From Anabaena sphaerica FACHB-251 (GTDB taxonomy: Bacteria > Cyanobacteriota > Cyanobacteriia > Cyanobacteriales > Nostocaceae), in NCBI RefSeq assembly GCF_014696825.1, contig NZ_JACJQU010000008.1:124001-188000 (forward strand): a DNA stretch of 64,000 nt. Reading direction: 5' to 3'. Within the stretch, counting starts at the first letter, position 1; each line of letters starts with the position of its first letter. The position numbers and the translations under genes are program-made. Below are positions 1 through 64,000 of this stretch, piece after piece. The notes beneath the pieces were generated by a model. The model saw only the letters and a list, made by a program, of their open reading frames with translations, ran no database searches and had not been told where the DNA came from.

Positions 1-816
1 TTTTCCAGCAGCCACATCTACAGCACGATGAGTAGTGATTCTCTCATCAGGAACTTGACTTTGAGCAATTAACCAAGCTAAAGAATTATATTGATCTTCT
101 GTGTAACCACTATGTTCCTTGATATCACTTTTACCCCAAGCATCGGGAGGAGTTTCTAAAGAAACATGATAGGCAAAATTATTAACAGATGGCGGTAAAT
201 TAGGATTAGTCTGCACAGTTTCCACACCATTAGCACCATTAAACACCGAGTTAGCAGCACCAAAAGCCCTTTTATCTGGTGGTACTAAATAAATCACCGT
301 GCCATCGAGTGTAATTAAAGTATGATAGCTTGCTTGTACATTCTCATCAGCATTATTAGTTTTGAAAAAATTAACTGCACTAGAAGCAGAATTAGTAGTT
401 TCATGAAGGACTATAATCGGTTTATTATTTAAAACTATCCCATTAACATCTTTGCTATATCTTTCACCATAGTTAGTAGGGTTGATAGTTGCCGATGCTA
501 AACTAGGTTTATACTGAGCAAAAGCAGCAGTAGTAGAGTATCTAGTAATAATTTGATTTGTTCGTATAGTAGACTTAGGGAACTTAGGTATTGTCAGGAA
601 TTTAGATAATTTAGGTGAATTTGGCGGCTGTTCCTCTGCATTCGGCTCTGACTGCAATAAAGGCTGTGGATATTGACTCCAAACTGTACCATCTGGGTTT
701 GATGTGTTGATATTACCTGGTGATTTTCTTGCACTACTAATAAAAAGGGCTACAATCAGAGCCGCAATCATGAGAAAAATTAACATTACTCTAGTCGCCC
801 ATTCTCTAAATCTCAT
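1..816 (-). CDS. N-acetylmuramoyl-L-alanine amidase (partial)
   Basis: This gene runs off the left edge, so its C-terminus is missing. The 272 visible codons begin at an ATG at 816. They encode an N-terminal membrane anchor (about residues 8-25, rich in L/I/A), a proline- and serine-rich linker, then an amidase_2-type domain. Visible landmarks are IIVLHETTNSASSAV, which carries the first zinc-type His, SYHTLITLDGTVIYLVPP, and ITTHRAVD near the edge. The family cleaves the bond between muramic acid and L-alanine in peptidoglycan. The anchor implies action on the periplasmic side. The fold assignment is fairly safe; the exact substrate and the missing C-terminal ligands cannot be judged here. 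Confidence 0.8.
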   Translation of the reverse strand, partial: MRFREWATRVMLIFLMIAALIVALFISSARKSPGNINTSNPDGTVWSQYPQPLLQSEPNAEEQPPNSPKLSKFLTIPKFPKSTIRTNQIITRYSTTAAFAQYKPSLASATINPTNYGERYSKDVNGIVLNNKPIIVLHETTNSASSAVNFFKTNNADENVQASYHTLITLDGTVIYLVPPDKRAFGAANSVFNGANGVETVQTNPNLPPSVNNFAYHVSLETPPDAWGKSDIKEHSGYTEDQYNSLAWLIAQSQVPDERITTHRAVDVAAGK

Positions 817-859
817 ATCTTTAAATATAGATAGATGTTTAATAAACTAAATTTAACTT

Positions 860-1297
860 TTACTTATTCAGCCAATAATCTGGTATCCAAAAATTATTGA
901 TATTCATCAAAATTGCCCCTGGTATAAAATTCTCATTGTCATCTTCAAAGGAAGCTGTCGGGAAAGTTAAACCAAAAATTTCATCACTGCACATTACCTG
1001 AGCAAGTATTTGCTCAAAATTCCATTCTAATTCCTGGATATTAATACATGGGATACCACACTCATTCTCATCATCATATTCTTCATCTAGCTGAAATTGC
1101 CCATATTTGATATCATACCTCAACCACTCTAGGCGTTCAAATTCATCAGCAGGGATAATAGCAGCCACTTCTTGCTCCCCTTTTTCCAAGACGATGCGCT
1201 GTTTCTCCAACAGCACATCACTGATGATGAGCAATAATTTACTCTTGACTACCTCTGTTTGGATGCGGATAAAACCTTCTGCTTTACTGCTTAACAT
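860..1297 (-). CDS. Hypothetical acidic protein with Phd-like N-terminal segment
   Basis: The gene encodes 145 residues and lies 43 bp upstream of the amidase on the same strand. Residues 25-55 (EKQRIVLEKGEQEVAAIIPA, then a DEFERLEWL helix) resemble the strand-turn-helix found at the N-terminus of Phd/YefM antitoxins. The rest is acidic, with a DEEYDDENE run and an aromatic C-terminus, and matches no family I recognise. No toxin gene lies beside it. It could be a solitary antitoxin-like regulator or an unrelated cyanobacterial protein; I do not assign a function. Confidence 0.55.
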   Translation of the reverse strand: MLSSKAEGFIRIQTEVVKSKLLLIISDVLLEKQRIVLEKGEQEVAAIIPADEFERLEWLRYDIKYGQFQLDEEYDDENECGIPCINIQELEWNFEQILAQVMCSDEIFGLTFPTASFEDDNENFIPGAILMNINNFWIPDYWLNK

Positions 1298-1394
1298 ATT
1301 GTTTTCTGGAAAACCTGTCTAAACTATCAAAATCTTGGAGAATAATAAATTAAGTCGCATATCATCAGACTACACGCAATTTTCTTGAACAAAT

Positions 1395-4300
1395 ATGGCA
1401 CATTCCTTTCTAGAACACTTGCATAGTCCAAAACGTCCTGTTATCGTCTTTGACGGTGCGATGGGAACTAACCTCCAAACCCAAAACCTGACTGCTGAGG
1501 ACTTTGGCGGCGTACAGTATGAAGGTTGTAACGAATACTTAGTCCATAGTAAACCGGAAGCTGTCGCTAAAGTTCATCGTGACTTTCTCGCAGCTGGTGC
1601 TGATGTCATTGAAACAGATACTTTTGGCGCTATGTCGATAGTTCTAGCAGAATACGACTTAGCAGACCAAGCTTACTACCTCACCAAGAAAGCCGCCGAA
1701 CTTGCTAAAAGTGTCGCTGCGGAATTTTCTACACCAGAAAAACCTCGGTTTGTTGCTGGTTCTATTGGTCCGACAACCAAACTTCCCACCTTGGGACATA
1801 TTGACTTTGACACCATGAAAGCCTCTTTCGCCGAACAAGCAGAAGCCTTGTTTGATGGTGGTGTCGATTTATTTCTCGTGGAAACTTGCCAAGATGTGCT
1901 GCAAATTAAAGCCGCATTAAACGGCATTGAGGAAGTTTTTGCCAAAAAAGGCGAAAGAAGACCGTTAATGGTTTCCGTCACCATGGAAAGCATGGGGACA
2001 ATGTTAGTAGGTACGGAAATTGCAGCCGTCGTTACCATTTTAGAACCATATCCCATTGATATTCTCGGTTTGAACTGCGCTACTGGCCCAGACTTGATGA
2101 AACCACACATCAAGTATTTATCCGAACATTCTCCTTTCGTAGTTTCTTGTATTCCCAATGCGGGTTTACCGGAAAACGTTGGCGGTCAAGCACATTACAG
2201 ATTGACACCTGTTGAATTACGGATGTCTTTAATGCACTTTATCGAAGATTTGGGTGTCCAAGTGATTGGGGGTTGCTGTGGGACACGGCCAGAACACATT
2301 CAACAATTAGCGGAAATTGCCAAGGAGTTAAAACCGAAAGTTAGACAACCCAGTTTAGAACCAGCAGCCGCATCAATTTATACTACTCAGCCTTATGATC
2401 AAGATAATTCTTTCTTGATAGTTGGTGAACGTCTTAACGCCAGTGGTTCTAAAAAATGCCGTGACTTACTGAACGCCGAAGACTGGGATGGTTTGGTGTC
2501 AATGGCGCGTAGCCAAGTTAAAGAAGGCGCACACATCCTAGACGTTAACGTTGACTATGTGGGACGTGATGGCGTGCGTGATATGCACGAGTTAGTTTCT
2601 CGCATTGTTAATAATGTAACCTTACCATTAATGCTCGATTCCACCGAATGGGAAAAAATGGAAGCGGGGTTAAAAGTTGCTGGAGGTAAGTGTTTACTCA
2701 ATTCCACCAACTACGAAGACGGCGAACCGCGATTTTTGAAGGTGTTGGAGTTAGCGAAAAAGTACGGTGCTGGTGTCGTTATTGGTACAATTGACGAAGA
2801 TGGCATGGCGCGGACAGCAGAGAAAAAGTTTCAAATTGCCCAACGTGCTTACCGTCAAGCGGTAGAGTATGGTATTGCTCCCACAGAGATATTTTTTGAT
2901 ACTCTAGCTCTACCTATTTCTACAGGGATTGAAGAAGATAGGGAAAATGGCAAAGCCACTATTGAATCAATTCGCCGCATTCGTCAAGAATTGCCGGGAT
3001 GTCATGTAATTTTGGGTGTATCTAATATATCCTTTGGTTTAAACCCAGCATCACGGATGGTTCTAAACTCGATGTTTTTGCATGAAGCGATGAATGCAGG
3101 AATGGATGCGGCTATTGTCAGCGCGAGTAAAATTTTACCACTTGCGAAAATTGAACCTCAACATCAAGAAGTTTGTCGGCAATTAATTTACGATGAACGC
3201 AAATTTGATGGTAATGTTTGCGTTTATGATCCTTTGGGAGAACTAACAACAATTTTTGCAGGAGTCAAAACCAAGCGTAACACAGGCGTTGATGAAAGTT
3301 TACCAATTGAGGAACGTTTGAAGCGCCATATTATTGACGGTGAACGTATTGGTTTAGAAACACAATTGACGAAGGCTTTAGAACAATACCCACCTTTAGA
3401 AATCATCAATACTTTTCTGTTAGATGGGATGAAAGTTGTGGGTGAATTGTTCGGTTCTGGACAAATGCAACTTCCTTTCGTTTTACAATCTGCGGAAACT
3501 ATGAAAGCTGCGGTTGCTTATCTAGAACCGTTCATGGAAAAATCGGAATCTGGTAATAATGCTAAGGGAACTTTTGTCATTGCCACAGTAAAAGGGGATG
3601 TGCATGACATTGGTAAAAACCTGGTAGATATCATCTTGTCAAATAATGGTTACAAGGTGATTAACCTGGGAATTAAGCAATCAGTAGAAAACATCATTCA
3701 AGCTTACGAACAGTATAAACCTGATTGTATTGCTATGAGTGGATTGTTAGTAAAATCTACTGCTTTTATGAAGGAGAATTTGCAGACTTTTAACGAAAAG
3801 GGAATTACTGTTCCTGTAATTTTAGGTGGTGCGGCTTTAACTCCTAAGTTTGTAAATCAAGATTGCCAAGGAACTTACAAAGGTAAGGTTGTTTATGGCA
3901 AGGATGCTTTTTCTGATTTGCATTTCATGGATAAGTTAATGCCTGCAAAATCTGCGGGTAATTGGGATGATTTGCAGGGATTTTTGGATGAATTAGGAGA
4001 ATCTGAAGAATCAACAAATGGTCATCACAAAACAGTAGATAATACTGTTAAAGAGAAAGTTGCTGCTGAACCAAAAGAAATAGATACCCGTCGTTCAGAA
4101 GCGGTAGAGGTAAATATTGAACGTCCCCAACCACCTTTCTGGGGAACACAGTTTTTACAACCTGATGAGATTTCTTTGGAGGAATTATTCTGGTATTTGG
4201 ATTTGCAAGCTTTGATTGTTGGACAATGGCAATTCCGCAAACCAAAGGAACAATCTAAAGAGGAATATCAAGCGTTTTTAGCTGAGAAGGTTTACCCAGT

Positions 4301-4925
4301 TTTGGAAGATTGGAAGCAGCGAATTATTGAGGAGAATTTATTGCATCCTCAAGTGATTTATGGGTATTTCCCTTGTCAGTCTGAGGGAAATTCTCTACAT
4401 ATATATGATGTGGAAAATCAATCACAACAGATTGCTAGTTTTGAGTTTCCCCGTCAACGTTCTGGAAGAAGATTGTGTATTGCAGATTTCTTTGCACCGA
4501 AGGATTCGGGAATAATTGATGTTTTCCCCATGCAAGCGGTGACTGTCGGGGAAGTTGCAACGGAGTTCGCGCAAAAGTTATTTGCTAATAACCAATACAC
4601 TGATTATCTGTATTTTCATGGTATGGCGGTACAGGTTGCGGAGGCTTTAGCAGAATGGACTCACGCTAGAATCCGCCGGGAGCTAGGTTTTGGTGATGCT
4701 GAACCGGATAATATTCGGGATATGTTGGCACAGCGTTATCAAGGTTCTCGGTATAGTTTCGGCTATCCTGCTTGTCCGAATATTCAAGATCAGTTTAAGC
4801 AGTTGGAGTTGTTGGGAACTGATAGGATGAAGATGTATATGGATGAAAGTGAGCAATTATATCCTGAACAGTCTACAACGGCGATTATTACTTATCACCC
4901 TGTAGCTAAGTATTTCACTGCTTAA
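1395..4925 (+). CDS. metH: Cobalamin-dependent methionine synthase
   Basis: MetH transfers the methyl group of 5-methyltetrahydrofolate through cobalamin to homocysteine, making methionine in the cytosol. The 1176 residues are close to the usual 1200. The modules run in order: homocysteine-binding barrel (about 1-320, zinc ligands Cys228 in LNCATG and Cys294-Cys295 in [10 protein letters not shown]), pterin-binding domain (about 340-620, [12 protein letters not shown]), cobalamin cap and Rossmann domains (about 640-870, DVHDIGKN with lower-ligand His737), and a C-terminal reactivation domain (about 950-1176, ending near [10 protein letters not shown]). A charged linker around 880-930 precedes the last domain. 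The short upstream gap shows no recognisable B12 or SAM riboswitch. A hairpin terminator follows. Confidence 0.97.
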
Positions 4926-4933
4926 CCTTTTCA

Positions 4934-4966
4934 CCCCCTCCATTGTCAGATGGAGGGGGATTAATT
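4934..4966 (+). terminator. Intrinsic terminator after metH
   Basis: A 9-bp perfect stem, CCCCCTCCA at 4934-4942 and TGGAGGGGG at 4951-4959, encloses an 8-nt loop. A moderately T-rich tract (attaatttt) follows. It starts 9 bp after the metH stop codon, where a rho-independent terminator would be expected. Confidence 0.75.
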
Positions 4967-5329
4967 TTAAATGAAGTTACATAGAATAAGATATCAAGAA
5001 TAATTGACCGCAGATAAAGACGGATAATTCAATTACCTAAATCTTAATTATAGAAAGTAAGCACATCATAGTTTCATTTCTCCGTTGTAACACAAATGAG
5101 TAGATTTGACTATATATGACTATATTTTTGTTATTTAAACTAAATACTGAATCGGCAAAGCGATTGCTAACTATCAGCATTTTAACATGACAAGTTTTAT
5201 GAACTTACTTAAGTTGCTGTTTATCCACGAGTTTTTAGAGTTGCTTATTGACTTTTATTGCCAAAAGCTCTAAATTCATTTATGGAACTAGTTGAAACAT
5301 ATTAGCAAAAATACTGAGAATTGTTACTA
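4967..5329. other. Intergenic region between metH and phnD, with a dispersed repeat fragment
   Basis: There is no gene here. Bases 4970-5035 hold a partial copy of a dispersed repeat (core AATAATTGACCGCAGATAAA) that recurs at about 42985 and, inverted, at about 45690. The remainder, 5040-5329, is AT-rich and should contain the phnD promoter. I could not pick a convincing -35/-10 pair, nor a clear series of Pho-box repeats. Confidence 0.5.
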
Positions 5330-6319
5330 ATGAATAGCAATAAAGTGGGTGTGAGCAAAAAGGGGTTATTGGTTGCTGGTGGGGCATTCGCAGCCCTAAG
5401 TGGGTTAGTTGTCAGCACCTTGGGGGGAATGCAAGCAACAGTGGCTAACCCCAATCTGAATCAACCAGCACCACGCTTACTTGCCCAAAATCTAAAAACT
5501 TTAACAATAGTTTTTCCTAGTCGTTCTGATTCTACAGATTTGCAAACTAAAGCCAACGCTGTAGGTAGCTTTTTGTCCAAAGAATTGGGAATCCCTGTGA
5601 AAGCGCAAATCGGCGATGATACAGCAGCAGTGGAAGCATTGAGAGCAAATCGCGCTGATGTGGCTTTTTTGAGTAGTCGTCCCGCTTTGAAGGCTGAACA
5701 ATTAGCAAATGCTCGTTTGTACTTAGCTGAAGTTCGCGCCAATTATTCGGGGAGATTTACTTATAACTCCATATTTGTTGTCCCCGCAAATAGCCAACTG
5801 AAAAGCAAAAATACCCCAAAAGCAACTTTAGAACAACTGCGGGGTAAAAAAATGGCCTTTACTTCCCCTACATCGGGTTCTGGATTTATTTTCCCCGTGG
5901 GTGAGTTGGTGAAGCAGGGTTTTGTACCTAATAAAGACCGCATGGATGGTTTCTTTGGTCAAATTGCCTATGGTGGTAGTTACGGTAAAGCTTTAGAAGC
6001 AGTAGTGCGCGGTCAAGCAGATGTGGCTGTAGTATCAGAATATGCTCTTTTCCCTCCATATATCTCCGCTGAAGACAAAAGCAAGTTGCGGGTGCTGTAT
6101 AAAATCTCTGGTGTTCCTGCTCATGGTATCGCCATTGATGATGATGTTCCAGTAGTAATGCGGGAAAAAATTATTAACGCTCTACTGAAGTTAAACAAGC
6201 CTGAAAATAACGCTCTTTTCAAAAGTTTATATAACTCTACAGAATTGGTCAGAGTTGATCACGCTCGTCACCTCAAACCTGTCCGGGAAGCATTGAAAAA
6301 CGTCGGCATGGAACCATAA
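5330..6319 (+). CDS. phnD: Phosphate/phosphite/phosphonate ABC transporter substrate-binding protein (PhnD family)
   Basis: This is a periplasmic binding protein that captures oxidised or reduced phosphorus compounds for the adjacent transporter. A signal sequence occupies about residues 1-40 (KKGLLVAGGAFAALSGLVVS). The mature part follows the PhnD pattern: LTIVFPSRSDSTDLQ, then GRFTYNSIFVVP, FTSPTSGSGFIFPVG and GGSYGKALEAVVRGQADVAV. I chose the ATG at 5330; an in-frame TTG lies 9 bp upstream. phnC and phnE follow in the same direction at 92 and 160 bp. PhnD relatives bind different ligands (phosphonates, phosphite, methylphosphonate), and the ligand cannot be read from sequence. No C-P lyase or phosphite dehydrogenase gene lies in the window. 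Confidence 0.9.
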   Translation: MNSNKVGVSKKGLLVAGGAFAALSGLVVSTLGGMQATVANPNLNQPAPRLLAQNLKTLTIVFPSRSDSTDLQTKANAVGSFLSKELGIPVKAQIGDDTAAVEALRANRADVAFLSSRPALKAEQLANARLYLAEVRANYSGRFTYNSIFVVPANSQLKSKNTPKATLEQLRGKKMAFTSPTSGSGFIFPVGELVKQGFVPNKDRMDGFFGQIAYGGSYGKALEAVVRGQADVAVVSEYALFPPYISAEDKSKLRVLYKISGVPAHGIAIDDDVPVVMREKIINALLKLNKPENNALFKSLYNSTELVRVDHARHLKPVREALKNVGMEP

Positions 6320-6411
6320 TCAAGAAGGGGTAAAGGAGAATGCTCAACCCCTACTGTAATTACTCCCTACGTCCAATTACCAATTAGCAATACCAATTAC
6401 CTAATACCAGC

Positions 6412-7143
6412 GTGAAACTGATTGAATGTCATAACCTAGAGACAGCTTATGCTACATCTCTGAATCGTCCCATCCTCAACGATATTAATCTTGATATTGA
6501 TCAAGGTGAGTTTGTGGTTTTGTTGGGACTCAATGGTGCGGGTAAGTCTACATTGTTGCGATCGCTGGTAGGATTAGTGCCATTGGTAAAGGGAGAAATT
6601 CACATTCATGGTCTGGAAATGACTCCCCAAACATTGCCGAAAATTCGCCGTGAAATTGGAATGTTATTTCAAGGTGGTGGATTAATTCGTCAATTATCAG
6701 CTATTGAAAATGTTTTGTGTGGTCGTTTGGGTATGAGAACAACTGCACAAACTTGGTTGGGATTTCCTAAACGCGATTGCATTCTGGCCCAAGAATTATT
6801 AGGACAACTGGGTTTAAGAGACAAAATATATCAAAAAACCAGTCAACTGAGCGGTGGACAACAACAACGAGTTGCGATCGCTCGTGCTTTAATTCAATCA
6901 CCACAAATACTTTTAGCCGATGAACCAATCACTGGTTTAGATGTAGTTGCATCCCAACAAGTAATGCAAATTTTATCTGAACTCAACACCCAGCAAGGCT
7001 TAACTATTATCACAGTTTTACACGATTTAGGCATAGCCGCAGAATACGCCCAAAGAGCTATAGTTTTAGATGCCGGACGTGTCGTTTATGACGGAAAATG
7101 TGATAATCTGCAAGAACAATTTTCCCAAGTTTTGAGTTTGTAG
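6412..7143 (+). CDS. phnC: Phosphonate-type ABC transporter ATP-binding protein
   Basis: This is the cytoplasmic ATPase that powers uptake through PhnE. The 243 residues contain all nucleotide-binding motifs: Walker A GLNGAGKST at residues 39-47, Q-loop MLFQGGG, signature LSGGQQQR near 146, Walker B ILLADEP near 168, and the H-loop VLHDLG. The start is a GTG at 6412, immediately after an AT-rich leader with no strong ribosome-binding site. It is the middle gene of a phnD-phnC-phnE cluster. It lacks the C-terminal extension of lyase-associated PhnK/PhnL, so transport is the safe role. Confidence 0.92.
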   Translation: MKLIECHNLETAYATSLNRPILNDINLDIDQGEFVVLLGLNGAGKSTLLRSLVGLVPLVKGEIHIHGLEMTPQTLPKIRREIGMLFQGGGLIRQLSAIENVLCGRLGMRTTAQTWLGFPKRDCILAQELLGQLGLRDKIYQKTSQLSGGQQQRVAIARALIQSPQILLADEPITGLDVVASQQVMQILSELNTQQGLTIITVLHDLGIAAEYAQRAIVLDAGRVVYDGKCDNLQEQFSQVLSL

Positions 7144-7167
7144 GTAAGCATTCAGTCATCAGCTTAT

Positions 7168-7190
7168 GCCTAACGGCACGCTGCGCTATC
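7168..7190. repeat. Dispersed repeat, GCCTAACGGCACGCTGCGCT type
   Basis: This short sequence in the phnC-phnE gap belongs to a family that recurs near 35116-35140, 37184-37205 (inverted) and 54893-54912. The shared core is GCTAACGCCACGCT followed by a CGCTATCA tail. The copies differ by a few bases. Such short interspersed repeats are common between genes in Nostocales. Confidence 0.6.
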
Positions 7191-7303
7191 AGCCGTCAGC
7201 ACATGAATATTTAAAGACTAAAAGTAAGTTATTAGAATTAATTAAAAAGCTGATAAAACCATCTTTAACTTTGTAATAATATACAAAAAAATATACAAAA
7301 TCC

Positions 7304-8101
7304 GTGATGAAAAAATCTTTTAATTCCCAATTCCTACATCGTTACCCCTGGCTAATTAATATCGTCATTCTATTGGTTATGGTAGGGATTTATACTTGGG
7401 CTTTGCAAGGCTTAAGCGTTGATTTTGAACTGTTAAAAAATAGCTGGCCTTACATCACAGATTTTATTGTGAGGTTATTTCCTCCAGATTGGAAAGTTGT
7501 CGATATAGCAATTAAGGCATTAATTGAAACTGTACAAATGTCCCTTTGGGGAACTTCTATTGGTGCTATACTTTCTCTACCAATTGCGATCGCTAGTGCT
7601 AATAATGTTGCTCCCCTCTGGTTACGCTGGTTAGCGAATTTACTTCAAAACGCCGTGCGTTCTGTTCCCTCTATCATTCTGGGCTTAATTTTCGTAGCTG
7701 CTACAGGTTTAGGCGCACCCGCTGGAACATTGGCTTTATCAATCTATACCATTGGCTACCTTGCGAAATTTTATCAACAAGCCATTGAAGCCGTAGATTC
7801 ACGTTCTTTAGAGTCTTTACAGGTGATTGGTGCATCGAGAATGCAAATAGCCCAATATGGAATTTTACCGCAAGTATTGCCCTTGGGATTAGGTTATACT
7901 TTGTGGATGTTTGAGTACAATATCCGTGCTGCTTCTGTGCTTGGTGTAGTTGGTGCAGGTGGGATTGGTTTTCAGTTGAAAAGTTATATAGATGGTTTTG
8001 AGTATACCAAAGCCACAACCATGATGTTAGTGCTGTTGGTAGTGGTGACGGTAATTGATATTTTTAGTAGTAAATTACGCCGTTATTTGGATTCCATGTA
8101 A
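7304..8101 (+). CDS. phnE: Phosphonate-type ABC transporter permease
   Basis: This inner-membrane permease partners PhnC and PhnD. Its 265 residues include about five to six hydrophobic segments (for example INIVILLVMVGIYTWALQ near residues 18-35 and a C-terminal MMLVLLVVVTVIDIF). The EAA-type coupling loop, EAVDSRSLESLQVIGASRMQ, reads ES...IGAS as in PhnE. Translation can begin at GTG 7304 or ATG 7307; the sequence does not decide. Only one permease is encoded, so the channel is probably a homodimer. A 160-bp gap separates it from phnC. Confidence 0.9.
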   Translation: MMKKSFNSQFLHRYPWLINIVILLVMVGIYTWALQGLSVDFELLKNSWPYITDFIVRLFPPDWKVVDIAIKALIETVQMSLWGTSIGAILSLPIAIASANNVAPLWLRWLANLLQNAVRSVPSIILGLIFVAATGLGAPAGTLALSIYTIGYLAKFYQQAIEAVDSRSLESLQVIGASRMQIAQYGILPQVLPLGLGYTLWMFEYNIRAASVLGVVGAGGIGFQLKSYIDGFEYTKATTMMLVLLVVVTVIDIFSSKLRRYLDSM

Positions 8102-8155
8102 ACTACCTACACCGACCTGACGGTACTACTGATTTGGTTCACAATTCCCCTTTAA

Positions 8156-8311
8156 ATGCTTTATCGAGTATGGAAGGTAACAGGATACACAGGTTCAAAT
8201 GTTCAGGAACGTCCAGAGGAAGCTGAGAAAGAAGCCTGTCTAACTTTACGAGAATTAGAACGTCTATTGGTAAGGTATCTCATCAGGGGAAACGCATCTA
8301 AATTTTATTGA
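8156..8311 (+). CDS. Short ORF, probably a remnant whose 3' end lies inside a MITE
   Basis: This 51-codon frame (MLYRVWKVTGYTGSNVQERP, then an acidic EEAEKEAC and a leucine-rich helix LRELERLL) has a protein-like composition. Its last ten or so codons lie inside the inverted-repeat element that begins at 8284, so the original C-terminus is gone. I do not recognise the family. It may be the 5' part of a disrupted gene rather than a functional product. Confidence 0.3.
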   Translation: MLYRVWKVTGYTGSNVQERPEEAEKEACLTLRELERLLVRYLIRGNASKFY

Positions 8312-8480
8312 CAAAATACCGTTTTGATGCACAAACGAAGAAATCCCAATTTATCGTTTGATTGATTTTTTTAGAGTCATAGTGATGGACTAGAGCATTG
8401 TCAATAAGTAGGCATTAATGCGAATATTTTGCTCATTATTGAGATTAAATTGTCCTTATTGATAAGATGCGTTTCCCCTG
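8284..8480. mobile_element. MITE-like element with 16-bp perfect terminal inverted repeats
   Basis: CAGGGGAAACGCATCT at 8284-8299 is repeated exactly in inverted orientation at 8465-8480, giving a 197-bp element with no coding capacity. Inside the ends the two arms diverge but keep an ATTGACAA-like similarity. No clear target duplication is visible in the flanks. The element separates a short rightward ORF from the 5' fragment of an hsdS-like gene on the opposite strand, so it may have caused or followed the loss of both. Confidence 0.65.
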
Positions 8481-8490
8481 TACCTTTACC

Positions 8491-8565
8491 TCATTGAGGT
8501 TTTTTATAGCAAAGTTCCCCCAATTTTACCACCTTCCAACCAGGAGGTAATTCTATTTTATCCAT
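8491..8565 (-). pseudogene. 5' fragment of type I restriction specificity gene (hsdS-like)
   Basis: Read leftward from an ATG at 8565, the frame encodes IELPPGWKVVKLGELC and stops after 24 codons, 11 bp before the MITE at 8480. The LP-x-GW-x-x-x-KLGE pattern is the usual opening of HsdS target-recognition subunits. The ATG overlaps the end of the PIN gene by 8 bp, the spacing expected of a co-translated operon. With the hsdM-like fragment further upstream on the same strand, this looks like the relic of a type I restriction operon. Only the N-terminal signature supports it. Confidence 0.5.
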
Positions 8566-9019
8566 TTTTACCACCTGCTAAAAAATCACTCAAAACTAAA
8601 ATTGGTAATTCTGTTACTCGTTTCAATTGAATATCATTCGTTAAAAATACATCACACTTAGCAACAATAGCCACAGAAATTTGTAAAGAGTCTAATAAAG
8701 CCAAATTATATTTAGCCCGTAATTGAGAGGCTTGTTTAGCAATTAATTCATCAATTTGAATAAACTCAACATTTACACCAGAAACAATCAAATCAATAAA
8801 ATCCTCTTGTAGTTCAGTTAATCCTAAACGATAAGGATAAACTAAACACTCAGATAAAGTGATAGGAGAAGTAACAGCACTCAGCAAACCTGAATCAAGA
8901 TTCTCAAATACATAATCCACTAACGATTGATATTGAGGATTATTCTCAACATAATAAATTACTGGTGCAGTATCCAGAAATAACTTTTTATCCTGAATTA
9001 AATAATCTTCAATCTTCAT
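8558..9019 (-). CDS. PIN-domain ribonuclease toxin
   Basis: The 153 residues carry the PIN-domain acidic set: FLDTAPVIYYVEN (first Asp), SPITLSECLVYPYR (Glu), ALLDSLQISVA (Asp) and FLTNDIQLKRV (last Asp). PIN toxins of the VapC type cleave RNA and are held by the product of the gene just upstream, which overlaps this one by 11 bp. A truncated hsdS start overlaps its 3' end, so the pair once sat inside a restriction operon. All acidic positions appear intact, so it is probably still functional. Confidence 0.8.
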   Translation of the reverse strand: MKIEDYLIQDKKLFLDTAPVIYYVENNPQYQSLVDYVFENLDSGLLSAVTSPITLSECLVYPYRLGLTELQEDFIDLIVSGVNVEFIQIDELIAKQASQLRAKYNLALLDSLQISVAIVAKCDVFLTNDIQLKRVTELPILVLSDFLAGGKNG

Positions 9020-9284
9020 AGTTACTTCTTAAATGTAATTCTCTATTTTCCGTCTCCTCTCTTCTATTTCTTGACACCCAAATTTGAGCATCTTCACCAA
9101 CTAAAGGATAGAGTGCTTTACCTTTAATATCTCCCCATTTACGGCGTTGTTTTGGCTCTACATCCTGTTTTTGTCCTTTAAATTGCAAAAAATCAATAAA
9201 ATTTAATACTTCCTCCTGTTGTTCCGGTGTTAAATTCTGGACTCTATCTAAAATAGATTTTTGTTTTTCCACAGCTTGAGTCAT
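9009..9284 (-). CDS. DUF2281-type antitoxin partner of PIN toxin
   Basis: This is a 91-residue protein with the DUF2281 hallmark at its N-terminus: ILDRVQNLTPEQQEEVLNFI, followed by DFLQFKGQ. A basic stretch, KQRRKWGDIKGKAL, and a charged C-terminal tail follow. Its 3' end overlaps the PIN gene by 11 bp, the classic translational coupling of antitoxin and toxin. By family and position it should neutralise the PIN ribonuclease and probably autoregulate the pair. Confidence 0.7.
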   Translation of the reverse strand: MTQAVEKQKSILDRVQNLTPEQQEEVLNFIDFLQFKGQKQDVEPKQRRKWGDIKGKALYPLVGEDAQIWVSRNRREETENRELHLRSNYED

Positions 9285-9433
9285 AACTAAAAAACCTCAT
9301 AACTCCTAAAATTATTTTACACCACTGGACAAACTTCCCAAAATCTTATTTACATGATTCAATCACTAAACTAGGAGTTACGCATTGAGAATCAAGGTTA
9401 AATATATATTGTTTAAAAACCATATCTTCCGTA

Positions 9434-9574
9434 GGGGTTTAGCAATGCTCATTGGTGTCAATTTAAGCTATAAATACCTTATTTGTTTGGCTGACACGCC
9501 CGCCTGGAACTTAAGTTCCAGGCGGGCTATGATTTTTACGTTAAGTTGACACTTATGAGCTTTTGCTTTACCCC
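9434..9574. mobile_element. MITE flanked by TA, with a central 30-bp perfect palindrome
   Basis: The outer arms match for about 37 bp in inverted orientation with a few differences: GGGGTTTAGCAATGCTCAT on the left against GGGGTAAAGCAAAAGCTCAT (complement) on the right, continuing with GTGTCAAYTTAA. Both ends abut TA, as in IS630/mariner-type insertions. Within the element, 9498-9527 is a perfect 30-bp palindrome (GCCCGCCTGGAACTT and its complement) able to form a very stable hairpin. There is no open reading frame. Confidence 0.7.
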
Positions 9575-9627
9575 TACAATACTGGTCTATTTACAATTAA
9601 CGTCTCTACATTTTTTTCACCAGATTT

Positions 9628-9864
9628 CTATTTACCTAAATTCAACCTAATCAAAACCTCATCTAAATCCTTATCAGCCCATTCTCTTGCTTGTCTTGCT
9701 GCTGCTAAATCTGCTAAAATATCACCAATTTCCCGATGTACAAACTTCTCGCTAATATCCACAAACTGAGAAGGACTAAGATTATAATCAGCCTCTCTTA
9801 ACTTTTCAATTTTGACAACCTTACTCAATTTATCCCTAGTTTCCCAACTGCTGTCTCCTATCAA
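9628..9864 (-). pseudogene. 3' fragment of type I restriction methyltransferase gene (hsdM-like)
   Basis: The encoded 78 residues include YNLSPSQFVDI followed by a conserved-looking helix (IGDILADLAAARQARE) and DKDLDEVLIRLNLGK. N-x-N/Y-NLS-x-S-x-x-V near the C-terminus is typical of HsdM proteins. No ATG precedes it; only a TTG at 9864 opens the frame, and the catalytic methylase region is absent. I read it as the decayed tail of a modification subunit, upstream of the PIN pair and the hsdS fragment on the same strand. Expression is unlikely. Confidence 0.5.
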
Positions 9865-9893
9865 TGGATTTATTCTTGGAGGGAACTATTAGG

Positions 9894-10319
9894 TTAACGC
9901 AATTTGTTAACTAATTGTTGATAAATAATATCTAACCACACAGGAATCACAGCTTTACCTTCATCCAGAGATGCGATCGCAATTTTCTTATCAAACTCTA
10001 CCAACGAAAGCGAATCCTCCTGTGCCGACAACAACAACATAAACCGCTTACCTTTACCTGAAACAAACAACTCCGGCTCTTGTTCCTTCAGCCTTTTCAG
10101 TGTTTCACAGGCAATATCAAAACTGATACCCGTAGACAGCCAATATACCATCGCTGCCAACTCCACCAAATTAGACCTGGAATAATAAATACTGCGTCCC
10201 GTACCCGTATCACCAATTACAGGTACAACAATCCCCTTCTCTCGCCAATACTGAATCTGGCGAAGGGTACAACCTGTCAATTGAGCCGCTTCCTTACTTG
10301 TGAAAAAATTTTCTTGCAT
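9894..10319 (-). CDS. MerR-type DNA-binding regulator, possibly CvkR-like
   Basis: The 141 residues begin with a MerR winged-helix motif: TSKEAAQLTGCTLRQIQYWR, then a wing containing GTGRSIYYSRSNLVELA. The remaining 80 residues form a C-terminal domain with strands (RFMLLLSA) rather than the long coiled coil and cysteines of metal-sensing MerR proteins. It starts 182 bp from a CAST-like transposon terminus and reads away from it. Type V-K CRISPR-associated transposons often encode a MerR-type repressor of cas12k (CvkR). That identity is an inference from fold and position; no cas12k remains here. Two ACAAATATG repeats upstream of its start could be an operator. Confidence 0.65.
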   Translation of the reverse strand: MQENFFTSKEAAQLTGCTLRQIQYWREKGIVVPVIGDTGTGRSIYYSRSNLVELAAMVYWLSTGISFDIACETLKRLKEQEPELFVSGKGKRFMLLLSAQEDSLSLVEFDKKIAIASLDEGKAVIPVWLDIIYQQLVNKLR

Positions 10320-10416
10320 AAAATACTATTTTACAGAAAGCGGCTATAATACAAATATGGTATTATTAGACAAATATGTTTAAAAGGTATGAGCCAAATT
10401 ACCATTCAGGCGTAAA

Positions 10417-10506
10417 GGACAATTAATTTGGCAAGGCGGACAATAATTTGTCAACGCGGTCAAATAATCTGGCAAACGACAGCGACATATAATGTGCGAA
10501 TGTACA
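10417..10506. mobile_element. Candidate terminus of a Tn7-like / type V-K CAST element (TnsB-site array)
   Basis: Four related direct repeats with a period of about 21 bp start at 10417, 10438, 10458 and 10482 (for example GGACAATAATTTGTCAACG and GGTCAAATAATCTGGCAAACG). The array ends in TGTACA at 10501-10506, five bases from the 3' end of tRNA-Thr. Ends of type V-K transposons start with TGTACA and carry repeats of this TGACA-N-TAAT-x-TGTC style as TnsB sites, and these elements insert beside tRNA genes. The opposite end, tnsB/tnsC/tniQ and cas12k were not found, so this would be a decayed element. Confidence 0.65.
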
Positions 10507-10511
10507 ACAAA

Positions 10512-10583
<72 letters not shown>

Positions 10584-10619
10584 ATACACGATTTAAAAGT
10601 ATAGCATATATTTACAAAA

Positions 10620-10865
10620 ATGGTAGATCCAAATTTAAAAAATCGTTTGAAAGCTGAAATAGCCGCCCCCTATCGGGGTTTAAGACAATTTATCTATATT
10701 GGTGTTGGTGCTTCTGGTTTTATCGGCGCATTTGTATTTTTCTTTCAACTACTGGCTGGTAGGAACATTGACAGCACCTTACCTAACTTTGCACTGCAAT
10801 TAGGAATAGTTGCTCTGATGGTATTTCTGTGGAGATGGGAACAAAACCGCCAAAGACGTTCCTAG
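10620..10865 (+). CDS. DUF3493 membrane protein
   Basis: This 81-residue protein has two hydrophobic helices (about residues 24-45, FIYIGVGASGFIGAFVFFF, and 58-73). The N-terminal part, NRLKAEIAAPYRGLRQF, is the signature of DUF3493, found in cyanobacteria and chloroplasts. Plant LPA3, a photosystem II accumulation factor, belongs to the same family, so a thylakoid-related role is plausible but not shown. It is monocistronic, between tRNA-Thr and a convergent MFS gene. Confidence 0.75.
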   Translation: MVDPNLKNRLKAEIAAPYRGLRQFIYIGVGASGFIGAFVFFFQLLAGRNIDSTLPNFALQLGIVALMVFLWRWEQNRQRRS

Positions 10866-10936
10866 CTACATCAGAATCAAAAATGGGCAAAAGGCAGGAG
10901 TAAAGATAAACATTCTTTTTTCCCTGTTACCTGTAA

Positions 10937-12118
10937 TTATGAATTACGTGGTGTATATCTTTGACGATTATATATGGCAAAACCTAAAACTAAAAATGTT
11001 AAAACTCCTGCTAAATATAAAGGATAGCCATAAGTTATCGGCTGAGATTGCTGTACAATCATTCCGGCAATTACAGGACCAATACCATTAGAAATACTTA
11101 GATAAGAAGCATTTAATCCTAAAACAGTTCCCTGATCTTCAGCTTTAGCATTGAGAGAAATTAACGTGCTAATCATCGGTTGCACAAGAGAATTGAATAA
11201 GGAAAATAATATACTAACTATGACAAAATAATTAATGTTAGCCCAAATCGGCATTAAAAAAAATGACAAACTCCGAAAAAACAAACCTAAAAATAATATC
11301 TTGACTATATCAAATTTTCCTTTGAGGATAGAAATTCCCCAAGTTTGCATAATTACTGCCAGCGTACCAAAAGTTAAAAAGAGAAGAGTTAAAGATTGAC
11401 TATTTTGCCCCAGAACCTTGATAAAGTAAGGTTGAAAAGCATAGGTAAACATTGTAAATGTTGTCCCAGTAAAAAAATTAATTAATAGTAAAATGCCAAT
11501 TCCTGGCATTGCTAAACCTTTAATTAAATTTCCTAAACCTAAATCAAAGATATTTTTAGGTTTTTGTGCCTGCTGTTGGAGAGTTTCTGGTAAAAATAAT
11601 ATTGTCATTAACAAAGCCACAAACGCTACTCCACCAGAAGCTAAAAAAGCAGCCCCCAAAGAAATCTGCTGTGCTAACAAACTTGTAGCTGGTCCTAAAA
11701 CAAAGCCTAACCCCATTGCTGCACCATAAATGCCAAAAGCTTGGGCGCGTTTTTGGGAAATGGTGATATCAGAAATAACTGCTTGAGCAACAGAGGCGTT
11801 ACCACCCGTGATCCCATCTAAGAATCTGGCAAAAAATAGCACCCAAGCTGTTGTTGCCGTTCCCGCTATGAAGTTAGCAATCACAGTACCAGCTAAACTG
11901 ATAATTAGTAAAGGCTTACGCCCAAATCTATCAGATAATTTACCTATGACGGGGGTTGCGAAAAACTGAGCTATAGAGTAAATAGAAAATAATAAACTGG
12001 TTTGAAAATCGGTCAGACCAAATTGTTTACCATAAAGATAGATAATGGGAATTAAAATTGTAAAACTGAGGGAGTTAACAAAGGCAATTAAAGCAGTAAT
12101 CCAAAAATTACGATTCAT
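10937..12118 (-). CDS. Major facilitator superfamily exporter (TetA-like)
   Basis: The 393-residue protein has twelve predicted membrane segments. The motif-A loop between helices 2 and 3 reads GKLSDRFGRKPLL, the drug/proton antiporter form, and motif C of helix 5 appears as GLGFVLGPATSLL, which marks exporters of the TetA type. The start codon at 12118 faces the divergent K+ channel gene across an 87-bp gap. The substrate cannot be deduced; resemblance to tetracycline exporters is at subfamily level only. Confidence 0.85.
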   Translation of the reverse strand: MNRNFWITALIAFVNSLSFTILIPIIYLYGKQFGLTDFQTSLLFSIYSIAQFFATPVIGKLSDRFGRKPLLIISLAGTVIANFIAGTATTAWVLFFARFLDGITGGNASVAQAVISDITISQKRAQAFGIYGAAMGLGFVLGPATSLLAQQISLGAAFLASGGVAFVALLMTILFLPETLQQQAQKPKNIFDLGLGNLIKGLAMPGIGILLLINFFTGTTFTMFTYAFQPYFIKVLGQNSQSLTLLFLTFGTLAVIMQTWGISILKGKFDIVKILFLGLFFRSLSFFLMPIWANINYFVIVSILFSLFNSLVQPMISTLISLNAKAEDQGTVLGLNASYLSISNGIGPVIAGMIVQQSQPITYGYPLYLAGVLTFLVLGFAIYNRQRYTPRNS

Positions 12119-12205
12119 GTTTAATAATTAGCTAATAGGTTTTGGCTTTATGGCTGCATTCAACTTTAGTAATAGTAACATTTGCCATGCTTTTATTTAC
12201 TACCT

Positions 12206-13123
12206 ATGAAATTTAGATTAAAGAGACTTTTAAACAAGCAAAGAAAGCGGATCATTCCACGAGTTCATATCAAGATCAATAATGGGCAATTTGAAGTTAT
12301 GGGCATGGGTGCATGGCATTCATACTGGCGTGATCCTTACCATTTATTGCTCACAATTCCCTGGATAGGATTCTTGATCCTTATTTGTATTTTTTATGTA
12401 GCTATTAATACTATATTTGCCTTAGCTTACTTGCTCGGTGGAGATTGTATCGCTAATGCTCAACCAGGCTCTTTTTTAGATGCCTTTTTTTTCAGCGTGC
12501 AAACTTTGGCATCTATTGGGTATGGTGCGATGTATCCGAAAACAACTTATGCTAACGTCATAGTCACCATTGAAGCAATAATTGGTTTAATGGGAATTGC
12601 ATTAATGACGGGATTAGGCTTTGCTCGTTTTGCCCGACCAACTGCCCGTGTAATGTTTAGCAATGTAGCCGTTATCACAGAACATGAGGGAATGCCAACA
12701 CTGATGTTTCGCACCGCTAACCAACGTCGGAACATGATTTTAGAAGCACAAATGCGGGTGTATTTAATGCGTGACGAAGTAACGGCAGAAGGTGAGTCTA
12801 TGCGTCGGATCTATGATTTACCACTTATACGTTATCAGACACCTAACTTCTCTTTATCTTGGTCAGTTATGCACACTATTGATGAATCCAGCCCTTTGTA
12901 CGGGATGACACCAGAATTACTAATCAAGACACATTCTTCACTGATTGTATCTCTAAGTGGCATTGATGAAACAGTGTCACAGGTAGTCCATGCCCGTCAT
13001 AGTTATATTGCTAAAGATATTTTGTGGAATAGTAGATTTGTTGATATTATCCACCACACCCCTGATGGACATCGCTATTTTGATTACAACCATTTTCACG
13101 ATGTTTTACCGTTGGAGAATTAA
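12206..13123 (+). CDS. Inward-rectifier potassium channel (Kir/KirBac family)
   Basis: This two-helix K+ channel has a large cytoplasmic domain. An amphipathic slide helix (SYWRDPYHLLL) comes before TM1 (ILICIFYVAINTIFALAYLL). The pore loop carries the selectivity filter SIGYG near residue 105, and TM2 follows (VTIEAIIGLMGIALMTGL). The C-terminal immunoglobulin-like domain contains RTANQRRN and WSVMHTIDESSPLYG, both hallmark Kir stretches. I chose the ATG at 12206, giving 305 residues; the longer frame opens with a TTG at 12182. It would conduct K+ across the cytoplasmic or thylakoid membrane; the gating ligand is unknown. Confidence 0.93.
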   Translation: MKFRLKRLLNKQRKRIIPRVHIKINNGQFEVMGMGAWHSYWRDPYHLLLTIPWIGFLILICIFYVAINTIFALAYLLGGDCIANAQPGSFLDAFFFSVQTLASIGYGAMYPKTTYANVIVTIEAIIGLMGIALMTGLGFARFARPTARVMFSNVAVITEHEGMPTLMFRTANQRRNMILEAQMRVYLMRDEVTAEGESMRRIYDLPLIRYQTPNFSLSWSVMHTIDESSPLYGMTPELLIKTHSSLIVSLSGIDETVSQVVHARHSYIAKDILWNSRFVDIIHHTPDGHRYFDYNHFHDVLPLEN

Positions 13124-13476
13124 GAGAGTAAGAGTATGGCTTGAGCTTGCGTGTGATGTAGGAGTCATTCGCCACACTTTACTATCAGTAATTTAGGTAA
13201 TCTACTCAACTAATTACAGAATATAATGAAGAAGCCTATACATTTAAAGGCTGGGAAGAATCACTTCACGCCAAAATCAGGTGGTTGTAATTTTTGATAA
13301 TTTTTACTGGTAGTGCTAAGTTTTTCTATTTCTAGACTCAATTAGGCTTTACTCGCTTCCCACCTTGAGAATACCGATTGAATAAACCACGAAGGCACGA
13401 AGAACAAGAAGCAAGAAGGAAGATAGGTAATCTTGCATTGGGAAGGGAGTAGTCGCAAAAGGAGCTAGAAACTATT
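13124..13476. other. Intergenic region before the sensor cyclase
   Basis: There is no convincing gene here. A 22-codon frame near 13226 (MKKPIHLKAGKNHF...) is too short to support. The segment 13384-13440 is a purine-rich run (cgaaggcacgaagaacaagaag) like those often found between genes in this genome type. A GGAG at about 13460 is a usable ribosome-binding site for the downstream ATG at 13477. Confidence 0.4.
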
Positions 13477-16400
13477 ATGAACCTCAATGATCATAACCTA
13501 AATATTGATGTTAGCTCAATTCATTGGAATTGGAATTATTTAGTGGCAGAAATTTCTCTCCAGATCCGGCAGTCATTAGAATTACAAACAATTTTACAAA
13601 CAACTACCGATGAAGTACAAAAACTACTCCAGTGCGATCGCGTGCTTTTGTACAAATTTGATTCAGATTGGAGTGGTGAAGTAGTAGTAGAAACCGTTTT
13701 AGATCCTCAATGGTCTATTTTAGGTAAATTAGTTCATGATACTTGTTTTGAAACCTGTTGGTTACAACCCTATCAAGAAAATCAAGTCAAAACTATTGCT
13801 GATGTTAATACAGCTAACCTTACACCCTGTCATGCAGAATTTTTAGCAGGTTTTCAGGTTAAAGCAAACTTAGTTGTACCCATACTTTGTACTTCCCAAC
13901 TTTGGGGTTTATTAATTTGCCATAGTTGTATCGCTCCCCGTGAGTGGCAAACCCAAGAAATAGAAGGTTTACAACAAATAGCCGTTCATGTTGGTATTGC
14001 TATTCACCAAGCCTGTTTATTAGCAGAATTACAACAGGAAAAAGCCAAATTAGAAGTCGTAATGGCAACACGCACAGAGCAATTAGAACAAACTAATTTA
14101 GATTTTCTCACAGAAGTCAGAGAACGATCAAAACTGGAAACAATAGTTAGTGAAAGTGAAAAATTTTTACGGCAAGTTTTAGACAGTATTTTTACCTTTG
14201 TGGGAGTATTAACCTTTTCGGGAATTTTAATAGAAACAAACCAAGCACCTTTAGATATTGCTGGAATTACCCGTGAAGATGTATTAGGTAAACACTTTGC
14301 AGATACCTATTGGTGGGAATATTCCCCAGAAGCTAAAGCAAAAATTCGAGCAGCAATCGAACAAGCTCAACAAGGAATTACAGTTAGATTTGATATTCCC
14401 GTACAAGCAAAAGAAGGAAAACAAATTATCATTGATTTTTCCCTTCATCCTCTACGAAATGAACAAGGAGAAATCACCCATTTAATTCCTTCTGGTACTG
14501 ATATTACAGAACGCAAACAGGCGGAAATTGCCTTACAAAAAAGTCGGGATGAAAGATTTAGATTAGCAGCAATTGTAGAATCTTCTGAAGCAGCAATTAT
14601 TAGTAAAACCCTCGATGGTATTATTACTACTTGGAATCAAGCAGCAGAAAGGTTATTTGGTTATAATACCTCCGAGATCATTGGTAAACATATCAAAACC
14701 CTAATTCCCTTAGAACGTCAAACAGAAGCTGCATCCATTTTACAGCGTATTCAACAAGGGGAAAAAGTAAATACCTATGAAACCCAAAGACAACATAAAG
14801 ACGGTAGTTTAATTGATGTAGCCTTAACTATTTCGCCTATTTGTGATGAAAATGGTGTAATTATTGGCGCATCAAAAATTGCTAGGGATATTCGTGATCG
14901 CAAACTCCTGGAATCAGAAAGAAATCAAGTAGAATTAGAACTACGTCAAAGTAATGAACAACTAGAAGACTTCTTTGATAATGCTAGTGATTTAATTCAA
15001 AGTGTTTCCTTAGAAGATGGGAAATTTATTTATGTTAATCGTGCTTGGTTAGAGACATTAGGTTATAGTCGTGATGAACTGAATAACCTCACAATTTTTG
15101 ATTTAATTCATCCTGATTGTTTACCCAATTGTCAACGAATATTTCAAGAATTACAATTAGGTAAAACAAATAATTTAGAGCGATTAGCGATTTCTTTTAT
15201 TAATAAAAACCACCAAAAAATACTTCTAGAAGGTAGTATTAATGTCAGATTTGCAGAGGGTAAACCAGTTGCTACCCGCGCAATTTTACGAGATGTAACA
15301 GTCCAACGTCAAATAGAAGTTACTCTGCAAGAACAAGCTAAAATTCTCCAAATATTTTATGACTATTCTCCTTTGCTGTTAGGAGTAGTGGAAACTTCAG
15401 AAAATGATATTCTCCATACTTTACATAATTCCACAACCTTGGAATTTTTTGGAATTTCTAGAGAACAGCTAGATAATAAATGGGCAAGGGAAATTGGTGT
15501 TAAACCAGAAACAATTCAAATGTGGTTAGATCACTATTGTCAAAGTCAGGAAACACAAACACCTGTGCAATTTGAATATGAACATCATACAGATCAACAA
15601 ATCTATTACTTATCTACTATAGTTAAATATATTGGCATTGCTGACAGTGGACGACCTCAATTTTCCTTTATGGTGCGGGATATTAGTGCCATTAAACAGT
15701 TAGAAATTGAACATCAAAAAATAGAACTGGTTGAGCAAAGAAATCAACAAGTTAAACAAGAAATTAAACTCTTAGAAAATATTTTAGATATCGTTTTAGC
15801 AGGTTATTGGGATTGGGATATCAAGAATAATACTGAATATCTCAGTCCTGGGTTAAAAAAAATGTTTGGTTATGCAGATCATGAACTATCTAATTCTTCA
15901 GAAACTTGGCAAAAACTAATTTTTCACCAGGATCTACCCAATGTATTGTATAGGTTTGATCAGCATATTCAAAGTCATGGAGAAATTCCCTTCTATAACG
16001 AAGTTAGATATCTTCATAAAGATGGCTCAATTGTGTGGGTAATTTGTTCGGATCAAGTGATTGAATGGGATGAAGATGGTAATGCGGTCAGGATGATTGG
16101 TTGTCATATTAATATTACAGATCGCAAGCAAGCTGAAAATAATTTGCGGCACATTAATCTAGTTTTGGAAAATGCTGTAGAAGGAATTGCTCGTTTAGAT
16201 GTTACAGGTAGATATGTAACTATTAACCGTGCTTATGCAGAAACTTGTGGTTATGAACCTAATGAATTAATTGGTAAAGAATGGCAAATCACAGTTCATG
16301 CAGAAGATTTACCTGCGTTGGAATCTGCATATCAAACTATGTTGAAAACTGGCAAGGTTAATCAAGAAGCTAGAGGAGTTCGTAAAGATGGGAATATTTT

Positions 16401-18291
16401 TTATAAACAATTAATTATGATCAGTGATTACGATGACCAAGGGCAATTTATTGGTCATTACTGTTTCATGAAAGATATTAGCGATCGCAAAGAATTTGAA
16501 ATAGCTCTATTAGATAGTGAACACCGTTATCGTAATATTATTGAAACAACTTTGGAAGGGGTTTGGATCTTAGATGCAGAAGGTAAAACTACCTTTGTCA
16601 ATCAGCGAATGGCGGATATGCTGGGTTATAGTTGTAGTGAAATGATTGGCACTCATTTAATGGATTTTATTAATTCTGAAGATCGTCCCCAAGCACAAAT
16701 TTATATGCACAGACGACTACAGGGAATTGGTGAACAGCATCCTTTCAAATTTCAGCATCAAGATGGAACTTCTTTATGGACTCTAGTTTCTACTACACCC
16801 ATTTTAGATCATAATCATAATTTTTTGGGTGCTACAGGTTTAATTACTAATATTACTCAATTGGTAAATGTTCAAAATGCCTTAAAAAATTCGGAATTGC
16901 AGTTAAGTGGGGTTTTAAATAGTTCCTTAGATGGCATTATGGCTTTTCAGTCGGTGCGAAATGAACAAGGTAAGATTATTGATTTTGAATGGTTATTATG
17001 TAATCCTACTGCTTATCAAGTTATAGGTAGGGAAGATTTAATTGGGAAACGACTATTAACAGAACTGCCAGGAAATAAGGAAGAAGGACTATTTGATCTC
17101 TATATTAAAGTTGTAGAAACTGGTGAACCTATCCAAAGAGAGTTTTATTATAATCATGATGGAATTGACTGCTGGTTTGAAAACATCGCTGTCAAATTAG
17201 GAGATGGTTTTGCTGTTACTTTCCGTAATGTGACAAATAATAAAAAATCAGAACAGGCTTTACAAATTCTTAATAAACAATTAGAAGAACGGATTACAGA
17301 TTTAGCTCAACGTCATGAAGAAATGCTAATTTTAAGTGAAATTAGCGACTTTCTGCAAGCTTGTTTAACTGTTCAAGAAGCCTGTGAAATTCTGAGTAAT
17401 TTAGTCCAACCTCTATTTCCTGATTGTAGTGGGGGTTTATTTATTACTAATTCCTCTCGTAACCGGGTGGAAATGTTATCTTCTTGGGGTGGGTCTCTAT
17501 CATCTATTGTGGATTTTTACCCCAATGAATGCTGGTCTTTAAGACGGGGAAAAATTCATATTTGTAATGCTAAAAAATTTGGTTTACGTTGTCAACATAT
17601 TCCCAAAGATGTAAAACTTACTAACACTATTTGTATTCCTATGATTGCCCAAGGTGAGACTTTAGGGATGTTCCATATTATGACTAATAACCCCAAAGCC
17701 TTATCAGAAACAAAAGAACAAATTGCCCGTGCTTTAGCTGAACAGGTAGGATTGGCTTTAGCTAATCTTAATCTACGAGAAACCCTACACCATCAAAGCA
17801 TTAGAGATCCTTTAACGGGTTTATTTAATCGTCGTTATTTAGAAGAATTTTTAACTCAAGAAATCGCCCGCGCTCAACGTAAACAACAGCCTATAGGTGT
17901 GATCATGTTAGATGTGGATCATTTCAAACGTTTTAATGATACCTATGGTCATGACGCAGGAGATTATGTATTAAAAGCTGTAGGTGGTGTTTTGAAAGAA
18001 CATATTCGGGGTTCAGATATTGCTTGTCGTTACGGTGGAGAAGAAATGAACGTCATTCTGCCCGAATCTTCTATTGAAGAAACTGCGATGAGAGCAGAAG
18101 AAATGAGACAGGCGATCGCCCAACTGTCCCTTTCTCATAATAGACAAACATTAGGTAGCATCACGGTATCTTTAGGAGTTGCTGGTTTTCCCCAACATGG
18201 TGCTAGTAGTACGGCATTAATTCAAACTGCTGATGCTGCCCTATATCGTGCTAAAGCTGCTGGACGTAATCAAGTTATAGTTGCACCCTAG
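13477..18291 (+). CDS. Cyanobacteriochrome-type GAF / multi-PAS / GAF diguanylate cyclase
   Basis: The 1604-residue cytosolic sensor ends in a GGDEF domain that would make cyclic di-GMP. Domains in order: GAF1 (about 30-178), a coiled coil (about 178-225), eight PAS/PAC units (about 227-1270), GAF2 (about 1290-1425, CWSLRRG), and GGDEF (about 1435-1604). GAF1 has DTCF at 88-91 and a canonical Cys118-His119 in PCHAEFLAGFQVKANLVVPI. The two cysteines are 28 apart, as in DXCF cyanobacteriochromes such as TePixJ, so bilin binding and blue/green sensing are likely. The active site reads GGEEM (1520-1524) in place of GG[DE]EF. An intact RxxD inhibitory site (R1511-D1514) lies five residues before it. 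No EAL domain follows. Confidence 0.9.
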   Translation: MNLNDHNLNIDVSSIHWNWNYLVAEISLQIRQSLELQTILQTTTDEVQKLLQCDRVLLYKFDSDWSGEVVVETVLDPQWSILGKLVHDTCFETCWLQPYQENQVKTIADVNTANLTPCHAEFLAGFQVKANLVVPILCTSQLWGLLICHSCIAPREWQTQEIEGLQQIAVHVGIAIHQACLLAELQQEKAKLEVVMATRTEQLEQTNLDFLTEVRERSKLETIVSESEKFLRQVLDSIFTFVGVLTFSGILIETNQAPLDIAGITREDVLGKHFADTYWWEYSPEAKAKIRAAIEQAQQGITVRFDIPVQAKEGKQIIIDFSLHPLRNEQGEITHLIPSGTDITERKQAEIALQKSRDERFRLAAIVESSEAAIISKTLDGIITTWNQAAERLFGYNTSEIIGKHIKTLIPLERQTEAASILQRIQQGEKVNTYETQRQHKDGSLIDVALTISPICDENGVIIGASKIARDIRDRKLLESERNQVELELRQSNEQLEDFFDNASDLIQSVSLEDGKFIYVNRAWLETLGYSRDELNNLTIFDLIHPDCLPNCQRIFQELQLGKTNNLERLAISFINKNHQKILLEGSINVRFAEGKPVATRAILRDVTVQRQIEVTLQEQAKILQIFYDYSPLLLGVVETSENDILHTLHNSTTLEFFGISREQLDNKWAREIGVKPETIQMWLDHYCQSQETQTPVQFEYEHHTDQQIYYLSTIVKYIGIADSGRPQFSFMVRDISAIKQLEIEHQKIELVEQRNQQVKQEIKLLENILDIVLAGYWDWDIKNNTEYLSPGLKKMFGYADHELSNSSETWQKLIFHQDLPNVLYRFDQHIQSHGEIPFYNEVRYLHKDGSIVWVICSDQVIEWDEDGNAVRMIGCHINITDRKQAENNLRHINLVLENAVEGIARLDVTGRYVTINRAYAETCGYEPNELIGKEWQITVHAEDLPALESAYQTMLKTGKVNQEARGVRKDGNIFYKQLIMISDYDDQGQFIGHYCFMKDISDRKEFEIALLDSEHRYRNIIETTLEGVWILDAEGKTTFVNQRMADMLGYSCSEMIGTHLMDFINSEDRPQAQIYMHRRLQGIGEQHPFKFQHQDGTSLWTLVSTTPILDHNHNFLGATGLITNITQLVNVQNALKNSELQLSGVLNSSLDGIMAFQSVRNEQGKIIDFEWLLCNPTAYQVIGREDLIGKRLLTELPGNKEEGLFDLYIKVVETGEPIQREFYYNHDGIDCWFENIAVKLGDGFAVTFRNVTNNKKSEQALQILNKQLEERITDLAQRHEEMLILSEISDFLQACLTVQEACEILSNLVQPLFPDCSGGLFITNSSRNRVEMLSSWGGSLSSIVDFYPNECWSLRRGKIHICNAKKFGLRCQHIPKDVKLTNTICIPMIAQGETLGMFHIMTNNPKALSETKEQIARALAEQVGLALANLNLRETLHHQSIRDPLTGLFNRRYLEEFLTQEIARAQRKQQPIGVIMLDVDHFKRFNDTYGHDAGDYVLKAVGGVLKEHIRGSDIACRYGGEEMNVILPESSIEETAMRAEEMRQAIAQLSLSHNRQTLGSITVSLGVAGFPQHGASSTALIQTADAALYRAKAAGRNQVIVAP

Positions 18292-18359
18292 AAATTGAGA
18301 CAGCAGGAGTGCTGGGTGCTGGAGATAAATTCTAGACTTTTTCCCCAAATTAACATTAA

Positions 18360-18390
18360 CCGCCTATCCCAAAGAGACAGGCGGTTTTTT
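18360..18390 (+). terminator. Intrinsic terminator after the sensor cyclase
   Basis: The stem CCGCCT (18360-18365) pairs with AGGCGG (18379-18384), and six T residues follow at once. It lies about 70 bp past the cyclase stop codon. The convergent psbJ gene ends at 18430, so the hairpin may also help end that transcript. Confidence 0.75.
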
Positions 18391-18429
18391 AATGTTGCTT
18401 GTTAAACAAAAATTCGGATCAGGTTATCA

Positions 18430-18549
18430 TTACAATGAAGAACCAACTCCGGCGTAGGCTCCATAAAAGAAAATACCTACAACAGTAATTACACCTAAAC
18501 CTGCGATTGTAGCGACAACCCACAGGGGAATTCTCCCACTTCCAGACAC
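18430..18549 (-). CDS. psbJ: Photosystem II protein J
   Basis: PsbJ is a 39-residue single-helix subunit beside cytochrome b559, needed for electron flow and assembly at the acceptor side of PSII. The frame starts at a GTG at 18549, preceded by a strong GGAGGAG site eight bases away, which settles the start. The product reads [20 protein letters not shown] and ends [11 protein letters not shown], matching PsbJ. It is the last gene of psbE-psbF-psbL-psbJ. Confidence 0.95.
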
Positions 18550-18602
18550 AGTTTTCTCCTCCCTTACAAATAAATCAACAGAATTTAGCGATGAAGTTCC
18601 AG

Positions 18603-18722
18603 TTAGTTAAAGAAGTAACTGGAGAATAGAATCCCTAGAACGAAAATTAATAGCAGTCCCAGGTAAAGAGAAGTACGGTTTAATTCAACCGGTTGTTGAT
18701 TAGGATTCGGTGATTTTTCCAT
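18603..18722 (-). CDS. psbL: Photosystem II protein L
   Basis: This is a 39-residue PSII subunit at the monomer-monomer interface that supports the quinone sites. The product begins [20 protein letters not shown], and the hydrophobic helix [18 protein letters not shown] ends the protein, as expected for PsbL. It starts 9 bp after the psbF stop and precedes psbJ by 53 bp on the same transcript. Confidence 0.96.
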
Positions 18723-18731
18723 TACTTACTC

Positions 18732-18869
18732 CTAGCGTTGAATAAACTGCATTGCGGCGATCGCGCCTAAAAAGAAGACGGTTGGCACACCTAAAGTGTG
18801 AACTGCAAGCCATCTGACGGTAAAAATTGGATAGGTAACTGGTTGATTGATGTTATTGCCGCTGGCCAT
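18732..18869 (-). CDS. psbF: Cytochrome b559 subunit beta
   Basis: This 45-residue thylakoid protein supplies one of the two axial histidines of cytochrome b559 in the PSII reaction centre. The heme His lies in [11 protein letters not shown] near residue 24. The C-terminus is [10 protein letters not shown]. The start codon is 9 bp downstream of the psbE stop. The product is full length for PsbF. Confidence 0.96.
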
Positions 18870-18878
18870 GATTTCAAA

Positions 18879-19127
18879 CTACTTTTGGATAAATGTTTCT
18901 ACTTGCTTTTTAGCTTCATAACGGTTGCTGACGATTGGCACTTCTTGCCGTACCTGAGTGAAATATTCATTAGGACGGGGTGTGCCAAACGCATCATAAG
19001 CTAGTCCAGTGCTGACAAATAGCCAACCAGCCACAAATAAAGCTGGGATGGTGATGCTGTGAATGACCCAGTAACGAATACTGGTAACAATGTCCGAAAA
19101 TGGACGCTCTCCAGTGGTACCTGACAT
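18879..19127 (-). CDS. psbE: Cytochrome b559 subunit alpha
   Basis: PsbE (82 residues) pairs with PsbF to hold the b559 heme, a structural and photoprotective part of PSII. The axial His sits in [20 protein letters not shown] near residue 23, and the lumenal part contains [16 protein letters not shown]. It leads the psbEFLJ operon and follows ycf48 by 120 bp, the standard cyanobacterial arrangement. Confidence 0.97.
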
Positions 19128-19247
19128 TTAGATAACTACCTTCGCAAAAACTACTATTGAGTTTATTATCCTACAAAGTTTAGAAAGAGTTACAAGTTGC
19201 AACGTTCTTCTCACAAAAGGTTATCATCTCTTAACGCACTTACTTAA

Positions 19248-20270
19248 CTAAGTGGCTTCAGATGAAGAAGCTGTTTCTGCTTCGGGGTTATATTTGAGCA
19301 AAACGCCGCGATCGCCAATGATAAAACCCTGTTCAGGATTGAAAAATACTATCTTGTACAAATTAGCGGCCACTTCTTCCACTTCACGGTCTTTTTCCCA
19401 AGTTTGACCACCGTCGGTACTGCGTAGCAAGTTACCGCTACCACCACCAATCCAGATTTCATCTGGTGTACGATAGGCCAAATCTAGTAAACCCCAACTA
19501 GTAGACAACTCTGGATATTCTACCTCTAACCACTCATCTGGTTTAGCCGGATCATTAAATTGAACTTGACCACCTCTTGCTAACAACCACAACTGGCCAT
19601 TATCAGCAAAACCCATATTTTCTAAACGTCGGGAACTATTACGGTTATGGGGTTCCCAAGCAGTTTGTCCTGGTTCCCAAACTGAGTAAAAGCTACCTTT
19701 AGCGGAAACAGCAATATACTTGCCATCGGGCGATCGCTCTAAGTTACGCACTACACCCACAGCGTTTTCTACTTGTGCTTTCCAGTTTTTACCACCATCT
19801 GTGGTTTTATAGATAGCTCCCACATCAGTAGCCATTTCTGCTGTATTTTCACCCAATGCTGTGATCACAATGGGGCTACCAGGCAATTTTTGATTCAAAG
19901 GCAAGCTAGACCAAGATTTACCTTCATCAGTAGTATGTAGCAACAAAGAAGGTTCTCCGACTATCCAACCTTCTTTACCTGCAAAGCTTACTGAGTCAAA
20001 TCGAGATTTTGGATCTTCAACTGCCAATTGTAGGGGTTGCCAAGTATTTCCACCATCATTGGTTTCTAGCAGGGTAGCATTACTACCAACTAAATAACCA
20101 TGCTTGGGGTTATCAGTAAAAGCAATATCGAACAGTTTCGCGTCTGTTGGCACATTAATAACTTGCCAGGGATTATAGCTAACGGAAGGAACCTTGCTAC
20201 AACCTATACAGGCTAGGACTACTATGAACGCGGCAAATATTCCTTGCCACCTTTTTACAATTGAACGCAT
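19248..20270 (-). CDS. ycf48: Photosystem II assembly factor Ycf48 (HCF136 homologue)
   Basis: This lumenal assembly factor binds newly made D1 and helps build the PSII reaction centre. The 340 residues start with a lipoprotein-type signal (FAAFIVVLACIGCSK, lipobox Cys near residue 24). The rest is a seven-bladed propeller built on repeated TNDGGNTW, TTDEGKSW, TTDGGKNW and STDGGQTW turns. It sits between rubA and psbEFLJ, whose products act at the same assembly step. Confidence 0.96.
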   Translation of the reverse strand: MRSIVKRWQGIFAAFIVVLACIGCSKVPSVSYNPWQVINVPTDAKLFDIAFTDNPKHGYLVGSNATLLETNDGGNTWQPLQLAVEDPKSRFDSVSFAGKEGWIVGEPSLLLHTTDEGKSWSSLPLNQKLPGSPIVITALGENTAEMATDVGAIYKTTDGGKNWKAQVENAVGVVRNLERSPDGKYIAVSAKGSFYSVWEPGQTAWEPHNRNSSRRLENMGFADNGQLWLLARGGQVQFNDPAKPDEWLEVEYPELSTSWGLLDLAYRTPDEIWIGGGSGNLLRSTDGGQTWEKDREVEEVAANLYKIVFFNPEQGFIIGDRGVLLKYNPEAETASSSEAT

Positions 20271-20377
20271 CAGTATTTCTTAGTTATTTCTAAATTTGAA
20301 TTAAGGGAACAGGGAACTCTTAACAGGGAACAGGTAGAAATCTTTCCTCTCCATCACCCCAACTCCCAAAGGGGATG

Positions 20378-20722
20378 TTATTGTAAGCCGTAGAGACTGA
20401 TAAAAAACAAAAAGCCAAGTGCCAAAGCACCGAAAATCAAAATGTTTTTTTGGGTTGGTGTGAGTTTATTTACACCCAACCCGTAAGCTAAGTTTTCTTT
20501 GAAACCAGATGCCGTACCCGCAGGACCGATGTTAGCAAAAGCTACCTTCTTAGCGGTACAAACTGGACAACGCCAATTTACAGGTAGTTCTGCAAAAGCC
20601 GTTCCAGCAGGGATATCATACTTGCCGTCTCCCTTCTCAGGTTCATAAACATAACCGCAGGAGCGACACTCATAGCGGTCTAACTCCTGAGTGTCAAGAG
20701 CTTCTTCAGCTTGTTCGCTCAT
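20378..20722 (-). CDS. rubA: Membrane-anchored rubredoxin
   Basis: RubA is needed for assembly of photosystem reaction centres. Two Cys pairs bind one iron: YECRSCGYVYEPEKGD and NWRCPVCTAKK. The C-terminus is a single membrane helix (NILIFGALALGFLFFISLYG). I start at the ATG at 20722 because GAGGAGGA (20731-20738) lies eight bases upstream; a longer frame from 20740 would bury that site. This gives 114 residues. It is divergent from ndhC and upstream of ycf48. Confidence 0.95.
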   Translation of the reverse strand: MSEQAEEALDTQELDRYECRSCGYVYEPEKGDGKYDIPAGTAFAELPVNWRCPVCTAKKVAFANIGPAGTASGFKENLAYGLGVNKLTPTQKNILIFGALALGFLFFISLYGLQ

Positions 20723-20862
20723 GGCGCAAGTCCTCCTCAAGAGGAAATCTTAAAGATACGTTAAAAATTATGACATAATTGTTAGACTTTTCTATCACTC
20801 CCAAAAACTAATCAAATACACTCAGCGCGTCTGTTTCCCAGATTTCAGAAAACTCTAAAAGA

Positions 20863-20868
20863 TATAAT
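20863..20868 (+). promoter_or_regulatory. Candidate -10 box for ndhCKJ
   Basis: TATAAT at 20863-20868 lies 50 bp before the ndhC start, in the 196-bp divergent gap shared with rubA. No good -35 hexamer sits 17 bp upstream, so recognition may rely on other elements. The call rests on a perfect -10 match and position only. Confidence 0.4.
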
Positions 20869-20918
20869 GTAAAAGAAACTCACAGCTTTATTTCCACTAT
20901 CAGCGGTAGATATCCATT

Positions 20919-21281
20919 GTGTTTGTCCTCAACGGTTACGAATACCTTCTAGGCTTCTTCCTCCTCTGTAGCCTAGTACCAGCCCTGGCGCTCTCAGCGT
21001 CCAAGCTTCTTAGACCTAGTAGCTACAGCCCCGAACGGCGCACAACTTATGAATCCGGCATGGAACCCATTGGCGGAGCCTGGATTCAATTCAACATTCG
21101 CTACTATATGTTCGCTTTAGTCTTTGTCGTTTTTGACGTAGAGACTGTTTTTCTGTACCCTTGGGCGGTAGCTTTCCACCGTTTGGGATTGTTGGCGTTT
21201 ATTGAAGCCTTGATTTTTATTGCGATTCTTGTAATCGCTTTAGTTTACGCATGGCGTAAAGGAGCATTGGAATGGTCTTGA
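20919..21281 (+). CDS. ndhC: NAD(P)H-quinone oxidoreductase subunit 3 (NdhC)
   Basis: NdhC is a thylakoid-membrane subunit of NDH-1, which moves electrons from ferredoxin to plastoquinone in respiration and cyclic flow. The 120 residues have three membrane helices. The conserved loop [20 protein letters not shown] and the [20 protein letters not shown] segment are diagnostic. The start is a GTG at 20919. The gene overlaps ndhK by 10 bp. Confidence 0.96.
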
Positions 21282-22006
21282 ATTCTAATATAACCACCCA
21301 GGACAAAGAGCGAATTATTAACCCCATTGAACGTCCTACAGTTACTCAAGAACTGTCAGAAAATGTCATCTTGACTACCGTTGACGACCTTTACAACTGG
21401 GCGCGGCTTTCTAGTTTGTGGCCTTTGCTGTTTGGTACAGCTTGCTGCTTTATTGAATTTGCGGCTTTAATTGGTTCTCGTTTTGACTTTGACCGTTTTG
21501 GACTAATTCCTCGTTCTAGTCCCCGTCAAGCTGATCTAATTATCACTGCTGGGACAATTACCATGAAGATGGCTCCTCAATTGGTGCGCCTTTATGAACA
21601 AATGCCCGAACCCAAGTATGTAATTGCTATGGGTGCTTGTACAATTACAGGCGGGATGTTCAGCGTTGACTCTCCTAGTGCTGTGCGCGGAGTTGATAAG
21701 CTGATTCCGGTGGATGTTTATTTACCTGGTTGTCCTCCCCGTCCAGAAGCGATTATTGATGCAATTATTAAGTTGCGGAAGAAAATTGCTAATGATTCGA
21801 TGCAAGAACGGGGTCAAATCAAGCAAACCCATCGCTACTACAGTACAACTCACAATATGAAGCCAGTTCCGGAAATTTTAACTGGTAAGTATTTACAATC
21901 AGAGACTCGCTTCAATCCTCCGAAGGAATTAACAGAAGCAATTGGTATGCCTGTACCGCCGGCATTGCTGACATCCAAAACAAAGGAGGAAGAAAAGCGT
22001 GGCTGA
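21272..22006 (+). CDS. ndhK: NAD(P)H-quinone oxidoreductase subunit K
   Basis: NdhK carries cluster N2 of the NDH-1 peripheral arm, next to the quinone site. Of its 244 residues, the cysteine ligands appear in [13 protein letters not shown] (two adjacent Cys), [12 protein letters not shown] and [12 protein letters not shown]. The ATG lies inside the end of ndhC, and the 3' end overlaps ndhJ by 8 bp, so the three proteins are probably made by coupled translation. Confidence 0.97.
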
Positions 22007-22526
22007 TGAAGAATCTAAATTAGTTCCTGCTGCGGAAGAGTCCATAGTTCCAGCGGGTCAGGTTTCCCAGTGGTTAACTGAAAATGGCTTTGATCATGAA
22101 TCTTTAGCGCCAGACGTTAACGGGGTAGAGATTATTAAGGTAGACGCAGATTTCTTGCTTCCTACTGCTACAGCTTTATACGCCTACGGGTTTAATTATC
22201 TCCAGTTTCAGGGAGGTATCGACTTGGGTCCAGGACAGGAATTGGTAAGTGTTTATCACTTGGTAAAGGTGAGTGATAATGCTGATAAGCCGGAAGAAGT
22301 GCGGGTGAAGGTGTTCTTACCTAGAGAAAATCCCACTGTGCCTTCAGTTTACTGGATTTGGAAGACTGCGGACTGGCAAGAGCGTGAGTCTTACGATATG
22401 CTCGGTATTATCTATGAGGGTCATCCTAATCTGAAGCGGATTTTGATGCCGGAAGATTGGGTAGGTTGGCCTTTGCGTAAGGATTACATCTCGCCTGATT
22501 TCTATGAGTTGCAAGATGCTTATTAG
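21999..22526 (+). CDS. ndhJ: NAD(P)H-quinone oxidoreductase subunit J
   Basis: NdhJ (175 residues) is the 30-kDa-type subunit of the NDH-1 peripheral arm. The family signature [17 protein letters not shown] appears near residue 125, followed by [20 protein letters not shown]. An acidic N-terminal extension of about 30 residues precedes the conserved core. It ends the ndhC-ndhK-ndhJ operon and is followed by a hairpin terminator. Confidence 0.96.
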
Positions 22527-22552
22527 GTAGTGCTGAGTTTTAATCTGTGATT

Positions 22553-22588
22553 TACCCCTTTCCGATGGCGGAGAGGGGTATTGTTTTT
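22553..22588 (+). terminator. Intrinsic terminator after ndhJ
   Basis: TACCCC-TT-TCCG (22553-22564) pairs with CGGA-GA-GGGGTA (22569-22580) around a four-base loop. TTGTTTTT follows. It lies 27 bp past the ndhJ stop codon. Confidence 0.75.
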
Positions 22589-22811
22589 GGTATTACATCT
22601 CAAGGCATTTTTGAATAAACTGAGAAAGATTTTGGTTACTTAAGTATTGACGGGTGAGGAATTGTCAATTCTTTCACCAACTTGTAAGTATGCGCTGTAT
22701 TCTAACTAGAATTTTAGTGCATGAATAAGTGATCATGAACAAAAAAGCCTCTGAAGTATTAAGCTTTACATTTCATTTAGGCTTACTAAAGTAAAAAAAT
22801 ACGTGTTTATA

Positions 22812-23636
22812 ATGACTCTACTCGTATCCTGGATTGGTATAGATAGTCGTAAAGTTGCATCAATTTATATTGCAGCCGATAGCAGAATAAGTTGGGCAAA
22901 TTTAGCGAATTTTGATCATGGGAGAAAGGTTTTTGCTTTCAATAAATATCCAGACATTTTGGGATATTGCGGTGATGTTATGTTCCCTTCAATTGTTCTG
23001 GGGCAAATTGTAGAGATGGCAGACAATGGATTACTTTTCAAAGAAAATTATAAATGTAAACAGAAGTTCGAGGCAATTAAAGAGAAATTAATCCAAATAT
23101 TTCATAAATATCCCCATCATATCAACGGAATCACTCAAGATAGCTTACAAATTATACACGCATCCAGAGAATCTGATAATTGCACTAACTTTTTTTGTCA
23201 CTTAATAGAATGGAAAAGAGATAAAGGATGGTCAGGTAAAAAACTAATTTTTCCAGAAAAATCAGATACACTGGCTATACTTGGTTCTGGTGCAGTCGAG
23301 TTTAATAAAAACTATGAGCGGTATATACAAGGACCAAACAAATCAACGAGCCGTAATGTTTTTCACTGCTTCTGTGACACTCTTTTTAATTCAAAGGATA
23401 TAAATTGTGGAGGTGCGCCTCAATTAGTTGGTATTTACTCTAAGCCTGAATCCACTGCCAAAAAATTCGGCATTATTAAAGATAAGAAAAGATATTTATT
23501 TGGCTCTCAAATTGATGACTTAATTAATTTTAATAATATAGAGTGGAGAAACGATTTGTTTGAACTATGTGATGGAAATACTATGAAAAAGTTTGAAAAA
23601 GCTCAAAAACAGCCTAATCAATTAAAACGGTACTAA
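22812..23636 (+). CDS. Proteasome-beta-like Ntn-hydrolase, uncharacterised
   Basis: The 274 residues open MTLLVSWIGIDSR, so removal of Met would expose an N-terminal Thr, as in proteasome beta subunits. YIAADSR follows, with Asp22, and then Lys38 in GRKVFAF (mature numbering). The Asp-Lys spacing of 16 equals that of catalytic Asp17 and Lys33. A later LGSGAVEF resembles the proteasome Ser129 loop. I therefore start at the ATG at 22812 rather than the GTG at 22803, which would bury the Thr. It is AT-rich and has no operon partner except a possible RNA and vapBC downstream. It could be a self-processing protease or a relative with another role; its target is unknown. Confidence 0.65.
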   Translation: MTLLVSWIGIDSRKVASIYIAADSRISWANLANFDHGRKVFAFNKYPDILGYCGDVMFPSIVLGQIVEMADNGLLFKENYKCKQKFEAIKEKLIQIFHKYPHHINGITQDSLQIIHASRESDNCTNFFCHLIEWKRDKGWSGKKLIFPEKSDTLAILGSGAVEFNKNYERYIQGPNKSTSRNVFHCFCDTLFNSKDINCGGAPQLVGIYSKPESTAKKFGIIKDKKRYLFGSQIDDLINFNNIEWRNDLFELCDGNTMKKFEKAQKQPNQLKRY

Positions 23637-23734
23637 TCTACTATTAGCTAGTGACGGTATGACAACCCACTGAATTGAATTGTGAAATTTTTCTGTATAT
23701 TTGCCATTATATTAAAATTTCAATTATGATATAA

Positions 23735-23862
23735 TGTATGAATATAAGAAATCATACAAAAGCAACTCCCCAGACCCTCACTATTTACTTATACCTCATG
23801 AGGGTGCGAGGTGCTGTAGGAAATCGGTACATTTAAACTGTACCGACTTTCCCACTGGGGTT
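23735..23862 (+). ncRNA. Candidate structured RNA
   Basis: A non-coding stretch contains an ordered set of stems. TGTATGA (23735-23741) pairs with TCATACA (23752-23758). CCCCAG (23768-23773) pairs with CTGGGG (23855-23860) and encloses ACCCTC (23774-23779) with GAGGGT (23810-23815), and TCGGTACA with TGTACCGA (about 23824-23847). A TATAAT at 23730-23735 just precedes it. Nested, non-overlapping perfect stems over 125 bases suggest a folded transcript. I do not recognise a known family, and no poly-T terminator follows. It might instead be an end of a lost mobile element. Confidence 0.4.
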
Positions 23863-23976
23863 AAATTTATAGTAATACCCAATGTTAAATTATTTCATGA
23901 AACCAAGATGTGATTACCTGTATTGCAGGGTGTCTTAATTAATTGTAACGAGACCTCTACTTTTTCAAGCTAACCC

Positions 23977-24378
23977 TTATATGGCTGTTGAAACAGTAAG
24001 CAAACCAAGATGTTGAACAAATGGCAAAAAATCTTTATCGCTGAATAGAAGTGGGTTTTGGCTTTCAATACAAAAAGTGGCGATATTCACATCAGCCGTT
24101 TTACGAATCGTGATACCACGCTTTCGGAGAAATCTATAGTTATCCACACTTTTGAGAGCAAGATCAACGCCTAACATCTCAAAAATTGTTAGAGAAGTCA
24201 ATAATTCTTTTGCTGTTTGATAGTCTCTATCTGAGCGAAATCCTTGCAATACCTCCGTCAAAATGAGATCACCAATGGCAAGAGGTTCTACTCCCAAAAG
24301 AGTATCCAGTTTATTAGTTTCTGGGGTTTCCCTACCATTGAAATAGTCTATCCATACACTTGAATCTACAAGAATCAT
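23977..24378 (-). CDS. vapC: VapC-type PIN ribonuclease toxin
   Basis: The 133 residues have the VapC pattern: ILVDSSVWIDYFNG (first Asp), LILTEVLQGFR (Glu), TIRKTADVNIATFCIE (Asp) and LLFSDKDFLPF (last Asp). VapC toxins cut tRNA or rRNA until bound by VapB. The start codon overlaps the end of vapB by 4 bp, implying coupled translation. Confidence 0.88.
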   Translation of the reverse strand: MILVDSSVWIDYFNGRETPETNKLDTLLGVEPLAIGDLILTEVLQGFRSDRDYQTAKELLTSLTIFEMLGVDLALKSVDNYRFLRKRGITIRKTADVNIATFCIESQNPLLFSDKDFLPFVQHLGLLTVSTAI

Positions 24379-24569
24379 GAATTTGTTCTCATATCTTCAA
24401 GGTTGCCTTCCCATTTTAGATTACCGCGATAAGCCTTTATTTTTTCTTGTTGCTTTAGTTTAATCAGTGTTTTAAGTCCAAGTTCTATAACTTCTTGTTT
24501 AGTTTTCAGTCCAGTTGCTTTAATAGCATCATCTATCAGTTGTTCATCAATGATGATGTTAGTTGTCAT
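24375..24569 (-). CDS. vapB: VapB-type antitoxin
   Basis: This 64-residue ribbon-helix-helix protein begins TTNIIIDEQLIDDAIKATGL, followed by KTKQEVIELGLKTLI, the VapB/DUF2191 pattern. The charged C-terminus (KWEGNLEDMR) would wrap the toxin. It precedes and overlaps vapC and should repress their shared promoter. Confidence 0.85.
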   Translation of the reverse strand: MTTNIIIDEQLIDDAIKATGLKTKQEVIELGLKTLIKLKQQEKIKAYRGNLKWEGNLEDMRTNS

Positions 24570-24711
24570 AATTATAATCTGTGGATTTTGATGTTTACAT
24601 AAAATTATATTGTATTTTTTTAGAAAATGTTACATCAAGTTACAGGATATAAGGCTTAAAAATATCAATGGTGCGTTACCCACAGCATAACGCACCCCAC
24701 AAATTTAAACT

Positions 24712-24951
24712 TTACATCTTTCCTTTTGCCATGACTTGTTGCAGATGATGGCGAATTTCGTGTGCTTCATCAATTTCTGATTGACGCAACTTTTCAAACA
24801 GTTCTACACAAGGTTGAGAATTTGCTTCTTGGGCATCTTGAATGTAACGTTCATAAGCTTGCACTGCTGCGGCTTTATTATGCAGTACGGTAATAAAATC
24901 GTATTCTAAATTACTAATTGGCTCTTGAGTTTTTGTCTTGGTAGTAGTCAT
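24712..24951 (-). CDS. Conserved hypothetical helical protein
   Basis: This 79-residue soluble protein is predicted as two long helices. EYDFITVLHNKAAAVQAYER and IDEAHEIRHHLQQVM include E-x-x-H-type spacing reminiscent of ferritin-like helices, but it is too short for a complete four-helix bundle unless it dimerises. Similar small proteins occur in Nostocales as unknowns. It is monocistronic. Confidence 0.6.
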   Translation of the reverse strand: MTTTKTKTQEPISNLEYDFITVLHNKAAAVQAYERYIQDAQEANSQPCVELFEKLRQSEIDEAHEIRHHLQQVMAKGKM

Positions 24952-25067
24952 TATTTTTTGACCCTTTAAGTGTTTATTGTTTATTTAATTTATACCTACT
25001 CTCGAAGTTTGATTCATCTACCTGCAAGTTGACAAAAATATTACCCTCAGACATAAGTCCAGAAGAT

Positions 25068-25100
25068 AGATCCCCAACTTCTTAAAGAAGTCGGGGATCT
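25068..25100. repeat. Palindromic hairpin repeat (AGATCCCCGACTTCTT family), copy 1
   Basis: AGATCCCCAACTTCTT pairs with AAGAAGTCGGGGATCT around a one-base spacer, a 33-bp hairpin with one mismatch. Further copies lie at 31392, 32805, 34822 and 55604, with a related one at 42892. All are intergenic, mostly just after a stop codon. The copies may act as terminators or be REP-like mobile hairpins. Confidence 0.8.
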
Positions 25101-25136
25101 GGGTATGATATTTATTTCTACCCATTGGCTTATTTA

Positions 25137-25697
25137 CTATGACATAGGCTGGTTTTGCTTACATTGATCTGAATACTGAAATTCCGACTCGTTTTGTCGT
25201 TCTCTCCGTCCTTTATCAACAATTGGGCAAAATTTCGTGTTCGCACTCATGCAGTCCATGTGGGGTGTTTTCGCACACACTAATAATAGTCCACCCAAAA
25301 TGAGCAATAAACCACAAATTGCGGCTGTTTGTACTCCTGAAATTTCTAATGCACCATGAACCACTACTTCCCGCAGTACGGAAACAATTGCAACTTCGAC
25401 TGCTACACCAACAGAAATACTATGCTCTTGTAAGTAGACCATTAGTAGTCGAAATAACTCTACTAGAATCAACACAAATAGCATTTTGGATGTCAATTCT
25501 TTGTAGCCTAGTGACTGTGTGATGGCAATAAATATACCCCACAACTGTATCAACATAACTGCAAATAAGGCTAAACATAGGACAATCACAATTAGGTCTT
25601 GGAATGCCTCCATGTTACGAACTATTGTATGGCGATCTAACCAGCGATCGCAAAATAAAAACCTACTCTTGAAGCGTTTTTGCATGACTATCCACAT
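25137..25697 (-). CDS. PsiE-like membrane protein
   Basis: The 186 residues have four membrane helices (DLIVIVLCLALFAVMLIQLW, MLFVLILVELFRLLMVYL and a C-terminal pair). E-L-F-R-L-L and the following HSISVGVAVEVAIVSVLREV match the phosphate-starvation-inducible PsiE family. E. coli PsiE is under PhoB and cAMP-CRP control but has no proven activity. Two Met codons (25697 and 25685) could start translation. The C-terminal tail after about 145 is hydrophilic and unconserved-looking. Confidence 0.7.
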   Translation of the reverse strand: MWIVMQKRFKSRFLFCDRWLDRHTIVRNMEAFQDLIVIVLCLALFAVMLIQLWGIFIAITQSLGYKELTSKMLFVLILVELFRLLMVYLQEHSISVGVAVEVAIVSVLREVVVHGALEISGVQTAAICGLLLILGGLLLVCAKTPHMDCMSANTKFCPIVDKGRRERQNESEFQYSDQCKQNQPMS

Positions 25698-25771
25698 TCC
25701 AATGGCAATTTAGACCACACTAGCCGTTTAACCCCTTTTTCTTATTGTTACGTAATATTAATGCTTATGCC

Positions 25772-26746
25772 TCAGCGTGGTTTGTTATTTAGATTGTTAT
25801 TTAACTTTTGTGCTTGTATTAACAATTTTTCAGCATTTAGCGCCCATTGTGAATTACCCTGTTTTTGATACAAATTTCTGGCATATTCAAATACTTTCAC
25901 GGCTTCTGCATATTGCTTTAATTGTATAAAAACTAATCCTGCCCCATAATAAGCATCTGCATAGTTAGAGTTAGCATCGGCTGATTTTCTAAATGCTGCT
26001 AATGCTTCGTTAAATTTGCCCTGATTAAACCAAATTGAACCCAAATTATAATGAGCTTCTGCATATCTGGGATTTATGGCTATTGCCTTGCTAAATGCTT
26101 GTTGTGCTAATTCAATTTTGCCTTGTTGCAAATAAGAAATGCCTAAATGATAGGCTGGTTCTGGGGAATTCTGACTATATGTTATAGCTTGTTGAAAAGA
26201 TGCGATCGCACCAGTCCAATCTTTTTGGATTTCTCGCACTAATCCCATGTTATAATGAGCAAAACCCAGCTTTGGATCTAGTTGTAGCGCCCGTTGCAAA
26301 TAATCAACTGCTAACTGTAAATTATTCCCTTCTAATAACGCAGCACCTAAATTTGCAAAAGCTGGTGCAAATTGTGGATCTGCTTGCGCCGCTTGATAAA
26401 ATGCGTCTGCTGCTGGTTGTAATTGCCCCGCTTGTCGCAGTGCTAAACCTAAATTATAATGGGCTGCTGCTAATGCGGGATCTAATTGCGTTGCTTGACG
26501 AAAAGCAGCGATCGCATCTGGGATTTTTCCCCCTTGAATCGCCTGTAAGCCTTTATTTAACCAGTCTAAAGCAATTTGACGGGGAGTTTGAGCCAGTAAA
26601 GGAAGGTGAGGATATGGGGAGATGGGAAGATGGGGAGAAGAGGAAATTACTGGACTAATATTTACACCTAGTAGCAGTAAAGTCACAATTCCAATTAGAG
26701 GATATTTTTTTAAGGATAATGTCATAAATTTGCTAGATAATAACAT
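25772..26746 (-). CDS. Secreted or membrane-anchored TPR-repeat protein
   Basis: A hydrophobic N-terminal segment (YPLIGIVTLLLLGVNISPV) is followed by a short Pro/His-rich stretch (SSPHLPISPYPHLPLLAQTP). About seven tetratricopeptide repeats then span roughly residues 60-310 (AAAHYNLGLALRQAG, PAFANLGAALLEG, AEAHYNLGSIWFNQG). TPR domains are protein-docking scaffolds, and the signal places it in the periplasm or lumen. The Pro/His segment is encoded by a gggaagatggggaga-type repeat common between genes, suggesting a repeat captured in frame. An alternative start is the Met at 26725. Confidence 0.85.
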   Translation of the reverse strand: MLLSSKFMTLSLKKYPLIGIVTLLLLGVNISPVISSSPHLPISPYPHLPLLAQTPRQIALDWLNKGLQAIQGGKIPDAIAAFRQATQLDPALAAAHYNLGLALRQAGQLQPAADAFYQAAQADPQFAPAFANLGAALLEGNNLQLAVDYLQRALQLDPKLGFAHYNMGLVREIQKDWTGAIASFQQAITYSQNSPEPAYHLGISYLQQGKIELAQQAFSKAIAINPRYAEAHYNLGSIWFNQGKFNEALAAFRKSADANSNYADAYYGAGLVFIQLKQYAEAVKVFEYARNLYQKQGNSQWALNAEKLLIQAQKLNNNLNNKPR

Positions 26747-27004
26747 CTTGAGTGACTTTTTCTAGTTGAAAAATGTTGTCACAATCTTATTTCTTTACAA
26801 AAATTTTAGATTTGGAATATAAGTTCGTGTTGCTTAATATTACTTAAAGTAAATCTTACGATAAACTACGTTTTTTTTAAACCGAGATTAAAGGATGGAT
26901 AATAAAAAATTAAAGCCAGCAGGAATAATTCTCCTGACCAAGATAATGAATTACTCCTGAAAAATACAGAATGCGGTTGAGGGAATCACCGTAAAGGAGG
27001 GTTT

Positions 27005-29041
27005 ATGAACGAAAAAGTAAAATCCGGTTCGCGGAATGTGGCAATTGTTGGACCATATTTAAGTGGAAAAACCACATTACTAGAAAGTTTGTTATTTGTC
27101 AGCGGGGCAATTTCTCGCAAAGGTAACGTTAAAGATGGTAACACAGTCGGAGATAGCGCCAATGAAGCACGCGATCGCCGTATGAGTGTAGAAATATCCG
27201 CAGCTTGTACCGAATATGAAAATACACGCTTCACCTTTATAGATTGTCCCGGTTCGGTAGAATTTGCTCAAGAAACATACAATGCTTTAATGGGAATCGA
27301 TGCAGCAATTGTCGTTTGCGAACCGATCCGTGATAGAGTTCTCACCCTAGCGCCATTATTTAAATTTCTCGATGATTGGGAAATTCCCCACATCATTTTT
27401 GTGAATAAAATGGACAGGGCAAATATTCATGTTTTAGAAACATTAAAAGCCCTGAAAGCTGTTTCCAGTCGTCCTTTAGTGCTTCACCAATACCCCATCA
27501 TGCAAGGGGAAGAACTAACAGGATTTATTGATATGGTGAGTGAGGAAGCTTATCAATATCATGCTGGTGCTGCTGCTGATTCTATACCATTTCCTGAAGA
27601 ATTAAAAGCAGAAGAACATCAAGCCAGAGCAGAAATGTTAGAAGCTTTGGCAAATTTTGACGACCATTTACTCGAAGAACTTTTAGAAGATATCGAACCG
27701 CCTCAAGACGAAATTCTCAAAGATTTAAAATTAGAATTAGGTGCAGATTTAGTTGTACCTGTTTTCTTTGGTGTTGCGGAACAAGATTATGGTGTTAGAC
27801 CTTTATTAGAAGCAATGTTAAGGGAAGCACCAGCACCAGAAACAACAATGGAACGACGTTTAGGAAAAATCAGTGATACTCCTTTAGCGCAAGTTCTTAA
27901 AACCTTCTATACTCCCCAAGGTGGCAAACTTTCTTTAGTGAGAGTATGGCAAGGAACATTAACAGATGGTATTGTTTTAAATGGCGTTCGTGCTGGGGGT
28001 ATTTACCGTTTGATGGGACAACAACAACAGCAAATTAATCAAGCTGTAGCTGGAGAAATTGTGGCTTTAAGTCGCTTGGAAGGAATTAAAACTGGGGATA
28101 CAATCTCTACAAATTCCCATTTGCAAGAATTACCAAAAGCGGAAAACTTAGAACCAGTTTTTGCTTTAGCAATTACACCAGAAAAACGCAATGATGAAGT
28201 AAAACTTAGTGCTGCTATTACTAAGTTATTAGAAGAAGATTCTTCTTTAGCTTGGGAACAACACGGTGATACTCATGAAGTGATTTTGTGGGGACAAGGG
28301 GAAATACATTTGCAAGTTGCGTTAGATAGACTGCGACGCAAATATAATTTACCAATGTCTACTCATCTTCCTCAAGTTCCTTATAAAGAAACCATTCGCA
28401 AACCTGTCAACTCAGTTCATGGACGTTATAAACACCAAAGCGGTGGACATGGACAATTTGGGGATGTGTTCTTGGATATTCAACCTTTACCAAGAGGGGA
28501 AGGTTTTAATTTCAATGAAAAGATTGTTGGTGGTGTTGTTCCCAGACAATACATTCCTGGGGTAGAAATGGGTGTGCGGGAATTTCTCACACATGGTCCG
28601 TTAGGTTTCCCCATGGTTGATGTTGCGGTGACATTAACCAATGGTTCTTATCATTCCGTTGATAGTTCGGAACAAGCTTTTAAACAAGCTGCACGTCTAG
28701 CAATGCAAACGGGTGTACCCCAAGCGCAACCTACCCTGTTAGAACCGATTTTAAAGGTAGATGTGAATACTCCCAGTGAGTTTACTTCTAAAGTTTTGCA
28801 GCTTTTGAGTGGTAGACGGGGGCAGATTTTAGGTTATGAAGGTAGACAAGATTGGCAAGGTTGGGATAAGGTTTCTGCATATTTACCTCAAGCAGAAATG
28901 CAGGATTTTATTGTAGAATTGCGATCGCTTACTCTTGGTGTTGGTTCTTTCCATTGGGAACAAGACCATCTGCAAGAAGTACCAGAAAAGCTGGCTGAAC
29001 GCATTCTAGTTACTAATGGTAATGGTGGTAACGGTAAGTAG
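27005..29041 (+). CDS. Elongation factor G-like GTPase (EF-G paralogue)
   Basis: This 678-residue translational GTPase has the EF-G domain order: GTPase (1-275), beta barrel (about 290-375), then domains III, IV and V. G1 is GPYLSGKTT, G4 is NKMD and domain IV includes GHGQFGDVFLDIQP. The G3 motif reads DCPGS rather than DTPGH, so the usual catalytic His is Ser, and the protein is slightly shorter than housekeeping EF-G. It is preceded by a strong AAAGGAGGG site. EF-G paralogues of this type are widespread in cyanobacteria; I leave the symbol blank because this is probably not the main fusA. Confidence 0.88.
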   Translation: MNEKVKSGSRNVAIVGPYLSGKTTLLESLLFVSGAISRKGNVKDGNTVGDSANEARDRRMSVEISAACTEYENTRFTFIDCPGSVEFAQETYNALMGIDAAIVVCEPIRDRVLTLAPLFKFLDDWEIPHIIFVNKMDRANIHVLETLKALKAVSSRPLVLHQYPIMQGEELTGFIDMVSEEAYQYHAGAAADSIPFPEELKAEEHQARAEMLEALANFDDHLLEELLEDIEPPQDEILKDLKLELGADLVVPVFFGVAEQDYGVRPLLEAMLREAPAPETTMERRLGKISDTPLAQVLKTFYTPQGGKLSLVRVWQGTLTDGIVLNGVRAGGIYRLMGQQQQQINQAVAGEIVALSRLEGIKTGDTISTNSHLQELPKAENLEPVFALAITPEKRNDEVKLSAAITKLLEEDSSLAWEQHGDTHEVILWGQGEIHLQVALDRLRRKYNLPMSTHLPQVPYKETIRKPVNSVHGRYKHQSGGHGQFGDVFLDIQPLPRGEGFNFNEKIVGGVVPRQYIPGVEMGVREFLTHGPLGFPMVDVAVTLTNGSYHSVDSSEQAFKQAARLAMQTGVPQAQPTLLEPILKVDVNTPSEFTSKVLQLLSGRRGQILGYEGRQDWQGWDKVSAYLPQAEMQDFIVELRSLTLGVGSFHWEQDHLQEVPEKLAERILVTNGNGGNGK

Positions 29042-29051
29042 TGAAATCTCG

Positions 29052-29072
29052 TTCCCAGTCTCTGACTGGGAA
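29052..29072 (+). terminator. Hairpin after the EF-G paralogue
   Basis: TTCCCAGTC (29052-29060) and GACTGGGAA (29064-29072) form a 9-bp perfect stem with a 3-base loop, 11 bp after the stop codon. A second small palindrome, GGAAGGTTCTACCTTCC, lies just downstream. There is no poly-T tail, so this may be an intergenic repeat that stops or stabilises the transcript. Confidence 0.5.
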
Positions 29073-29151
29073 TGCTATCTGGAAGGTTCTACCTTCCTTT
29101 CTTTTGTCTCACGCAGAGACGCAGAGGCGCAGAGAGGGGGAAGGCAAAAAA

Positions 29152-29628
29152 TTAAGATTGTTCTGGTAAATAATCTTGATTTAAACTTTCTTCTGTCGTA
29201 AACGGAGAATCTACAGGAAAAGTATCAAGTGATAAACCTGTTTCTAATGATGCTTGTTTTCTCGCATCTTGATAAGATTCTTTAAATACGTCACAGAAGT
29301 ATTTTTTTAAACTTGGACTTTCGGTTAATTCTTCTTTCAATCTGCGTCTATGTTCAAATATAGTAGATAACCAACTATTACTGCATTTATCTGGTTGATA
29401 TAGTTGATATTTATATTTGAGAAGGTGCATTAATAACACTAATAAATTACTTTTTAATGCTCTTTTTTCACTTCTACCCATGCTTTCGATTTCTTCAATC
29501 AAATTAGTTAAGTCAATTTCTGCAAAGTTACCATTTTTTAATAGTTTTGCTGTAGTTTCTATCCACAGATAAAAGTCTTCATTATAAAGATTTGAGTTAG
29601 TAACGGCTGTTGGTTGAGTTGCTGTCAT
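29152..29628 (-). CDS. DUF29 family protein
   Basis: The 158 residues show the DUF29 layout: LYNEDFYLWIETTAKLLKNG, then IDLTNLIEEIESMGRSEKRA and a basic helical half with LLVLLMHLLKYKYQ. DUF29 proteins are abundant in cyanobacteria and have no established function. The gene is convergent with the EF-G paralogue. The family call is strong; the role is unknown. Confidence 0.85.
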   Translation of the reverse strand: MTATQPTAVTNSNLYNEDFYLWIETTAKLLKNGNFAEIDLTNLIEEIESMGRSEKRALKSNLLVLLMHLLKYKYQLYQPDKCSNSWLSTIFEHRRRLKEELTESPSLKKYFCDVFKESYQDARKQASLETGLSLDTFPVDSPFTTEESLNQDYLPEQS

Positions 29629-29822
29629 TTTATTTCAACCTCCTCAAATAAATTATGATATTTTTCGGTAGCGTCTTTGAGATAATTATAGAATAATTCC
29701 ATTCACCAATACAAAAATAACCCCAATTTAAATTAATTACCTAATGATGACCAAACCTTAAATTCATGATTATACTTGTATGTTAAGTATATACAACATC
29801 TTAACAACACAGGAAAATCATA

Positions 29823-30719
29823 ATGGGCTTTATATTCTCCCTCCTCACAAGTCTCATAGCTAGTCTCATATATCTCCAAAGCAGCAAAATCACCAGCACC
29901 AAGACTCAAATTGCAGTACGCGGAATTACCATATTAATTGGTAGTATTGCCTTATTAGCTTCTATTTCCAGATTGTTGGTGATAGTCCCACCAGGAAATG
30001 TGGGTGTTATCAACCTATTTGGTAACGTTTCCGACAATACCCTAGATTCAGGTGTTCACTTAGTTAACCCCTTTGCCAAAGTGTTGAATTTTTCTACTCG
30101 TCTGAAAGATATTAAGGAAAACATAGACACAACATCTCAAGAAGGTTTGAGTTTAAATCTTGATGTCAGTCTTCAATATAGACTTGACCCCCAGAAAGCA
30201 GCGATAGTATATAAAACAATTGGAACTGATGAAAAAGAATTGATTATTTCCAGATTTCGTTCTACAGTCCGCGCTATTACAGCCAACTATCCAGCTAGTG
30301 CAGTTTACTCCACAAAACGTCAAGAAATAGTCCAAAAAATTGACCAACAACTCACCCAGGATATACCAAAATTAGGCTTTATTGTTGACCAAGCACTTTT
30401 GAGAAATGTGAAAATGCCGGATAGTCTACAGACAGCAATTCAGCAAAAGCTCAAAGCTGAACAAGAAAATGAGCAAATGAAATTTGTGTTAGAAAAAGAG
30501 CGTCAAGAAGCTGAAAGAAAGAAAATTGAAGCTAAAGGTATAGCTGACTCTCAAAAAATTATCTCTGGTGGACTCACTAACCAAATTCTGCAATTACGTG
30601 CCATTGAAGCTACAGAAAAACTTGCTCAATCTAATAATTCTAAAGTTGTAGTTATCGGTTCTGAAAAAGGGGGAACACCGATTTTAATTCAGTCAGAAAC
30701 AGGAACATCAAAACCATAA
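29823..30719 (+). CDS. Prohibitin / SPFH (Band 7) family membrane protein
   Basis: This 298-residue protein is anchored by one or two N-terminal membrane segments (residues 1-55). The SPFH domain follows: LLVIVPPGNVGVINLFGNVS, DSGVHLVNPFAKV and LNLDVSLQYRLDP. A charged coiled coil occupies about 210-260 (QKLKAEQENEQMKFVLEKER). Bacterial prohibitins form ring-like membrane scaffolds that restrain FtsH proteases. It is monocistronic. Function beyond membrane scaffolding is not evident. Confidence 0.88.
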   Translation: MGFIFSLLTSLIASLIYLQSSKITSTKTQIAVRGITILIGSIALLASISRLLVIVPPGNVGVINLFGNVSDNTLDSGVHLVNPFAKVLNFSTRLKDIKENIDTTSQEGLSLNLDVSLQYRLDPQKAAIVYKTIGTDEKELIISRFRSTVRAITANYPASAVYSTKRQEIVQKIDQQLTQDIPKLGFIVDQALLRNVKMPDSLQTAIQQKLKAEQENEQMKFVLEKERQEAERKKIEAKGIADSQKIISGGLTNQILQLRAIEATEKLAQSNNSKVVVIGSEKGGTPILIQSETGTSKP

Positions 30720-30979
30720 AATATTTTTACAATCTGTTTACACCTCACACAAAAGCAATAACATAAAAATTATTTCTTCTGGATGTTCAACATGAAATGA
30801 GCTTCTAATTTTAGTTTTATGAATTCCGCGTACAAGATGCTTGTATTCAAGTTATTTGGTAAAAATTACCTAATTACGTAAAGATGTTTGATGTGAAACG
30901 TGCGTAGGGACTCAATTAGATCAAAAATATTGGACAATTCTGTATTTATTAGTGTTTCATACGGAGGTTAATTAAAGAG

Positions 30980-31384
30980 ATGGTGCGGTTTATTTTCACT
31001 GGGATTTTGGTATTATTAACAGCCTGTAGTAGTATTGCATTGCTACCGACTTATGAATTAGTAGAACAAGCGATCGCTATTCAGCTAGAACAAACCCAAC
31101 AGGAACTTAAGCAAAAGCTAGATTTAGACTTTCAGAACTTCGACATTACGCGAGTATCAATTACTCAACAACAACCTTTAACCATTGAAAATCTACCCGC
31201 TTATCGTGTACAGGGAACTTATGATTTAACTGTTAAATTACCAAAAAAACAAATCACTCAACCACAAAAACCCTTTGAAATTTATTTGCAAATTCAACGA
31301 GAAGGTAAAAGTTGGCGTTTGCTACTACCCGAAAAAATTAGTAACAATACTCCATCAATTTGGCATAGTTATTTGATTCTTTAG
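30980..31384 (+). CDS. Putative lipoprotein of unknown function
   Basis: The 134 residues begin with a lipoprotein signal ending in LLTACSS (lipid-modified Cys at about 16). The mature part is a soluble domain with a Gln-rich helix (AIQLEQTQQELKQKLDL) and beta strands. An ACGGAGG site lies 14 bp upstream of the ATG. I know similar cyanobacterial proteins only as hypotheticals. Confidence 0.65.
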   Translation: MVRFIFTGILVLLTACSSIALLPTYELVEQAIAIQLEQTQQELKQKLDLDFQNFDITRVSITQQQPLTIENLPAYRVQGTYDLTVKLPKKQITQPQKPFEIYLQIQREGKSWRLLLPEKISNNTPSIWHSYLIL

Positions 31385-31391
31385 GGGATGC

Positions 31392-31455
31392 AGATCCCCG
31401 ACTTCTAACATTAATTCATCATATCTTGAATGATTATTAAAGAAGTCGGGTATCT
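31392..31455. repeat. Palindromic hairpin repeat, copy 2 (split)
   Basis: AGATCCCCGACTTCT (31392-31406) and AGAAGTCGGGTATCT (31441-31455) are the two arms of the hairpin family seen at 25068 and 32805. Here a 34-bp unrelated spacer separates them. This copy begins eight bases after the lipoprotein gene's stop codon. Confidence 0.7.
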
Positions 31456-31531
31456 AGTAATTCTAGTGTTGACTTTTGATTTGAGATTTGTTATACTGAA
31501 ATTAATAAGGAAGAACTAGCTTGTAATAATT

Positions 31532-32725
31532 TTAATTTTGATAAACTCTGCCTTTCCAAGCACCTCCCCTTCCTTGCCAATGACGCTTAGCAGAATCTAA
31601 AGTCATCAAAGTATAGAAAACGGCAATTATGGGTAAACAAAATGCTATCCAAAAGGGCGATTTATAAAAGCGAATGATGGGGAAATATGCTAATGTCATT
31701 AATAGCCACGTGAATAAACCGATGAGAGTAATTGGCAAATTTCCCATCACTAAACCTAAGATAATTCCTAATGGTGGCAGCATATAAACTAAAATCATTC
31801 CTAACACACTTCCTGCTAACAACAAAGGAGAATAATTCAGTTGTGTGTAGGCGCTACGGGCTACCATATTCCAGATAGTTTCTAGGGAATCATAAGGACG
31901 TAAACTATAAGTTAAAGCACTCAATCCTAACCAAATTTTTCCTTGATTGGATTTCACGGCTTTGGCTAAAGAACAATCATCAATTAAAGCTTGACGGATA
32001 ACTTGTAGCCCACCAATTTTATGTAGGGTTTCTGTGCGAATTAAAATACAACCACCAGCAGCAGCAGCAGTAGATTTTTTCGGGTTATTTGCCCAGCGAA
32101 ACGGGTAGATTTTTTGAAAGAAAAAGACAAAAGCAGGTATTAATAATTGTTCCCAAAAACTTTGACACCGCAGCTTGACCATGATAGATACTAAATCTAA
32201 ATTCTCTGTTTCTGCTTTGGTAACTAATCGGCGCAAATTGCTGATATCATGTTCTATATCTGCATCAGTTAGTAAAAAATAATCTGGTAATTTTAGAGAC
32301 GTTTCATCAAACTTCTCTACAGCAGCTTTTACACCTTGTTCCATTGCCCAAAGTTTACCAGTCCAACCAACTGGTAAATCTGCACTAGAGACAATATGTA
32401 GTTGTTCGAGTTTATCAACTGCGTAAGCTACTCCTTGGGCAAAATTTGCTGTACCATCTGTACTTTGATCATCCACTAAAAACACATTGAAATTACCAGG
32501 ATAGTCTTGGAGAAGAAGCGATCGCAAACTAATAGGGATGACATCAGCTTCATTCCGCGCTGGAACTACCACACACACCGTAGGTAATTTTTTAGAGATT
32601 TTGTATACAACGTCTTTACTGGTTTCTAACTGCTGATCTACACGCCAAAACTGTCCCCAAAACAAGAGTAAAAATAACCAAATTGCTAAAGATAAAAGCA
32701 TCAAACCCGATAAAATTTCTACCAT
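31532..32725 (-). CDS. hpnB: Hopene-associated family 2 glycosyltransferase (HpnB)
   Basis: The 397-residue membrane glycosyltransferase has an N-terminal anchor, a GT-A domain and several C-terminal membrane helices. Its catalytic motifs are VVPARNEADVIPISLRSLL, FLVDDQSTDGT, LLTDADIEHD and QALIDDCSLAKAVK. HpnB proteins are found beside hopanoid genes, and this one is divergent from shc across 175 bp. A sugar-transfer step in hopanoid side-chain modification is the usual proposal, but the reaction is unproven. Confidence 0.88.
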   Translation of the reverse strand: MVEILSGLMLLSLAIWLFLLLFWGQFWRVDQQLETSKDVVYKISKKLPTVCVVVPARNEADVIPISLRSLLLQDYPGNFNVFLVDDQSTDGTANFAQGVAYAVDKLEQLHIVSSADLPVGWTGKLWAMEQGVKAAVEKFDETSLKLPDYFLLTDADIEHDISNLRRLVTKAETENLDLVSIMVKLRCQSFWEQLLIPAFVFFFQKIYPFRWANNPKKSTAAAAGGCILIRTETLHKIGGLQVIRQALIDDCSLAKAVKSNQGKIWLGLSALTYSLRPYDSLETIWNMVARSAYTQLNYSPLLLAGSVLGMILVYMLPPLGIILGLVMGNLPITLIGLFTWLLMTLAYFPIIRFYKSPFWIAFCLPIIAVFYTLMTLDSAKRHWQGRGGAWKGRVYQN

Positions 32726-32804
32726 AACTCTTGCAAATTCTCAGTAATTCAGACAGAATACATTGTTTGTTGATTTTGGGAAAGAATGTTAAGTAACTCT
32801 ACCC

Positions 32805-32837
32805 AGATCCCCGACTTCTTCAAGAAGTCGGGGATCT
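32805..32837. repeat. Palindromic hairpin repeat, copy 3
   Basis: AGATCCCCGACTTCTT and AAGAAGTCGGGGATCT form a perfect 16-bp stem around one base. It lies between the divergent starts of hpnB and shc, so in this place it cannot be a terminator for either gene. Confidence 0.8.
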
Positions 32838-32900
32838 ATATCCTGAATGTTTTATGTTTAACTATGTTGACCTACTATTTGGTGCTGAGGTAAGGATTTA

Positions 32901-34811
32901 ATGCAAACACAAGACAGGGTGAAAGTCAAGCAAGTTACAGAAGCAATCGCAGCTAGTCAAAAACATCTGCTATCAATTCAACAACCAGATGGTTACTGGT
33001 GGGCAGAATTAGAATCAAATGTTACCATTACTGCTGAAGCTGTACTGCTACATAAAATTTGGGGAACAGATAAAACTCGACCTTTACATAAAGTTGAAAC
33101 ATATCTGCGATCGCAACAACGAGAACATGGAGGATGGGAACTATTTTATGGTGATGGTGGAGAACTCAGCACAACAGTAGAAGCTTACATGGCCTTGAGG
33201 TTGTTAGGTGTACCCGCAACAGATCCAGCACTAATAAAAGCTAAATCTTTAATTCTTCAAAAAGGTGGAATTAGCAAAACCCGCATTTTCACTAAATTAC
33301 ATTTAGCCTTAATAGGTTGCTACAATTGGCGCGGACTTCCATCTCTTCCACCTTGGGTAATGCTGCTACCCGATAATTTCCCCTTCAACATTTATGAACT
33401 TTCTAGCTGGGCGCGTTCTAGCACAGTGCCATTATTAATAGTCTTTGATCGCAAACCAGTTTTTGAAATTGATAACCCCATTAATTTAGATGAATTATAT
33501 GCAGAAGGTGTGAATAATGTCAAATGGGAATTACCGAAAAATGGTGATTGGTCAGATATATTCAACATCTTAGATGATGGATTTAAATTAGCAGAAAGTT
33601 TCAACTTTGTACCTTTTAGAAATGAAGGAATCAAAGCCGCAGAAAAATGGATTTTAGAACGTCAAGAAGCAACTGGAGATTGGGGGGGAATTATTCCCGC
33701 CATGTTAAATTCTCTGTTAGCTTTAAAATGCCTAGATTACGACGCTAACGACCCAATTATATATAGAGGTTTAAAAGCAGTTGATAATTTCGCCATTGAA
33801 ACAGAAAATAATTACTGTGTTCAACCTTGTGTATCTCCTGTGTGGGATACAGCATGGGCAATTCGTGCCTTAATTGATTCAGGTTTTCCAGCATATCATC
33901 CAGCAATTGTCAAAGCTGGAGAATGGTTAATAGATAAACAAATACTTAATTATGGTGATTGGAACGTAAAAAATAAACAAGGAAAACCCGGAGCTTGGGC
34001 GTTTGAATTTGACAACCGCTTTTATCCAGATGTGGATGATTCTGCTGTAGTTGTCATGGCTTTACATCAAACAAAATTACCCAATGAAGCCCTGAAAAAA
34101 CAAGCTATGAATCGGGCTTTAAATTGGATAGCATCAATGCAGTGTAAACCCGGAGGTTGGGCAGCTTTTGATATTGATAATGATCAAGAGTGGCTGAATT
34201 CTGTACCCTATGGCGATTTAAAAGCCATGATTGATCCAAATACAGCCGATGTCACCGCTAGAGTAATAGAAATGTTGGGGGCTTGTAACTTATCAATTCA
34301 ACCAGATAAGTTAGAAAAATCCCTTGATTATCTTATCAATGAACAAGAAAATGAAGGTTGTTGGTTTGGACGTTGGGGGGTAAATTACATTTATGGTACA
34401 AGTGGCGTTTTATCAGCTTTAGCATTAATAAATCCTCAAAAATATCGCCCTAATATAGAACAAGGTGCAGCTTGGTTAGTCAAAGTTCAAAACTCTGATG
34501 GTGGTTGGGGAGAAACTTGTTTTAGTTACAATGATCCTAGTTTGAAAGGTAAGGGAGACAGCACTGCATCTCAAACAGCTTGGGCTTTAATTGGGTTAAT
34601 AGCAGCAGGTGAAGCAACAGGAAAAATGCCTTTTGATAGTATTGAAAAAGGGGTTAATTACTTGTTAGAAACTCAACAAGCAGATGGTACTTGGGATGAG
34701 TCATATTTTACAGGAACAGGTTTTCCTTGTCATTTTTATCTCAAGTATCACCTCTATCAACAGTATTTTCCTTTAATGGCGCTGGGAAGATATCACAGGA
34801 TTAAAAAATAG
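32901..34811 (+). CDS. shc: Squalene-hopene cyclase
   Basis: This enzyme cyclises squalene to hopene, the first committed step of hopanoid lipids, at the membrane. The 636 residues equal the normal length. The protonating acid motif DVDD is at 377-380 (DxDD in the family). Several QW repeats are visible, for example QQREHGGWELF, KVQNSDGGWGETCFSY and TQQADGTWDES. The start ATG at 32901 has an upstream GAGGTAAGG site. The gene is paired divergently with hpnB. Confidence 0.96.
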   Translation: MQTQDRVKVKQVTEAIAASQKHLLSIQQPDGYWWAELESNVTITAEAVLLHKIWGTDKTRPLHKVETYLRSQQREHGGWELFYGDGGELSTTVEAYMALRLLGVPATDPALIKAKSLILQKGGISKTRIFTKLHLALIGCYNWRGLPSLPPWVMLLPDNFPFNIYELSSWARSSTVPLLIVFDRKPVFEIDNPINLDELYAEGVNNVKWELPKNGDWSDIFNILDDGFKLAESFNFVPFRNEGIKAAEKWILERQEATGDWGGIIPAMLNSLLALKCLDYDANDPIIYRGLKAVDNFAIETENNYCVQPCVSPVWDTAWAIRALIDSGFPAYHPAIVKAGEWLIDKQILNYGDWNVKNKQGKPGAWAFEFDNRFYPDVDDSAVVVMALHQTKLPNEALKKQAMNRALNWIASMQCKPGGWAAFDIDNDQEWLNSVPYGDLKAMIDPNTADVTARVIEMLGACNLSIQPDKLEKSLDYLINEQENEGCWFGRWGVNYIYGTSGVLSALALINPQKYRPNIEQGAAWLVKVQNSDGGWGETCFSYNDPSLKGKGDSTASQTAWALIGLIAAGEATGKMPFDSIEKGVNYLLETQQADGTWDESYFTGTGFPCHFYLKYHLYQQYFPLMALGRYHRIKK

Positions 34812-35517
34812 GGAATAAAATATCCTCGACTTCTTGGAGAAGTTGGGGATGTCAGCTTTAATTGTCAGAATCAGGATTTACAGGATTAAAGGATTAACAG
34901 GATGTAACCCACATTCCGCACTTCAAAAAGTAACACAATTAAACTACATTGACAGTCGATTAAAACTTATGGTTTTAGCAATCAATTATCAATGGAAAAC
35001 ACGGCTGTTCAAAGGTAAGGAAGCCAGTATCTTAAAACAGCAACTATCCACTACTGTTGATAAGTATGTACCCAAATACAAAGAAGCTGATGCTATGGTT
35101 GAATCCCCTAGAATCACTGTTGGCTAACGCCACGCTTCGCTATCAAACTCTTTCGGTGGCGTGTCTTGTTGTTTTTGTTTGCGATACATTTTGATGCACC
35201 TTGATGCAAGGGTTTTTACCTATTTTACCCTTTTTTCTTGCACTTTGTTTCTCTTTTCTGACCCTCAAACTCTTGATTTATCTAGGTTTTGCCTTTATTC
35301 AGCAAACCCTATGTAAATTTGTTAACTAGTACAAGTTCACCATTGGTAGAAAACTGGTAGACTATATTTTCTAACCAATACAAACGCACCAGTTACAGAT
35401 TATTTCATCAAGTAACATTTACATTTGGTACAAAATTGGTACAAAGTTAGTCAAGAGAGTTTGTTGCTTTATACCAATTGAACCTGGAGAACCTTATAGG
35501 GTAAGAGTTTTACCTTA
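34812..35517. other. Gene-poor region with several repeats, upstream of tRNA-Cys
   Basis: An open frame at 34834-35127 exists but is built partly from repeats and looks spurious. The region holds a hairpin-family copy (34822-34850) and a GGATT-rich repeat at 34864-34902 (also found at 63732-63850 and about 54855-54890). A GCTAACGCCACGCT repeat lies at about 35124-35145. Four 10-11-bp iterons follow: TTGGTAGAAA and CTGGTAGAC at 35343-35361, and TTGGTACAAA and ATTGGTACAAA at 35425-35445. Confidence 0.5.
34822..34850. repeat. Palindromic hairpin repeat, diverged copy
   Basis: ATCCTCGACTTCTTGG and AGAAGTTGGGGAT are degenerate arms of the AGATCCCCGACTTCTT hairpin. It begins ten bases after the shc stop codon, where it could end the transcript. 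Confidence 0.65.
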
Positions 35518-35589
<72 letters not shown>

Positions 35590-35700
35590 GCACTCACAAT
35601 TACTCATATTATCACCTTTTTTCTTGAATTGCATCCCTCTGGAAAAAATTTTTTGGTGATTGGTGATTGGGGACTGGGGACTGGGAACGGAAGTTATTAA

Positions 35701-35728
35701 TTTTGACTTTTGACTTTTGACTTTTGAC
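35701..35728. repeat. Heptamer tandem repeat TTTTGAC x4
   Basis: Four perfect copies of TTTTGAC lie end to end, just after a run of TTGGTGATTGG and GGGACTGG units (35653-35685). Short heptanucleotide tandem repeats between genes are characteristic of heterocystous cyanobacteria. Confidence 0.8.
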
Positions 35729-35765
35729 TTGATACCTCCCCTATTCCCTATTCCCTGTTCCCTCT

Positions 35766-36359
35766 CTAAGATAACTTCACTTCATCGGCAAAGTTACCCC
35801 AGCGGACAAAGTGAAATGGACCTGCAACAGAACCCCAAAGATGCTCATCCGTGTCTGGATCTCGTCCTTTGTCCCAGCTGATAAATTTCTCGCCATCAAT
35901 TTCAAATTTACTATCTAAGTAGGTTCTTTGTCCTTTGCGAACGACGATACAGCCTTTACCTGGTTCAACGTGGCCTCTAAAGCAGTTACCTGTCCACTCG
36001 ACAATCATGTTACAACCGCAAAGTTTTTCCAGGCGATCGCTCGTTAACTTCTGCAAACGAACTAAATCACGAGATGCACCAAAAAAGTCTTTTTCGTCTT
36101 TGACAGTATAGTTTTCAATCAGGATATTCTCACCCTCTATTACCAAATTTAATACTCTCAGCCGATAAGGGTCATTGAGCATATAGTCATAAGCTTGTTC
36201 TACAAACAAACTCACTCCGGATAAAAAGGAGTAAGGCAGAGGACGCATACATACACGAATATGGGCGTAAAAAGCTGGATTCTCAAACACTTGGGCTTGA
36301 TTGCTAAAATCAGCGGCCATCCAACGGGCTAAGGTGGCAATATCAGTAGAATGAGTCAT
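35766..36359 (-). CDS. cpcT: Phycobiliprotein lyase, CpcT/CpeT family
   Basis: CpcT attaches phycocyanobilin to Cys-153/155 of beta-phycocyanin or phycoerythrocyanin. The 197 residues carry the family pattern: LARWMAADFSNQAQ, a beta-barrel core with SLFVEQAYDYMLNDPYRLRV, and the CGCNMIVEW and GKGCIVVRKGQRTYLDSKFE stretches. The start is 21 bp downstream of pstB on the same strand, so it may be read through from the phosphate operon. Discrimination from CpeT (phycoerythrin) is by general resemblance only. Confidence 0.88.
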   Translation of the reverse strand: MTHSTDIATLARWMAADFSNQAQVFENPAFYAHIRVCMRPLPYSFLSGVSLFVEQAYDYMLNDPYRLRVLNLVIEGENILIENYTVKDEKDFFGASRDLVRLQKLTSDRLEKLCGCNMIVEWTGNCFRGHVEPGKGCIVVRKGQRTYLDSKFEIDGEKFISWDKGRDPDTDEHLWGSVAGPFHFVRWGNFADEVKLS

Positions 36360-36380
36360 GACAATTTTGGATTAATGCTA

Positions 36381-37160
36381 TTAACCAAAGCGTCCAGCAA
36401 CATAATCACGGGTGCGCTCATCTAATGGGTTACGAAAGATTTGACCTGTAGCCCCAAATTCTACCATCTGCCCGATGCGACTTTCATCAGTGCTAAAGAA
36501 AGCTGTAAAATCAGAAACACGGGTTGCTTGCTGCATATTGTGAGTAACAATAGCAATAGTTAACTCCGAGCGCAAGCGGTGGATGAGTTCTTCAACTTTC
36601 AGAGTAGCAATAGGATCTAAGGCTGAACAAGGTTCATCCATCAATAAAACTTTTGGTTTTACTGCCAAAGCACGAGCAATACACAGACGCTGCTGCTGTC
36701 CACCCGAAAGCCCTAAAGCGGATGTGTTGAGTTTATCTTTGACTTCATCCCAAAGTGCTGCACCTTTGAGAGCAGATTCAACAATTTCATCTAATTGAAA
36801 TTTTGGACATCTACCAGAAATTCTCACACCATAAGCAACATTTTCGTAGATACTCATGGGGAAAGGATTTGGCTTTTGAAATACCATGCCAATTTCTCGA
36901 CGCAGACGATTGATATTAACGCGGGGGGCATAAATATTTTGCCCAAAAAATTCTATAATCCCATCAACTTTTACTTTCCCTTCTAATTCACTAATGCGAT
37001 TTAAGGTTTTAATGAAGGTGGATTTTCCGCAACCACTAGGACCAATTAGTGCAGTGACTTGATTCTTATAAATATCTAATGATATGCCTTCGATAGCTTT
37101 AAAATTTCCATAGTAGAAACTGAGGTTTTTGACTTTGATGGCTGGAACTAGGTTACTCAT
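36381..37160 (-). CDS. pstB: Phosphate ABC transporter ATP-binding protein
   Basis: PstB powers high-affinity phosphate import. The 259 residues show Walker [10 protein letters not shown] near 38, the PstB-typical [18 protein letters not shown], signature [12 protein letters not shown] and Walker [16 protein letters not shown]. The C-terminus [10 protein letters not shown] is diagnostic. It follows pstA by 154 bp, a wider gap than usual that contains one dispersed GCTAACGCCACGCT-type repeat (inverted, about 37184). Confidence 0.96.
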
Positions 37161-37314
37161 ATAGCAATCCGATTTGATTTGTGTTTGCGTAGCGTGGCGT
37201 TAGCCATATTTATTCGTTGAGGCAAGGAATAGGGAAGAAAGAGGTGACAATAAATGGCAATATTTGTCTATGGATTGGGCGAAGTTTTACAATACTTGGA
37301 TGTCGAATCAAACT

Positions 37315-38196
37315 TTACTGAAACTTAGTTTTGCGACTTAGTAAGCGAGAGAGCAGACTAAAAAACAATACTAAACTCAGCAGAATGATAGAAGTAGTCC
37401 AAACTAATTTGTTAATTTCTGGATCAGGACTGTTGTATAGGTTAAAAATTAATACAGGCAAAGATGCTGTGGGACTCATTAAACCATCTGACCAGTTTTG
37501 ACTAAATAAAGCCGTAAAAAGTAGTGGTGCTGTTTCACCTGCGGCGCGGGCGATCGCTAGAGAAACACCAGTAGTAATACCTGGAGTTGCGGCTGTAACA
37601 ACAATCCGAAACGTAGTTTGGAAGCGAGTTCCACCCAAAGCGGCTGAAGCAAGACGCTGGTGAGTAGGAATAAGTTTTAATGCTTCCTCTGTAGTTAGTA
37701 CAATTACTGGCAACATAATCACAGATAAAGCAAAACCACCAGCAAAGGCGCTAAATTGTTTAGTAATTAAAACAACTACTCCATAAGCAAACATACCAAC
37801 GACAATTGAAGGCACACCTGTGAGGATAGAGTTGAGGAAACGCACAAAATTAGTAATTTTGTTAGTTTTGCCAAATTCTGCCAAAAATATTCCCGTCATT
37901 ATCCCTACAGGAATACTCAGAAATGCACCAATACCTACCATGAGAATAGTACCAAGGATGGCATTAGCAAAGCCATTTTCAATCAACGGACGGTATAACA
38001 TTTCTGGTTTAAAGCCAGAAAGTCCTCGTGATAGTATTTCCCACAAAATTGATCCTAATGGCAAGAATGCTAACAAACTCAAGATGAATGATAAACCATT
38101 CATTGCATAGGTAAACAAACGCCTCTGAGTTGGTAGAGGATCAAGTAATTGTTCTGAAAAAGATTCATCTATTTCTGGATTTATATAGTTACTCAT
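37315..38196 (-). CDS. pstA: Phosphate ABC transporter permease PstA
   Basis: This is one of the two membrane channel subunits for phosphate. The 293 residues contain six hydrophobic segments. The cytoplasmic coupling loop reads TEEALKLIPTHQRLASAALG, followed by GGTRFQTTFRIVV, as in PstA. It is encoded 59 bp after pstC. Confidence 0.95.
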   Translation of the reverse strand: MSNYINPEIDESFSEQLLDPLPTQRRLFTYAMNGLSFILSLLAFLPLGSILWEILSRGLSGFKPEMLYRPLIENGFANAILGTILMVGIGAFLSIPVGIMTGIFLAEFGKTNKITNFVRFLNSILTGVPSIVVGMFAYGVVVLITKQFSAFAGGFALSVIMLPVIVLTTEEALKLIPTHQRLASAALGGTRFQTTFRIVVTAATPGITTGVSLAIARAAGETAPLLFTALFSQNWSDGLMSPTASLPVLIFNLYNSPDPEINKLVWTTSIILLSLVLFFSLLSRLLSRKTKFQ

Positions 38197-38255
38197 TTCA
38201 ATTTCGGATTGAGAATTTAAGATTGCTAATTATCAGTAAAAAACAAAATTTTCGG

Positions 38256-39257
38256 TTATGAATTTTTCTTGCCAACCCATTGAACTAATAGCACAGCGCC
38301 AATATTAACAGCTAGAGTTAAAACGAACAAAATTAAACCTAAATAACTTAATGAGCCAATATGCAATCCTGGTTCAGCTTCAGCAAATTCATTGGCTAAA
38401 ACAGCAGGAATTGTATAAGCTGGATCAAGTAAAGATAGGCTAATTTGAGCAGAGTTACCAATCACCATTGTCACTGCCATTGTTTCACCAAAGGCGCGGC
38501 CTAACGCTAACATGGCCGCACTCACCATTCCTGAAAATCCTGCTGGTAATAAGACGCGAAAAATTGTTTCCCAACGAGTTCCACCTAAAGCCATAGATGC
38601 GCTACGTAATTCTTTAGGAACAACCATCAATACATCACGAGAAATTGCAGCCATTGTTGGCAAAATCATGATCGAGAGAATAATTCCCGCAGTGAAAATA
38701 TTATTTCCTGCTGGGTCTTGGGTATTAAATAACGGGATAAATTTAAAAGTGCTGCCTAACCATTTCTCTAATGGTTCTATAATGGGAATAAACACAAAGA
38801 TTCCCCATAAACCGATAATCACACTGGGGATAGCAGCAATTAATTCAACTACAAAAGCAATAGCATTTCTGACTACTAATGGTAAAAAGTCTTCACTCGT
38901 TACCAAGGCTACTGATATACCTATCGGCACAGTTAAGAGAATAGCGATCGCACTACTTACTAAAGTACCATAAATATAAGGTAATGCCCCAAATAGTTGA
39001 TTACCTGTATCCCAATCTTGACTCCAGAGAAACTTTAATCCAAATTTGAAAACTGCTGGTTGAGCTTCCTTAAAAATTACCCAAGTCATGAGAAATAATA
39101 TCGCCACAGTCATGGCAGCAAACATATAAACTAGAATTGTAAATCCCTGGTCAAATCGGAAGTTGAGTCCACCAGTAACGGTCAAATTGATATTTTCATC
39201 ACTGACATTGAAGTGAGGTGATGGATTATTATCATTAGGTTCAAATGATTTATTCAT
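38256..39257 (-). CDS. pstC: Phosphate ABC transporter permease PstC
   Basis: PstC pairs with PstA to form the phosphate channel. It has 333 residues and six membrane helices after a cytosolic N-terminus of about 35 residues. The coupling loop is RDVLMVVPKELRSASMALGG, followed by TRWETIFRVLLPAG. Ninety bases separate it from pstS, including a small GTGGG...CCCAC hairpin at 39300-39314 that could lower expression relative to pstS. Confidence 0.95.
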   Translation of the reverse strand: MNKSFEPNDNNPSPHFNVSDENINLTVTGGLNFRFDQGFTILVYMFAAMTVAILFLMTWVIFKEAQPAVFKFGLKFLWSQDWDTGNQLFGALPYIYGTLVSSAIAILLTVPIGISVALVTSEDFLPLVVRNAIAFVVELIAAIPSVIIGLWGIFVFIPIIEPLEKWLGSTFKFIPLFNTQDPAGNNIFTAGIILSIMILPTMAAISRDVLMVVPKELRSASMALGGTRWETIFRVLLPAGFSGMVSAAMLALGRAFGETMAVTMVIGNSAQISLSLLDPAYTIPAVLANEFAEAEPGLHIGSLSYLGLILFVLTLAVNIGAVLLVQWVGKKNS

Positions 39258-39347
39258 ATTTATTTAATGAAAACAAGCAGACTATTTTTTTAAAATAGAG
39301 TGGGTCATCCCCACCCTACTCAAATAAATTTCAGAAAATGTGAAAAA

Positions 39348-40388
39348 TTATTTGACAGTGCTGTTCACTGTCTGTAAAACACGATTGACAACATCACTAG
39401 GAATTTTGGTGTAATTGAGGTCATCATTATATTGTTGACCATCTTTGAGTACCCAATTAATCCATTGTTTCACCGCGTTAGCTTTGGATGGATTAGCATA
39501 CTGTTTATAAACCATCATCCAAGTCAGTCCAACAATAGGATAACCCTGTCCTGGATCTCCGACAAATACACGATAGTTATCTGGAAAAGTTACAGTTGAT
39601 AAAGCTGCGTTTGCAGATGCTAAAGAAGGAGCGACAAATTCTCCCTTTTTATTTTGTAATTCTGCTGATTTTAGTTTGTTTTTAGTAGCGTAGTCATATT
39701 CAACATAACCGATAGAACCAGGAGTGCGAGCGACTAAAGCAGCTACACCAGGATTACCTTTACCTTTGAGGACGTTTTTTAAACTCCAATTAGGAGCAGT
39801 ATTAGCGCCAATTCTACCTTTGAAATAACCACTGATAGCACTCAAGTGATTGGTAAAAATGAAAGTTGTACCACTACCATCAGCACGAACTACAAATTTA
39901 ATTGGTTGATTTGGTAAGTTTACACCTGGATTATCCGCTTTAATTTGTGCATCATTCCAGTTTGTGATTTGTCCAGAAAAAATTGCTGGTAGAGTTTTGC
40001 GAGACAATCTAAGTTTGCTAACGCCTGGTAAATTGTAAACTACAGAAACAGCACCACCAGCGGTAGGTACTAATATGACTCCATTTTTAACTTTAGCTAT
40101 TTCATCATCTTTCATGGCTGCATCACTACCACCAAAATCCACAGTTCCAGCGATAGTTTGACGAATACCACCACCACTACCGATCGCTTGGTAGTTAACT
40201 TTTAAGTCGGGATATTTTTTCTTAACTTCACGCGCATAACGTTCATAAAGGGGAGCCGGAAAAGTTGCTCCTGCACCGTTGATAGTTTCAGCTTTTGTGG
40301 TTGCTGTCAAAACAGGGCTAAATGCTACAGCCGCAGTTACGACCGAAGTAGTAACTACACGCTTCAAAATGGTTGTTGAAAAAGTCAT
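39348..40388 (-). CDS. pstS: Phosphate-binding periplasmic protein
   Basis: PstS captures phosphate in the periplasm. A Sec signal covers about residues 1-33 (SVVTAAVAFSPVLTATTKA). The mature protein begins ETINGAGATFPAPLYERYA, as PstS proteins do, and includes VNYQAIGSGGGIRQ and VVRADGSGTTFIFTNHLSAI, the phosphate-binding loops. At 346 residues it is full length. It heads a pstS-C-A-B operon with a candidate Pho box upstream. Confidence 0.96.
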   Translation of the reverse strand: MTFSTTILKRVVTTSVVTAAVAFSPVLTATTKAETINGAGATFPAPLYERYAREVKKKYPDLKVNYQAIGSGGGIRQTIAGTVDFGGSDAAMKDDEIAKVKNGVILVPTAGGAVSVVYNLPGVSKLRLSRKTLPAIFSGQITNWNDAQIKADNPGVNLPNQPIKFVVRADGSGTTFIFTNHLSAISGYFKGRIGANTAPNWSLKNVLKGKGNPGVAALVARTPGSIGYVEYDYATKNKLKSAELQNKKGEFVAPSLASANAALSTVTFPDNYRVFVGDPGQGYPIVGLTWMMVYKQYANPSKANAVKQWINWVLKDGQQYNDDLNYTKIPSDVVNRVLQTVNSTVK

Positions 40389-40455
40389 ACTACCTCGTGT
40401 TTAAGGAATATTTTCCTGACGGAATTACTGCCTTAAATAAGGTTGATACTTAGTG

Positions 40456-40497
40456 ATTAACTGAAAATTAATACAAGTTAAAGAATAAGTTAAACTA
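40456..40497 (-). promoter_or_regulatory. Candidate Pho box upstream of pstS
   Basis: On the pstS strand the sequence shows repeated TTTAACTT, CTTTAACTT, ATTAATTT and GTTAATC units with spacing close to 11 bp, 70-110 bp before the pstS start. The cyanobacterial PhoB/SphR box is a series of 8-bp CTTAACCT-like direct repeats with 3-bp gaps, so this fits in place and pattern though the matches are imperfect. Confidence 0.5.
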
Positions 40498-41066
40498 TGT
40501 TTAAATTTATGCCTTAAGGAATAGTGATTTTATTTATTGGTTGATGTTAATAGCGCAGAGTTAAGGAATTTCATGATTAGCGATCGCGTAAAATGCACTT
40601 ACTTGAACAAGGCGATCGCCAAAATTTGAATGTCTAAATAGTAATTTAATATGAGCTTATATACAAATATAACGCAAATAGACTAGTTATGGGGAGAAAG
40701 TGAGGTATAAATAATCCCAGCAGGGTCATATTAGCAGACTGCCTGCTAGGAATGTAGTGTATAATATCGCCATGTTTGAGCGGATTAGCGTTTATTTTAA
40801 ATAATGCCTATCCCTACTTACAATAACTATTTATAGGATAAAAATTGGTTAAGAACAATCATATAATAGGTTAAAATGCTGTTAAAGCTCTTTTCCCGAT
40901 CCTTTCCCCAAACTTGCAAAATTACCAGGTTGAAAATATAAATCCCGGTTTGTGGTTCGTTGATTCTTATATTTTAGTAATCTAAATTAATGGTAAAGTT
41001 TCAAGGCTTCCCGACGGAGGCATTGATTACGGCCAAAACAATCTGGATATTCAAACATTTAAAGGT
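40498..41066. other. Intergenic region between divergent pstS and lysC
   Basis: There is no gene here. It holds two HIP1 sites (GCGATCGC at about 40580 and GGCGATCGCC at 40611-40620) and a short palindromic stretch, CAGCAGG...CCTGCTAGG (about 40718-40751). The AT-rich leader of lysC contains a TTAAAATGCTGTTAAAG tract. A GGAGG at about 41015 is too far from the ATG to be its ribosome-binding site. I see no known riboswitch. Confidence 0.45.
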
Positions 41067-42866
41067 ATGGCGCTCATAGTTCAGAAATACGGTGGTACAT
41101 CTGTTGGTTCAGTGGAACGGATTCAATCGGTTGCACAGCGAGTTTACAAAACTGTACAAGCCGGAAATTCCGTTGTAGTAGTAGTTTCCGCGATGGGGAA
41201 AACCACCGATGGACTGGTTAAACTAGCTAATGAAATCTCTAAAAGTCCTAACCGTCGGGAAATGGATATGCTGCTTTCCACAGGGGAGCAAGTCACCATT
41301 GCTTTACTGAGTATGGCATTGCAGGAAATCGGACAAGCCGCCATTTCTATGACTGGCGCTCAAGTAGGAATTGTTACCGAAGCTGAACACACCCGCGCTC
41401 GGATTTTGCATATTGAAACTGAGCGTTTGATGGGGCAGATTAACGCAGGTAAAGTGGTTGTGGTCGCTGGTTTTCAAGGTATTTCTAGCACCAGAGGCAT
41501 GGAAATTACCACTTTGGGACGCGGTGGTTCTGACACTTCCGCAGTGGCTTTAGCCGCAGCTTTGGGGGCAAATTTCTGTGAAATTTATACAGATGTGCCA
41601 GGGATTTTAACTACAGATCCGCGCCTTGTACCTGAAGCCCAGTTAATGACAGAAATCACCTGTGATGAAATGCTGGAATTAGCCAGTTTAGGTGCGAAAG
41701 TATTACATCCCCGTGCGGTGGAAATTGCCAGAAATTATGGTGTTCCTTTGGTGGTACGCTCAAGTTGGACGGATCAGCCTGGTACTTGGGTAACAACTTC
41801 TAGAACTCAAGAAAGATCGCTCGTTAATTTAGAATTAGCTCGTCCTGTTGATGCGGTAGAATTTGACATAGACCAGACCAAGATATCTTTATTGCGTGTA
41901 CCAGATAAACCAGGGGTAGCAGCGCGGTTGTTTGGGGAGATTTCCCGGCAAAATGTCGATGTGGATTTGATTATTCAGTCAATTCATGAAGGTAATACTA
42001 ATGATATTGCTTTTACGGTAAATACACTAATATTAAAACGAGCCGAAGCTGTTGCGTCCGCTATAGCTCCAGCTTTGAGAAATCAACCCAACTCAGATGA
42101 AGCTGAGGTGTTAGTAGAAACTAATACAGCAAAAGTGAGTATTGCGGGTGCGGGAATGATTGGCCGTCCTGGTGTGGCTGCTAAAATGTTTAGCACTTTA
42201 GCAGAGGCTAAAGTCAATATTCAAATGATTTCTACTAGTGAAGTCAAGGTGAGTTGTTTGGTAGATGCTGCTGATTGCGATCGCGCTATAGTTGCCCTAT
42301 GTAATGCTTTTGAAATTACTGCTTCCCCTGCTGCGCTGCCATCTCCTGCTCCCGAATCTCCCGCAGTGCGTGGTGTCGCTTTAGACATGAATCAAGCTCG
42401 TTTGGCAATTCGTCAAGTTCCAGATAAACCAGGGATGGCAGCAAAATTGTTTGGATTGTTGGCAGAATATAACATCAGCGTAGACATGATTATTCAATCT
42501 CAACGCTGTCGGGTGGTTGATGGTGTAGCGCGTCGAGATATTGCTTTTACTGTAGCGAGAATGGATGCAGAAAACGCCCAACAAAAATTAACCCAAGTGG
42601 CGGATGAGTTAGGATGGGGTGAGGTAGTTTTGGATAGTGCGATCGCTAAAGTGAGTATAGTTGGTTCTGGCATGGTGGGACAACCAGGTATTGCAGCGAA
42701 AATGTTTACAGCTTTAGCCGCAAATAAAATTAACATCCAAATGATTGCAACTTCAGAAATTAAAATTAGCTGTGTTGTTGCACAAGATGAAGGTGTAAAA
42801 GCTTTGCAAGTTATTCATGCGGCTTTTGGTTTAGCTGGGAGTGAAAAATTTGTAGTCCCTGCATAA
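41067..42866 (+). CDS. lysC: Aspartate kinase
   Basis: This enzyme phosphorylates aspartate in the first step toward lysine, threonine and methionine. The 599 residues are longer than the 400-450 of many bacteria because four ACT domains follow the kinase, the cyanobacterial architecture. The kinase part opens with KYGGTSVGS and includes TTLGRGGSDTSAVALAAALG. The ACT units appear as two tandem pairs, about 268-420 and 440-595, each with a VPDKPG-VAA/MAA motif. The pairs are presumably allosteric lysine/threonine sites. A hairpin terminator follows. Confidence 0.96.
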   Translation: MALIVQKYGGTSVGSVERIQSVAQRVYKTVQAGNSVVVVVSAMGKTTDGLVKLANEISKSPNRREMDMLLSTGEQVTIALLSMALQEIGQAAISMTGAQVGIVTEAEHTRARILHIETERLMGQINAGKVVVVAGFQGISSTRGMEITTLGRGGSDTSAVALAAALGANFCEIYTDVPGILTTDPRLVPEAQLMTEITCDEMLELASLGAKVLHPRAVEIARNYGVPLVVRSSWTDQPGTWVTTSRTQERSLVNLELARPVDAVEFDIDQTKISLLRVPDKPGVAARLFGEISRQNVDVDLIIQSIHEGNTNDIAFTVNTLILKRAEAVASAIAPALRNQPNSDEAEVLVETNTAKVSIAGAGMIGRPGVAAKMFSTLAEAKVNIQMISTSEVKVSCLVDAADCDRAIVALCNAFEITASPAALPSPAPESPAVRGVALDMNQARLAIRQVPDKPGMAAKLFGLLAEYNISVDMIIQSQRCRVVDGVARRDIAFTVARMDAENAQQKLTQVADELGWGEVVLDSAIAKVSIVGSGMVGQPGIAAKMFTALAANKINIQMIATSEIKISCVVAQDEGVKALQVIHAAFGLAGSEKFVVPA

Positions 42867-42891
42867 GATTGGGTTATTTAACAATAAAAAA

Positions 42892-42930
42892 AGATCCCCG
42901 CTTTATTTAATAAAGCGGGGATCTGATAGT
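42892..42930 (+). terminator. Terminator hairpin after lysC (related to the hairpin repeat family)
   Basis: AGATCCCCGCTTTATT pairs with AATAAAGCGGGGATCT (42892-42924) as a long near-perfect stem, 25 bp after the lysC stop codon. Its outer AGATCCCCG/CGGGGATCT arms match the dispersed hairpin family, but the inner half differs, as if the central part had been replaced. Confidence 0.65.
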
Positions 42931-42960
42931 TGTATAGTTACTGTTTGCAATTAATTTTCT

Positions 42961-43182
42961 AATACCAAATTAATATGAAGCTGCATAGAAAAAATTCAAT
43001 AATAATTGACCGCAGATAAACACAGATAAAAATGGATCAATCAATAGACCTCTCCGGAAATATGGTAGAGACGTTCCGCCGGAACGTCTCTACAAGGGTT
43101 TCAAACCACGCACATTTAATTACCACCAGATGTCTAATGAATTTCAGGATTCTGTGCAGCCTCACATAAAATTGGAATAAGT
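42961..43182. repeat. Dispersed inverted-repeat element interrupted by a second MITE
   Basis: The left end, ATACCAAATTAATATGAAGC, and right end, GCCTCACATAAAATTGGAAT, are imperfect inverted repeats. The interior has the AATTGACCGCAGATAAACAC core. An uninterrupted relative lies at 45619-45755 (inverted), and another fragment at about 4970-5035. In this copy a 92-bp MITE (43045-43136) splits the element. A further copy of the terminal sequence lies at about 43371-43399. Confidence 0.6.
43045..43136. mobile_element. MITE, copy 1, nested inside another repeat
   Basis: This 92-bp element is bounded by TAGACCTCTCCGGAAAT and the complement of TAGACATCTGGTGGTAAT. Its internal palindrome is AGAGACGTTCCGCCGGAACG with a TCTCT tail. 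A near-identical copy in the opposite orientation lies at 56628-56718. TA at both ends fits an IS630/mariner-type transposase acting in trans. It is non-coding. Confidence 0.8.
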
Positions 43183-43466
43183 CTATAGACATATATATTT
43201 AATATGCCTTTGGATGGAAGATATTAATCCTAAAAATATGTAACCTAGATGAAGGAAATCGGTTTGATTTCTAAAACTTATACTATTTATTTATGAAATG
43301 AAGATGCGCTTTATTCCTGGATGTAGAGAATTTATCTAACTTCTCTACATAATTTATTTGGCACAACCTCACATAAAATTGGAATAAAAACTAAATTTTT
43401 AGAATTTAATTCTTTGGATTTTTAAGGTTGAAAAAATAAAAATATAGATTATCACAGTCATCAATC
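43183..43466. other. Intergenic region upstream of the first SDR gene
   Basis: There is no gene here. It holds a 29-bp copy of the CCTCACATAAAATTGGAATA repeat end (about 43371-43399), which also occurs at 43157-43182. The remainder is AT-rich with no clear promoter hexamers. Confidence 0.4.
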
Positions 43467-44276
43467 ATGAATGGATTAAAAGGCAAAAATACCCTCATCA
43501 CCGGCGCAAGTTCAGGTATCGGACAAGCGATTGCTGTTCGTCTAGCACAAGAAGGTTGTAACATTGCCATTAATTACCGCAAAAGTCCTGCCGGTGCGGA
43601 AGATACAGAAGAAATGGCTTTGCAAAAAGCTTGTGCAGATATCGAAAATTGCGGTGTTAAATCGCTGCTAGTCCAGGGTGATGTTTCTCAGGAAGAAGAT
43701 ATTACCCAGATGGTTAATACTGTGATTGAAAAATTTGGCAGTCTTGATATTTTGATTAATAATGCCGGTATTCAAATTGAATCTCCATCCCACGAAGTCA
43801 AAACGGAAGACTTTGACCGTGTGATTGGGGTAAATTTGCGGGGTGCTTATTTATGTGCGCGGGAAACAATCAAACATCTGCTAAATCAGAATCGTTCCGG
43901 GGTGATTATCAATATTTCTAGTGTTCACGAAATTATTCCGCGACCAATGTATGTCAGCTATTCCATCAGCAAAGGTGGCATGGAAAACATGACTAAAACT
44001 CTAGCTTTGGAATATGCCCATAGAGGTATTCGTGTTAATGCTGTAGCACCGGGAGCGACGATTACACCTATTAATGAAGCTTGGACTGAGGACTTAGAAA
44101 AGAAGGCTGTTGTTGAAAGTCATATTCCTATGGGTCGTGCTGGTACTTCTGAGGAAATAGGGGCAGCAATAGCTTTTTTAGCTTCTGATGAAGCTGCATA
44201 TATTACTGGACAAACTCTGTTTGTAGATGGTGGTTTGACGCTGTACGCAGATTTTCGGGAAGCATGGTCAGCTTGA
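43467..44276 (+). CDS. Short-chain dehydrogenase, glucose 1-dehydrogenase type
   Basis: This 269-residue NAD(P)-dependent oxidoreductase has the Rossmann motif TGASSGIG at 12-19. The NNAG motif is in ILINNAGIQ, the catalytic Ser in NISSVHEI and the Tyr/Lys in YVSYSISKGG. The C-terminus, ITGQTLFVDGGLTLY, and overall length match bacterial glucose 1-dehydrogenases. Substrate assignment within the SDR family is uncertain. Its stop codon overlaps the 8-bp target duplication of a MITE. Confidence 0.88.
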   Translation: MNGLKGKNTLITGASSGIGQAIAVRLAQEGCNIAINYRKSPAGAEDTEEMALQKACADIENCGVKSLLVQGDVSQEEDITQMVNTVIEKFGSLDILINNAGIQIESPSHEVKTEDFDRVIGVNLRGAYLCARETIKHLLNQNRSGVIINISSVHEIIPRPMYVSYSISKGGMENMTKTLALEYAHRGIRVNAVAPGATITPINEAWTEDLEKKAVVESHIPMGRAGTSEEIGAAIAFLASDEAAYITGQTLFVDGGLTLYADFREAWSA

Positions 44277-44282
44277 AAAATA

Positions 44283-44405
44283 GGCGTTGCTGATTAAGAG
44301 TATGATTTTGTTTCACGCAGAGGCGCTCCAGTCACAGAGAGTAAGAAGTAAGAGTTTGAAATCACTGATTGATTTTTAAATTTCATACCCTAATTCAGCA
44401 ACGCC
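44283..44405. mobile_element. MITE with 8-bp target site duplication
   Basis: GGCGTTGCTGATTAAGAGTA at the left and the complement of GGCGTTGCTGAATTAGGGTA at the right are terminal inverted repeats of about 22 bp. The element is 123 bp, non-coding, and flanked on both sides by GAAAAATA (44275-44282 and 44406-44413), a perfect 8-bp target duplication. The insertion point is immediately after the SDR stop codon. Confidence 0.88.
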
Positions 44406-44479
44406 GAAAAATAATATCAAGTTGGGCTAATTTCAGGTGAATGAACTACATTAAACTCACGAAAGTTACTATTTTTTAT

Positions 44480-44833
44480 TCATGCAATTGTAGCTACAAT
44501 TCTTAAAAGAATTGAGTTGATAATTGATAGAGTAATTGAACCTAGCACAGCACTCCAAAAGCCATAACGTAACCTAAACCCTGGTACTATTGCAGCTGCT
44601 ATAGCAAAGATGATGGCATTCAGAATGAAAAAGAATAAGCCGATAGTGAGAATAATGAATGGTAAGGTAAAGAAAGTAAGAATTGGCAGCAAAATAGCAT
44701 TCAAAATTCCAAAAACTATGGCAGAAATTGCCGCTTTACCAAAATCATCTATTTCGATGCCTAAAAAGGGCAGTTTAGAAATAATCAAAAAGCTAACAGC
44801 AGTAACTAGCCAGGTAAGAATAAGTCCTATCAT
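44480..44833 (-). CDS. Phage holin family 4 / YvlD-like membrane protein
   Basis: The 117-residue protein consists of four hydrophobic segments: ILTWLVTAVSFLIISKLPFL, then AAISAIVFGILNAILLPILT, FFTLPFIILTIGLFFFILNA, and a C-terminal pair around AVLGSITLSIINSIL. The G-I-E-I-D-D-F-G-K-A loop and F-x-L-P-F-I-I-L-T-I-G motif are typical of the YvlD family. It has no established function despite the holin name. Confidence 0.82.
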   Translation of the reverse strand: MIGLILTWLVTAVSFLIISKLPFLGIEIDDFGKAAISAIVFGILNAILLPILTFFTLPFIILTIGLFFFILNAIIFAIAAAIVPGFRLRYGFWSAVLGSITLSIINSILLRIVATIA

Positions 44834-44965
44834 AATAATGCCTCTGTTTTTTTATCATGATCAACTATCTGATGAAAAATTTCATCTATATTAAGGTAAG
44901 GATTCAGGAATCAGGAGTTAGAATATTTGTTTACAATTTAGCACACTCAGCATTAGTAAATGGAA

Positions 44966-45565
44966 CTAACTATGAATTCTCGGTTCTGGGTGTAAAGTTG
45001 CTAATATTTCACTTTCCACAATTGCTAATTCATCGAGTCGCTGCATAACCTTTGCTCGGTCAAAATAGGTATCTGCTAAAACCCAATATGTGCCAAAATG
45101 TCGCGCTTCTGATGACATTAAACCACGATAAAATTTAGCTAATTCTGGTTCTGGACAGTTTGCTGCTAATAGTCCTAAACGTTCGTGACTACGGGCTTCA
45201 ATTAAACCAGTTACGAGTAAATTATCTAGAAATTGCTCTGGTTCTTTTTTTCTGACTTGTGCTTTTAAACTTGAACCGTAAGGAGGTGCTGATAGTGCTG
45301 CGAGGGGAATATTACGACGTTCTAACCATTGGTTAACGAGTTCAAAATGTTCTAGTTCCTCACGAGCGATCGCTGTTAACTCCCTTACCATTTTAGTATT
45401 AGAAGGGTAACGAAACATAAAATTTAAGGCTACACCTGCGGCTTTGCGTTCACAGTGGGAATGGTCAAGTAAAATAATATCTAAATTTGCGATTGCTTGT
45501 TCTATCCAAGCATCACTGGTAGGTTGTTTGAGAGCGTTGATAGTCGGTAAAGGTGAACTTAGCAC
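44966..45565 (-). CDS. miaE: tRNA-(ms2io6A) hydroxylase-like diiron protein
   Basis: MiaE hydroxylates 2-methylthio-N6-isopentenyl adenosine at position 37 of tRNAs. The 199 residues form a ferritin-like four-helix bundle with diiron ligands in REELEHFELV (ExxH), SHERLGLLA and MSSEARHFGTY (ExxH), plus DHSHCERKAAG near the N-terminus. Length and motif order match MiaE. Confidence 0.92.
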   Translation of the reverse strand: MLSSPLPTINALKQPTSDAWIEQAIANLDIILLDHSHCERKAAGVALNFMFRYPSNTKMVRELTAIAREELEHFELVNQWLERRNIPLAALSAPPYGSSLKAQVRKKEPEQFLDNLLVTGLIEARSHERLGLLAANCPEPELAKFYRGLMSSEARHFGTYWVLADTYFDRAKVMQRLDELAIVESEILATLHPEPRIHS

Positions 45566-45570
45566 AATTA

Positions 45571-45602
45571 GTAATTGGTAATTGGTAATTGGTAATTGGT
45601 AA
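45571..45602. repeat. Heptamer tandem repeat (TAATTGG)n
   Basis: Four complete copies plus a partial copy of TAATTGG lie just upstream of the miaE start codon. This is another heptanucleotide tandem repeat, of the same class as 35701-35728. Confidence 0.8.
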
Positions 45603-45618
45603 GAAATTAGTACCTATT

Positions 45619-45755
45619 ATACCAATTTTATCTGAGGCTGTACAAAATTATCAAATCAATTGATTTATCCGTCTTTATCTGTGTTAATCTGCGTTTATCT
45701 GCGTTCAATTATTATTGATATTTGACTCTATACAACCTCAATGTAAATTGATATC
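45619..45755. repeat. Dispersed inverted-repeat element, uninterrupted copy
   Basis: The ends ATACCAATTTTATCTGAGGC and (complement) ATATCAATTTACATTGAGGT are imperfect inverted repeats of about 24 bp. The interior includes ATCCGTCTTTATCTGTGTTA and a GCAGATAAACGCAGAT-type duplication. It is the intact relative of the element split by a MITE at 42961-43182. It is non-coding. Confidence 0.6.
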
Positions 45756-45813
45756 AGGTAATTTTCCACTCTATATTTTAGATTAATTTCTTTACCAATT
45801 ACCCATTACTAAA

Positions 45814-46530
45814 TTACCAAGCTATTGGTTGACGATCTCTAAAAAAGTTACCCGTAGCACTTCCATCGGGAAGAGTCGCTAACCAAATAATAGTATCAAC
45901 TCCTTCTTCTAGGGTACGGGGAGCTTCTGAACCTCCCATATCAGTTTTTACCCATCCAGGACAAACGGAATTAACTAAAATATTATTGATTTGCAATTCA
46001 TTTGCCAACATCCGCGTGAGAGCATTTAACGCAGTTTTGGAAAGACGATATCCAGGATAACCACCGTCCATGTGTGTTAATTGTCCCATCCCAGAAGAAA
46101 CATTAACAATTCGTCCATATTTTTGTTTTTTCATCAATGTAACTAAAGCCTTACTGACTCGAAACACACCATAAACATTAGTTTCCATTGTTTTTTGTAA
46201 TGTTTCTATCGGAGTATCAAAAATGCTATTTCCTTCATCTCTTGAATCTATCGCGATACCTGCATTATTGATTAAAACATCCAGTTGTCCAAATTCTTCT
46301 TGAATGAAATCTGCTAATTGTTGGCAACTTTCATCACTGGTGACATCTAACGGATAAAATGTGATATTTAATCCTTCATTTTGTAAGATTTGCGTTGCCT
46401 TTTGACCTTTTGCTTCATCTCGACTGGTGAGAATTACATGATATCCTATTTTAGCTAATTGCCGAGATGCTTCAAATCCTAAACCGCGATTTGCACCAGT
46501 GACAACAGCTAATTTTTTGGTACTGTTCAT
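45814..46530 (-). CDS. Short-chain dehydrogenase
   Basis: This 238-residue SDR is likely NADP-dependent (TGANRGLGFEASRQL with the SRDEAKG basic stretch after beta-2). It also has LINNAGIAI, NVSSGMGQLT, and YPGYRLSKTALN with catalytic Tyr and Lys. The C-terminus GNFFRDRQPIAW resembles carbonyl-reductase-like proteins annotated in cyanobacteria. It is 29 bp downstream of another SDR gene on the same strand, so the two may be co-transcribed. Confidence 0.85.
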   Translation of the reverse strand: MNSTKKLAVVTGANRGLGFEASRQLAKIGYHVILTSRDEAKGQKATQILQNEGLNITFYPLDVTSDESCQQLADFIQEEFGQLDVLINNAGIAIDSRDEGNSIFDTPIETLQKTMETNVYGVFRVSKALVTLMKKQKYGRIVNVSSGMGQLTHMDGGYPGYRLSKTALNALTRMLANELQINNILVNSVCPGWVKTDMGGSEAPRTLEEGVDTIIWLATLPDGSATGNFFRDRQPIAW

Positions 46531-46559
46531 GCTAATTTTTTCCTGAATAGTGAGGTGAT

Positions 46560-47333
46560 TTACAACTTTCTATTTACTAAAGTTGCACTAGCTTGGTCAA
46601 CTGGCATAAGTATGATTTCGTTAATATTAACGTGATTAGGTCTGGTGGCACAGAAAAATATTACATCAGCCACATCATCAGCAGTAAGGGGAGTAACACC
46701 TTCATAAACTTTTTTAGCTCGTTCTGTATCCCCATGAAAGCGCACTTCACTAAATTCTGTTTCCACCATACCGGGGTCAACGGAAGTCACACGCACAGGA
46801 GTACCTAACAAATCTTGTTTTAAGCCTTCAGTAATGGCTTTGACTGCGGCTTTTGTGCCACAATAAACATTACCACCGGGGTAAGTTTGATGTCCCGCAA
46901 TGGAACCGATGTTAATTACATGACCATGACCACGCGCAACCATACCGGGGACGACGTAGCGGGTAAGGTAGAGTAAACCTTTGATATTAGTATCAATCAT
47001 TTCTTCCCAGTCTTGAAAGTCACCTTCATGCAGTTTATCTAAACCGCGACTTAAACCAGCGTTGTTGATTAAAATATCAATTTCTGACCATTCGGGGGGT
47101 AAATTATTTATAGCAGATTCGACGGATGAGCGATCGCACACATCTAACTGGAGTAAATGAGTTTCTACACCATATAATTTATTTAGTTCCCATGCTTTTT
47201 CTTCCAACTTTTCCAAGCGTCGTGCTGCTAAAATCAGTTTGGCATTTTCACGCGCAAAGGCTTTAGCGCAAGCTGCACCAATTCCGCTACTTGCACCGGT
47301 GATTAATATAGTTTGGGTGTTGAGAGCAATCAT
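46560..47333 (-). CDS. Short-chain dehydrogenase, YdfG/serine dehydrogenase type
   Basis: The 257 residues show ITGASSGIGAACAKAFARE, LAARRLEKLEE (NADP preference from the Arg pair), LINNAGLSRG, INIGSIAGHQTYPGG and YCGTKAAVKAI. The C-terminal NHVNINEIILMPVDQAS is characteristic of YdfG-like enzymes acting on 3-hydroxy acids such as serine or malonic semialdehyde. The true substrate is not determined. It is the first gene of a two-SDR run. Confidence 0.86.
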   Translation of the reverse strand: MIALNTQTILITGASSGIGAACAKAFARENAKLILAARRLEKLEEKAWELNKLYGVETHLLQLDVCDRSSVESAINNLPPEWSEIDILINNAGLSRGLDKLHEGDFQDWEEMIDTNIKGLLYLTRYVVPGMVARGHGHVINIGSIAGHQTYPGGNVYCGTKAAVKAITEGLKQDLLGTPVRVTSVDPGMVETEFSEVRFHGDTERAKKVYEGVTPLTADDVADVIFFCATRPNHVNINEIILMPVDQASATLVNRKL

Positions 47334-47449
47334 TTTTAGTAGTTTTGTGGGTTATATTTTTTTATATCATGTAAAGGTGTAAAAGTAATGGAGTTAAGCT
47401 AGTTTATGCGGTGATATCCGCTAACTCTCTTATAACCTAGCAAGCAATA

Positions 47450-47545
47450 TTGACCTCTCCCCCAACCCCTCTCCGACGCGGAGAGGGGAGTAAGATTTCT
47501 CCCCCTTCCCTTGTAGGGAAGGGGGTTGGGGGGTTAGGTTAGTAT
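47450..47545. repeat. Pyrimidine/purine-rich dispersed hairpin repeat
   Basis: The sequence CTCCCCCAACCCCTCTCC is followed by CGGAGAGGGGAG and then by CTCCCCCTTCCCTTGTAGGG with AAGGGGGTTGGGGG. These make two nested hairpins (CCCCTCTCCG/CGGAGAGGGG and CCCTTCCCT/AGGGAAGGG). This is a common intergenic repeat type in Nostocales and could end either flanking transcript. Confidence 0.6.
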
Positions 47546-47569
47546 GTGTTGGGATAATTAAAATTTATT

Positions 47570-48931
47570 CTAAAGTGTCAAAGGTTTGCTACAAGCTATT
47601 AAAACTTTTCTAGCTATAAATTGAACCAATTCAATATCATATCCTAGCTTTTGAGCTTCTTTTGAAAATGGTAAAATTATATCTGGTTTACTGCTTTTTT
47701 GCGATGATTTTGTATGAACGATTTTACATCGTATTTTATAAATCCTATTAGCAGTTTCATTGATTATATCTGCATTTTGACTCTCTACCGAAATTTTTTC
47801 TGATGTAATTTCTTTGTATTTAGTCTTAAAAAAGTCTGTCCTTTCTGGATATTCCTTAAAAAAATTTATTAATTCTTGATTACTTAAACTGTGTTCAATT
47901 GCCGCTTTTAAAGCTTCTTGCTCATTTATCTCATAATCTTTATCTTTGAGTAGAGGCTTAAGTTCTTCAATTAGTCCATGTACTTTACCATCAGTATTTT
48001 GATGAAATGATGGATCTTTAAATGTTCTCTTTATTAATTCTGATGCTTTTTGTGCAGAAAATTTAGGAAAATAGAACTCAATTACTTGATAATAGCCTAA
48101 GTATTGTAAAAGTGGCATTTCTTTTGCTGTACTTGCGTACCAATACAAAGACATAGCATCTGTATCATATTCATATGTATGAAAAACAAGATAGTTTTTT
48201 CTATATCGGCTATATTTATTTTGAGTATCTTTTTCAATAGATAAGTACATCGAAATACCAGTTAACATATCTAATTGAAAAAATACAGCATTTGCAACTT
48301 TTTCTAAAATATTCTGAGCATAGTCATGACGTGAAACATCCACTCCATCTATCCGAAAAGTTAATACTTCAGGTAATTTAATACGTTTTAATAATGAAGA
48401 TTCTGGTAATCGAATAGCTTCTAAAACTGAAAATATATTTGTACTAGACCCAATAGATAATTTTATATTTTCTGTCTGATCTTCACTAAACTTAATTTTA
48501 ATCCTTGATTCATCTGATATTTCGTGTTTTGGGTCGAATTCCTCCGAATCTTCATCATGGCTTACTGTTGGTATTTTCAATGCACTTCTTAATCTGTTAT
48601 AAAATGTTTTTGTTGCCAAAGAACCTAATAGATTTCCACCACCAAATCGAATTGATGCTTCAATATAACTATCTTCTGGTGAATAAAAAGCTTGGTATTT
48701 GCTAATACTATGAATATTTTCAAAAGGAATAGATAGCAGTAATTTTGCTATATCTACATCTTTTATAGTAAGATTCTTAGTGTCTCTTCCGGCTTTTAGC
48801 TTGACTATAATTCCATCACTAATAGTTGCTGGATTTATTTGCTCTGTTTGAAGATTAGCTTTATTACACCGGTCTAAAATTTCTGAAAATACTGAATTAT
48901 CAATCCCTGATTTTGTAGTCATATTCAACAC
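47570..48931 (-). CDS. Uncharacterised protein with C-terminal HEPN-like motif
   Basis: The 453-residue protein is AT-rich in codon use and matches no family I can name. The C-terminal region contains IYKIRCKIVHTK, where Arg401 and His406 give the R-x4-H motif of HEPN ribonuclease domains (as in ApeA/DUF4145-type proteins). The N-terminal 300 residues look like a mixed alpha/beta region with an aromatic-rich patch (LVFHTYEYDTDAMSLYWYAS). HEPN proteins often act in anti-phage or toxin systems. The neighbouring RelE-type pair supports an accessory locus, but function is inferred. Confidence 0.55.
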   Translation of the reverse strand: MLNMTTKSGIDNSVFSEILDRCNKANLQTEQINPATISDGIIVKLKAGRDTKNLTIKDVDIAKLLLSIPFENIHSISKYQAFYSPEDSYIEASIRFGGGNLLGSLATKTFYNRLRSALKIPTVSHDEDSEEFDPKHEISDESRIKIKFSEDQTENIKLSIGSSTNIFSVLEAIRLPESSLLKRIKLPEVLTFRIDGVDVSRHDYAQNILEKVANAVFFQLDMLTGISMYLSIEKDTQNKYSRYRKNYLVFHTYEYDTDAMSLYWYASTAKEMPLLQYLGYYQVIEFYFPKFSAQKASELIKRTFKDPSFHQNTDGKVHGLIEELKPLLKDKDYEINEQEALKAAIEHSLSNQELINFFKEYPERTDFFKTKYKEITSEKISVESQNADIINETANRIYKIRCKIVHTKSSQKSSKPDIILPFSKEAQKLGYDIELVQFIARKVLIACSKPLTL

Positions 48932-49030
48932 AAAGAAAGCAAAACATATAGTATAAAATATAACTTAACCTGTTAATGCTTTGTACTTCTTGAAGTTTAA
49001 CTATTATTTAATTATTTAGTCTGGTACAGA

Positions 49031-49130
49031 AGGTGAGTCCATCCAGACCCACCCTAACCTAAAATTATACCAAAGCTGCTTCTCCTTACTAATTACCCTA
49101 CCCTCATCCTCAAAACCAAGAATTTGATCA
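49031..49130. repeat. Duplicate of the acnB 3' end (copy A)
   Basis: This 100-bp stretch is about 88 percent identical, in the same orientation, to 49615-49717, which contains the last 23 codons of acnB and its downstream sequence. Read leftward it still encodes [18 protein letters not shown] but then loses the frame. The toxin-antitoxin cassette lies exactly between the two copies. Confidence 0.85.
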
Positions 49131-49325
49131 CGTTAACAACATACTTTTCACATCTTCTAAAGACATTGAAACACAATCTTTTTCTTCTTCCTTAGCATCA
49201 CGCAAATCCCTTAAATCTTCCAAATCTTCTAACAATTCCTTAATCTTCAAAAATTCCTCATAAGGTAATACAGCGAATTGTTTTTCACCATTTTTTATTA
49301 AAAACTCAGGATGTAATTCAATCAT
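49128..49325 (-). CDS. Antitoxin of RelE-type pair
   Basis: The 65 residues are acidic. The opening HPEFLIKNGEKQFAVLPYEE resembles Phd/YefM or RelB-type antitoxins, and an acidic helix follows (LEDLEDLRDLRDAKEEEKD). It lies 14 bp downstream of the toxin gene, so the order is toxin first, as in higBA-like pairs. Its TGA stop is formed by the outermost bases of the acnB 3'-end duplicate. Confidence 0.7.
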   Translation of the reverse strand: MIELHPEFLIKNGEKQFAVLPYEEFLKIKELLEDLEDLRDLRDAKEEEKDCVSMSLEDVKSMLLT

Positions 49326-49339
49326 TCTTTAACCTCCTC

Positions 49340-49588
49340 TTACTCATAAGCTTTACTACGATGCTTAACCCTATACACGATTATAGTTTGTTCTTCTAAT
49401 TCAAACAAAACTCGATAATCACCAACTCTTAAACGATATTCTGGAGTAAAATTTGTTAAGCGTTTCACATCTCCTTGGAAATCATCTTGCATTGCTTCAA
49501 TTTTATTGATAATACGTTCTCTGTCATTTACAGGAATTTTCTGTAAATCTTTAATCGCTTTGGGTTTAAATTCTATTTGGTACTGCAC
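49340..49588 (-). CDS. RelE/ParE-family toxin
   Basis: The 82 residues have the RelE fold pattern: YQIEFKPKAIKDLQKIP, DRERIINKIEAM, VKRLTNFTPEYRLRVGDYRV and a basic C-terminal strand YRVKHRSKAYE. The conserved Arg/Lys residues of mRNA-cleaving RelE proteins are present. It is the upstream gene of the pair and starts 27 bp beyond the acnB-proximal repeat copy. Confidence 0.85.
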   Translation of the reverse strand: MQYQIEFKPKAIKDLQKIPVNDRERIINKIEAMQDDFQGDVKRLTNFTPEYRLRVGDYRVLFELEEQTIIVYRVKHRSKAYE

Positions 49589-49614
49589 ATATTTTAACCT
49601 TTTTCAAAACATTA

Positions 49615-49717
49615 AGGTGAGTCCATGCGGACCCACCCTAACCAAAATTACACCAAAGCCGCCTGTTCCTCCTTAGAAATTACCCTACCTTCATCCTCAA
49701 AACCAACAATTTGATCA
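49615..49717. repeat. acnB 3' end, functional repeat copy B
   Basis: This is the acnB-proximal partner of the repeat at 49031-49130. It covers the C-terminal coding part of acnB ([20 protein letters not shown]) and about 33 bp downstream (GTGGGTCCGCATGGACTCAC on the complement). Differences between the copies are single bases and a 3-base indel. Confidence 0.85.
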
Positions 49718-52278
49718 AAGTTCAAATACCGATACAAATTATCAGCAAAAGGATGAATTCTCTCCGCAACAATATCCATATATTCCTGCACATTAGGAAT
49801 ACGTCCCAACAACGCACAAACTGCTGCTAATTCCGCCGAACCTAAATACACCTGAGCGCCTTTTCCCATGCGATTATTGAAGTTACGAGTCGAGGTAGAA
49901 AACACAGTTGTGTTATCATCAACTCGCGCCTGATTTCCCATACATAAACTGCATCCGGGAATCTCAGTTCTCGCATTTGCATTGACGAAAACATTATAAA
50001 CACCTTCTTCCTTTAATTGGTGTTCATCCATGCGAGTTGGAGGCGCTATCCACAATCTAGCTTTTACCTCACCTGCACCTTCTAAAACCTTCGCAGTTGC
50101 CCGATAATGTCCGATATTTGTCATACAAGAACCAACAAATACTTCTTGTACAGGATCATTGGCAACTTCCGATAATAACTTAACATTATCTGGATCATTA
50201 GGAGCAGCTACAATTGGTTCTTTGATTTCACTTAAATCAATTTCAATTATTTCTGCATATTCCGCATCTGCATCGGCTGACATTAACACAGGATTTGCTA
50301 ACCATTCTTCCATTTTCGCCACACGACGCATAATGGTTCGCTCATCATGATAACCCCGTGCTACCATGTTTTTTAACAGGGCAATATTGGAACGCAAATA
50401 TTCGGCAATTGTTTCTTCACTCAACTTAATTGTACAACCTGCACAAGAACGTTCTGCGGAAGCGTCGGTTAATTCAAAAGCTTGTTCAACTTTCAAATCT
50501 GGTAAACCTTCAATTTCCAAAATTTTGCCAGAGAAGACGTTTTTCTTGTTCTGTTTCTCTACTGTTAACAAACCTTTTTGCATTGCTACATAAGGAATTG
50601 CATTAACAATATCTCTCAATGTAATTCCTGGTTGCAATTCTCCTTTAAATCTTACCAAAACTGATTCTGGCATATCCAAAGGCATCACACCCAAAGCACC
50701 AGCAAACGCAACTAAACCAGAACCCGCAGGAAAGGATATTCCTAATGGGAAGCGGGTGTGTGAATCTCCACCTGTTCCCACGGTGTCGGGTAATAACATC
50801 CGGTTTAACCAAGAGTGGATGATACCATCACCAGGACGCAAAGCCACACCACCACGAGATGAGATGAAGTCTGGTAATTCCTGATGGGTTTTGATGTCCA
50901 CCGGTTTGGGATAAGCTGCGGTGTGACAGAAACTCTGCATTACTAAGTCTGCACTGAAACCTAAACAAGCTAGTTCTTTTAACTCATCCCTAGTCATGGG
51001 TCCTGTAGTGTCCTGAGAACCCACTGTAGTCATGATTGGTTCGCAAGATGTCCCCGGACGTACCCCAGGTAAACCACAGGCTTTCCCGACCATTTTCTGC
51101 GCCAATGTGTAGCCTTTTCCGGTGTCGGCTGGGGCTTGGGGACGGATAAATAAATCGCTGGGTGCTAAACCTAATGCTTGACGGGTTTTGTCGGTTAGGG
51201 TACGTCCAATTAATAGGGGGATGCGTCCACCAGCGCGAACTTCGTCTAAAATGGTGTCAGGTTTGAGGCTGAAGGTAGAAATAACTTCCCCTGCTGCGTT
51301 GGTAATTTCGCCTTTGTAGGGATAGATGGTGATAACGTCACCGGTTTCCATTTTGGTGACATCGCATTGTATGGGTAATGCACCGGCATCTTCGGCTGTG
51401 TTAAAAAAGATAGGAGCGATCGCACTTCCTAATATATAACCCCCAGCCCGTTTGTTGGGAACAAAGGGTATATCATTTCCCAAATGCCATAATACAGAAT
51501 TGATTGCAGACTTACGAGAGGAACCGGTTCCGACAACATCACCGACATAAGCAACAGGATGTCCTTTTTTCTTCAACTCTGCAATGGTTTCTAAACTTCC
51601 CGGTTGACGGGTTTCTAACATTGCTAAAGCGTGAAGGGGAATATCAGGTCTAGTTGTGGCGTGGGTTGCGGGTGATAAGTCGTCGGTGTTGGTTTCTCCT
51701 GGAACTTTAAAAACCGTAACGGTGATACCTTCGGGTAAAGTGGGACGAGAGGTAAACCATTCTGCTTCTGCCCAAGAGTCTACCACTCTTTTAGCGTAGG
51801 GGTTGGTTTTTGATAATTCCAAAACATCATGGAAAGCATCATACACCAACAAAATTTTACTCAAAGCGGCGGCGGCGTATGCGGCTATAGGTTCTTTTCC
51901 TTCCCCTCCCATGACCAGAGGTGTTTCGGAAGATGTAGACATGGAAACGGTAGCAACTTGCAGCAAATTAATTAAAGACTGCACATTGTAACCACCTACC
52001 ATTGTTCCCAGCAATTCCACGGCTTCTATAGATGAAATTAAGGGACTGGTAACTTCTCTTTTAGCAATAGCAGTAAGAAACCCAGCTTTCACATAAGCTG
52101 CTTGGTCTACTCCAGGAGGAATGCGATCGCGTAATAAATTTAATAATACCTCTTCTTCACCTTTAGGTGGATTTTTCAGTAATTCACATAATGCTGATGT
52201 TTGTTGTGCGTCTAAAGGTAAGGGGGGAATACCTAGTTGTGCGCGTTCTTGGGTGTGTTGACGATATTCTTGTAGCAT
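49648..52278 (-). CDS. acnB: Bifunctional aconitate hydratase 2 / 2-methylisocitrate dehydratase
   Basis: AcnB interconverts citrate and isocitrate and can dehydrate 2-methylisocitrate. The 876 residues follow the B-type order: an N-terminal HEAT-like domain (1-160), then the swivel domain (about 165-385, with [16 protein letters not shown]), then the catalytic domains. Fe-S cysteines appear in [10 protein letters not shown] and [13 protein letters not shown], and substrate contacts in [11 protein letters not shown]. The C-terminus lies inside the duplicated sequence next to the toxin-antitoxin cassette but is complete. Confidence 0.96.
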
Positions 52279-52472
52279 GGTTTCGGCTATTCTCCTCTAA
52301 TGTCTTGTTTTCTTTATTTTATTGTAAAGGAATTGTTACAGGAGTTACGAATGGACGGAATTTGTTAGAAATAACAATTTATTAATTTACAGATTATGGT
52401 ATTGAGTGGAAGGTTTGATATAGGTTATTATGGTTACATAATACATTTTTGGTTTTAAAAAATCATTAATAT

Positions 52473-53705
52473 ATGATAGATAAGGTGGGCATTTTTTTAG
52501 ATATTGAAAATCTCGCTGGTTGGCTTAAATTAGATGGAGGAGAAACGCTACTTGATAGAGCTAGTGAATTAGGTAGTGTTGTAGTTCGTCGTGCTTATGG
52601 TGATTTTAGTTTAGCATCTGTTAGTAAAAGACAGTCTGAATTGAATTTATTAGGATTTGAGTTTGTTCATGTTTATCATCCAGTTAAAGGGAAAAATTCT
52701 GCTGATATACAAATTGTAGTTGATGTAATGGAATATTTAACAAGAGTTCCTGATCTTCAATGGTTTGTATTAGCTACAGGTGATGCTGATTTTTCTCCAT
52801 TATTTAGAAGATTAAAAGAGTTAGGAAAATCTGTTGTTGGAATTGGTCCAAAATCTAAATTAAGCGAAGTTGTCAAAAAATCGTGTAACCGCTTTATTTA
52901 TACAGATACAAATGTTGCAGACATTGACATAACTACATTTTCTATAAACAATAAAGAACTGCAAGAATCTTCTTTAGAACTATTAGAAAAGATTTTAAAT
53001 AGAAATACTGATGAAATTGCTGTATCTGTGCTTAAAACAGCAATTTTAGAACTTGATCCTTCATTTGATGAAAGAAATTTTGGTTATTCAAAATTTTTAT
53101 CATTCTTAAAAAGTGTTCCTGATATTGTTAGTTTAAGATTAGATAAACAAAAAACAACTTGGTTTGCTAAATCAGCAGAAGATAATAATGATGAAATAAA
53201 AATTTCATCTGAAGATCAAAACAATCAAAACCAAAATATACAACTACAACCTACACCGGATTTATATAAACGATTATTAAAGAAAATTGGATTACGATTA
53301 TGCAAGAAAAAATTACTATGTGAAGCTTTTGTCAAACTCAATCAAAAGTTTAAAGATAAATTTAGCATATCAGAACAACTGGAATTTTTATTTGATACAT
53401 TTGATAATCTTTATAGTCGTGGAGAAATTAGAGCAGCTTCTTTTCTTCTTTATAAATCTGGTTATATTTTTAAAAATGAAGATGTAAATGATACAGCTAA
53501 TTTATCCTTAGCAACAACTTATTCTCAAGAAGAGATACTTATAAAAATTGACAAAATTATTTTATCACACATTTATTATCAATGTAAAAATAAAAATACC
53601 AAATTTATCACTGATTTATGTATATCTTTAATGATGAGTAATTTATTTAAAAATAAGATTAAAATTCAAGAGTTTATCTCCCAATGTAAATTAGATCAGA
53701 AGTAA
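52473..53705 (+). CDS. NYN-domain (PIN-like) protein with OST-HTH/LOTUS domain
   Basis: The 410 residues carry a NYN nuclease-like domain at the N-terminus: VGIFLDIENLAGWL (Asp, Asn), KGKNSADIQIVVDVMEYL (Asp) and WFVLATGDADFSPLFRRL (paired Asp). A LOTUS-type RNA-binding segment follows at about 165-235 (VSVLKTAILELDPSFDERNF). The C-terminal 170 residues are charged and AT-rich, with no recognised domain. NYN-LOTUS proteins (LabA/MARF1-like) process or bind RNA. The gene is isolated between acnB and a methyltransferase gene. Confidence 0.85.
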   Translation: MIDKVGIFLDIENLAGWLKLDGGETLLDRASELGSVVVRRAYGDFSLASVSKRQSELNLLGFEFVHVYHPVKGKNSADIQIVVDVMEYLTRVPDLQWFVLATGDADFSPLFRRLKELGKSVVGIGPKSKLSEVVKKSCNRFIYTDTNVADIDITTFSINNKELQESSLELLEKILNRNTDEIAVSVLKTAILELDPSFDERNFGYSKFLSFLKSVPDIVSLRLDKQKTTWFAKSAEDNNDEIKISSEDQNNQNQNIQLQPTPDLYKRLLKKIGLRLCKKKLLCEAFVKLNQKFKDKFSISEQLEFLFDTFDNLYSRGEIRAASFLLYKSGYIFKNEDVNDTANLSLATTYSQEEILIKIDKIILSHIYYQCKNKNTKFITDLCISLMMSNLFKNKIKIQEFISQCKLDQK

Positions 53706-53822
53706 CTTAATCACTCAAAATCTCATTACCAACAATAACTACATCCTGGACATCCTGATTCAGACAATACCCAAATTAGCTACAATATAAATAACAAAAT
53801 TGCCTCTACACTTACTTTACCA

Positions 53823-54776
53823 ATGAATACAAAAATCAAACCAGACTGGGCCGGACAAGGTTTACTTTCTCAGTTTGTCAATCTACTGATTAATACCAAA
53901 CCTATCTACAGTTTGATGAAACAACAAGCTAGACAAGTAATAATTAAAACAGCCGAAAAAAACGGTGTTCCTTGGCGTAAAAATTACGAGAACCTAGAAG
54001 CATCAGGAATAAAAGAAAAGCTGACAGAACTTGTTAATCCCAATGTAGTTTATCCAGATTACTACAAAGTTCCTTTTCATGCCTATAGTGAAGGTAATCT
54101 TTGCTGGAAAGCAGCTTTTGAAGCCCCCAGTGCTACCTATTCTATGGGACTACGGGTATGGGCAAAAGAGAAAATCACCTGGCAAACTGCACACCACAGA
54201 TTAAGGTCAAGTTTTCACGAAGTTTTAGGCAATTACGTCACTCAAGATGTGCAAGATATTCTAGACATTGGCTGTTCAGTTGGTATTTCAACTTTAGCAA
54301 TACACCGCTATTATCAACAAAAACAAAATCATCCAGTTAACACAGTGGGTTTAGATTTATCTCCCTATATGTTGAGTGTTGCTAAACAATTAGATATTGA
54401 TAATGAAATATCCCAATGGTTACACGTTCAAGCAGAAAATACAGGATTACCTAATGAGTCTTTTGACTTAATAACTCTTCAGTTTGTCACTCATGAACTT
54501 CCTGGTTTTGCGAGTAAAGCTATTTTCCAAGAAGCATTACGCTTACTCCGTACTGGTGGTTGTTTTGCTATTGTAGATAATAACCCTAAATCACCTGTAA
54601 TTCAAAATTTACCTCCTGTACTATTTACACTGATGAAAAGTACAGAACCTTGGTCTGATGAATACTATATGTTTGATATAGAAGGGACTTTACATACTGT
54701 AGGTTTTGAGGTACTAACGACCGTTTCTACTGACCCACGACACCGTGCTATAGTCGCTAAAAAACCGACTTTGTAA
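53823..54776 (+). CDS. Class I SAM-dependent methyltransferase
   Basis: This 317-residue protein has a 140-residue N-terminal extension and a Rossmann methyltransferase core. Motif I is ILDIGCSVGISTLAIH, motif II is NTVGLDLSPYMLSVA, and LITLQFVTHELPGFA is the post-motif segment. The extension (YPDYYKVPFHAYSEGNLCWK) recurs in cyanobacterial hypothetical methyltransferases. The acceptor is unknown. Confidence 0.82.
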   Translation: MNTKIKPDWAGQGLLSQFVNLLINTKPIYSLMKQQARQVIIKTAEKNGVPWRKNYENLEASGIKEKLTELVNPNVVYPDYYKVPFHAYSEGNLCWKAAFEAPSATYSMGLRVWAKEKITWQTAHHRLRSSFHEVLGNYVTQDVQDILDIGCSVGISTLAIHRYYQQKQNHPVNTVGLDLSPYMLSVAKQLDIDNEISQWLHVQAENTGLPNESFDLITLQFVTHELPGFASKAIFQEALRLLRTGGCFAIVDNNPKSPVIQNLPPVLFTLMKSTEPWSDEYYMFDIEGTLHTVGFEVLTTVSTDPRHRAIVAKKPTL

Positions 54777-55003
54777 AAGTTTAGTTAGTGGGGAAAAATT
54801 TTTATTTATCCCTACTTTTAGCTTAACTGATTTTAAAAAACTTAGCGTTCTAACCCCATCCTGTAAATCCTTAAATACGGTAAATCCTGATATGGCTACG
54901 CCACGCTATCAGACAATTAAACATCAATTAACTTTAAATATAACGTAGTTCATTACATTTCATTACCGCACCCTACTAGCTTAATAAATATTCAATTTTT
55001 AGC
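54777..55003. other. Intergenic region with dispersed repeats
   Basis: There is no gene here. Bases 54855-54890 carry an inverted copy of the GGATTTACAGGATTAA-type repeat. Bases 54893-54912 carry a GCTACGCCACGCTATCAGAC repeat, related to the copy at 7168. Confidence 0.5.
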
Positions 55004-55393
55004 TTACATCTGAAAACCCAAGCTTTTCATTAATTCCATCAAAGAAACCCCATGCAAGTTAGCCAAATCTGCTAAATATTCAAAGCGATGTGCTTGCAGT
55101 TTATCTATCTGTTCACTCAGACGTAATAACTCTCTATACTCCTGATATGTCAGATTTTCTTCGTCTGCTTTAGCTAATAATTGATTGTAATAACTATGAG
55201 CATCACAAGAAACATCCTGATTATTTTTTAGTAAGGATTCTGCTTCATCTTTTAGCAATTTAGCAGATTTTCTTTGGGTATGCAAAATAATCACTTGAGA
55301 TACAAATTTTTCTAAATCAGGCTGGTTTAACTGCTCAACAGCCTTGAGCAATTCTTCTGAAGATAATTGAAGTTCAAGTTTGACTGTTGACAT
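55004..55393 (-). CDS. Conserved hypothetical protein
   Basis: The 129-residue, mostly helical, charged protein begins STVKLELQLSSEELLKAVEQ. A C-terminal stretch, LANLHGVSLMELMKSLGFQ, resembles DNA-binding or dimerising tails of small regulators. I chose the ATG at 55393 over the longer frame to 55504, whose extra residues are hydrophobic and lack conservation signs. Similar proteins are common unknowns in Nostocales. Confidence 0.6.
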   Translation of the reverse strand: MSTVKLELQLSSEELLKAVEQLNQPDLEKFVSQVIILHTQRKSAKLLKDEAESLLKNNQDVSCDAHSYYNQLLAKADEENLTYQEYRELLRLSEQIDKLQAHRFEYLADLANLHGVSLMELMKSLGFQM

Positions 55394-55603
55394 TGTTAAA
55401 GTCTCACCAGCTAATTTTTTAAAATCTACCAATAGGCTGATGACAATAAGTATATATGGGAACAAGAATATGTGCAAGTCATCCTTTAAATTAAAACCAA
55501 TCAAAAGGCATATCCACAGACAAAAAATGTTAATTAAAGTTAAGTTTTTATAACAAATATTAAAGTTTGCTCAGATACTTTAAAATGCTCAAGAGTTAGA
55601 GTT

Positions 55604-55636
55604 AGATCCCCGACTTCTTTAAGAAGTCGGGGATCT
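55604..55636. repeat. Palindromic hairpin repeat, copy 5
   Basis: AGATCCCCGACTTCTT and AAGAAGTCGGGGATCT form a perfect 16-bp stem with a one-base centre, identical in arms to the copy at 32805. It stands alone, well away from any stop codon. Confidence 0.8.
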
Positions 55637-55693
55637 GGCATATTTACCCGCAGGTAGTGGATATGAACTTTGACACTCCCACAGACATAACTT

Positions 55694-55824
55694 ATACAGG
55701 AATTACGCAACTGGCATATGATTAGGGTGTGTCAGATGTCAAAAATCTCTTTATTGACAGTATTTATGCAGTCTGACGCACCCGACAAGATATGTTTGAT
55801 GAGACACTTGCGTCAGTCCTATAT
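55694..55824. mobile_element. MITE-like element with ATAGGACTTACGCA-type ends
   Basis: ATACAGGAATTACGCAACTG at the left and the complement of ATAGGACTGACGCAAGTG at the right are imperfect terminal inverted repeats. Inner arms GGGTGTGTCAGA and TCTGACGCACCC add a second inverted repeat. The element is about 130 bp and non-coding. The terminal sequence is like a common Nostocales MITE family. Confidence 0.55.
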
Positions 55825-55848
55825 AGCCAAAAATTCTCTTTACAGGCA

Positions 55849-56226
55849 TCAACCAAACCAGTTAGAAGGTTGACAACCTGGTTGAACTGTTTCACAAAGG
55901 TGGTTACTAATCAAATCTGCTTTTGCTTGGATAATTGAAAAAATCCCTTGGTGAATCAAATTTTGTAGATATAATTGCTGTTCTAACGGATTACGAGATA
56001 ACTTGTGATTTAAAGAGCTATCTTTATGATGTTCAGTTAACAAAATCTGAGTGTCAGAAACCCTGCTATCAAAGCAAGGAAGACGATTGAACACAAAAGA
56101 AATTAGCTCTTGACGTAAATCAGGAATTGCAAAAGCCTGTTGATAAGGTTGGTATGGGTATGTATCCAACACACTTTCAATTTCACCGATGACTGATTGC
56201 TGTGTTAACTTAACTACGGTTTTCAT
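55849..56226 (-). CDS. Hypothetical protein, tentatively ComFB-like
   Basis: The 125 residues read MKTVVKLTQQSVIGEIESVL, then PYQQAFAIPDLRQELISFVF followed by NRLPC. The LRQ-L-x-x-x-V-x-NR-L pattern resembles ComFB-type proteins (cyanobacterial members bind cyclic dinucleotides), but the match is partial. The C-terminus, CETVQPGCQPSNWFG, has two Cys residues. No partner genes adjoin it. I give the family only as a possibility. Confidence 0.5.
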   Translation of the reverse strand: MKTVVKLTQQSVIGEIESVLDTYPYQPYQQAFAIPDLRQELISFVFNRLPCFDSRVSDTQILLTEHHKDSSLNHKLSRNPLEQQLYLQNLIHQGIFSIIQAKADLISNHLCETVQPGCQPSNWFG

Positions 56227-56893
56227 GATTTATGATCTCCTTTTTAATCTAATTCATGATTTGTGCAACAAAAAATTTATCTCAATAACAATTTGGTAAT
56301 GATAAGCAGTGATAACCCGTTCCCGTACCATACCCGACACCCCTGATTCAATATTTGATTTTGGCAAAATATCAGAGGATTGATTGCCAATGATACTTGA
56401 TGGTAATTTATACCTATTTAAAGAATAAATTCTCAAATATGACTCCAGCTACTGCTTAACTACCGATGTTATAGCTATACAAGTCCAATTATTTCAAATT
56501 TACGCTATTTAGGTAAAAAAATACATAAAACGCAGCATAAACTATTAGGGATCAATTTTAGCTACCAAAAATCATGTTAATTATGCTTAACGTGATAGTA
56601 AAGTTAAACTCACAATATAATTTACATTAGACATCTCCGGTAATTAAATGTGCGTGGTTTGAAACCCTTGTAGAGACGTTCCGGCGGAACGTCTCTAGCA
56701 TATTTCCGGAGAGGTCTATTACTTCTTATATACCCTGCCCATGGACATAGAAACTCTGCTGAGTTATTAAGTAAAATAACCCAAAACCTCTTGCCTATTG
56801 CTTATTGCCTTGTGACAACGGCAATTTTTAACACCCACCTACCCCCCTACTTAGTCTGTTCTGAGTTATGAATACTGGGAGTTAAAGTGTTTG
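56227..56893. other. Intergenic region containing MITE copy 2
   Basis: A 60-codon frame at 56254-56436 lacks protein-like signals and I do not accept it. The region contains the MITE at 56628-56718. The rest is AT-rich with no visible gene or clear promoter. Confidence 0.45.
56628..56718. mobile_element. MITE, copy 2 (inverted relative to copy 1)
   Basis: This 91-bp element is nearly identical to 43045-43136 when read on the other strand. Ends are TAGACATCTCCGGTAATT and the complement of TAGACCTCTCCGGAAATA. The centre is a perfect palindrome, AGAGACGTTCCGGCGGAACG plus TCTCT. The ends of this copy are better matched to each other than those of copy 1. TA flanks both sides. Confidence 0.8.
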
Positions 56894-57979
56894 TTAGACA
56901 GACCTCTCCAAAAAATCTAAAAAATCTCCATTTTCTGGGAGCAGATGACGCAGTTGATTGTCAATTTCATTAGCAGCAGCTAGTCCCGAAACCATTGCCC
57001 CTCCTACCATATTTCCCCCACACCAATCACCACAACAAACCAAGGGTAGGGAAGTATTTGCAGATAAACAAGCTATATCTAAAGGAGTACGAGGAAAGGC
57101 ATAACGCCAGCGATGTACTTGCATCCAGTCAGGATTTTCAAACCAGGGAAGTGCTAAATTTTGTGCTGCTTTTTGCAACATATAATTGGCTACCGATTGT
57201 AAATCTTCGGTTTCTAGATGTTGTTGAGCTAAACCCGCACTACTTTGTAACACAAAATGAGGTTGTTTTGAGTGAGTACGCTTACTACTATCGAATCCAA
57301 TCCATGCTAAATCTGCATGATCATTAAAAATCAAAGCTTTCCAATCAGGTAAAGGTTGGGAGTTGGGGGAAAATCCCGCCATGACACTAATACAAGGGTG
57401 AAACTCGACAGAATGCAACTGATCCAAAAATACAGCATCCAATAAACTTTTACCTAAAGGCGCTAATAAATCCCCTGCTTGGGGTGCAGGAATGGCTACT
57501 ACGATAGCTTTGGCGTTTAATTGTTCGTTTCTTTCTAGGGTAAGACACCAAGTATTTTCTGGAGTAGGATTAATTTTAATCACGCGCTGATTTAATAAAA
57601 TCTCTAAACCTGGAGTCAGAAATTTAGCGATCGCACTCATTCCTTCTGGTGCAATATAACGCGGACTCCGTTTTGCTGGTTTAGATATACCCTCACCGGC
57701 TGAGAATTCATAAACTATATCTGTCCAAACTTTGATAACTTGCCGATTTTGCCATAAATCCACAAATTTACTCAATAATTCACCCTTGGGCTGCAAATAA
57801 CAAGCACCATGATCCGCCCAAGTTCCCTGGACACGCCGTGTAGCAACTCTTCCCCCCACACCACGGGATTTTTCCACAACCAAAACCCCATAACCAGCTT
57901 GACGTAACCGCTGGGCGCAGACTAAACCAGATATACCCGCACCAATAACAGTAATATCAGTAATATGAGAATTTGACAT
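56894..57979 (-). CDS. FAD-dependent NAD(P)-binding oxidoreductase (renalase-like)
   Basis: The 361 residues open with the FAD dinucleotide motif VIGAGISGLVCAQRL, then VVEKSRGVGGRVATRRV, an amine-oxidase-like GG motif. Later landmarks are ALIFNDHADLAWIGFDSSKR and the C-terminal VCCGDWCGGNMVGGAMVSGL, which contacts FAD. This fits the renalase/FAD-oxidoreductase group common in cyanobacteria. I start at the ATG at 57979; a TTG lies 9 bp further out. The substrate is unknown. Confidence 0.85.
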   Translation of the reverse strand: MSNSHITDITVIGAGISGLVCAQRLRQAGYGVLVVEKSRGVGGRVATRRVQGTWADHGACYLQPKGELLSKFVDLWQNRQVIKVWTDIVYEFSAGEGISKPAKRSPRYIAPEGMSAIAKFLTPGLEILLNQRVIKINPTPENTWCLTLERNEQLNAKAIVVAIPAPQAGDLLAPLGKSLLDAVFLDQLHSVEFHPCISVMAGFSPNSQPLPDWKALIFNDHADLAWIGFDSSKRTHSKQPHFVLQSSAGLAQQHLETEDLQSVANYMLQKAAQNLALPWFENPDWMQVHRWRYAFPRTPLDIACLSANTSLPLVCCGDWCGGNMVGGAMVSGLAAANEIDNQLRHLLPENGDFLDFLERSV

Positions 57980-58066
57980 AGTTTGCAATTCAACCTTGAC
58001 AATAACTGTTAAAAGCTAATAGTAGAATAGGGTACAGACAAGCTGCACGGAAGGGAGGCTGGGAAA

Positions 58067-58912
58067 TTGGATGAACTAAGGGCGGTATTAGAGTTAGCAA
58101 CCGAAGAAGAACTACAGGACTTAACAGCAATTCTGTTTAGTCGTAAATTTAATCCCCTAGATTATGTTCACACACCCGAACCCATCGAAGTACAAAGCCA
58201 AGATCGTCAAATTTGGCTAGATGCACTAGAAGATCGCTTTCGCTTTTTAGCGGCTGATGGGATAACGGTATTACGCGGACGCACTGACCAAGTAACTTAC
58301 CGACAAGCATTAATTCAAGTATGTAAGTATCTAAAAATTCCTTATGCTGACGATTTAGCAACCGTTGATTTAGAAGCAGAGGTATTTTTGCATCTTTTAG
58401 GAAAGGTCTGGAAAAAGCTGCCAAAACAAGAACAGCAAAAAATCACGACCAAGGTACAAAGTCATTTGTTAACATCAGATATTCAACAACCTTTACCCCT
58501 GTCATTACAAAAAGATCCTTTAGGATTAATTTTCAAAGGTGGTAGTGCTTTAGCTGTCACTTCCGTGGTTCAGCCTTATGTACTTAAACAAATTGCCCGT
58601 CAATTTGCTATTCATTTAGCTACCTATCAAGTAGCCAAAGAAGCAGCAATTACAGGCACACAAGTGGCAAGCAAACAATTTCAAAGCTATGTCACAGTGC
58701 AGATGGCGCGACGGGGTATGACTGTGAATGCAGCCCGTTATAGTGCAGTACGAACAGTGTTTGCTGTTGTTGGACCAATGATGTGGGCTTGGTTTTTTGC
58801 GGATTTGGGTTGGAGAGCGATCGCTACTAACTACGGTCGCATTATTCCCACTATTTTCACCTTAGCCCAAATTCGTCTCACCCGTGCAGAAGAATGTTGG
58901 GAGCCAGCTTGA
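58067..58912 (+). CDS. YaaW family protein
   Basis: The 281 residues begin MDELRAVLELATEEELQDLT and FSRKFNPLDYV, the YaaW/DUF3944 opening. A C-terminal hydrophobic half (VFAVVGPMMWAWFFADLGWRAI) suggests membrane association. The start is a TTG at 58067, supported by GGGAGG eight bases upstream; the nearby ATG is out of frame. It overlaps the next gene by 19 bp. YaaW function is unknown. Confidence 0.8.
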   Translation: MDELRAVLELATEEELQDLTAILFSRKFNPLDYVHTPEPIEVQSQDRQIWLDALEDRFRFLAADGITVLRGRTDQVTYRQALIQVCKYLKIPYADDLATVDLEAEVFLHLLGKVWKKLPKQEQQKITTKVQSHLLTSDIQQPLPLSLQKDPLGLIFKGGSALAVTSVVQPYVLKQIARQFAIHLATYQVAKEAAITGTQVASKQFQSYVTVQMARRGMTVNAARYSAVRTVFAVVGPMMWAWFFADLGWRAIATNYGRIIPTIFTLAQIRLTRAEECWEPA

Positions 58913-60228
58913 ACAAAGCTTTTTATCATCCTGAACCTAGTTTGCAACCTGCGTGGAACAGTCTTCAATTTGGGTTGCTGGTCTTCCCCATCAGTCCATT
59001 TTTGGGGGCTGTAACGATATCTTTGGCATCATTAATCACTTGGGCAAAAAAATACCGTACTATTAGCCGCCGTCCCCTCCACCAAGGATTTGCAATTTTA
59101 AGTTTTTTATTGTTGATAACTACCGGGTTTGCCTCTCATAAACTAGAGGCTTTCCTGGGTTTATTCAACTTACTACCTTATTTTTTCGTATTTGCCGGAT
59201 TAACGTCCCTAATTCAAACACCCGCCCAATTACGGCAAATTGCTTGGATTATGGTATTTGGTTCTTTACCTGTCGTCATCATTGGTTTTGGGCAATTATT
59301 TCTAGGCTGGACTCTCAAGCTACAATTTTTGTGGATTCTCTTAGATTGGACAGTTGCCCCTGGAGGAGAACCAGCAGGACGCATGGCTTCTGTGTTAATG
59401 CACGCCAACACCTTAGCCGCTTATTTGGTGACAATTTTTATTTTGGGTTTAGGGTTGTGGTTAGAAAACTATCAAAAACTCAAACAAAAACTCACAGTCA
59501 AAAATTCATCCTCACCACTCTCTTACCGCCCCATCATCTTCTTAACAATAGCGGTATTTGCTAATTTTATAGCTTTGATTTTAACCAACTCCCGTAATGG
59601 GTGGGTAATAGCTATTGTCACCTGTTTAGCTTATGCTTTTTATCAAGGTTGGCGGCTGATTGTCGCTGGTTTTCTGAGTATTGCCACTAGCATTCTATTA
59701 GCAGCTTTTGCACCATCAGCGATCGCTCAATTTTTCCGTCGCTTCGTTCCCTATTTTATCTGGGCGCGGTTAAATGATGATATGTATCCCGATAGACCAG
59801 TAGCCTTGATGCGAAAAACCCAGTGGGAATTTGCCTGGAATTTAACTCAACAGCATCCTTTTACTGGTTGGGGTTTACGCAGTTTTAGCGGACTCTACAA
59901 AGCCCAAATGGCAACTGACTTAGGTCATCCCCACAACCTATTTTTAATGCTATCTGCGGAAACTGGTTTAGTTACCACTTTGCTATTTTGTGGTTTACTC
60001 GCTGGGATTATAATTACTGCTAGTCAAGTGCTGTGGCAATCAAAATCTCTAGAACCAGAAAACAGATTAATCTTTTTTAGTTATCTACTGGCTTTTATCG
60101 GTTGGATACTATTTAATACCGTCGATGTTACCACCTTTGATATTCGATTAAGTACCCTGTTTTGGGTATATTTAGCTGCCTTATGTGGCGTAATTTATCA
60201 ATATAAATCATTGTTGAAAAGGCAATAA
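58894..60228 (+). CDS. O-antigen ligase / Wzy-type polymerase family membrane protein
   Basis: This 444-residue integral membrane protein has about eleven helices and a large periplasmic loop. The Wzy_C core is visible: FANFIALILTNSRNGWVIAI, with the conserved NSR-x-G, and later the loop HPFTGWGLRSF followed by GHPHNLFLMLSAETG, whose H-P-H-N is typical. Such proteins join polysaccharide to lipid or protein acceptors. The gene starts inside the end of the YaaW gene, implying coupled translation. Confidence 0.87.
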   Translation: MLGASLNKAFYHPEPSLQPAWNSLQFGLLVFPISPFLGAVTISLASLITWAKKYRTISRRPLHQGFAILSFLLLITTGFASHKLEAFLGLFNLLPYFFVFAGLTSLIQTPAQLRQIAWIMVFGSLPVVIIGFGQLFLGWTLKLQFLWILLDWTVAPGGEPAGRMASVLMHANTLAAYLVTIFILGLGLWLENYQKLKQKLTVKNSSSPLSYRPIIFLTIAVFANFIALILTNSRNGWVIAIVTCLAYAFYQGWRLIVAGFLSIATSILLAAFAPSAIAQFFRRFVPYFIWARLNDDMYPDRPVALMRKTQWEFAWNLTQQHPFTGWGLRSFSGLYKAQMATDLGHPHNLFLMLSAETGLVTTLLFCGLLAGIIITASQVLWQSKSLEPENRLIFFSYLLAFIGWILFNTVDVTTFDIRLSTLFWVYLAALCGVIYQYKSLLKRQ

Positions 60229-60416
60229 GCTCATAAACTTTTGATTTGCATATCACAAAATCCTGTGGGGTAGCGGGTTTCCCGACTTGTAGCCAGTGAT
60301 GTTGGGCTGGACAGTCCGCCCTAGTTATGCAAGTTAAATGTCCAGCAGCTATGGGTAAGCTGAATGCTTAAAGTACAAGCAATCTGTAAAATAGGTGTGT
60401 CCGTAATTAAAACCTT

Positions 60417-60938
60417 ATGCCTAGTACCGCTGATTTTCTGCAATACACCCAATGGTCAGGAATTGCTACGATCTTATTTGCAGTTCTGACAATCTTGGCT
60501 TTCATTCTCAAATGGGGCTTCCGTTTTCGGCTGGTTGGTACTACAGGCTTTATGTTAGTGCTGACAGCTGGGTTATTTTCCCTGTCTTTAGTACCTCTAA
60601 GTCGGACTGTGATTCCGGGTGCAGTGAAGTACACTTTAGTTTATGACAACGGTTCTAACCTCGCGGTAATTGCCACTAGCCCCAAGATTACCCCTACAGA
60701 ATTAGAAGCAACTTTGCGCCAAGCTGCTAGTAATCTCTACTCTTATGGTCGCTTAGGAAGTAGGGGAAACAACCAACTGACAATTCGCGCCCGTACCATT
60801 ATCCACCCAGAACCAGGAATTTCTGCACCAGTTTACTTGGGTGAGGTGAAAAGAACTTTGGCAACTCGTGAAGACACCCAAATGGCAGTAAAACTTTACC
60901 TCGACAAATTCGCTCAATTGCCACAACCTACCGCTTAA
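60417..60938 (+). CDS. ycf51: Ycf51 family protein (DUF2518)
   Basis: The 173-residue protein has two N-terminal membrane helices (ATILFAVLTILAFILKWGFR and TGFMLVLTAGLFSLSLVP) and a soluble C-terminal domain (SPKITPTELEATLRQAASNL). It matches the Ycf51/DUF2518 proteins of cyanobacteria and red-algal plastids. The role is not established; its conservation hints at thylakoid function. Confidence 0.88.
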   Translation: MPSTADFLQYTQWSGIATILFAVLTILAFILKWGFRFRLVGTTGFMLVLTAGLFSLSLVPLSRTVIPGAVKYTLVYDNGSNLAVIATSPKITPTELEATLRQAASNLYSYGRLGSRGNNQLTIRARTIIHPEPGISAPVYLGEVKRTLATREDTQMAVKLYLDKFAQLPQPTA

Positions 60939-61174
60939 AAGAGATTTGGGAGTGTGGGGAAATGGGGAGAAGAATCTATTACCTCTTTCTCCATTCCCCA
61001 AACGACATAATTTTTTAGTTACTTACAATACAAGAAAGATTATTTTTAGATTAAGATATTAAAACTTCAAAATTTTCACCATGGGCAATAGGTTGATATC
61101 GATGTGGCAACAAGAACCCTGAATCATTAGTCTAATTTTATGAAGAAATATCAAGTTTTGACATACTAGTTATT

Positions 61175-62311
61175 ATGCCTAATCAATCTTCTACTCAAAC
61201 CGCGAGTTCATTATTGACACTGACAGTTGCCCCGGCTCAACTCGTCCGGGGTGCTGGTGTGTTGGGTTCCGCAGCGGTCGAAATTGCCCGGTTGGGAACT
61301 CGTCCTTTAATTGTGGCAGGAAACCGCACTCTCAGTATTAGCCAAGAAACTTTACAACCGATTTTCCAAGCGGAACAGTTAGATACTGTCACAGCTTCCT
61401 ATGGTGCAGATTGCTGTGAAGCTAGTCTGAAAGCGTTACGCAAAGCAGCCAAGGAACATAAGGCAGATGTAATCATTGGTGTGGGTGGTGGTAAGGCACT
61501 GGATACAGCTAAGTTAGTCGGCCATCAATTACAATTACCAGTTGTAACAATTCCTACCTCTGCGGCTACCTGTGCGGCGTGGACTGCTTTATCAAATGTC
61601 TATTCTGAGTCAGGGGCGTTTTTGTATGATGTAGCGTTGTCTCACTGTCCTGATTTGCTGATTCTGGACTATGATTTGATTAAAACTGCACCTCAACGGA
61701 CTTTAGTTGCAGGTATTGGGGATGCGATCGCTAAATGGTATGAAGCATCCGTTAGCAGTGGACACTTGCAAGATACGTTAATTATTGCCGCAGTCCAACA
61801 AGCGCGAGTTTTACGAGATATCCTGTTACAAAAATCTGCCGCAGCTTTACAATCTCCTGGTAGTGAAGTTTGGCAAGAAGTGGTGGATGCCACAGTATTA
61901 CTAGCTGGTGTCATTGGTGGGTTAGGTGGCGCACAATGTCGCACTGTGGCCGCCCATGCTGTCCATAATGGTTTAACGCATATTTCTGGACATGGCAGCA
62001 TTCATGGCGAAAAAGTCGCTTATGGTATTTTAGTACAACTGCGATTAGAAGAAATGCTCCAAGGTAATCAACTTGCAGACGCAGCAAGACAACAATTATT
62101 AAAGTTCTATGCAGAGATTGGACTACCCCAAAAACTAGCAGATTTGGGTTTAGGTAATCTTACTTTGGCTGAGTTACAAACAGCCGCAGAAATTACCCTA
62201 GCACCTAATTCTGATATTCACCGTTTACCTTTTCCCGTAGTCTTGGAACATTTAATGGCCGCAATGGTTTCTACCACCGCACCACACCAATTAAAAGTTA
62301 AAAATGGGTAA
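61175..62311 (+). CDS. Iron-containing alcohol dehydrogenase, glycerol-dehydrogenase type
   Basis: The 378 residues show the family's NAD site GVGGGKALDTAK, PTSAATCAAWTALSNVYSE near the middle, and metal-binding residues in GIGDAIAKWYEA (Asp), AHAVHNGLTHI (His) and GHGSIHGEKVAYG (His). The enzyme would oxidise glycerol or a related polyol or keto compound with a divalent metal. It is followed by an octamer tandem repeat and an aminotransferase gene. Confidence 0.86.
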   Translation: MPNQSSTQTASSLLTLTVAPAQLVRGAGVLGSAAVEIARLGTRPLIVAGNRTLSISQETLQPIFQAEQLDTVTASYGADCCEASLKALRKAAKEHKADVIIGVGGGKALDTAKLVGHQLQLPVVTIPTSAATCAAWTALSNVYSESGAFLYDVALSHCPDLLILDYDLIKTAPQRTLVAGIGDAIAKWYEASVSSGHLQDTLIIAAVQQARVLRDILLQKSAAALQSPGSEVWQEVVDATVLLAGVIGGLGGAQCRTVAAHAVHNGLTHISGHGSIHGEKVAYGILVQLRLEEMLQGNQLADAARQQLLKFYAEIGLPQKLADLGLGNLTLAELQTAAEITLAPNSDIHRLPFPVVLEHLMAAMVSTTAPHQLKVKNG

Positions 62312-62363
62312 TTGGTAATTGGGAAGAGGCAAAAGGCAAAAGCAAAAGAAAGATAATATTTCT

Positions 62364-62439
62364 CCCCTGCTCCCCTGCTCCCCTGCTCCCCTGCTCCCCT
62401 GCTCCCCTGCTCCCCTGCTCCCCTGCTCCCCTGCTCCCC
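62364..62439. repeat. Octamer tandem repeat CCCCTGCT x9
   Basis: Nine perfect CCCCTGCT units (62364-62435) and a partial tenth lie 24 bp before the aminotransferase start codon. The tract is preceded by AAAGGCAAAAGCAAAAGAAA-type repeat sequence. The perfection of the copies suggests recent expansion by slippage. Confidence 0.9.
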
Positions 62440-62463
62440 AATCACCTATTCCGAGGTTTTAGA

Positions 62464-63669
62464 ATGAGTCTGAGTTGGATTACTCCCGCAGAACGTGTAC
62501 AAAAATTGCCTCCTTATGTTTTTGCCCGTTTGGATGAACTAAAGGCAAAGGCCAGGGAACAAGGGCTAGATTTAATTGATTTAGGGATGGGAAACCCCGA
62601 TGGACCCACACCTCAACCGGTGGTAGAAGCTGCCATTGCCGCTTTACAAAATCCCGCTAATCACGGTTATCCACCCTTTGAAGGTACTGCTAATTTTCGT
62701 AAGGCAATTACTAAATGGTACAATCGCCGCTATGGTGTCACCCTTGATCCTGATAGCGAGGCTTTACCCCTGCTTGGTTCTAAGGAAGGTTTAGGACATT
62801 TAGCGATCGCCTATATCAATCCTGGTGATCTTGTTTTAGTACCATCACCATCCTATCCCGTCCATTTTCGTGGTCCTATCATCGCTGGTGGAGTCATTCA
62901 CAGTTTAATTCTTAAAGAAGAAAACAACTGGTTAATTGATTTAGCTGCTATTCCCGATGAAGTAGCCAGAAAAGCCAAAATCCTCTATTTCAATTATCCC
63001 AGTAACCCCACCGCAGCTACCGCACCCCGTGAATTTTTTGAAGAGATTGTCGCTTTTGCCCGTAAATATGAAATTCTTTTAGTTCATGACTTGTGTTATG
63101 CGGAGTTAGCTTTTGATGGTTATCAACCGACTAGCTTGTTAGAAATCCCTGGTGCAAAAGATATCGGCGTAGAATTTCACACCTTATCTAAAACCTATAA
63201 TATGGCAGGTTGGCGTGTTGGTTTTGTCGTCGGAAATCGTCATGTGATCCAAGGTTTACGAACATTAAAAACTAACTTGGATTATGGCATTTTCTCCGCT
63301 TTACAAACAGCAGCAGAAACCGCTTTAGAATTGCCAGATACTTATTTACATGAAGTCCAGCAACGCTACCGTACCCGTCGAGATTTTCTGATTGATGGTT
63401 TAGGTAAATTAGGCTGGAATATTCCTAAAACCGAAGCCACAATGTATCTTTGGGTAAAATGTCCAGTGGGAATGGGTTCGACAGATTTCGCCTTGGATGT
63501 ACTGCAACAAACAGGTGTAGTTGTCACTCCTGGTAATGCCTTTGGTGCTGGTGGTGAAGGATATGTGAGATTTAGTTTAATAGCAGATTGCGATCGCTTG
63601 GGTGAAGCTTTACAAAGATTCAAAGAAGCAGGAATTCGCTATCAACCTGAAGCTGTAGTTTCTGTTTAA
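62464..63669 (+). CDS. PLP-dependent class I/II aminotransferase (aspartate/LL-DAP aminotransferase-like)
   Basis: The 401 residues have the fold-type I pattern: DLIDLGMGNPDGPTPQPVVE, YPPFEGTANFRKAI, YFNYPSNPTAATA, VHDLCYAELAFDG, and the PLP lysine in FHTLSKTYNMAGWRVGFVVG. The C-terminal GEGYVRFSLIADCDR carries the carboxylate-binding Arg. Cyanobacterial members are annotated variously as aspartate aminotransferase or LL-diaminopimelate aminotransferase; the sequence does not decide between them. Its ATG follows the octamer repeat. Confidence 0.88.
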   Translation: MSLSWITPAERVQKLPPYVFARLDELKAKAREQGLDLIDLGMGNPDGPTPQPVVEAAIAALQNPANHGYPPFEGTANFRKAITKWYNRRYGVTLDPDSEALPLLGSKEGLGHLAIAYINPGDLVLVPSPSYPVHFRGPIIAGGVIHSLILKEENNWLIDLAAIPDEVARKAKILYFNYPSNPTAATAPREFFEEIVAFARKYEILLVHDLCYAELAFDGYQPTSLLEIPGAKDIGVEFHTLSKTYNMAGWRVGFVVGNRHVIQGLRTLKTNLDYGIFSALQTAAETALELPDTYLHEVQQRYRTRRDFLIDGLGKLGWNIPKTEATMYLWVKCPVGMGSTDFALDVLQQTGVVVTPGNAFGAGGEGYVRFSLIADCDRLGEALQRFKEAGIRYQPEAVVSV

Positions 63670-64000
63670 TTAAAGTAGGTTGGGTTAAGCGCAGCGCAAC
63701 CCAACATCAAATCAAATCAAATTTTTATTATTGTCTGAATCAGGATATCCAGGATTAAAAGATTGACATGATGTGGGTTTAATTTGTAATTTTTAGGATT
63801 TTTATTGTCAGAATCAGGATATCCAGGATTTGAGGATTTACAGGATTTTACAATACATTACCCGTTTTATCCCACCAAGTCAACCAAGGTACAGCTTCAT
63901 CTTCTATTAAACCTAATTACACAAAACGATTGGCGGAAATCAGATTACAATTATCTGCAATTTGAAGATTTAATACAGTTTGTTACATAATTAGGTATTG
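63670..64000. other. Terminal intergenic region with GAATCAGGATATCCAGGATT repeats
   Basis: GAATCAGGATATCCAGGATT occurs at 63737-63756 and again at 63811-63830, each followed by diverged GGATT-type units. The open frame at 63805-63990 is made of this repeat and looks spurious. On the complement, 63848-63917 encodes EDEAVPWLTWWDKTGNVL and a stop, like the tail of a Uma2-type or similar protein, but the upstream frame is closed by a stop. This may be a relic of a gene. Confidence 0.4.

Follow-up and report, generated by a model that had tools for sequence, protein, structure and literature searches.

The insertion at tRNA genes is standard for type V-K CRISPR-associated transposons (CASTs). The element lies downstream of a tRNA gene that is directed at it, with the tRNA, the left end (LE) and the regulator gene cvkR in that order, and the published distances between the PAM and the LE range from 46 to 82 bp (PMC9938897). 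Regulators located beside a degenerate cas12k gene, as well as 18 regulators without any CAST component, have already been published (PMC9938897).

The stretch of DNA analysed here, hereafter the window (64,000 nucleotides; G000:C8:124001-188000), belongs to a 6.19-Mb genome of a filamentous cyanobacterial family. We propose, with a probability of about 0.94, that the locus adjoining its tRNA-Thr(CGT) gene represents the left half, now decayed, of a CvkR-lineage type V-K CAST. The locus resembles the CvkR-group V-K CASTs (AnCAST of Anabaena PCC 7120; G131/L036, G016/L037 and G116/L042) in its left end, tRNA site and orientation, as well as in its cvkR gene divergent from cas12k, its restriction cargo and its tnsB family. 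Unlike these elements, the window has no CRISPR, tracrRNA or right end and apparently no tnsC or tniQ, and it has lost nearly all of cas12k and tnsB. Similarly to the degenerate V-K CASTs of PMC9938897, it has kept a CvkR-type regulator together with a degraded cas12k, a left end and a tRNA, but it differs from them in that seven cas12k codons are left and in that its LE abuts a relic of a second lineage. This type of remnant has already been described; what is particular here is the well-preserved deletion junction and the double left end.

The left end and the start of cas12k

The features on the tRNA side of the locus are as follows:

10512-10583, minus strand: tRNA-Thr(CGT), the attachment-site gene (ARAGORN), with its 3' end towards the element
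10482-10506, minus strand: terminal repeat of another V-K CAST lineage (TGTACATTCGCACATTATATGTC + GC), from a pattern survey of the family genomes
10417-10481, minus strand: left end of the CvkR-lineage V-K CAST, with the terminus TGTCGTTTGCC at 10481 (blastn to the LEs of relatives)
10410-10416, no strand: internal-deletion junction, where cas12k codon 7 is joined to the LE (comparison with L037)
10389-10409, plus strand: cas12k codons 1-7 (ATGAGCCAAATTACCATTCAG, MSQITIQ), identical to the intact cas12k start in L037
10320-10388, no strand: divergent cvkR/cas12k promoter region (comparison with L037)
9894-10319, minus strand: cvkR, the MerR-type repressor gene of V-K CASTs, an intact ORF of 141 aa (PDB 7xn2, Pfam MerR_1)

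The tRNA, the LE and cvkR occur in the order and orientation expected of V-K CASTs. The LE reads on the minus strand, away from the tRNA, with three repeats where TnsB sites would sit; blastn and alignment show these repeats to be homologous to those of known elements, and their binding by TnsB is predicted. The motif TTG[AC]CA[AG]ATTA has three matches in the whole window, both strands included, all of which are in the array (minus strand, starts 10475, 10454 and 10434). As measured by blastn, the LE is 93% identical over 60 bp to that of L042 (10422-10481), 91% identical to that of L043 (10417-10481) and 86% identical to that of L047, three elements endowed with a full-length cas12k, and 89% identical to that of L045 (10411-10481), the cas12k of which is truncated.

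On the other side of the junction, the 90-bp segment 10320-10409 is 100% identical to the cvkR-cas12k intergenic region and cas12k codons 1-7 of L037, whose cas12k is full-length; the start MSQITIQCR is also found in the Cas12k proteins of L036 and L098. In L037, about 3 kb, comprising cas12k and the anchor spacer, separate the codon 7 point from the LE. The junction at 10410-10416 is a plain internal deletion, at which the CRISPR array, the anchor spacer, the tracrRNA and the remainder of cas12k are gone.

Cyanobacterial Tn7-like elements use tRNA sites too (PMC11406308), and one of those without CRISPR (e.g. Tn5469-like) might have left a remnant merely resembling V-K ends. However, this origin is contradicted by the cas12k start, and since the cas12k start codons, CvkR and a V-K TnsB fragment are all present, we regard it as extremely unlikely. 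The proposal of an earlier note on this DNA, that one end of a decayed V-K CAST lies beside tRNA-Thr, is borne out by the LE, CvkR, the cas12k start, the tnsB fragment and the elements of the relatives.

Two left ends at the same tRNA

The array was first described as four repeats (starting at 10417, 10438, 10458 and 10482) ending in TGTACA, five bases from the 3' end of tRNA-Thr. All four repeats are present in the sequence, and the tRNA predicted by ARAGORN is indeed separated by five bases from the TGTACA at 10501-10506. For repeats 3 and 4, the proposed GACA-N-TAAT-x-TGTC form turned out to be no more than a loose fit. The view of the array as the end of one element holds for repeats 1-3, which make up a single array; the fourth repeat (10484-10506), which reads TGTACATTCGCACATTATATGTC, belongs to a different V-K lineage, and the CvkR-lineage element ends at 10481 instead of 10506.

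Were the whole array, TGTACA included, one left end of one element ending at 10506, its partner right end would finish in GACATATAATGTGCGAATGTACA. The TGTACA start and the repeat-like shape of 10484-10506, together with the continuous spacing of the array, speak for such an element, but we find it unlikely from the following lines of evidence. First, the intact relatives of the CvkR element terminate at TGTC[GA][CT]TTGCC, and the right end of L042 matches, inverted; as L042 has the inverted termini TGTCGTTTGCCAAATTATTTGACC at its left and right ends, this class of elements ends at TGTC, and the end in the window is therefore 10481. Second, the 23-mer comes from a different set of elements, and it precedes a third kind of LE in G131. 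Third, the PAM-to-LE distances of the relatives (63 in G131, 52 in G024, and 52-63 across the six relatives measured) are nearer to the 66 that separate the same GTA PAM from 10481 in the window than to the 41 that separate it from 10506, a distance that is non-discriminating by itself because several GTN sites give 48-85 bp.

The pattern TGTACATTCGCANANTATATGTC, with two mismatches at most, was found in 49 of the 145 family genomes and 0 times in the reversed control, and inverted pairs of it enclose a full-length cas12k in G097, G092 and G039. These two findings show that 10482-10506 is the terminal repeat of a V-K lineage other than that of the CvkR element. Like V-K CASTs with TGTACATTCGCA.. 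ends, such as those of these three genomes, the window has the 23-mer next to the tRNA, but unlike them it keeps just the terminal repeat. That the TGTACA repeat might be native sequence 3' of tRNA-Thr was considered and rejected, since the 23-mer is also found at tRNA-Ala, -Pro, -Thr and -Val, and at both element ends. A separate observation in G021 is a 609-bp stretch (G021:C62:106998-107606) flanked by a perfect inverted V-K terminal repeat (TGTACATTCGCAAATTATATGTC), which is possibly a miniature CAST-derived element.

In G131 (L036), the same 23-mer sits between tRNA-Thr(CGT) and the CAST left end, and in G024 a 10-bp piece of it (TGTACGTTCG) is located between tRNA-Thr(CGT) and the LE. 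As the inner termini are exact in the window, G131 and G024, we infer that an older left end was already present when later CASTs inserted immediately inward of it. Hence, 10482-10506 is probably the relic of an earlier insertion, and the two insertions would have occurred in that order; alternatively, the double end may have arisen through a deletion between stacked elements.

The comparison of this tRNA-Thr locus between relatives, which the earlier note had recommended, showed that the gene order DUF3493 gene-tRNA-Thr(CGT) is kept, that several relatives have no recognisable element there (e.g. L062), and that others harbor a decayed cvkR (G053, G014, G062 and G028). At the same tRNA, G131 and G024 possess a V-K CAST with a full-length cas12k (in G131, tnsC is broken by an insertion), and their anchor spacers (ATCAGTAGGTCGTGGGTT in the case of G131) match tRNA-Thr(CGT), with GTA as the PAM. 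As in V-K CASTs, the window element lies downstream of the tRNA-Thr(CGT), which is directed at it. It speaks against the proposal that neither a right end nor a target-site duplication was found; a clear 5-bp duplication is also absent from the compared elements (L036 with L091, L098, L042 and L043). Neither of the two observations named beforehand as refuting a transposon end, i.e. repeats dissimilar to any TnsB-site array and the same sequence in relatives where no element ever inserted, was made. About 120 bp downstream of the tRNA-Thr(CGT) of another relative (L097, G066), the sequence AATATGCGAATGTACA is likely a reversed V-K terminal repeat, which may point to one more former insertion here.

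Right-side remnants and missing components

Between the end of phnE (8101) and cvkR, the window contains the following features:

9631-9885, minus strand: 3' part of an hsdM gene, from type I restriction cargo (weak tblastn matches, E 2.5e-5 to L049 and 5e-5 to L046)
9009-9284, minus strand: VapB/DUF2281 antitoxin-like gene (NCBIfam TA_VapB below the cut-off; Pfam DUF2281)
8558-9019, minus strand: PIN-domain toxin-like gene, paired with the VapB-like gene (Pfam PIN, E 1e-12)
8494-8565, minus strand: possible hsdS 5' fragment (MDKIELPPGWKVVKLGELC...), assigned by eye from tblastn
8283-8480, no strand: MITE-like insertion of 198 bp, with the terminal inverted repeat CAGGGGAAACGCATCT (genomic copies)
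8178-8281, plus strand: tnsB internal fragment of 36 codons (104 bp; nucleotide and protein comparison)
8123-8180, minus strand: probable hsdS 3'-terminal fragment (93% identity to L038 16935-16992)

The tnsB fragment shows 87-95% nucleotide identity to the tnsB genes of L042, L043 and L044, and 92% amino-acid identity to residues 327-362 of a V-K TnsB, itself homologous to the solved TnsB 7svw. It is the sole trace of TnsB in the genome. The earlier note was right in its mention of restriction-system remnants, in the form of the hsdM fragment and the probable hsdS fragments, which fit the cvkR-hsdM-hsdS order of the G131 CAST. The hsdM fragment matches Pfam N6_Mtase with an E value of 0.004, below the cut-off, and the putative hsdS 5' fragment (8494-8565) has no Pfam match. 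The 8123-8180 segment, which adjoins the end of phnE, resembles the C-termini of HsdS proteins and is probably hsdS; its counterpart in L038 (16935-16992) reads ...AILPSILDKAFKGEL. The VapB/DUF2281-like gene is either cargo or a later arrival. The MITE-like element, the inverted repeat of which was read from the sequence, has four genomic copies of 90-100% identity, and the 99% identity of one of them indicates that it was recently active.

The profile search for Cas12k was negative in this genome and positive, with the same profile, in 86 of the 145 family genomes; the search for TnsC in the genome, run without a positive control, gave no match. No right-end array occurs at the locus, and the genome search with the right end of a relative returned, above chance, the LE alone, in keeping with the previous claim that the partner end is lost. 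The associated claim that the transposition genes are lost is mostly correct, except for the 36-codon tnsB fragment and the seven cas12k codons that remain. The region of the anchor repeat-spacer is deleted in the window, and none was seen there; at the same tRNA, both G131 and G024 have one. The possibility of a V-K CRISPR repeat hidden elsewhere in the genome was rejected, as its 3' motif was found exactly once, inside an apparent coding gene. Lacking effector, transposase, guide and second end, the remnant is unable to move by itself.

One could imagine that the remnant does not result from decay and is instead a non-autonomous mini-element (LE, cvkR and cargo) mobilised in trans by CAST proteins, as cvkR is intact and the tRNA-LE-cvkR arrangement without a full cas12k also occurs at other tRNAs. 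We consider this very unlikely, however, because the right end was not found, the genes are fragmentary, the broken relatives have different deletion points (cas12k is cut after codons 7, about 55, 81, 165 and others) and two copies of one such unit at different sites were never seen.

On the model of the intact relatives, we propose that the decayed CAST arose as follows. A Cas12k protein with a truncated anchor crRNA matching tRNA-Thr would have picked the site, and TnsB, TnsC and TniQ would have placed the element at 10481, some 60-66 bp downstream of the tRNA's GTA PAM. An older CAST of the other lineage would already have left a left-end relic there, of which 25 bp are still present by the tRNA, and the new element would have inserted immediately inward of it. 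An internal deletion, whose junction is visible in the sequence, then fused cas12k codon 7 to the LE, with the loss of the CRISPR array, the anchor spacer, the tracrRNA and most of cas12k. Later losses and the MITE shrank the right side to the 36-codon tnsB scrap and the restriction fragments, the right end being gone.

The surviving repressor gene

The MerR gene had been regarded as cargo; it is in fact the regulator of the CAST itself. CvkR proteins are defined by their homology to Alr3614/CvkR, their length of 139-185 aa and the divergent orientation of their gene and cas12k. The window protein has 141 aa and matches PDB 7xn2 (Alr3614/CvkR; E 5.9e-37) and Pfam MerR_1, its gene is divergent from the cas12k start, and it shows about 90% amino-acid identity to the CvkR of intact CASTs. 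Close cvkR relatives occur at named loci of Chrysosporum bergii, Cuspidothrix issatschenkoi, Anabaenopsis elenkinii and Trichormus sp. NMC-1. The gene is intact and probably still encodes a DNA-binding repressor. Against the proposed reading, the best matches to the published CvkR motif AnnACATnATGTnnT carry at least three mismatches, both in the promoter region of the window and in those of the two relatives checked.

The window cvkR is a mosaic, in that its first ~300 bp are ~98% identical to L037, while the remainder resembles other copies; this pattern suggests a recombination inside the gene. In the comparison of 9894-10411 with L037 and L036, these ~300 bp of cvkR were near-identical to Chrysosporum bergii and the rest was not. 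The pairwise dN/dS of the window cvkR is 0.10-0.25, values that are no proof of selection after the loss of cas12k, since the gene is a mosaic and the loss is undated. In several CASTs (L041 10181-10261, L042 9672-9767 and L043 9816-9896), the last 27-30 cvkR codons are duplicated directly downstream of cvkR, a trace that an exchange of cargo at cvkR may have left.

Of 55 full-length, undamaged cvkR genes tallied by hand, 26 had an intact neighboring cas12k, 25 had a broken or missing one and four were unclear; no broken cvkR was seen next to an intact cas12k. That cvkR outlasts cas12k is in part a length effect, cas12k being ~4.5 times longer. The copies whose cas12k is broken or missing are interspersed with the intact ones in the cvkR tree, indicating that cas12k was lost many times. 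Lone cvkR-like genes were observed at G029:C1:510402-510839 (L150) and G074:C1:3320880-3321317 (L151), both in genomes where Cas12k gave no match. They share their downstream context, with about 10 kb of synteny, and their dN/dS is 0.089 at a dS of about 0.9; it follows that some CvkR-like genes are kept under constraint without a CAST, and this gene is a candidate domesticated CvkR.

Significance

The locus illustrates which CAST component tends to survive longest, and the tRNA-Thr site provides a record of its use by at least two V-K CAST lineages. A conceivable, though rather unlikely, reason for the retention of cvkR after the death of its CAST is that the repressor left behind keeps newly arriving CASTs of its own lineage silent, as a repressor-type immunity. 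If this were true, the CAST remnants at tRNA genes would be a standing protection, and if leftover CvkR still represses, both the spread of CASTs and the use of CAST tools in cyanobacterial hosts would be affected.

Follow-up and report, generated by a model that had tools for sequence, protein, structure and literature searches.

Organization of the receptor locus

The window, that is, the whole 64,000-nucleotide stretch of Anabaena sphaerica FACHB-251 DNA analysed here, carries at 13477-18291 (plus strand) one intact open reading frame (ORF) with an ATG start and no internal stops (Table 1), in agreement with the 1604-residue protein predicted by the initial annotation. Its product opens with a GAF domain (GAF1; Pfam GAF match over residues 35-176) and closes with a GGDEF domain; as GAF1 is N-terminal and a PHY domain was absent from the Pfam results, there is no PAS-GAF-PHY module of the kind found in phytochromes. 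The eight segments between GAF1 and a second GAF domain (GAF2) were scanned singly against the Pfam models, and all of them matched some PAS model, PAS4 weakly. The relay of eight PAS domains described initially thus kept its count, whereas GAF2, which directly precedes the GGDEF domain, had been overlooked. GAF2 contains ECWSLRRG and RCQH stretches ahead of the GGDEF domain, and GAF2-bearing relatives were found in shorter ORFs of other Nostocaceae.

Table 1. Coordinates of the receptor gene, its domains and motifs, and adjoining signals in the window
Feature	Position	Strand	Evidence or remark
Whole ORF, GAF1-PAS x8-GAF2-GGDEF	13477..18291	+	1604 aa
AAGGAG-like ribosome site	13459-13464		~12 bases upstream of the ORF
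GAF1 (residues 22-183), chromophore domain of the DXCF cyanobacteriochrome type	13540..14025	+	Pfam, PDB sequence matches, model and Foldseek, tree
DTCF motif with the second Cys, Cys90 (Cys494 in TePixJ)	13738..13749	+	
Canonical Cys118-His119, equivalent to TePixJ Cys522-His523	13828..13833	+	
PAS1 (scanned segment)	14155..14523	+	PAS_4 49.4 bits
PAS2 (scanned segment)	14536..14898	+	PAS 75.7 bits
PAS3 (scanned segment)	14938..15306	+	PAS_9 48.4 bits
PAS4 (scanned segment), weak match	15316..15699	+	PAS_9 21.5 bits, below cut-off 27
PAS5 (scanned segment)	15748..16122	+	PAS_3 71.8 bits
PAS6 (scanned segment)	16114..16488	+	PAS_3 48.3 bits
PAS7 (scanned segment)	16489..16860	+	PAS 65.4 bits
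PAS8 (scanned segment), modest match	16867..17250	+	PAS_4 24.8 bits, cut-off 23.1
GAF2, residues 1298-1428	17368..17760	+	GAF_2 59.1 bits in whole protein, 43.5 bits alone
GGDEF diguanylate cyclase domain, residues 1442-1599	17800..18273	+	Pfam, TIGR00254, WspR and PleD alignments
RGSD (residues 1511-1514), I-site of the RxxD type for product inhibition	18007..18018	+	Sequence, alignment of relatives
Active-site loop GGEEM (residues 1520-1524), Met for Phe at the fifth place	18034..18048	+	
Terminator-like stem-loop, 13 pairs, between receptor gene and convergent psbEFLJ	18358..18386		T-rich on + strand too

The receptor gene is flanked upstream by a K+-channel-like gene and downstream by the convergent psbEFLJ genes. 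Since no operon partner was found, and no tested neighbour at the homologous loci was shared with the window, gene context gives no indication of function; promoter-like matches did not rise above those in shuffled sequences. The small ORFs at 18430-19127 (minus strand) read as psbJ, psbL, psbF and psbE; with ycf48 and rubredoxin next in line, they make up the photosystem II cluster typical of cyanobacteria. On the other side, the minus strand at 10937-12118 encodes an MFS exporter. It has relatives in the Tet(A)/(B)/(C) group but scored far below curated resistance cut-offs and is probably an ordinary transporter.

The chromophore domain and its likely colours

GAF1 had been read initially as a DXCF cyanobacteriochrome (CBCR) domain with a DTCF motif at Cys90 and a PCHAEFL motif at Cys118-His119, 28 residues apart, and both motifs were recovered at those positions (D88-T89-C90-F91 and P117-C118-H119-A-E-F-L). 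Comparison of GAF1 with PDB sequences by phmmer returned CBCR GAF domains as the top matches; TePixJ (3vv4, ‘DPCF...ECH’) aligned with an E-value of 1e-29 and gapless from before DTCF to beyond the Cys-His pair, so that both cysteines matched in the alignment to TePixJ that had been proposed as a check, C90 falling on Cys494 and C118 on Cys522, the residues that bind C10 and C3-1 of phycoviolobilin, respectively (PMC6955287). Among the bilin contacts named in that study, Asp492 (D88), Trp499 (W95), His523 (H119) and Asn535 (N131) were retained, whereas His498 and Gln526 were replaced by Cys94 and Phe122; the loss of pocket residues, named beforehand as grounds for refuting the assignment, was therefore confined to two of the compared positions. 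The TePixJ GAF domain (3vv4, 4fof, 4glq, 6pru) shares its fold with GAF1 at about one-third sequence identity, and its output is chemotaxis signalling, in contrast to the cyclase of the window protein. The best PDB match in both sequence and fold was the GAF domain of a dual sensor histidine kinase (6oap, 6ob8), which differs from GAF1 in lacking the second cysteine (DQYF versus DTCF) and in its histidine kinase output.

Across an alignment of ten GAF domains (GAF1, those of eight homologous proteins and one paralogue from the same genome), D88, C90 and C118 were invariant at identities to GAF1 down to 50%. In a wider set of 104 GAF domains gathered as relatives of GAF1, and hence a biased sample of GAF domains, both cysteines were present in 66; their spacing was 28 residues in 60 of these, 29 in four and 27 in two, which indicates that the 28-residue spacing is a family trait and not a chance feature. 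A maximum-likelihood tree placed GAF1 in a clade of ten, all with both cysteines (support 100/97), nested within a clade of 55 sequences, 53 of them dual-Cys, and apart from the red/green domain Slr1393g3. The AlphaFold2 model of GAF1 had a mean pLDDT of 77.7, was weakest at the N terminus and after DTCF (pLDDT 50-60 around residues 91-110) and matched CBCR structures in Foldseek, TePixJ 4fof among them.

The chromophore should also be at hand, since genes for two heme oxygenases and for a single bilin reductase are present in the genome, the reductase being identified by NCBIfam as phycocyanobilin:ferredoxin oxidoreductase (PcyA; 374.5 bits against a cut-off of 206). Because about fifteen further GAF domains of the genome aligned with both cysteines, possession of a DXCF domain is in itself nothing unusual for A. 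sphaerica FACHB-251. The genome as a whole gave 88 GAF matches on 44 contigs and has several red/green-type arrays besides the dual-Cys domains, which makes for a very rich set of bilin sensors.

By all available sequence and fold tests, GAF1 is a DXCF cyanobacteriochrome GAF domain, as initially proposed; the TePixJ alignment, conservation of the cysteines, the tree, the AlphaFold2 model with Foldseek and the phycocyanobilin supply all agree. Many of the GAF matches in the genome are without the cysteine pair, and GAF1 could in principle be a decayed or non-bilin domain that merely resembles a cyanobacteriochrome; the CBCR fold match, the further pocket residues retained and the encoded PcyA speak against this reading, as does the invariance of D88, C90 and C118 in relatives, by which decay was ruled out, and we consider it highly improbable. 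From its sequence, GAF1 would very probably form a covalent bilin adduct, and with good likelihood a blue-absorbing dual-Cys state as well.

The colour pair is predicted with less assurance. A red/green (XRG) assignment was ruled out at the motif positions, given that GAF1 has V86 at the Trp position of the extended WXDXXL motif and Cys at position 90. The trapped-twist positions, mapped through PMC5240096, correspond to Val69 on beta2 and Phe126 in helix 4, which likewise ruled out a full teal-DXCF assignment, for which a beta2 Phe is required as well. Blue/green tuning, our best guess from these residues, is moderately favoured over other DXCF colour pairs. GAF1 might instead be a DXCF domain that retains phycocyanobilin or forms another photoproduct (blue/orange, blue/yellow or blue/teal), an alternative of lower but appreciable probability: teal, yellow and orange photoproducts are on record for DXCF GAF domains (PMC5240096), the CBCR DpxA switches between teal and yellow (PMC4937213), the helix-4 Phe126 is present and two TePixJ bilin-contact positions differ, while the teal signature is incomplete at beta2 and both of its Phe residues are found in other GAF domains of the same genome (those of L117 and L126). 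DpxA was set aside as a model as it acts through a kinase.

Probable cyclase output and a proposed light relay

The GGDEF domain scored 175 bits within the whole protein and 179.5 bits alone and aligned closely with WspR and PleD. The DVDHFK and N/D residues are retained, as is the RGSD I-site five residues ahead of the active-site loop, although an RxxD site is not required for membership of the GGDEF diguanylate cyclases. The loop itself departs from the GG[DE]EF consensus at its fifth residue, which in relatives is M, L or I. On these sequence features the domain is quite likely an active cyclase.

The closest functional parallel is SesA (Tlr0924) of Thermosynechococcus, compared here by description, in which a DXCF-type CBCR GAF domain is likewise combined with a GGDEF domain bearing RxxD; SesA is a blue-light-activated cyclase that uses phycoviolobilin and is subject to RxxD feedback (PMC5871770, PMC8846402). 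The window protein differs in its N-terminal GAF1 and in the eight PAS domains and second GAF domain placed before the GGDEF domain. With SesA as a functional precedent, light control of the window cyclase is fairly probable, and by this analogy the protein most likely serves to place cyclic di-GMP (c-di-GMP) synthesis under light control of the blue/green type. The window receptor is a fresh example of an already known kind of photoreceptor, set apart by the unusual length of its sensory relay.

In the mechanism that we propose, GAF1 would attach phycocyanobilin covalently through Cys118 and probably isomerise it to phycoviolobilin. In the dark (15Z) state, Cys90 would add reversibly to C10 of the bilin, giving blue absorption, and light would break the Cys90-C10 bond to yield a longer-wavelength, green-type photoproduct. 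The signal would then pass from the C-terminal helix of GAF1 through a helical linker, along the eight PAS domains and across GAF2 until it reached the GGDEF domain and altered c-di-GMP synthesis, with product inhibition at the RxxD site as a limit; the PAS domains may bring further inputs. Against this scheme stand the distance of ~1100 residues between GAF1 and GAF2, far more than in SesA-type proteins, the non-consensus Met of the GGEEM loop, though relatives deviate there too, the replacement of TePixJ His498 and Gln526 and the low model confidence around residues 91-110. Taken as a whole, a photoreceptor diguanylate cyclase with a light relay from GAF1 to the GGDEF domain is nonetheless what the gene likely encodes.

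In a different reading, GAF1 binds bilin and switches, but the long PAS array makes the cyclase answer mainly to other signals (redox, gas or small ligands), so that light has a minor share or is integrated with them. It is consistent with the many sensory domains intervening between GAF1 and the GGDEF domain, with the loss of varying numbers of PAS domains in relatives and with a Spirulina homologue (L002) that keeps PAS-GAF-GGDEF but lacks GAF1 in the same ORF. In every other examined homologue that retains the N terminus, however, GAF1 is kept with both cysteines, and no ligand was identified for any PAS domain; we regard this reading as rather unlikely. Under the light-relay mechanism, the window receptor joins, as a long, many-sensor member, the few cyanobacteriochromes with a direct link to c-di-GMP, a messenger that affects heterocyst development in its filamentous heterocyst-forming family (PMC8682488). 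Should the light signal travel through the PAS array, the protein would be a natural test of how far along a polypeptide a bilin switch can reach.

Distribution and probable recent movement of the gene

Homologues collinear over nearly their full length were found in Dolichospermum sp. UHCC 0259 (L001; 90% protein identity), G274 (70%) and G114 (50%), and a search of the window's family, Nostocaceae, added those of G338 and G378. All five, with 50-90% protein identity, share the cysteine pair and the RGSD-GGEEM arrangement; their flanking genes are unrelated to those of the window, and none was found to have been characterised. Full-length homologues, defined by at least 69% identity in the PAS8-GAF2 region within an ORF of about 1600 aa, were present in only 5 of the 217 Nostocaceae genomes searched, that of the window included; shorter versions with fewer PAS domains were found in other cyanobacteria.

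The copy in UHCC 0259 is 92% identical to the window gene in DNA, and this similarity extends from 24 bases inside the gene start to 7 bases past the stop and then ends. The synonymous divergence of the receptor gene between the two genomes (Nei-Gojobori dS) was 0.23, compared with 0.72-1.45 for ycf48, rubredoxin, ndhC, ndhK and ndhJ of the same pair. In UHCC 0259 a deacetylase gene and a glutamate synthase gene enclose a 6.7-kb stretch that contains the receptor gene; in the window's genome the two enclosing genes are about 160 bases apart. Conversely, the place of the receptor gene after psbEFLJ is taken in UHCC 0259 and G274 by a different gene, of 796 and 839 aa, with similar N termini. 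Contamination was ruled out as the cause of the high identity, because the flanks on the same UHCC 0259 contig show ordinary divergence from the window's genome (glutamate synthase 78% and deacetylase 76% identity). The homologue of G338, from the same genus as UHCC 0259 (G337), is just 72% identical to the G337 copy, and its flanks are unrelated.

For the one close pair of genomes and the five genes compared, the low dS, the end of homology at the ends of the gene and the unrelated sites are most simply read as a recent horizontal transfer, or an exchange, of this gene alone between the lineages of the window's genome and UHCC 0259. Together with the unrelated sites of the other homologues and the lack of visible mobile-element genes next to it, this inclines us, with some reserve, to the view that the receptor circulates in Nostocaceae as a bare single gene. 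A literature search for transfer of such genes in Dolichospermum returned nothing relevant among the titles listed. On the evidence of transfer, species may be able to swap the light-colour input of c-di-GMP networks through single genes.

Adjoining the UHCC 0259 copy (L001, 5018-5725), within the 6.7-kb stretch that is missing from that site in the window's genome, is a sequence that resembles the C-terminal region of a family B DNA polymerase. Just upstream of the receptor gene, the window has short dispersed repeats at 13379-13424 and 13135-13188, each with several further copies in the genome at 79-92% identity, which might be related to the arrival of the gene at this site. An element of 33-37 bases at about 32800-32848 of the window is a palindromic interspersed repeat, with matches to both strands at dozens of sites across the genome of UHCC 0259.
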